Shown: positions 1-20,142 of the stretch, piece after piece
How positions within the stretch are numbered: position 1 is the stretch's first letter
Layout: the number at the start of each line of letters is the position of its first letter
DNA from: Caballeronia sp. SL2Y3
Lineage (GTDB): Bacteria; Pseudomonadota; Gammaproteobacteria; Burkholderiales; Burkholderiaceae
Assembly: GCF_022879575.1 (NCBI RefSeq)
Contig: NZ_CP084264.1
Coordinates: forward strand, 1 to 20,142
Direction of reading: 5' to 3'
Length of the DNA: 20,142 nt
The notes under the pieces: generated by a model
Seen by the model: the letters and a program-made list of their open reading frames with translations, nothing else
The model's database searches: none
What the model was told of the DNA's origin: nothing
Translations under genes and position numbers: made by a program

Positions 1-413
1 GCGATGTCGCCAAAGCCTGGCTGCAGGAAAAAGGCCGCTACATCCCCGTCGTCCCATATTGGAGCGCTGGTGAGGTGGACCTGCAGAACCGGCGCTTTAA
101 GGACCCTTATGATCTTCTGCGCGCGCTGGACCAGCGCCGCAAAGCGTTGATTGCACGTCTTGAGATTAATACGCTCGATACGGCGCTTCTTGAAGCCGGC
201 ATCCAGCTTGAGACGTTCGCTGGCGAAAAATACCTCGCTGATGAGGTGATGACCCGCTTCGACGACGCAGCGTGCATGACCACCCTCGCCGGGCTGTTTG
301 AATTGCCCGCCCCTTGGCTAGTGCTGCGCGCCCGTGAAGCCGCGACGTTGGCACGTCTGGCAGAAGTCGAGCGAGAACTGAAGGCCCTGAGCCAGCCACT
401 AGACGACGCATAA
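1..413 (+). CDS. HTH-like plasmid protein, 3' part (starts at 19440)
   Basis: Bases 1-2 complete the codon begun by base 20142, and the frame then runs from base 3 to the TAA ending at 413. It supplies residues 235-371 of the junction-spanning protein. The part includes the end of the HTH-like segment (DVAKAWLQEKGRY) and a Leu/Ala/Arg-rich helical C-terminus rich in acidic residues near its end. A GTG at 75 could be mistaken for a start, but there is no Shine-Dalgarno before it and the upstream codons are clearly coding. The DUF4258 gene follows after 59 nt on the same strand, suggesting cotranscription. Function is unknown. Confidence 0.75.
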   Translation, partial: DVAKAWLQEKGRYIPVVPYWSAGEVDLQNRRFKDPYDLLRALDQRRKALIARLEINTLDTALLEAGIQLETFAGEKYLADEVMTRFDDAACMTTLAGLFELPAPWLVLRAREAATLARLAEVERELKALSQPLDDA

Positions 414-472
414 CAATCAAGCTGATCTTCTCCCTATCCGTAAGCAAGCGATTTCCATAAGAAGGAGTACTC

Positions 473-751
473 ATGAAAACTCTGGAACTGAGCAAACACG
501 CTTCCATCCGCCTGCAACAGCGCGGTATTGCGCCGCTGATCGTCGACCTTTTACTGCAGTTCGGTGCGACCGAACGGTCGGGCCGGGATACCACCAAATA
601 CTACTTTGATAAGCCCGCCCGGCGGCGCTTGCGCGCGTACGCCGGACCGCTGGCCCGGCTGCTGGAGGACCATCTGGATTACTACGCCGTCGTCGGCGCG
701 GACGGCACGATCGTCACCACCGCGCCTCGCCTTACCCGGATCAAACACTAA
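473..751 (+). CDS. DUF4258-like small protein
   Basis: The 92-aa protein starts at an ATG with a good Shine-Dalgarno (AAGGAG about 7 nt upstream). The N-terminal pattern, Ser-x-His-Ala-x-x-Arg-x-x-Gln-Arg-Gly-Ile (residues 6-18), and the closing VTTAPRLTRIKH match what I know of the DUF4258 family. That family is a small alpha/beta domain often found in toxin-antitoxin-like or phage-related settings. It has no TM segment or signal peptide. It sits 59 nt after the junction-spanning gene and 40 nt before the UDG-like gene, all on one strand, so the three probably form an operon. No antitoxin-like partner is obvious, so a toxin role is not claimed. Confidence 0.7.
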   Translation: MKTLELSKHASIRLQQRGIAPLIVDLLLQFGATERSGRDTTKYYFDKPARRRLRAYAGPLARLLEDHLDYYAVVGADGTIVTTAPRLTRIKH

Positions 752-791
752 GAATTTTGTAGTCTATAAACCATCACGCACAGAAGAGACC

Positions 792-1595
792 ATGGACACA
801 TCCAACCGCTTCGCCCAATTCGCTCCCGCGATTCAAGCCCTCGAGCTCGATCGCATCAATGCACCGTCCGACATTCCGGCGTCGTTCCTGCTCGGCCAGG
901 AGAAGAAGCTGACCAGCCACTACATTCCGTTCGACTCCGTGAATCCGTCGGCTCGCCTGGTGCTGGTCGGCATCACGCCGGGCTTCACGCAGTGGAAAAA
1001 CGCCATGCGCGAAGCGCAGCGACAACTTCGCGCCGGCGCGTCGGCTGACGTCGCCCATCGGGCCGCCAAGCAAACAGGGGCGTTTAGCGGCGAAATGCGC
1101 CCCAAGCTCATCGGTCTGCTGGATCACATCGGGCTGCACCAGTGGCTAGGACTGACCAGTTGTAGCGCGCTTTTTCATTCGGCCAGCCATCTCGTGCAAA
1201 CGACCTCAATCCTGCGCGACCCAGTCTTTATAACGGGCGCGAAGAAACCGAACTACAACGGAACACCGAACATGATTCGTTCTGACTTCCTGCGTGCGCA
1301 AATCGAGGCAGGTTTTGCGAAAGAGGCCCAGGCCTTAGAGAAGGCCGTGTTCGTGCCACTGGGATCAAAAGTGAGCGAAGGACTGGACTGGCTCGTGCAG
1401 CGCGGCGTCATTCCGGCGGATCGGATCCTGCACGGCTTGCCGCATCCTTCGGGCGCGAATGCCGAACGGATCGCGTATTTTTTGGGGCGCAAGGATCGCT
1501 TAGCGTTGTCGGCAAAGACGAACGCGGCTCGGCTGGACAGGATCAACCGTGATTTGAAGGAAAGCGTCGCGAACCTTCGTCGACCCCAATCCTGA
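792..1595 (+). CDS. Uracil-DNA glycosylase-superfamily-like protein
   Basis: The 267-aa protein shows two hallmarks of the UDG fold. One is a strand followed by GITPGFTQ (residues 60-67), similar to the water-activating G-x-x-PG motif. The other is HPSGAN (218-223) followed by ER, similar to the H-P-S motif that contacts the DNA minor groove. The longer open frame upstream overlaps the DUF4258 gene and is not credible. The ATG at 792 follows AGAAGAGA, a modest Shine-Dalgarno. In the UDG superfamily such proteins excise damaged or modified bases. Whether this divergent member excises uracil or a modified phage base cannot be told from sequence. Its operon with a DUF4258 protein on a defence-rich plasmid makes a genome-defence role possible. 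Confidence 0.7.
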   Translation: MDTSNRFAQFAPAIQALELDRINAPSDIPASFLLGQEKKLTSHYIPFDSVNPSARLVLVGITPGFTQWKNAMREAQRQLRAGASADVAHRAAKQTGAFSGEMRPKLIGLLDHIGLHQWLGLTSCSALFHSASHLVQTTSILRDPVFITGAKKPNYNGTPNMIRSDFLRAQIEAGFAKEAQALEKAVFVPLGSKVSEGLDWLVQRGVIPADRILHGLPHPSGANAERIAYFLGRKDRLALSAKTNAARLDRINRDLKESVANLRRPQS

Positions 1596-1755
1596 GCCCG
1601 GACGGTTTCCCGGTAACTCGGCCAACCGCTACTGATTCTTGCCCGACGCATCCCGTAGCGGCTCATCTGACAAAGCAGATACTCGATGGACGAATCCGCG
1701 AGTTATCACGTCGAGCTAGATCGACGCAGCCAGTCAGTCCTGGCTCTGAAAAAAA

Positions 1756-2628
1756 CTATGGATAAGGAGCGAACGGCGTTGCCATGTATGCCTGGACCGC
1801 GGCGGTGGTACAAATTATGTTAAAAGCGCGCCATCCAAAACTTACTTTGTACAGAACGGGCGTCGCCGGACAGCACCATTGCAATACATCCAGAATCCGT
1901 GCGTGCTCGTTACGAAGACCTAGAACTGCCTGTGACCAGTGTCGCTCGGAGCCGGTCAGCCGATGAGGTTTCCAGACCGGTTCGTAATGTGCGATACGGT
2001 TACGCAAGTCCTGAATTTTTTTCAGCGTATCGATCAGGCTGTTGACGTTGGCGTCAAAACTCCAGTGTTTAGGCGATCCGTTGGGATAGTAAGGGAATAT
2101 CTCGTGCAGAATTTTTTGCCGTTGAAACTTGGTGAGACCCTGAAGGAAATTTGGCCAAAACCCAAACGAAAGGGACGCCACGACCTGATCAGGGGATGGT
2201 TGAACGGCACGCCGCATCCGCAATCCAGCGCTAGGTGGCTCGTAGAGCAGGTCATCGATTTTGTCGCGTGATTTGCCCTTGGTTGGCAGAGCTTCCGGCC
2301 GTGTATGGTCATACCAGGGATGGGATTCACTGGTGCTCTTGGATGCAAACAGGGAAGCATGCTTATGAACGGCGTTTCGCAAAACGACTTCATAAGTGGA
2401 AACGATAGGCTGAAAAGATCCGGCAACAGCTTGGCCCCACAGGTAAGCACCGATCAGCTCAACGTCAGTGCTGCAGTTGAAGAATGACCGGTAAGCGTCA
2501 AGCCGGGGTTTCGCAATCAGTTCCATCGCCGCGCCGAGTTCGGCGGCCGTCGGAGCAGGACGTGCTGCTGGCGCGACGGGGACAGGGGCTGCAGACACTG
2601 GCGGTATGGTGGAAGCGGAGTTGCTCAA
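1756..2628 (-). CDS. Abi-like HEPN protein (AbiD/F, Abi_2 family)
   Basis: The protein has features of the Abi_2 abortive-infection family. There is an N-terminal helical region with W64-G and S71-F, then YEVVLRN (79-85), SFGFW (154-158), and a C-terminal LRNRIAHYEP. The last contains R209-x4-H214, the HEPN RNase motif. A second arginine-histidine pair, R84-x5-H90, occurs in LRNAVHKH, so two HEPN-like motifs may be present. Full length from the TTG at 2628 is 290 aa. The first 30 residues are a Pro/Ala-rich low-complexity stretch, and the ATG for M35 is an alternative start. There is no TM segment. Family members act as RNases that halt growth after phage infection. A probable structured RNA is encoded divergently just upstream. 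Confidence 0.8.
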   Translation of the reverse strand: MSNSASTIPPVSAAPVPVAPAARPAPTAAELGAAMELIAKPRLDAYRSFFNCSTDVELIGAYLWGQAVAGSFQPIVSTYEVVLRNAVHKHASLFASKSTSESHPWYDHTRPEALPTKGKSRDKIDDLLYEPPSAGLRMRRAVQPSPDQVVASLSFGFWPNFLQGLTKFQRQKILHEIFPYYPNGSPKHWSFDANVNSLIDTLKKIQDLRNRIAHYEPVWKPHRLTGSERHWSQAVLGLRNEHARILDVLQWCCPATPVLYKVSFGWRAFNIICTTAAVQAYMATPFAPYP

Positions 2629-2649
2629 GGATGAAAAACCTTATATTAT

Positions 2650-2761
2650 GGGCGGGTAGGCAGAGTGATCCCACTCCCGCACCTCTTCGAGGTACCTAAA
2701 GCCGGTGAAGCCACTTCTGTAAAAGAGTCGAAAGCCACCCTTGCGGTGGCTTTTGGCTTTT
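2650..2761 (+). ncRNA. Candidate structured small RNA divergent from abi-like gene
   Basis: This plus-strand stretch has no ORF but ends in a clear intrinsic terminator (stem 2731-2739/2745-2753, then TTTTGGCTTTT). Upstream are three local hairpins: GAGTG/CACTC (2663-2667/2672-2676, extendable by GCGGG 2652-2656/CCCGC 2676-2680), ACCTC/GAGGT (2681-2685/2689-2693) and GAAG/CTTC (2707-2710/2714-2717). A possible promoter is TTGCTC (2621-2626), 17 bp, TATTAT (2644-2649), giving an RNA of about 105 nt. The flanking genes are both on the minus strand, so the terminator serves no known gene. AbiF-type proteins are known to be accompanied by conserved small RNAs (the Rfam abiF motif). Correspondence to that motif here is inference. 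Confidence 0.5.
2731..2761 (+). terminator. Intrinsic terminator of the candidate sRNA
   Basis: A perfect 9-bp stem AAAGCCACC/GGTGGCTTT with a 5-nt loop is followed by a U-rich tail on the plus strand. The minus strand lacks an adjacent T tract, so the direction is plus. Confidence 0.75.
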
Positions 2762-2798
2762 CAGGCCCTGATTTGTACGCTCGTAGGCAGCGATATCA

Positions 2799-3239
2799 CT
2801 AGGCACTACCGAGAAGCCCGCCATCCTGCGGGCTTTTTTGTTGTTGGTCGCTTTCAAGCTTCTTCGTTACTTCTCTTTTCGCTATTTCCTGCAAGCGCAG
2901 GACAAGTCCACTCACATCGAAGCCTTTGCGCGCCTGGCCGCTTGGGCTAAGCGCTGAAGCGCGCTTCACAAAATGCTTCCGTTCGAGCGACTCAACGGCT
3001 CTTTGTACCGACCGGCTTGACACACCCATCCGCTTCGCCAGCATTGACACGCCGGGGAACGGCAACGAATCCGCTTGCCACCAGAAGTCCAGGATGTTCA
3101 GCAACACAACCATCTCACTGTTGGTCAGATCCAGTTCAGTTTGATACTTGAACAACAGGTGCGGCACGGGCTGAAACCCGCTGTTGACGGCGTCGCCCCA
3201 GCGAATCCTTACCGCTTCCTTTTCGCGTTCGATGAACAT
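2799..3239 (-). CDS. Winged helix-turn-helix (HTH_36-like) protein
   Basis: The 146-aa protein starts with the only in-frame ATG after an upstream stop. No good Shine-Dalgarno precedes it. Residues about 20-90 (PHLLFKYQTELDLTNSEMVV, then ILDFWW and a PGVSMLAKRMGVS-SRSVQRAVESLE segment) have the pattern of an HTH_36 winged helix with a clear recognition helix (SSRSVQRAVESLERK). This is seen in plasmid and phage regulators and in N-terminal domains of some Rep proteins. The C-terminal 50 residues are polar and probably flexible. Its last codons overlap the second plus-strand terminator. It is divergent from the P63C gene, so it is a candidate regulator of the TGCTTGCA array, but that is inference. 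Confidence 0.7.
   Translation of the reverse strand: MFIEREKEAVRIRWGDAVNSGFQPVPHLLFKYQTELDLTNSEMVVLLNILDFWWQADSLPFPGVSMLAKRMGVSSRSVQRAVESLERKHFVKRASALSPSGQARKGFDVSGLVLRLQEIAKREVTKKLESDQQQKSPQDGGLLGSA
2814..2839 (+). terminator. Second plus-strand intrinsic terminator
   Basis: An 8-bp stem AAGCCCGC/GCGGGCTT (2814-2821/2828-2835) with loop CATCCT runs into six T residues (2834-2839). It lies inside the 3' end of the minus-strand HTH gene and works in the plus direction. It is either a second stop for the sRNA or the end of a second short RNA. Confidence 0.65.
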
Positions 3240-3370
3240 GAACCAAACTTTACATGCTTCCGGCGTAAAAATCTATTCTTCTATATATTCGCGACAAAAG
3301 CGTCGCTTTTTCCGAGGCAACGCTTGAAGCTGTGAGTCGTGATGGCAAAGGACACACACCGAATTATTTT

Positions 3371-3433
3371 TGCTTGCATGCTTGCAAACAACCGGTGCAA
3401 GCATTTATGCTTGCACCTAACTTAATGCAAGCA
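3371..3433. promoter_or_regulatory. TGCTTGCA operator array upstream of P63C gene
   Basis: Five exact copies of TGCTTGCA or its complement lie within 63 bp: 3371-3378, 3379-3386, 3396-3403 (inverted), 3408-3415 and 3426-3433 (inverted). The middle two form a perfect palindrome with 11-nt arms (GGTGCAAGCAT and its complement) around TT at 3394-3417. The array ends 16 bp before the ATG at 3450. It is most simply an operator set for the P63C gene or the divergent HTH gene. Confidence 0.65.
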
Positions 3434-3449
3434 TAACCGGAGCTGTCGC

Positions 3450-4463
3450 ATGGAACCGAAGGACGTAAAAAAGCAGGCAGCAGCGAAGGCTCGCGCAAGT
3501 TCACTGAGCTCTGAAGATCGCTCTGCGATCGCCAAACAGGCCGCAGGAAAGCGCTGGGCCAAGGAGCATGGCCTGCCTCAAGCACAGTTTGGATCTGGTG
3601 AATCACCGCTGATGATTGGCGGAATTCAAATTGACTGTTATGTGCTTGATGACGGTCGCCGTGTGCTGACGCAAGAGAGTTTTCTTACCAGCATCGGACG
3701 GGCAGCAAAGGCGAAGGGCGGCCAAGGCGTCCGAACGGCCGTCGATAAGTTGCCCCCGTTTATCGCTGCGTCCAATTTACAGCCGTTTGTGGAACGCGAG
3801 CTATCTCAAGCGACCGCGCCCATCGAATTCGTAACGCCTAGCGGCGCGCGCGTACTCGGATATCCGGCGGAAATGCTACCGGAGGTCTGCAGAGTCTATC
3901 TGGCGGCACGCGACGAAGGCGCTCTGTTACCTAGTCAGAAACACATCGCAGAGCGCGCAGACATGCTGGTGCGAGCGCTTGCGAGCGTGGGTATCGTTGC
4001 CCTCGTCGACGAAGCCACAGGCTACCAAGAAGTCCGCGATAAAAAAGCGCTTGCTGCACTGCTGGACAAGTATCTTCGTCAAGAATTCGCTAAATGGGCG
4101 AAGAGATTTCCTGACTCGTTCTATAAAGAGATGTTTCGGCTTCGAGAGTGGCCATACCCAACCGTTTCGGGAGGCAAACCTGGCGTTGTCGGAAAGTACA
4201 CAATGGATATCGTATATGACCGCTTAGCTCCAGGCCTCGTCCAAGAACTTGAGACGCGTAATCCTAAGAACGAGTCTGGCCGGCGCGCCGCTAAGCATCA
4301 TCAATGGCTATCGGATGATGTTGGCCACCCGGCTTTGAGCGAACACATTCATGCCGTCACCGGGCTGATGCGGGCATGCGATAACTGGACACAGTTTATC
4401 GGCATGTTGGATCGAGCCTTCCCAAGAAAAGGGGACTCGCTGCGACTTGAAGGATTCGAGTGA
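3450..4463 (+). CDS. P63C-domain protein
   Basis: The 337-aa protein carries a C-terminal P63C domain (about residues 125-325). Recognisable elements are Y-P-A-E-MLPEVCRVYLAAR, the strongly conserved VGIVALVDEATGYQEVR (about 183-199), the KWAKRFPDSFYKEMFRLREW block, and the IVYDRLAPGL and KHHQWL-x4-GHPAL motifs. The N-terminus is Lys/Ala-rich (KKQAAAKARASS...), perhaps nucleic-acid contacting. The start is supported by GGAG about 8 nt upstream. P63C domains occur in phages and plasmids, often joined to other DNA-associated domains; the molecular function is not established. It stands alone, preceded by the TGCTTGCA array, so it is probably tightly regulated. Confidence 0.85.
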   Translation: MEPKDVKKQAAAKARASSLSSEDRSAIAKQAAGKRWAKEHGLPQAQFGSGESPLMIGGIQIDCYVLDDGRRVLTQESFLTSIGRAAKAKGGQGVRTAVDKLPPFIAASNLQPFVERELSQATAPIEFVTPSGARVLGYPAEMLPEVCRVYLAARDEGALLPSQKHIAERADMLVRALASVGIVALVDEATGYQEVRDKKALAALLDKYLRQEFAKWAKRFPDSFYKEMFRLREWPYPTVSGGKPGVVGKYTMDIVYDRLAPGLVQELETRNPKNESGRRAAKHHQWLSDDVGHPALSEHIHAVTGLMRACDNWTQFIGMLDRAFPRKGDSLRLEGFE

Positions 4464-4723
4464 ATCCTGCGGTGCGTGATGACATAACGCTACCCGATAG
4501 CCAACCCTCGTCCTAATAACGAACTCAATCCAACGACAACGGAATTATCGTCGTTTGCCCGTGACGTTCTGCTCGGGACGTCTGGGTCATCGCCTACGAA
4601 AGCTCCAAATTTCTCGGGACGCGTTCTCCAGAGCCGGAACATTCTCAATGTCACTGATTGTACCAAGCGTGGCAACGAGGGTTTTACCGGCGATCAGACT
4701 CAATTTCGCTTTTTTTGCGCTAC
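4464..4723. other. Intergenic region, convergent genes
   Basis: This 260-bp gap lies between the convergent P63C and RHH-like genes. It contains one weak inverted repeat (AACGAC 4532-4537 / GTCGTT 4550-4555). I see no convincing ORF or T-tailed terminator. Confidence 0.4.
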
Positions 4724-5113
4724 TTATACTTTGCTAGTCTTTGACCTCAGGAAATTCTCTACTGCCTCATAGTTGATATAACGGTTAATGAGCGCTTGCT
4801 GCGTCTTTCCGACAGATGCATGAAGCATCGTGAAAATGGCCGCAAGCAACCGCAGTTCGGTATCTCGACTGTTGTTATCTTGATCCGTCTCATTATCGAC
4901 ATGCCGGGCGTTTCGTCCCAACGTCGCGAGCATGTCCAGCGTCAGCTCGCTTTTTCGCCGCAACTCCGCCAGCACGCCCTCGCTGGGATAGAGCTGGCCG
5001 AAATAGATCCGCTTGATGTGCGGACCCAACTCACGATCACCCGACAGTACCATCTGCCGGCGCATGGCCGCCTCTTCTTCCGCAGTTAACCGGATGCTAA
5101 GTACCTTCGTCAT
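4724..5113 (-). CDS. RHH-like DNA-binding protein
   Basis: The 129-aa protein begins MTKVLSIRLTAEEEAAMRRQ, a short beta strand followed by a helix, as in ribbon-helix-helix proteins. A second helix (GPHIKRIYFGQLY) follows. The rest is helical and charged (ELRRKSELTLDMLATLGRNARHV, then a Gln-rich C-terminal helix). This layout is shared with plasmid relaxosome accessory proteins (MobC/TraJ-like) and with small plasmid regulators, but there is no relaxase in the plasmid and I cannot assign a family. GGGAAT lies just upstream of the ATG, and a plausible promoter is present at 5139-5167. The gene is divergent from the 5509 gene, with a repeat array between them. Confidence 0.6.
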   Translation of the reverse strand: MTKVLSIRLTAEEEAAMRRQMVLSGDRELGPHIKRIYFGQLYPSEGVLAELRRKSELTLDMLATLGRNARHVDNETDQDNNSRDTELRLLAAIFTMLHASVGKTQQALINRYINYEAVENFLRSKTSKV

Positions 5114-5138
5114 ACACCATTCCCATTGTTTTTTAAGT

Positions 5139-5167
5139 ATTTTACACCCCTAGCGTATTACGTTTAA
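5139..5167 (-). promoter_or_regulatory. Predicted promoter of the RHH-like gene
   Basis: On the minus strand, TTAAAC (5167-5162), a 17-bp spacer and TAAAAT (5144-5139) stand about 25 bp before the ATG at 5113. The -10 is close to consensus and the -35 is weak. Confidence 0.4.
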
Positions 5168-5387
5168 AGGAATCTTAATCGTCTCTACGCCCCTGAAAGC
5201 CTTGCGGGGAAAGGTTTTGCAGCACATCGCCAGAGGTGCGTATGGTGTGTGCCTCTCTAGGACCGCTTCCAACCGACGCTTTTTGCCCGTGCTGAGGCGT
5301 TTTCGGACCGATCAGGCCATCAAAGAGCGTATTTCGACCGCTTTTCGGGGCTTCTGCGGACCCAGAAGGCTACGGTCCCAGCGAAAA
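5168..5387. other. Intergenic region without a convincing gene
   Basis: Between the RHH-like gene promoter and the repeat array I see no ORF with coding character and no terminator. An origin of transfer would be expected in a stretch like this if the RHH protein were a relaxosome component, but I recognise no known nic site. Confidence 0.35.
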
Positions 5388-5480
5388 TGGTAACTCAATG
5401 GTGACTAACTGCTATCATTCTGGTGACTTACTGGTGACTTCCTCTATCAGACCACACTAAATGGTAACTTTAAGTTGACT
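5388..5480. promoter_or_regulatory. Phased TGGTRACT repeat array
   Basis: TGGTRACT occurs at 5388-5395, 5399-5406, 5421-5428, 5432-5439 and 5462-5469, with a degenerate copy (AGTTGACT) at 5473-5480. Start-to-start spacings are 11, 22, 11, 30 and 11 bp, mostly multiples of one helical turn. The last copy contains the -35 of the next gene. This suggests cooperative binding of a regulator on one face of the DNA. Confidence 0.6.
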
Positions 5481-5502
5481 ACAAGCTACCAACAAGTATC
5501 TT
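5475..5502 (+). promoter_or_regulatory. Predicted promoter giving a leaderless mRNA
   Basis: TTGACT (5475-5480), 16 bp, TATCTT (5497-5502). A start 7 nt after the -10 coincides with the ATG at 5509, and there is no Shine-Dalgarno before that ATG. Confidence 0.45.
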
Positions 5503-5508
5503 TCGCCC

Positions 5509-6153
5509 ATGCAAATCACCACCGCACTGACTGACATTGCTTCCTTAGCGGCAACCTTAGTGGCTCAAAAGGCACTGCGTTCTAAGGCGATGTTCCTAGG
5601 CCATCTAGTGCCACTGATCGACGAAGCCGTAGCCCTCGGGATCAAGCACGAAGCTATACACAGCGCCATCGTAAGTAGCGGCGTTGATATGACGTTTGGG
5701 TATTACCGCAACACGCTTTATAGGCTTCGGGCACGCGCTGCGGCCAATCCGAGGCCAGTGACAGTCCAACCGTTAGCAAAACCTGTCAGCGCTGGATCAC
5801 AGGAACCAAAACCCGAAACGGAAGATCAGCTTCATTCTGAGTTTCGAGCGGGCGACGCATTTGTAGTCAGGAGTGCTTTGAAGGAAGCACAAGCCGTCAC
5901 GAAAACCGAACTTCGAGATGTACAACTAGCCTTGGAAAGAGCAAACAAGGTAGTCAATGAAACAGATTTTGCGGCCATTGGTAGTGAACTTAACCGACAA
6001 CGCAGACTGCAAGAAAAATTAAACCAGCGTGACCACGACGGCGAGGAACTTCGTAGATCCGATCCATTTTTTGTTACGAAAGCGCTTGAGCAGGCAAAAG
6101 AAGTGGCAAAAAAAGATTTTAGGAAATTTGCTAGACAGAAAAAAGCTGACTAA
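5509..6153 (+). CDS. Unrecognised helical protein with HTH-like N-terminus
   Basis: The 214-aa protein is not assigned to a family. Residues about 27-75 (LGHLVPLIDEAVALGIKHEAIHSAIV..GVDMTFGYYRNTLYRLR) read as a small helical domain of the kind seen in plasmid DNA-binding proteins: a helix, a turn with 'G-x-x-H-E-A-I', and a putative recognition helix. A Pro-rich linker (80-105) follows, then long charged helices, probably coiled coil. Within these an internal repeat is visible: FVVRSALKEAQAVTKTELR (about 122-140) and FFVTKALEQAKEVAKKDFR. No Shine-Dalgarno precedes the ATG. The A+T content is higher than in the hsd genes. The phased repeats directly upstream suggest autoregulation or a nucleoprotein role. 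Confidence 0.65.
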   Translation: MQITTALTDIASLAATLVAQKALRSKAMFLGHLVPLIDEAVALGIKHEAIHSAIVSSGVDMTFGYYRNTLYRLRARAAANPRPVTVQPLAKPVSAGSQEPKPETEDQLHSEFRAGDAFVVRSALKEAQAVTKTELRDVQLALERANKVVNETDFAAIGSELNRQRRLQEKLNQRDHDGEELRRSDPFFVTKALEQAKEVAKKDFRKFARQKKAD

Positions 6154-6225
6154 TCCTTTCCCATCTGAACACTTGTTAATAACGAGTTCGAAAAGCGATG
6201 TACTAACAATTGTCGGAGCCAAGGG

Positions 6226-6456
6226 ATGAAAGGTTTCCCCGTGTCAGATGACGACGAAAAGACTTTTTGGGATGAATTCGACAGATTTGTCCGTTCTGAC
6301 GAAGGCGATGCAGCCAAAGAGCATCTTGCTGCGGGCTTTCCTATTTATGTTCAAACTGACGAGACACCTGACGATGTGGTTGAAAAGCGATATCCGGACG
6401 GAAGAGTTGAGTTCGTAACTTTTGATCGCGATGGCGAGAAGTCAGTTATTCTTTAG
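6226..6456 (+). CDS. Small acidic protein with a YPDGR motif
   Basis: The 76-aa acidic protein contains AAGFPIYVQTDETPDDVVEKRYPDGRVE split over residues 35-63 (a Gly-x-Pro-Ile-Tyr turn and Tyr-Pro-Asp-Gly-Arg). This pattern is common in small proteins encoded beside toxins or tiny regulators; I know of no established function. An AAGGG lies just before the ATG. It is 72 nt downstream of the 5509 gene and may be cotranscribed with it. No toxin-like partner of normal size follows, only a 41-aa acidic ORF, so an orphan antitoxin-like origin is possible but unproven. Confidence 0.6.
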   Translation: MKGFPVSDDDEKTFWDEFDRFVRSDEGDAAKEHLAAGFPIYVQTDETPDDVVEKRYPDGRVEFVTFDRDGEKSVIL

Positions 6457-6520
6457 CCGCTATAGTTAGATTAGCAGTAATTCGATTTACCATTCTTATA
6501 GTATTAGTGTTGGAGGCATG

Positions 6521-6646
6521 ATGGACATTTCTGTAGAAGAAGCGGAGAGACAATCACGGGTGATAGCAGAAACAGAAGATCCAGAAATTTACGAATTTCT
6601 GGAGTTAGCCCTGCTTGATCTTCTGCGGGATGAAGGTGAGGACTAG
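6521..6646 (+). CDS. Tiny acidic ORF (41 aa)
   Basis: A strong GGAGG (6512-6516) stands 4 nt before the ATG at 6521, and a second ATG at 6518 is too close to it. The product is MDISVEEAERQ... ending LLDLLRDEGED, highly acidic and probably one or two helices (ETEDPEIYEFLELALLDLL). It is 64 nt after the YPDGR-motif gene on the same strand. Short size limits certainty, but the ribosome site and the amphipathic pattern favour a real gene. Function is unknown. Confidence 0.45.
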   Translation: MDISVEEAERQSRVIAETEDPEIYEFLELALLDLLRDEGED

Positions 6647-6812
6647 CCATGAGTGTGGAGCCGGTGGTCACGTTGTTTTTGTGCAGCCACATGGCCTACT
6701 GACATAGGTCACTTGTAACGGAATGGCTTTTTCGGCGCCACGACCTCGGGACATCGGTGAGACCCGGGTATCCTCGATATCCGGTTAGGCAGGCGTCGTA
6801 ATGTAATAGCCC

Positions 6813-6851
6813 CTGAAAAGCAAAACGGGGCGAATCTTTCGACTCGCCCCG
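6813..6851 (-). terminator. Minus-strand intrinsic terminator
   Basis: The perfect 8-bp stem CGGGGCGA/TCGCCCCG (6826-6833/6844-6851) is followed on the minus strand by TTTTGCTTTT. It lies 41 bp beyond the stop codon of the minus-strand frame at 6893-7190, supporting that frame as a real transcription unit. Confidence 0.7.
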
Positions 6852-6892
6852 CGTCGCCTCTCGGTCCCCGCTGCGGCTTTGGCCGCCCCTCT

Positions 6893-7190
6893 TTAATGCA
6901 ATACGTACAGCGTGGTCCCCGCCGTCATATCCAGTAGTGCTGCGCGGGCCGTGGCCGCCTCGTCACCCTGCGGACGGAACACGCGGGAAACGATCGTCTG
7001 GCCGCCGTCCGTGATCTGGGCGTGATGCTTATGGACCTCGAACCCGTGGCGGTTCAACGTTTTGCGTACGGCGTCCCAATTGGTGCGGCTGGAGTCAGGC
7101 GTATTGATAACAAAACGACGACCTTTTAGCCCGCTCCCGTACCAGCGAGCTTTTTGTTGCCCGTGGTTTTGACGTTGCCGTTTCTCTCAT
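6893..7190 (-). pseudogene. Frameshifted or start-less small gene
   Basis: On the minus strand a 97-codon open frame runs from 7186 to the TAA at 6893. It has balanced, protein-like composition (for example KARWYGSGLKGRRFVINTP, then WDAVRKTLNRHGFEVHKHH and TTLYVLH) but no ATG, GTG or TTG before its middle. An ATG at 7190 starts the neighbouring frame (MRETATSKPRATK...). Changing the length of the A5 run near 7149-7153 by one base would join the two into one protein of about 95 aa. The terminator after the stop supports a transcribed gene. Either there is a homopolymer indel (real or a sequencing error) or translation uses frameshifting. I do not recognise the family. Confidence 0.5.
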
Positions 7191-7559
7191 TTTGGCAAGG
7201 CCGAAGGCCGCGCAGTCCTCAAGTGTGGGCAAGTCCGGGACCGCGTAGCGGTTGTCCCCGCCCTTGTGGTGGGGGCAACGGGCTTGTCCATCACGGGGAT
7301 AACCGAGGCGTCAGGTATGATGATTGTTAATAATACGGTGTCTCCTCCCCGTCCAACCTCCTCCTTTGGCGGACGTGGAATTAGGCCCGCCTCGTTTCCG
7401 CGCTGCGGGCTTTTTCTTGCCTGTGCCGGATTAGGACCTAAGCTAGGGTGCGTCCTCAGGGCGAGGGCGTAGCATGGAGGTACCCCGTTGGCTCGCTATC
7501 GTGTCGCAGCGAAGCGGGCTTTTGTTTGTCTTGCGGGCACCCCGAGAGCGTCAATCTAT
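7191..7559. other. Non-coding leader region upstream of the iterons
   Basis: There is no credible gene; a 68-aa plus frame at 7266-7472 has no Shine-Dalgarno and odd composition. Visible structure is a hairpin GTTGTCCCC/GGGGGCAAC (about 7250-7279) and the plus-strand terminator at 7385. A short regulatory RNA or attenuated rep leader is possible. Confidence 0.4.
7385..7417 (+). terminator. Plus-strand terminator in the rep leader
   Basis: The stem GCCCGC/GCGGGC (7385-7390/7405-7410) is followed by TTTTTCTT. It faces the rep gene with no ORF before it, so it may stop read-through or end a leader RNA. Confidence 0.5.
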
Positions 7560-7859
7560 TCTGCCTTTTTCCGGGTTGGCTACCTCGCTCGGCGGGCGTC
7601 TCCCCTTTTAGATTGTTTTTCCTTGTTTATAGAGAGCTGGAACCCTTGCCCCATAAGGCTTTGCGGGGCGGTATTCTGCCTTTTTCCGGGTCAACTCTGC
7701 CTTTTTCCGGGTTAGTCTGCCTTTTTCCGGGTGCTATCCACAGGCTACGCAGCCCTATTCTGCCTATACCCGGGCTAATCTGCCTTATAAATATGTTGGC
7801 AGAGATAGTGCAATCTGCCATGCTCTCGTTCGCGGCAGAAATACACGGGACTAGGCAGA
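7560..7859. repeat. oriV: Iteron-type origin of replication (oriV)
   Basis: The 17-bp repeat TCTGCCTTTTTCCGGGT occurs at 7560, 7675, 7696 and 7716, with a degenerate copy at 7759 (TCTGCCTATACCCGGG) and a truncated one at 7779. The core copies are 20-21 bp apart, about two helical turns, as is usual for Rep_3 plasmids. The repeats lead into an A+T-rich stretch (about 7785-7796). Inverted half-sites GGCAGA (7834-7839, 7854-7859) abut the rep start and could be the autorepression operator bound by Rep dimers. Confidence 0.9.
7734..7742 (+). promoter_or_regulatory. DnaA box
   Basis: CTATCCACA differs from the TTATCCACA consensus at one position and sits between the fourth iteron and the degenerate one, the expected place in an iteron origin. 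Confidence 0.65.
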
Positions 7860-8609
7860 ATGGACTTAGAAGAAAGCAAAGCCCCTACGGGCGAGCGTTG
7901 GGTAACGATGGCTAATGCCCTAGCCCGTGCAGGCCACGGCCTCACACTGGCGGAGAAGCGCCTTGTAATGCTGGCGGTTAGCAAGCTCGATAGTCGCCGC
8001 GCCCTCACTCCCGGAGACCTCCCCAAGACCAAGATAACGGCGGCGGAGTACGCGGAATCGTTCGGCGTCAAAGCTAACGCGTCCTACGAGGCCCTACAGG
8101 GCGCGGCTAGGGACTTGTACAAGCGGTCCATTACGTTCTTTGAACCGGCCCACAAGCGGAGCGGGCAACCTCTCAAGCCGCTGCGGGTGGATATGCGGTG
8201 GGTTGGCCGTTGCACTTATCACGAGGGCGAGGCATGGGTAGAACTAGCGTGGTGGCCCGAGCTACTCCCCGCCCTGTTTGGCCTTAAAAAGAACTTCACC
8301 ACGTACCAACTCCAACAGGCTACGGCCCTGCGGTCCGCTTACTCCTGGCGTTTGCTGGAGCTTCTCACTCGCTTTAAGGCTACAGGTTGGGCTGAATACG
8401 ATATTGAGGACTTCGCTACCGCGATGGACGCCACGGAGAAGCAACGCGGGGACTTTGCGGCTATCCGCCGTAAGATCATTGACCCAGCCGTGAAAGAGCT
8501 AAACGAGAAAGACGGTTGGGCTATCCAGTGGGAGCCCGTCAAGGCCGGCCGCAAGGTTAAGGCGCTCCGCTTCACGTTCGAGCGAGACCCGCAAGGGCGC
8601 CTCCTATGA
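7860..8609 (+). CDS. rep: Rep_3-family plasmid replication initiator
   Basis: This 249-aa initiator has the two winged-helix layout of the Rep_3 (RepB/Initiator_Rep) superfamily. The N-terminal half has MANALARAGHGLTLAEKRL, LAVSKLDS and the ITAAEYAESFGV-x5-YEALQGAARDLYKR block. The second half has FTTYQLQQATALRSAYSWRLLELL (about 141-164), a typical region before the DNA-binding helix, and IDPAVKELNEKDG. It would bind the iterons just upstream to open the origin. The start at 7860 is chosen because it keeps the full N-terminal domain; the Shine-Dalgarno is weak and overlaps a GGCAGA half-site, fitting autoregulation. The stop overlaps the next small ORF by four bases (ATGA). Confidence 0.92.
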   Translation: MDLEESKAPTGERWVTMANALARAGHGLTLAEKRLVMLAVSKLDSRRALTPGDLPKTKITAAEYAESFGVKANASYEALQGAARDLYKRSITFFEPAHKRSGQPLKPLRVDMRWVGRCTYHEGEAWVELAWWPELLPALFGLKKNFTTYQLQQATALRSAYSWRLLELLTRFKATGWAEYDIEDFATAMDATEKQRGDFAAIRRKIIDPAVKELNEKDGWAIQWEPVKAGRKVKALRFTFERDPQGRLL

Positions 8610-8767
8610 CACACGGCAGCGTAGCCCTCGGGGACGTGGCCGCGAAAGCGAGTCACATAGAGATAGCGTGCTCCCGCTGCCAACGGCGGGGCCGGTACCA
8701 CCTCGCGCGGCTCGTGGAACGCCTCGGCCAGTTATGTGCGTCAATCTGTGCAGATCCCTTGACATAA
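8606..8767 (+). CDS. Small CxxC protein, overlapping rep, probably truncated
   Basis: The ATG overlaps the rep stop (ATGA), implying translational coupling. The 53-aa product contains MTHGSVALGDVAAKAS and then IACSRCQRRGRYHLARLVE. The Cys-x2-Cys followed by RRGRY-x-x-ARL matches small zinc-ribbon-like proteins I know from proteobacteria, which usually run to about 80-90 residues with a second Cys-containing part. Here the frame stops early (LCASICADPLT). The +2 frame directly after encodes DITPSCP, which could be a remnant of the missing half. This suggests a truncated or frameshifted copy. Function is unknown. Confidence 0.55.
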   Translation: MTHGSVALGDVAAKASHIEIACSRCQRRGRYHLARLVERLGQLCASICADPLT

Positions 8768-8817
8768 CGCCCTCGTGTCCCGCTTTCGCCTCTTAAGTGC
8801 AATGCAGCAGTATGGCC

Positions 8818-8856
8818 GCGGGGTCCGGCTTTCGTGGAACCTTCGCCGGTCCCCGC
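8818..8856. other. Long hairpin between rep and par cassettes
   Basis: GCGGGGTCCGG (8818-8828) pairs with CCGGTCCCCGC (8846-8856) apart from one mismatch, enclosing a 17-nt loop. It separates the convergent rep and par units. There is no T tract, so a rho-independent terminator is uncertain; a structural or single-strand origin role is possible. Confidence 0.4.
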
Positions 8857-8894
8857 TCTACGGGTCGATAGTTGAATGGTTGCCAGCGGCCAAC

Positions 8895-9140
8895 CTACCC
8901 GATTTCGCGCGTTATCAAGTCGCGCACGAGCTTCGCTATGGTCGTGCCGTTCTCCACCGCTCGGAGCTTCAGTTGCTTGTGTACCTCGGGGTCTAGGTCC
9001 AAGTTGAGGCGAACAGGTTTAGGCGGGCGCGTGCCTGCTTGGGACTGGACGAGGGCCGCCCCTGAAACAAACTCTTCCCGGCTTGCGGGCTTGTCGGCGG
9101 GGCTGCTCGTCTTAGGACTGAGTTTAAATTTTCCACTCAT
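8895..9140 (-). CDS. parG: ParG-like ribbon-helix-helix partition protein
   Basis: This 81-aa protein has a flexible, Lys/Ser/Pro-rich N-terminus (1-40) and a C-terminal ribbon-helix-helix (about 41-81: PVRLNLDLDPEVHKQLKLRA, then TTIAKLVRDLI). That is the organisation and size of ParG (TP228, 76 aa). Its ATG overlaps the parA stop (ATGA), so the two are coupled. In such cassettes it binds the centromere, represses parA-parG transcription and stimulates the ATPase through its N-terminal tail (including an arginine finger in ParG). ACTC-type boxes, the known ParG target in TP228, occur upstream of parA and in the parA 3' end. Assignment is by architecture, so a close paralogue of another RHH partition class is possible. 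Confidence 0.8.
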   Translation of the reverse strand: MSGKFKLSPKTSSPADKPASREEFVSGAALVQSQAGTRPPKPVRLNLDLDPEVHKQLKLRAVENGTTIAKLVRDLITREIG

Positions 9141-9796
9141 TCACTCAACTCCATTGAGCCACTCAACTCAAAAAATTCTTGGGCTAACAACTGAATCTCG
9201 GCCCGTGCTTGCGAGTTATCCCGCTCTACTACCCCGTGCCCGCTAAGGAGGGCGTCCCGGTACACCTTGCGATCCCGGATCACGGTATCGGCTAGTTCCA
9301 GTTGATCGAACTGCGCCATTAGCTCTCGGGCGTCCTCGACTTCCCGAATTACGGGGTTGCTCGGGGCCATAGAGAGGACCGCCGACGCCTTTAGCTCGGG
9401 ATTCAGTCCGCGCGCAAGGCCGATCAACTCATTAACCTTTGGGAGCGTTTCTAGGTCCGCTTGACTGGCCCGGGTTGGGACCAACAGGAGATTAGCCACG
9501 GCCATAGCGGAGCGCATTTCTCGAGAATCACGGCCCCCGGCGTCCACCACGATCACTTGATACCGCTTCCCAAGGTCGCGCAATGTCGCGGATACGTCCC
9601 CGGTCCGCTGCACGCACGGAACAGACGGCTCTATGCCGGCCTCGTCCCGCCGCTCTATAAAACGCGCGCATGTGGCTTGCCCGTCCGTATCAAAAAGCAC
9701 TACGTCTACCCCGTGGTGCGCCAGGTGGACGGCTAGGTTACTGGCTATTGTGGACTTGCCTACGCCGCCCTTCTCCGCGCCAACTAGAACAATCAT
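9137..9796 (-). CDS. parA: ParA-family partition ATPase (type Ib)
   Basis: The 219-aa protein starts MIVLVGAEKGGVGKST, the deviant Walker A motif KGGVGKS/T at residues 9-16. Further ParA elements are VVLFDTDGQATCARF (switch I region) and the Walker B-like VIVVDAGGRDS (about 81-91). The short length and lack of an N-terminal HTH place it with type Ib ParA/ParF rather than type Ia. It uses ATP-dependent nucleoid binding to position plasmid copies. AGGT precedes the ATG at a usable distance. Its last codons (ELS-GSM-ELS-E) are built from two GAGTTGAGT repeats that match the upstream operator. Confidence 0.92.
   Translation of the reverse strand: MIVLVGAEKGGVGKSTIASNLAVHLAHHGVDVVLFDTDGQATCARFIERRDEAGIEPSVPCVQRTGDVSATLRDLGKRYQVIVVDAGGRDSREMRSAMAVANLLLVPTRASQADLETLPKVNELIGLARGLNPELKASAVLSMAPSNPVIREVEDARELMAQFDQLELADTVIRDRKVYRDALLSGHGVVERDNSQARAEIQLLAQEFFELSGSMELSE
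9142..9169. repeat. GAGTTGAGT boxes inside the parA 3' end
   Basis: On the gene-sense (minus) strand GAGTTGAGT occurs twice, at 9169-9161 and 9151-9143, and a further GAGT box lies at 9138-9135 in the parG start. They encode the two ELS tripeptides at the ParA C-terminus. The same 9-mer forms the operator upstream of parA but in the opposite orientation relative to the genes, which points to protein binding sites and not chance codons. Confidence 0.5.
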
Positions 9797-9807
9797 AGCT
9801 ACCTCAT

Positions 9808-9842
9808 GAGTTGAGTATTTGAGTTGATTATCTGAGTTGAGT
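9808..9842. promoter_or_regulatory. parH: Candidate ParG-binding centromere/operator
   Basis: Three 9-bp units (GAGTTGAGT, GAGTTGATT, GAGTTGAGT) start at 9808, 9821 and 9834, exactly 13 bp apart, separated by A+T-rich 4-mers. Read on the minus strand they are ACTC tetramers, as in the TP228 parH site. The block ends about 10 bp before the parA ATG, so it can serve as operator and centromere. Confidence 0.75.
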
Positions 9843-10142
9843 AAATGCGCGTCAAGGGTTGTGGGAGGATACGGCGTGCGCTCACGAACTCAGGAACAAT
9901 TGGCTCTCGCGGACGTTTTTGCGCAAAACGCCAGACTGTCTGTTTTTCAACCAGATGCACGTCTGAAGAAACCGGCTTTCGGATACGATCTCCGAAAATT
10001 GAAAAAATCCGACGTATGAAGCCCGAATCACTGGTGTCGTCCTGGCCATCGCTATCTTTCGCCCAAAGCGAAGTGACAAATCATCGACCGCGAAATCTGC
10101 ACATTGAATCTTGATCGGCTCAAGGAAGAGCGAGACCACGAT
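9843..10142. other. Intergenic region between parA and hsdR
   Basis: This 300-bp stretch has no ORF with coding character. It holds a perfect inverted repeat TTTCGGA-N7-TCCGAAA (9977-9997) and a palindromic-looking TTTTTGCGCAAAA (9916-9928). One of these may be an operator for the hsd genes. I could not fix a promoter with confidence. Confidence 0.4.
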
Positions 10143-12494
10143 ATGGAAAACAAGAAAGCCCTGTCTGAAAGGGACATTTGCACGAAAATCATCACCCCTG
10201 CCTTAAGCGCTGCCGGTTGGGATATCCAGACACAGCTGCGCGAAGAAGTGGCGCTGACCAGTGGGCGGGTCATCGTGAAAGGCAACAAGGCCAAGCGCGA
10301 CGAAAAGTCCATCCGGCGCGCAGACTACGTGTTGTACCTCAAACCCGGCATCCCGCTCGCGGTGGTCGAGGCCAAGGACAACAATCACACGGTGCGCGCC
10401 GGGATTCAACAGGCGCTCGACTATGCGGCGATGCTCGATGTGCCGTTTGCGTTTTCCAGTAACGGCGACGGCTTCCTGTTTCATGACAAGACGCTTCACG
10501 ACGGCAAGCTCGAACGGGAGATTGCACTTGACGCGTTCCCCTCGCCGGACACTTTGTGGCAGCGTTACCTGAGCTGGAAGGGCATCGCGTCGAACGTCGA
10601 GCCGCTCTACGCGCAGGATTATTACCCGGGAAAACCCTCGCGCTACTACCAGCTGAACGCGGTCAACCGCGCCATCGAGGCGGTCGCCAAAAAGCAGTCG
10701 CGCATCCTGCTGGTCATGGCGACCGGCACGGGCAAGACCTATACGGCCTTTCAGATCATCTGGCGCCTGTGGAAGGCGAAGGCAGCCAAGCGCATCCTGT
10801 TCCTGGCCGACCGCAATATCCTCGTCGACCAAACCAAGACGAACGACTTCAAGCCTTTCGCCGGGGCGATGACTAAGATTGAGAATCGCACCGTCGACAA
10901 GGCCTACGAGATCTATCTGTCGCTGTATCAGGCGGTGACGGGGACGGAAGACGCACAGAACATCTATCGGCAGTTCAGCCCCGACTTCTTCGATCTGGTC
11001 GTCATCGACGAGTGTCACCGTGGCAGCGCCGCCGAGGATTCAGCGTGGCGCGCGATCCTCGACTATTTCAATTCCGCCACCCATCTTGGCCTGACGGCAA
11101 CGCCCAAGGAAACCACCGAGGTCTCGAACATCACCTACTTCGGCGAGCCGGTCTACACCTATTCGTTGCGTCAAGGCATCGAAGACGGGTTTCTCGCCCC
11201 GTACAAGGTGATTCGCGTCGACCTCGATAAGGACCTGGGCTGGCGACCGACCACCGGCTTGGTGGACAAGCTCGGCCAAGTTGTCGAAGACCGTATCTAC
11301 AACCAGTCCGACATGAACCGGTCGCTGGTGCTCACGCGCCGTGATGAGGCCGTCGCGAAACGCATCACCGAATTCCTTAAAGCCACCGATCGCATGTCTA
11401 AGACGATCGTGTTTTGCGAAGACATCGATCATGCGGCCCGGATGCGCCAGGCGTTGATCAACGCCAACGCCGATCTAGCCAGCGCCAACTCGAAGTACGT
11501 GATGCAGATCACCGGCGACAATCCGGAGGGCAAGCTGGAACTCGATAACTTTATCAACCCGCGCCGGCCTTACCCCGTGATCGCCACGACCTCGCGCTTG
11601 ATGACGACCGGCGTCGACGCCAAGACCTGCAAGCTGGTGGTGCTCGACCGCACCATCAAGTCGATGACCGAGTTCAAACAGATCATCGGGCGCGGGACAC
11701 GCATCGACGAGGAACACGACAAGCTGTGGTTTACGATTCTCGATTTTAAGAAGGCAACCGAGCTGTTCGCCGATCCCGCGTTCGACGGTGATCCGGTCGT
11801 CATCTACGATCCGCAGCCCGACGAACCGGTCGTGCCGCCCACCGTTCCGACAGAAGGCGAGAACGGAGACGGTTCGCGCAATACCGACGGAACGACGGGT
11901 GGGACGGGCGGAACGGACCCTGGCCCTGGCCCTGGCCGCATCAAATATGTGATCGACTCGGTACCCGTTTACCTGGTCAACGAACGGGTCCAGTATCTCG
12001 GCCCGGATGGCAAGCTGATCACCGAATCACTGCGCGATTTCACGCGGATCCAGATCGGCAAGCAGTTCGTGTCGCTCGACGCGTTCCTTCAGGCGTGGAA
12101 CCAGACGGATAAAAAGCAGGCCATCATTGACGAGCTTGAAGGACATGGTGTGCTGTTCGACGAGCTAGCCAAGGAATCTGGCAAAGATCTCGATCCCTTC
12201 GATCTCGTGTGTCATATCGCGTTCGGGCAGAAGCCGCTGACACGGCGGGAACGCGCTGAGAGGGTCAAGAAGCAGGACTATTTCGGCAAGTACGGCGACA
12301 CGTCGCGCAAGGTGCTGCAGGCGTTGCTCGACAAGTACGCGGACGACGGCATTGAAAACATTGAACGCGTCGAAGTCCTGCGGCTCGCGCCTTTTGACCA
12401 GCTCGGTTCCCCGGTCGAACTAATGAAATCGTTCGGCGGCCGGGCGCAGTATGAAACGGCGATCCGTGAACTCGGACGCTCGCTTTACCAATAA
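10143..12494 (+). CDS. hsdR: Type I restriction enzyme R subunit (EcoEI-type)
   Basis: The 783-aa subunit starts at the ATG at 10143. A TTG further upstream (10104) would add a 13-residue extension not typical of the family, which begins near 'LSERDICTK'. The nuclease domain shows D61 and E76-A-K78 (VVEAK). The SF2 translocase has ATGTGKT (193-199), DECH (289-292), LTATP (about 317-321) and a motif VI QIIGRGTR near residue 515. A Gly/Thr/Pro-rich linker (about 590-610) leads to a C-terminal domain of the EcoEI_R_C type that binds the methylase. With HsdM and HsdS it forms the restriction complex, which translocates DNA and cuts away from its site. hsdM follows after 18 nt. Confidence 0.95.
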   Translation: MENKKALSERDICTKIITPALSAAGWDIQTQLREEVALTSGRVIVKGNKAKRDEKSIRRADYVLYLKPGIPLAVVEAKDNNHTVRAGIQQALDYAAMLDVPFAFSSNGDGFLFHDKTLHDGKLEREIALDAFPSPDTLWQRYLSWKGIASNVEPLYAQDYYPGKPSRYYQLNAVNRAIEAVAKKQSRILLVMATGTGKTYTAFQIIWRLWKAKAAKRILFLADRNILVDQTKTNDFKPFAGAMTKIENRTVDKAYEIYLSLYQAVTGTEDAQNIYRQFSPDFFDLVVIDECHRGSAAEDSAWRAILDYFNSATHLGLTATPKETTEVSNITYFGEPVYTYSLRQGIEDGFLAPYKVIRVDLDKDLGWRPTTGLVDKLGQVVEDRIYNQSDMNRSLVLTRRDEAVAKRITEFLKATDRMSKTIVFCEDIDHAARMRQALINANADLASANSKYVMQITGDNPEGKLELDNFINPRRPYPVIATTSRLMTTGVDAKTCKLVVLDRTIKSMTEFKQIIGRGTRIDEEHDKLWFTILDFKKATELFADPAFDGDPVVIYDPQPDEPVVPPTVPTEGENGDGSRNTDGTTGGTGGTDPGPGPGRIKYVIDSVPVYLVNERVQYLGPDGKLITESLRDFTRIQIGKQFVSLDAFLQAWNQTDKKQAIIDELEGHGVLFDELAKESGKDLDPFDLVCHIAFGQKPLTRRERAERVKKQDYFGKYGDTSRKVLQALLDKYADDGIENIERVEVLRLAPFDQLGSPVELMKSFGGRAQYETAIRELGRSLYQ

Positions 12495-12512
12495 CGTTTA
12501 ACGGCTTCACTC

Positions 12513-13982
12513 ATGACGATCAGTTCCACCTTCATCAAGTCCGTGCAGGACATCATGCGGCAGGATGCCGGCGTCGATGGCGACGCGCAGCGGATTGCGC
12601 AATTGACCTGGCTGCTGTTCCTGAAAATCTTCGACGATCAGGAAGCCGAGCTCGAACTGATGCGCGACGAATATACGTCGCCCTTGCCAGAGCGGCTGCG
12701 CTGGCGTAGCTGGGCGGCGGATGCCGAAGGTATCACCGGCGACGAGCTGCTGAGCTTCATCAACACGGATCTGTTCCCGTCAATCAAGGCGCTGAACGTG
12801 GATCCGCAGCGCAACGCGCGCGGCTTTGTCGCCCGCGAAGTGTTCAGCGACGCGTACAACTACATGAAGTCAGGTCAGCTGCTGCGGCAGGTGATCAACA
12901 AGATTAACGAGGTCGACTTCAACAATCGCGCTGATCGCCATCTGTTCAACGACCTCTATGAGCGCATCCTCAAGGACCTGCAAAGTGCGGGCAACGCCGG
13001 AGAGTTTTATACGCCGCGCGCCGTGACACAGTTCATGGTGGATCAAGTGAATCCGCGCCTCGGCGAGCGCATCCTGGATCCGGCGTGCGGCACGGGCGGC
13101 TTTCTCGCCTGCGCGCTGGAACACCTCAAGGCGCAGCGTAAGAGTGTTGACGACGATATCGTCGTGCAGAACGCGATTAACGGTGTTGAAAAGAAGCAGC
13201 TGCCGCATCTGCTGTGCGTCACGAATATGATGCTGCACGGGATCGAAGTGCCGTCGCTGATTCGCCACGACAACACCTTGTCTCGGCCACTCGTCGACTA
13301 CGGCACGCGCGACATGGTCGACGTCATCCTCACGAATCCGCCGTTCGGTGGCACCGAGGAGCCCGGCATCGAAGGAAATTTCCCGGCCGACGTGCGCACG
13401 CGCGAGACCGCCGACCTGTTCCTCGTACTGATCATCGAACTGCTGAAGCACAATGGCCGTGCGGCCGTGGTGCTGCCAGACGGCACGCTGTTTGGTGAAG
13501 GCGTCAAAGCTCGCATCAAGGAGAAGCTGCTGACCGAATGCAACCTTCACACCGTCGTGCGACTACCGAATGGCGTCTTTGCGCCGTACACCGGCATTAA
13601 GACCAACCTGCTGTTCTTCACCAAGGGCTCGCCGACCCGAGACGTCTGGTACTACGAGCACCCTTATCCGAGCGGCTACAAGAGCTACTCGAAGACGAAG
13701 CCCATTCGCATTGAGGAGTTTGCAGCGGAGAAAGCCTGGTGGGGGAGCGACGCGGATAGCTTTGCGAGCCGCGTTGAGAACGAATTTGCCTGGAAGGTCG
13801 GCATCGACCGCCTGAAGGCGAACGGCTACAACCTCGACCAGAAGAATCCGCACAGAGGTGATGACATCAGCCATGACCCCGATGAGCTGCTGGCTCAGTA
13901 CACGCGGCTAACGGGCGAGACCCAGACGCTGCGCGATGAATTGAAGGCGATCTTGGCCAATGCGCTCGGAGATCCGGTATGA
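12513..13982 (+). CDS. hsdM: Type I modification methylase subunit
   Basis: The 489-aa adenine-N6 methyltransferase has an N-terminal HsdM helical domain (1-130). This is followed by EFYTPR (164-169), the SAM-binding motif I DPACGTGGF (189-197) and the catalytic motif IV NPPFGG (275-280). It lies 18 nt after hsdR and overlaps hsdS by four bases (ATGA), so the three are one operon. It methylates the recognition site defined by HsdS to protect plasmid and host DNA, and is also part of the restriction complex. All motifs are intact, so it appears functional. Confidence 0.96.
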   Translation: MTISSTFIKSVQDIMRQDAGVDGDAQRIAQLTWLLFLKIFDDQEAELELMRDEYTSPLPERLRWRSWAADAEGITGDELLSFINTDLFPSIKALNVDPQRNARGFVAREVFSDAYNYMKSGQLLRQVINKINEVDFNNRADRHLFNDLYERILKDLQSAGNAGEFYTPRAVTQFMVDQVNPRLGERILDPACGTGGFLACALEHLKAQRKSVDDDIVVQNAINGVEKKQLPHLLCVTNMMLHGIEVPSLIRHDNTLSRPLVDYGTRDMVDVILTNPPFGGTEEPGIEGNFPADVRTRETADLFLVLIIELLKHNGRAAVVLPDGTLFGEGVKARIKEKLLTECNLHTVVRLPNGVFAPYTGIKTNLLFFTKGSPTRDVWYYEHPYPSGYKSYSKTKPIRIEEFAAEKAWWGSDADSFASRVENEFAWKVGIDRLKANGYNLDQKNPHRGDDISHDPDELLAQYTRLTGETQTLRDELKAILANALGDPV

Positions 13983-15715
13983 CGCTGACCGACAATTTTC
14001 AGTTGTTGGCTACATCGCCAGCAGGCGCCGAGCGCTTACGCGATCTAATTCTGATGCTTGCTATGCAAGGCAAGCTGGTGCCTCAATGCTCAACGGATGA
14101 GCCAGCCGAGCGGCTCATGAAGTCGATCCAAGCTGAGAAGAACGCGTCAAATGACGCATCAAAAATAAGTAAGCCGTCGAAGGCTATCTCGGAGGAAGAG
14201 ACGCCTTTTGAACTTCCTAACGGATGGACATGGGTTCGCTTAGGCGACGTTTGCTCGTACATCCAACGCGGGAAAGGGCCAAAATATGCGGAGCAATCCG
14301 ACTATCCCGTGGTCTCTCAGAAGTGCGTCAGGTGGTATGGGCTAGACCTAGCTCAAGCGCGTTTCATCGAGCCTGAATCGATGGAAGGTTACGATCCCGC
14401 GAGGATCTTACGACCAGGCGACATCCTTTGGAACTCAACTGGTACTGGGACGATTGGTCGTGCCGTAGTTGTTCCTTCCGATTTGCCGTTTTCGAAGCTC
14501 GTCGCCGATTCTCACGTCACGGTAGTTCGTCCCGTCTCAGTGTTGCCAAATTTCATTTGGCGCTGGATCCAAAGCCCGTTCGTTCAGGCAGAGATAGAAA
14601 GCATGGCCTCTGGATCGACGAACCAAATCGAATTGGCGACTGGCACCGTCATTGCACATCTCCTGCCGCTGCCGCCTCTTGCCGAACAGGCTCGCATAGT
14701 TGCAAAGGTCAATGTGCTGATGCATCTGTGTGATGAGTTGGAGACTCGCGGCCAGCTAGAGGCGAAGCAGCACGCTCGACTGACGACGACACTTTTCGAT
14801 GCGCTCGCCCGGAGTGAGTCGCCGCACGCGCTTGCGGAAAACTGGGCCCGTGTCGCCGCGCACTTCGACCTGCTGCTCGACCGGCCCGAAGCAGTCGATG
14901 CGCTCGAACAGACCATTCTGCAGCTCGCTGTGCGCGGTCTACTGGTTAAGCAGGAGCCGAACGATGAACCGGCTGGTGAGTTACTGAAACGAATTCAGGT
15001 CGAGAAAAATCGACTCATCGCAGACCACGGATTGCGTACGACAGCGCAGCTGGAAGTTCCAGAGGAGGAAAAGTACCTGGGTGAGGTTCCCGGCTGGCAG
15101 TACTGTCGCTTGGGTAACCTGGCTCGCTTCATTGACTATCGCGGCAGGACGCCACAAAAGGTCGAAGCCGGTATCCCGTTAATTACGGCGAAGAATGTTC
15201 GACCGGGTTTTATCAGTCGCGAGCCCCGTGAATACATTGCTGAAAAGGACTATTCAGCATGGATGACCCGTGGCTTTCCTAGAACTGGCGACCTGCTTTT
15301 CACCACCGAAGCTCCGCTCGGCAACATAGCGCTGATCGATATCACCGAGCGATTCGCGCTCGCTCAGCGCGTCATTTGCTTCCAGTTACATGACTTGTCG
15401 ATAGGGCCGTACCTCCGATTAGCCATCATGTCTGCACAAGTGCAAGAGCAGCTGTCTGCCGCGGCATCCGGAATGACTGCAACGGGCATCAAGGCGTCAC
15501 GCCTCAAGGAGATCCCGATTGCTATCCCGCCTTTAGATGAACAGCGTCGCATTGTCGCTCGCGTAGAGGAGCTACAACGTGTGTGCTTCGACTTGCGCGA
15601 GCGCCTGATCAGACGGCAGCTGTATCAGACACGTTTGGCCGAAGCGCTGGTCGGGCAGGCGGCGTCCACCACACCGTTGCTCTCACCCGCGGACGACCTG
15701 GCAGCAGCTGCCTGA
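13979..15715 (+). CDS. hsdS: Type I specificity subunit
   Basis: The 578-aa protein has two target recognition domains. Each has a typical entry (ELPNGWTWVRLGDVCSYI at about 78-95; EVPGWQYCRLGNLARFI at about 364-380) and exit (PLPPLAEQARIV; IPPLDEQRRIV). The half-subunits also share a conserved segment: LRDLILMLAMQGKLVPQ-x5-EPAERLMKSIQAEK near the N-terminus and LEQTILQLAVRGLLVKQ-x5-EPAGELLKRIQVEK in the centre. It supplies sequence specificity to the HsdRMS complex; the site cannot be read from sequence. TRD1 is more A+T-rich than its surroundings, as expected of recombining specificity cassettes. Its ATG overlaps the hsdM stop. Confidence 0.95.
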   Translation: MTLTDNFQLLATSPAGAERLRDLILMLAMQGKLVPQCSTDEPAERLMKSIQAEKNASNDASKISKPSKAISEEETPFELPNGWTWVRLGDVCSYIQRGKGPKYAEQSDYPVVSQKCVRWYGLDLAQARFIEPESMEGYDPARILRPGDILWNSTGTGTIGRAVVVPSDLPFSKLVADSHVTVVRPVSVLPNFIWRWIQSPFVQAEIESMASGSTNQIELATGTVIAHLLPLPPLAEQARIVAKVNVLMHLCDELETRGQLEAKQHARLTTTLFDALARSESPHALAENWARVAAHFDLLLDRPEAVDALEQTILQLAVRGLLVKQEPNDEPAGELLKRIQVEKNRLIADHGLRTTAQLEVPEEEKYLGEVPGWQYCRLGNLARFIDYRGRTPQKVEAGIPLITAKNVRPGFISREPREYIAEKDYSAWMTRGFPRTGDLLFTTEAPLGNIALIDITERFALAQRVICFQLHDLSIGPYLRLAIMSAQVQEQLSAAASGMTATGIKASRLKEIPIAIPPLDEQRRIVARVEELQRVCFDLRERLIRRQLYQTRLAEALVGQAASTTPLLSPADDLAAAA

Positions 15716-15718
15716 GCA

Positions 15719-15784
15719 TGTGTCGCCAACCCGACGCAGTTTCGCGGCGGGTCGGCCGGGCGATTAGATGCCGGTCGCGACACA
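15719..15784. other. Inverted repeat after hsdS
   Basis: TGTGTCGC (15719-15726) is exactly complementary to GCGACACA (15777-15784), enclosing a smaller CCGAC/GTCGG stem. It lies between the convergent hsdS and SEC-C genes. There is no T tract, so it may be a factor-dependent terminator or a recombination-type site. Confidence 0.4.
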
Positions 15785-15823
15785 GGCGCTCTGCTGCGGG
15801 CGCGCAGCTCTTGATAAAAATGG

Positions 15824-17413
15824 TTAGCAAGACTCTCTTTGCTCCATGGCCAAAACTGAGTTCGCGCATCGCTCAGCGTAGACGCTAGCGAGTTTCGATT
15901 GTTCGAGCCCGCGAAGGTCATCAATGTCTGGCGATGCAACCATGAGCTCAAGTAGCCGGTCTTTGGATGTTTTGCTATAGCTTGAAAGGAAGAAGTCGTA
16001 AAGCTCGAGCGGCGTTTCAACTTTCGTGGTGCGTTGTTCCACCGTTCCAAAAAACGTGTCGGGGTGACGCCGCCATGCAGTCATTTCTGCATCCGACAGG
16101 TCCCAGGTGCAGATCGCGGATGTTCCATCCTCAAAGCTGAGGCCACAGTACGCTTTGCGCTCTGCTTCCACTACCGTCGCAGTCGTGAGCAGGCCGTCGT
16201 GTTCGTTTCCGTCCCCACCCGTTACAAGATAGCGCTGACCGATGATGAGTCTTGGAGCCCCTTCTCCAAAGGCAAACACGGGGATCTCCCCGTCGAATGT
16301 CGAAGGAATTTCGGACTGGTCGCGGATTGAGCGCAGCAGTTCGTGTATTTCGATGTGGCGCTCCCGCGCGTCGATCGCGGCCCGCAAACTCGGAAACGGT
16401 GTATCGCCCTTGAAGTCTGGTATTTGGAAGCCATCGGCCATGACCGCGCAACGGAACGCAACCGCATCCAAATGGTGGTGCCATGGCGTATTGGTCACGA
16501 TCAAGTAGGCGTCAGGCAAGGGCTTACCATTGGTTACGCGCTCTTCAAAAGCTCTTAAATCTGCCAACGAACTGCGCAGATACTCGGGAATGTCGTTCCC
16601 CGGAGCGGCGTCTGGAACGTTGATGTCAATGAAGACAATGCGGTCGTAGTTCGCATCTTTTGCCAGTGCACGATTGAGCTGGCGTCCCAGCCTAAACTTG
16701 TTTCCCGCCCTATGCTTTGCCTCGACAGAAAACCGCTTTCCCGTACGCTTGTGAGTAGCGGTGAATTCGCAATGCGAGCTTCGCCGGTCGTCCTCGTTCT
16801 CGAATTGGAGCTCGAATCCTGCACGGATAAGAGTCGCCGCAACGAAAACCTCATACCGCGCCCCAGCAAAGTTATCTCTGTCTTTTAGGCGACCAATGAG
16901 CTTTGCTTGTAGCTCAACGTTGTGAGCCAGCTCGTAGAGATCGTAAGCAAGCCACATGTACGCCGCCACTGCACCTGTCATGTTGCCGCAGTGAACCTTG
17001 CCAGGCTCCTTTACGAAGGTCCGTTGATGTTCGCAAAGATAGTGATACCAAACCAGGATCGGGTGTCGCAGATCGAGAGGCTTGGCCAGCTCGGCATCCC
17101 CCCAATCCTTGCCCATAGCTGTCGGCAAATAGTCAACCAGAAAATCATGGAAAGTCTGCCATTTGCCGGAATACAGCAATCGGTTCTTCACGGCGACGAG
17201 CCGCCTCCCGAAGGCCTCGGCGGAGATGATTGGCCTACCCAGACCCTGCTGGCGTTCGCGTTGCACCGCGTGTGCCATGGCGCGATTTGTCGCCTGCAGA
17301 ATATGTGACGCCATGCCGACCGGCAGCGATGGTACCTGCGAACCCCCATGGCACTTCTTGTATTTGTGGCCGCTGCCACAAGGGCAAGGGTCGTTTCGGC
17401 CAACCTTTGGCAT
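15824..17413 (-). CDS. SEC-C motif protein with PD-(D/E)xK-like domain
   Basis: The 529-aa protein begins [22 protein letters not shown], an intact N-terminal SEC-C zinc motif. The middle has the pattern of a restriction-endonuclease-like fold: a helix [18 protein letters not shown] (185-202), then E216 and a strand with the E231-A-K233 signature (FSVEAKHR). The long C-terminal part is unassigned. AGGGG upstream supports the ATG. It faces hsdS tail to tail, and minus-strand genes follow upstream. SEC-C proteins with nuclease folds are seen in defence regions, but this one could also be a stand-alone accessory nuclease. Nuclease activity is inferred from the E...ExK pattern, and the fold needs checking. 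Confidence 0.65.
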
Positions 17414-17490
17414 ATTCTCACCCCTCGCTTGTTAAAGACTGCGTGGCTGAATAGGATGTAAAGCATAAGGAAATCGGATGACCGTAACCG

Positions 17491-18444
17491 CTAGACACGG
17501 ATGCGTTCCACCTCGTCCAGACTGATGTCGTCGCGGCGCCGATCGTAGAGTTGCGTGGTGCGAGTCGAGGCGTGATTCGCCATCGCCGCGGCGTTCTCGA
17601 GCGTGCCACCGTTTTTTAGATAGGCCGTGATGCCGGTCGCACGAAACGTGTGGTTGCCGATCCGGGTGTCAATGCCGGCCGCCCGCGCCCGGCGACGCAC
17701 CATTGCATATGCATTGGCTTGGGGGAGAGCAGAGGGGCTTAACCGCCCCGTGCCGCGCGCGATCGTGCGGAACAGCGGCCCCTTCGGCTCATCGCGCAGG
17801 CCGGTCTGGTCGAGATAGTCGTGCAGATACGCCTCGAGCATGTGATGACACGGCATCGCATGCGCCTTGCCGCCTTTCTCCCGCAGCCGCACCCACAGTC
17901 GCCGCTGCTGTACATAAACGTCCTCGACCCGCATCGCCAGCGCGGCGCCGATCCGTGCAAACGAAAACACCATCAACGCAATCAGCGCGCGGTCCCGCAG
18001 CCCAATGGGCGTGCTCACATCGATGCGGTCGAGCAGCTGCCGCGCCTCGTTCGCATCCAGCACCGGCGTCTTGCCTTTCTTCGTGGTGTGACTTGGGCCG
18101 CGTACCGACGCGGCCGGATTGTGCGGCACGATCTGCCCAGTGACGAGCCAGTCAAACAGATGGCGGATCGCCGCGAGCCGCTGTTTCACGGTTGGTGCCG
18201 ACAGGGTCTGCGTCTGCAGCTCGATCCACGCGGCGACGTGCAGCGGCTGCACAGCTGTAATGGACGTCACGCCGGCGCCTGCACACCACGCGAGAAAATC
18301 CCCCGCCGCACGCGCATAGGCGCGCCGCGTGTGCGGATTGCGGATCGCCGACGCAAAGAATTCCAAGAAACGGATTCCGGCTCTGTCACCAGCCGAAGTA
18401 ACAAGCGCTGGAAGCGATCGCGTTACAACGGTGAGCTGACTCAT
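17491..18444 (-). CDS. Tyrosine recombinase / integrase
   Basis: The 317-aa protein has an N-terminal SAM-like core-binding domain (about 10-110: TRRAYARAAGDFLAWC, TVKQRLAAIRHLF). The catalytic domain has R in SFARIGAALAMRVED, K in REKGGKAHAMP, H-x-x-R in NHTFRATGITAYLKNGG, a second H in MANHAS and the nucleophile Tyr in TTQLYDRR. All six key positions appear present. A longer frame to 18507 exists, but the ATG at 18444 overlaps the preceding stop (ATGA) and follows AGAAGG. It may resolve plasmid multimers or move a cassette; I see no obvious core site. Its operon with two membrane proteins is unusual. Confidence 0.9.
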   Translation of the reverse strand: MSQLTVVTRSLPALVTSAGDRAGIRFLEFFASAIRNPHTRRAYARAAGDFLAWCAGAGVTSITAVQPLHVAAWIELQTQTLSAPTVKQRLAAIRHLFDWLVTGQIVPHNPAASVRGPSHTTKKGKTPVLDANEARQLLDRIDVSTPIGLRDRALIALMVFSFARIGAALAMRVEDVYVQQRRLWVRLREKGGKAHAMPCHHMLEAYLHDYLDQTGLRDEPKGPLFRTIARGTGRLSPSALPQANAYAMVRRRARAAGIDTRIGNHTFRATGITAYLKNGGTLENAAAMANHASTRTTQLYDRRRDDISLDEVERIRV

Positions 18445-18884
18445 TTTCCCGGGCCTTCTAATGGAAAATTCGTCTCCGTCAAAATCGTACGACCCGGCGG
18501 AAGCCATTTTCGTCGGTTCAAGTCATGCCGCATTGCGGCGATGAACGCCCTGTAAAGGGCATCGTACTCGGACGACCGGAATGTCCGTATCGCCTCTGAC
18601 AACTTGTTGCCAGCGAGCACCACTTCATCCGAACCAACCAGCCAAGTTTTTCTGACCGCTCGCAAATATTCCCGGCGCTGCTCCGGTGTACTCCCAGTGC
18701 CAATAAACAAGGTATCTATTAGCTTGACCACTTCAAGGTACACATCCCGACGTTGTTCGTAAGCCGTCCATGCGCGCTGCGCAAGCAGTTGTCCGGCCCA
18801 TACGACGGCGCCCAAAACGACGGGGACCGCGATTTTCGCAACCTCGAGAGTCCAGTTCACAGTGACAACAGCTGGATCAGCCAC
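18441..18884 (-). CDS. One-TM helical protein in an EACC1-recombinase operon
   Basis: The 147-aa protein, from the GTG at 18884 (GGGAG about 7 nt upstream), has a hydrophobic N-terminal segment (VAKIAVPVVLGAVVWAGQLL, about 14-33). A charged helical region follows (YEQRRDVYLEVVKLIDTLF, EQRREYLRAVRKTWLVGSDEVV, EYDALYRAFIAAMRHDL). This TM-plus-four-helix layout, with the 'R-x-x-x-Y ... W-L ... S/D-E-V' pattern, recurs in small proteins of defence-type operons, but I cannot name a family. The longer frame to 18941 would overlap the EACC1-like gene. Its stop overlaps the integrase start, so the two are translationally coupled. Confidence 0.6.
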   Translation of the reverse strand: MADPAVVTVNWTLEVAKIAVPVVLGAVVWAGQLLAQRAWTAYEQRRDVYLEVVKLIDTLFIGTGSTPEQRREYLRAVRKTWLVGSDEVVLAGNKLSEAIRTFRSSEYDALYRAFIAAMRHDLNRRKWLPPGRTILTETNFPLEGPGK

Positions 18885-18897
18885 AGATTGCTCCCGA

Positions 18898-19302
18898 TTA
18901 TGTTTTGTTTTGAGACTTGCTTCGTTCGTCTTGTACCGCATGCGCCCGCAGCAGCAACTGGTCTACTTCTTCAACAGTTCGGGCTTCCACCTCGATGTCG
19001 CCGACCTTCAGGCGCACCTTGCGCCCTGAACGTCCGCTAATCCAGGCGCCAACGGCAGTTCCGATGACACCGATAGCGGCCGGCCCCAGTTCCTTGATGA
19101 CGTATTCGGCCAGCGCGTAACCGGTTGTGTCGACCGCATCGAACGTCATTGCGCGTTGCGAAAAGCTCACGCCTGCCGATTGCAACGTGCCGCTGAATGT
19201 CCGCAGTTCGGCTTGGAACGCCGGATCTTGAACGGCTGGATCATCCGACGCCCGCGTTAGCCGAAGTCCGACGTTGGGCAGGCCGCTTCCGCGCAATCCC
19301 AT
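18898..19302 (-). CDS. EACC1-like membrane protein
   Basis: The 134-aa protein matches the layout of Effector-Associated Constant Component 1. It has an N-terminal soluble region, a Gly/Ala-rich TM-like helix (YVIKELGPAAIGVIGTAVGAWISG, about 67-90, read in two parts), a basic turn (RSGRK), and a closing beta-strand pair with a helix (VRLKVGDIEVEARTVEEVDQLL). AGGAGG stands 5 nt before the ATG at 19302; the GTG at 19308 overlaps the ribosome site and is less likely. EACC1 proteins were predicted to be the constant partner of variable effectors in bacterial conflict systems. Here no classical effector lies next to it; the neighbours are a TM protein and a recombinase. Family assignment is by pattern. 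Confidence 0.55.
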   Translation of the reverse strand: MGLRGSGLPNVGLRLTRASDDPAVQDPAFQAELRTFSGTLQSAGVSFSQRAMTFDAVDTTGYALAEYVIKELGPAAIGVIGTAVGAWISGRSGRKVRLKVGDIEVEARTVEEVDQLLLRAHAVQDERSKSQNKT

Positions 19303-19322
19303 GCTCACCTCCTATATATATC

Positions 19323-19342
19323 TGATAAAGGACATTATCACA
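19323..19342 (-). promoter_or_regulatory. Extended -10 promoter and operator of EACC1 operon
   Basis: On the minus strand TGTGATAAT (19342-19334) is an extended -10. A TGATAA-N6-TTATCA inverted repeat (19323-19328/19335-19340) overlaps it. Transcription would start near 19327, just before the AGGAGG of the EACC1-like gene. Confidence 0.5.
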
Positions 19343-19358
19343 TATAGAGAAAATTTCA

Positions 19359-19444
19359 TGCATATTGTGCATATCGATGCTTGACATCCGCTGCCGACTC
19401 ATTAAAATTTCATCCATCGACAACATACATATCGACAATATGCA
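19359..19444. repeat. TGCATAT operator-like repeats
   Basis: TGCATAT occurs as a direct repeat at 19359-19365 and 19368-19374, immediately before the -35 box of the plus-strand gene. An inverted copy (ATATGCA, 19438-19444) overlaps its start codon. Copies flanking a promoter on both sides suggest operator sites, perhaps for the HTH-like product itself. The binding protein is inferred, not shown. Confidence 0.45.
19381..19408 (+). promoter_or_regulatory. Predicted sigma70 promoter of the junction-spanning gene
   Basis: A perfect -35 TTGACA (19381-19386) is separated by 16 bp from TAAAAT (19403-19408, 5 of 6 to consensus). Transcription would start near 19415, giving a leader of about 25 nt before the ATG at 19440. 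The promoter lies directly after two TGCATAT repeats. Confidence 0.65.
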
Positions 19445-20142
19445 CGAACAAGACGCGGTGGACGCTAACAGCAGCTTCGCCCAAAAGCTGGCCAGCAAAT
19501 ATCCGATCGAGACCATCCGCGATGACATCGCCACAGTGTTGGGTCACTACGTCCGCACGCTGGCGCGCGTGATTGGTACCGATGACTCAAATTATGAATG
19601 GCGCTTCCCTCAGATTGACGTCGGAATGGAAACTTGGGATCTATTCAACCCTGATTGCGACGCAGCGAGTCTAGGGATGAGGTACGAGCAGATCCGCCAC
19701 ACGCATTTAGCTCGCTATATGGAGGCGCTTTATAACTTCGCCGTTTATGCGCGGCTGGATGCCAGCGTGGAATCGATGACCTACGAGAGCCTGTACATGT
19801 GGATCGCCGATACGCTCATGGATGCTGCTGACGGGCATGTCGCCGAACAGTGGGATTCGTATATCGGGGGCGGCGGCACCTTCATCCGCGAGAGCGCCAA
19901 CCGTTGCCTCCAGGTCGCGGAGCTGGCGAATGCCCGTCACATTCTGGAAAATGGCGAAGGGTTTTCGTACTTCTCGCGGCGTCGCGGCAAGAAGGAAAGT
20001 AGTAGCGACCTCGACAGTCTGACCATCGGACAGCTGGCGCTGCTGGCGGATATGGAAGAAATGAGCGTGCGGGCTGCCGCCAATCCGAAGCGAGCCACAC
20101 CACTGCGGACAGAGACTACCCCAGAAGGCACGCGCATCGCCC
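19440..20142 (+). CDS. HTH-like plasmid protein, 5' part (continues at base 1)
   Basis: This is residues 1-234 of a 371-aa protein that continues across the circular junction. I do not recognise a named family for the first 190 residues, which look helical and soluble (no signal peptide or TM). Residues about 193-250 (LTIGQLALLADMEEMSV...TRIARDVAKAWLQ) resemble an excisionase/AlpA-like helix-turn-helix: a recognition-type helical pair followed by a short basic turn and an Ala-Trp-Leu helix. The ATG at 19440 is chosen because a TTGACA/TAAAAT promoter lies about 35 nt upstream. No clear Shine-Dalgarno is visible. The gene is divergent from the EACC1-like operon and leads into the DUF4258 and UDG-like genes. 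A regulatory or DNA-binding role is inferred. Confidence 0.75.
   Translation, partial: MHEQDAVDANSSFAQKLASKYPIETIRDDIATVLGHYVRTLARVIGTDDSNYEWRFPQIDVGMETWDLFNPDCDAASLGMRYEQIRHTHLARYMEALYNFAVYARLDASVESMTYESLYMWIADTLMDAADGHVAEQWDSYIGGGGTFIRESANRCLQVAELANARHILENGEGFSYFSRRRGKKESSSDLDSLTIGQLALLADMEEMSVRAAANPKRATPLRTETTPEGTRIA

Follow-up and report, generated by a model that had tools for sequence, protein, structure and literature searches.

The sequence comparisons indicate that positions 2656-2761 on the plus strand of the window (the whole stretch of 20,142 nucleotides that was analysed) are a conserved structured RNA gene, which sits between two minus-strand genes, abi (1756-2628) and an HTH gene (2799-3239). 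We infer that the locus is probably a toxin-antitoxin-like (TA-like) defence module, in which a PD-T4-5-type Abi_2 HEPN RNase is paired with a divergent RNA antitoxin of about 106 nt. From 5′ to 3′, the RNA consists of a closing helix (P1), an internal loop, a hairpin (P2), and a long terminator hairpin, and the features of the locus are as follows:

1756..2628, minus strand: plasmid gene for the PD-T4-5-like Abi_2/HEPN protein, 290 aa from TTG
2621..2649, plus strand: RNA promoter TTGCTC-N17-TATTAT, sigma70-like, 8 of 12 matches (-35 TTGCTC at 2621-2626, -10 TATTAT at 2644-2649)
2656..2761, plus strand: class A divergent small RNA, about 106 nt, 113 bits with covariance model R1 (the window itself being one of the four training rows of R1)
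2661..2667, plus strand: 5′ strand of helix P1, CAGAGTG; both-side changes in five of the six model pairs of P1
2712..2719, plus strand: 3′ strand of helix P1, CACTTCTG, from the seven-sequence covariation alignment
2672..2675, plus strand: 5′ strand of the inner helix, CACU, pairing with GGUG at 2704-2707
2704..2707, plus strand: 3′ strand of the inner helix, GGUG, from the seven-sequence covariation alignment
2681..2693, plus strand: hairpin P2, ACCT-CTTCG-AGGT, which varies among relatives and is weak in G882
2723..2761, plus strand: terminator hairpin (arms 2723-2739/2745-2761), its lower stem extended and its 3′ side rich in U

The initial annotation had described a plus-strand structured RNA with this promoter, and both were recovered in the same place (promoter 2621-2649, RNA 2656-2761, terminator 2723-2761). 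Its placement of the RNA divergent from an Abi_2/HEPN gene also holds, and the RNA is kept with the gene in relatives. The -35 element overlaps the putative abi start codon, although this start is uncertain: we used the TTG, and there is an in-frame ATG at 2523-2521. One pair of the inner helix is U-G in six of seven RNAs, which favours the plus strand as the RNA strand. A strict promoter scan of the window (at least 9 of 12 matches required) reported 0 sites, the RNA promoter having 8 of 12, and a scan of the window for tRNA and tmRNA found none. A further plus-strand terminator-like hairpin lies at 2811-2838, within the 3′ end of the HTH gene, and is also present in FT54.

The window protein matched the PADLOC PD-T4-5 model (E 2.6e-26, 90.6 bits; the PADLOC library has no curated cut-off for PD-T4-5) and reached 24.5 bits against Pfam Abi_2, just below the cut-off of 25.6, while a search of NCBIfam gave no match. 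A homologue search with the Abi protein yielded 86 proteins. All 18 proteins in alignment A4 matched PD-T4-5 at E ≤ 0.001, and 9 of the 18 matched AbiD; when the A4 profile was compared with solved structures, no credible relative was found (best E 0.21). The motif R209-N-R-I-A-H214 is of the R-x4-H form, with R209, N210, and H214 invariant across 64 aligned sequences, and it is the only conserved R-x4-H motif seen in the protein alignment. R84, N85, and H88 form a further near-invariant polar run.

In DNA searches, plasmid DNA from Paraburkholderia sp. FT54 and Undibacterium sp. YM2 was found to carry the RNA, with weaker matches in Undibacterium sp. KW1 and a partial one in Polaromonas sp. 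P1-6. A protein search of 399 genomes of the order gave matches in 12 genomes, the window's own included. From the 18 genomes that matched in another search (E ≤ 1e-3) we used G000, G472, G012, and G319 and left out the other 14 (28-34 bits). The Abi homologue of G472 is about 41-43% identical to the window protein (43% over the matched part) and has a class A RNA divergent from it. We trained the covariance model R1 on the RNAs of the window, FT54, YM2, and G472. With the RNA alone as query, R1 matched G1045, G882, and the window's own genome among 299 genomes of the family (E ≤ 1e-6), and among 297 genomes of G472's family it matched G472 itself only. In G1045, found by this RNA-only search, a homologous Abi gene adjoins the RNA divergently. 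The full-length class A copies number seven with the window; a divergent, adjacent Abi gene is present at four of them (window, FT54, G472, and G1045) and no adjacent Abi gene at the other three:

L003:2991-3097, Undibacterium YM2: stand-alone full-length class A RNA, promoter-like site kept
L232:3411-3513, G882: stand-alone full-length class A RNA, promoter-like site kept
L024:3962-4062, Undibacterium KW1: stand-alone full-length class A RNA without promoter-like site

The KW1 copy may have decayed, and the stand-alone copies are possibly anti-Abi or leftover RNAs. Searching the whole YM2 and KW1 plasmid records (plasmids only) with the Abi alignment gave no match. Beside the G882 RNA, the best tblastn match (E 0.004, 75 residues) is antisense to an aldolase-like ORF, and we took it as chance rather than as an Abi remnant. 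G882 has a second, distant Abi gene on another contig (L258; G882:C46:40587-41429; 173 bits), which is not class A, given its roughly 30% identity to the nearest rows, and which has its own divergent RNA-like element with a terminator (25.8 bits with R1); this element is unlike the stand-alone class A RNA in the same genome. Polaromonas P1-6 has an Abi fragment interrupted by stops some 2 kb away from its partial RNA (30 bits), and the orientations of the two match. The tblastn matches on YM2 and KW1 below E 0.03 were the RNA itself, found via P0028 and more weakly via P0030, and the first ~55 residues of these two proteins are probably translated antisense class A RNA, the gene calls being over-extended. 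As these N-termini appear to read class A antisense, a class A RNA probably lies upstream of both, which suggests two further Abi genes with this arrangement.

Single-sequence evidence for structure in the window RNA is moderate. The fold of 2654-2762 has a z-score of -2.94, and 3 of 200 shuffles were equally good; with the terminator hairpin removed, the window RNA and five relatives fold at z -0.76 to +0.48, no better than shuffles, so that the folding-energy signal comes mainly from the terminator. In the alignment of the seven class A copies, 94.8% of cells pair and eight pairs are altered on both sides (2 of 500 shuffles were as high), counts that lean towards the model because the alignment was fitted to it. 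The covariation score is 0.322, where shuffles average 0.112 and 0 of 500 reach it; the shuffles leave the relatedness of the copies in place. Compensatory base changes across homologues, which the initial annotation had set in advance as one test of its proposal, are present. Five of the eight both-side-changed pairs lie in P1, where the sequence varies and the pairing is kept, and RNAalifold recovered P1 too when run on the same alignment with its own structure prediction.

The minimum-energy folds of the window, YM2, and P1-6 lack P1 in its conserved form. Of the three hairpins originally proposed, the 5′ hairpin GAGTG/CACTC is the minimum-energy choice of the window itself, and what is conserved is the long-range P1 (2661-2667/2712-2719). 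The most constant part of class A is the internal loop, whose strands, CCCACUCCCGC and ACCUAAAGCCGGUGAAG, are near-constant except that KW1 has a deletion and G882 a single change. Single-sequence folds of the RNAs of G472 and G1045, the E. coli PD-T4-5-like RNA, and a Pseudomonas class C RNA have a common architecture of closing helix, inner structure with a hairpin, and long terminator hairpin. A closing helix was also predicted from small alignments of class B (four RNAs) and class C (five RNAs), together with pair changes on both sides. A conserved small ORF in the RNA region was considered and is unlikely, since the distance that separates two conserved blocks falls into all three residue classes modulo 3.

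At gathering thresholds, no Rfam family matched the window. The initial annotation had pointed to the Rfam abiF motif, and this assignment fails: RF03085 has no match in the window and, when 2300-3000 was searched up to E 10, the 11 weak matches did not include it. It also has no match in G000 at E ≤ 1, in a search that finds one in G736. That abiF RNA (G736:C17:27024-27200, 56 bits) has a weaker second copy alongside, and the 3-kb locus around it (L189) contains ORFs of at least 120 aa only near its ends. For the divergent RNAs at the further loci that were scanned, Rfam likewise gave no match, the single gathering match, RNAI, lying elsewhere in L168. Used as a DNA query against 199 relatives, the window RNA matched eight genomes, namely its own and seven in which only the terminator matches; against plasmids (E ≤ 1) it matched 65 records, and among the matches listed nearly all cover the terminator part only. 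The phage collection contained no match to the RNA. In viral contigs, one exact pattern gave 0 stretches, another gave at least 120, none of the 120 listed fitting the loose RNA pattern, and two further exact patterns gave 38, none of which matches R1 at E ≤ 0.01. Two pattern scans of genome contigs gave 401 stretches without a confirmed relative and 0 stretches, respectively.

In the upstream regions of 19 Abi loci and further ones, many have a -10-like site followed about 60-130 nt on by a divergent terminator. The divergent RNA-like elements upstream of distant relatives fall into several sequence classes, with labels assigned by eye:

Class A RNAs: the window type
Class B RNAs: L014, L015, L170, and L177 (GCTCTC..GACAG)
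Class C RNAs: L016, L165 (two tandem copies), L169, and L173 (GGTTTTC..CGTGCC)
E. coli PD-T4-5 type RNA: a class of its own; others precede short Abi_2 proteins

In L165 (1208-1448; Pseudomonas aeruginosa plasmid pF061_1), each of the two tandem class C RNAs has a promoter-like site and a terminator. Comparable divergent RNAs were found on plasmids of Pseudomonas, Vibrio, Aeromonas, E. coli, Citrobacter, Serratia, and Aliivibrio, so the earlier suggestion of a Burkholderiales variant was too narrow.

A script detected a divergent terminator at 20 of 33 Abi loci compared to 7 of 151 control ORFs (Fisher p 1e-12), where the Abi loci were chosen partly for diversity and the controls are other stretches of eight Abi-carrying genomes. 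The input comprised 34 loci, of which the script dropped L023; L185-L187 were left out as truncated or fused. Looser settings gave 21/33 against 16/151 and 22/33 against 27/151, and an earlier script with over-extended stems gave 12/33 against 13/151. Sense-strand terminator-like hairpins were enriched as well (14/33 against 8/151), because such hairpins are partly symmetric. The script found no divergent terminator at 13 of the 33 loci; by eye, an RNA-like element is visible in L002, L174, L180, L181, L183, L188, L020, and L021 despite the script's miss, and no RNA is recognisable in L017, L167, L171, L172, and L178. For 15 of 18 RNAs, a promoter scoring 7 or more of 12 matches has its end 4-8 nt ahead of the RNA start; such a site occurred at 122 of 4000 random positions, in 235 of 3600 shuffles, and, when the other end and strand were tested, in 1 of 18. 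This test is not fully independent because RNA starts outside class A were set by eye.

The RNA recurs divergent from the Abi family, and RNA class and protein clade go together. The protein tree, built from 29 sequences, unites the four class A rows in one clade and the four class C rows in another (100/100 each). The Burkholderiales members of class B, three rows, form a clade as well (96/89); the class B row from Vibrio is placed elsewhere, in the same unresolved group of eight. In classes A, B, and C, conservation is maximal over the promoter and RNA and falls just past the terminator, while conservation on the coding side is low in class A and fairly high in classes B and C. The top E. 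coli scorer on the PD-T4-5 model, WP_001376111 (435 bits), also has a divergent RNA. Used as a query, this RNA matched seven plasmid records, and all four places that were opened (in E. coli, Citrobacter, Serratia, and Aliivibrio) have a divergent Abi homologue, down to 45% identity, the E. coli place carrying the query record's own gene. E. coli pISHS7_3 (L176) shares with the Citrobacter plasmid a homology block (1267-2545 of L176, 90.8%) that covers the RNA and the gene and extends only a little past them; the block shared by the two E. coli plasmids is longer (897-2900 of L176). These alignments indicate that the E. coli PD-T4-5-like RNA travels with its gene. A Serratia nevei protein annotated as a CAAX protease (L253:474-1427) is an Abi_2 homologue with a divergent RNA and is 71% identical to the E. 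coli PD-T4-5-like protein.

Judged by sequence, the window RNA and its PD-T4-5-type protein appear to resemble known RNA-antitoxin HEPN systems, with the divergent placement and the different RNA as the apparently new elements. According to the available sections of one report, C. difficile AbiF is toxic and is neutralised by RCd22 through direct binding, in cis and in trans, and RCd22 lies upstream of abiF on the same strand and is co-transcribed with it (PMC12373285). A structure of PbAbiF with its ncRNA, AbiFr (8VZ6), is noted in the accessible part of a review (PMC12737573). As in both of these, going by the same excerpts, the window has an Abi_2 HEPN RNase with an R-x4-H motif beside a structured RNA of about 100 nt with its own promoter and terminator. 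Unlike RCd22, which those sections place upstream on the same strand, the window RNA is divergent and on the opposite strand, and unlike both systems the window locus lacks the abiF motif and its protein fits the PD-T4-5 model. The Rfam abiF RNA (RF03085) is likewise associated with abi genes, but the window RNA does not match its model. Lactococcus AbiD1 is instead activated at translation by a phage protein, as stated in the available part of its description (PMC2661086). PD-T4-5 was found as a T4-defence gene; in the portion of their paper at hand, Vassallo et al. call it TA-like, validated multi-component systems only, and describe no antitoxin or RNA for it (PMC9519451). The window protein falls under the same PADLOC model, and E. 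coli WP_001376111 has a divergent RNA of like architecture, although the window protein scores 90.6 bits only, unlike this top scorer. Type III TA systems (ToxIN) employ an antitoxin RNA of tandem repeats against a protein RNase. The proposed RNA antitoxin would likewise act against a protein RNase, but the window has no tandem RNA repeats (1600-3500), and it has a HEPN protein and a divergent arrangement. Unlike type VI CRISPR, no direct repeats of at least 16 nt lie beside the window gene (1600-3500).

The accessible portions of the literature on AbiF, Abi_2, PD-T4-5, and RNA antitoxins yielded no divergent RNA for PD-T4-5-type proteins, and an earlier description is possible. The window RNA would be a concrete candidate partner for PD-T4-5, a TA-like gene for which the consulted part of the original study describes no antitoxin (PMC9519451). 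It would also mean that the control of Abi_2 HEPN proteins by RNA is not confined to the abiF motif. The correspondence between RNA classes and protein clades bears on the path from RNA-inhibited to RNA-guided HEPN nucleases, such as Cas13, which Zilberzwige-Tal et al. reportedly trace to AbiF.

The literature on AbiF/RCd22, the PbAbiF ncRNA, AbiD1, and PD-T4-5 leads us to favour an RNA antitoxin that binds the HEPN protein. The RNA would be made constitutively and would fold so that P1 closes around the conserved internal loop and P2, with P1 acting as a scaffold and the constant loop strands CCCACUCCCGC and ACCUAAAGCCGGUGAAG as the likely protein-contact surface. It would then bind its cognate HEPN protein and keep the RNase site silent; if the RNA were lost or intercepted during phage infection, the nuclease would be released and the infection aborted.

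The RNA could instead be an antisense or transcription-interference regulator, with the abi leader crossing the RNA gene and the RNA pairing with that leader. Its promoter overlaps the abi start region, with the -35 inside the coding sequence in several loci, and an abi transcript begun upstream would therefore be complementary to the RNA. Pure pairing, however, needs no compensatory pairs in P1 and leaves the constant internal loop unexplained, and the inner helix has its U-G pair on the RNA strand; we consider this regulator unlikely as the explanation, and antisense and protein-binding mechanisms may act together. A role as guide or phage sensor, in which the RNA would direct or license the HEPN nuclease in the manner of a Cas13 ancestor, is highly improbable. 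Cas13 is regarded as descended from HEPN Abi_2 proteins (PMC12737573, in its accessible part), but no direct repeat family of at least 16 nt occurs in 1600-3500, the class A loop strands are near-constant save for the KW1 deletion and the one G882 change, and the alignment has a single conserved R-x4-H motif. The initial annotation had the RNA either controlling or guiding the protein; restraint is the favoured form of control, and guiding is less likely given the absence of a repeat-spacer array beside the gene and the constant class A internal loop. Its interpretation as a whole is partly supported.

An independent plasmid or housekeeping sRNA that lies next to abi by chance also seems very unlikely. 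On the Undibacterium YM2 and KW1 plasmids and in G882, full-length class A copies occur with no Abi gene next to them, which makes an independent role for the RNA possible; against this, Abi is divergent and adjacent at four of the seven full-length copies, and other abi clades have other RNAs at the same place. The terminator scan reports the RNA terminator hairpin on the minus strand only (2753-2731), as would suit a hairpin that is simply the terminator of the minus-strand HTH gene (2799-3239). That reading has next to no probability and is refuted as a sole explanation, as the RNA is kept beside other neighbours (G472, G1045, and YM2) with a covarying P1 and a promoter-like site, although the hairpin may serve both strands. 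Returning to the RNA antitoxin, we tentatively propose, with more doubt than confidence, that divergent HEPN-antitoxin RNAs could be general and clade-specific in PD-T4-5-type Abi_2 systems of Pseudomonadota and supply the undescribed antitoxin of PD-T4-5, and that stand-alone copies on plasmids and chromosomes could be kept as anti-Abi RNAs protecting their carriers from related Abi systems.

Elsewhere in the window, a P63C-domain gene (3450-4463) has several GCAAGCAT-type repeats upstream of it, at 3370-3440, where positions 3394-3417 form a palindrome; these repeats and the palindrome are perhaps an operator. Positions 10104-15715 hold a type I restriction-modification operon with R, M, and S subunits, as recognised by PADLOC models.
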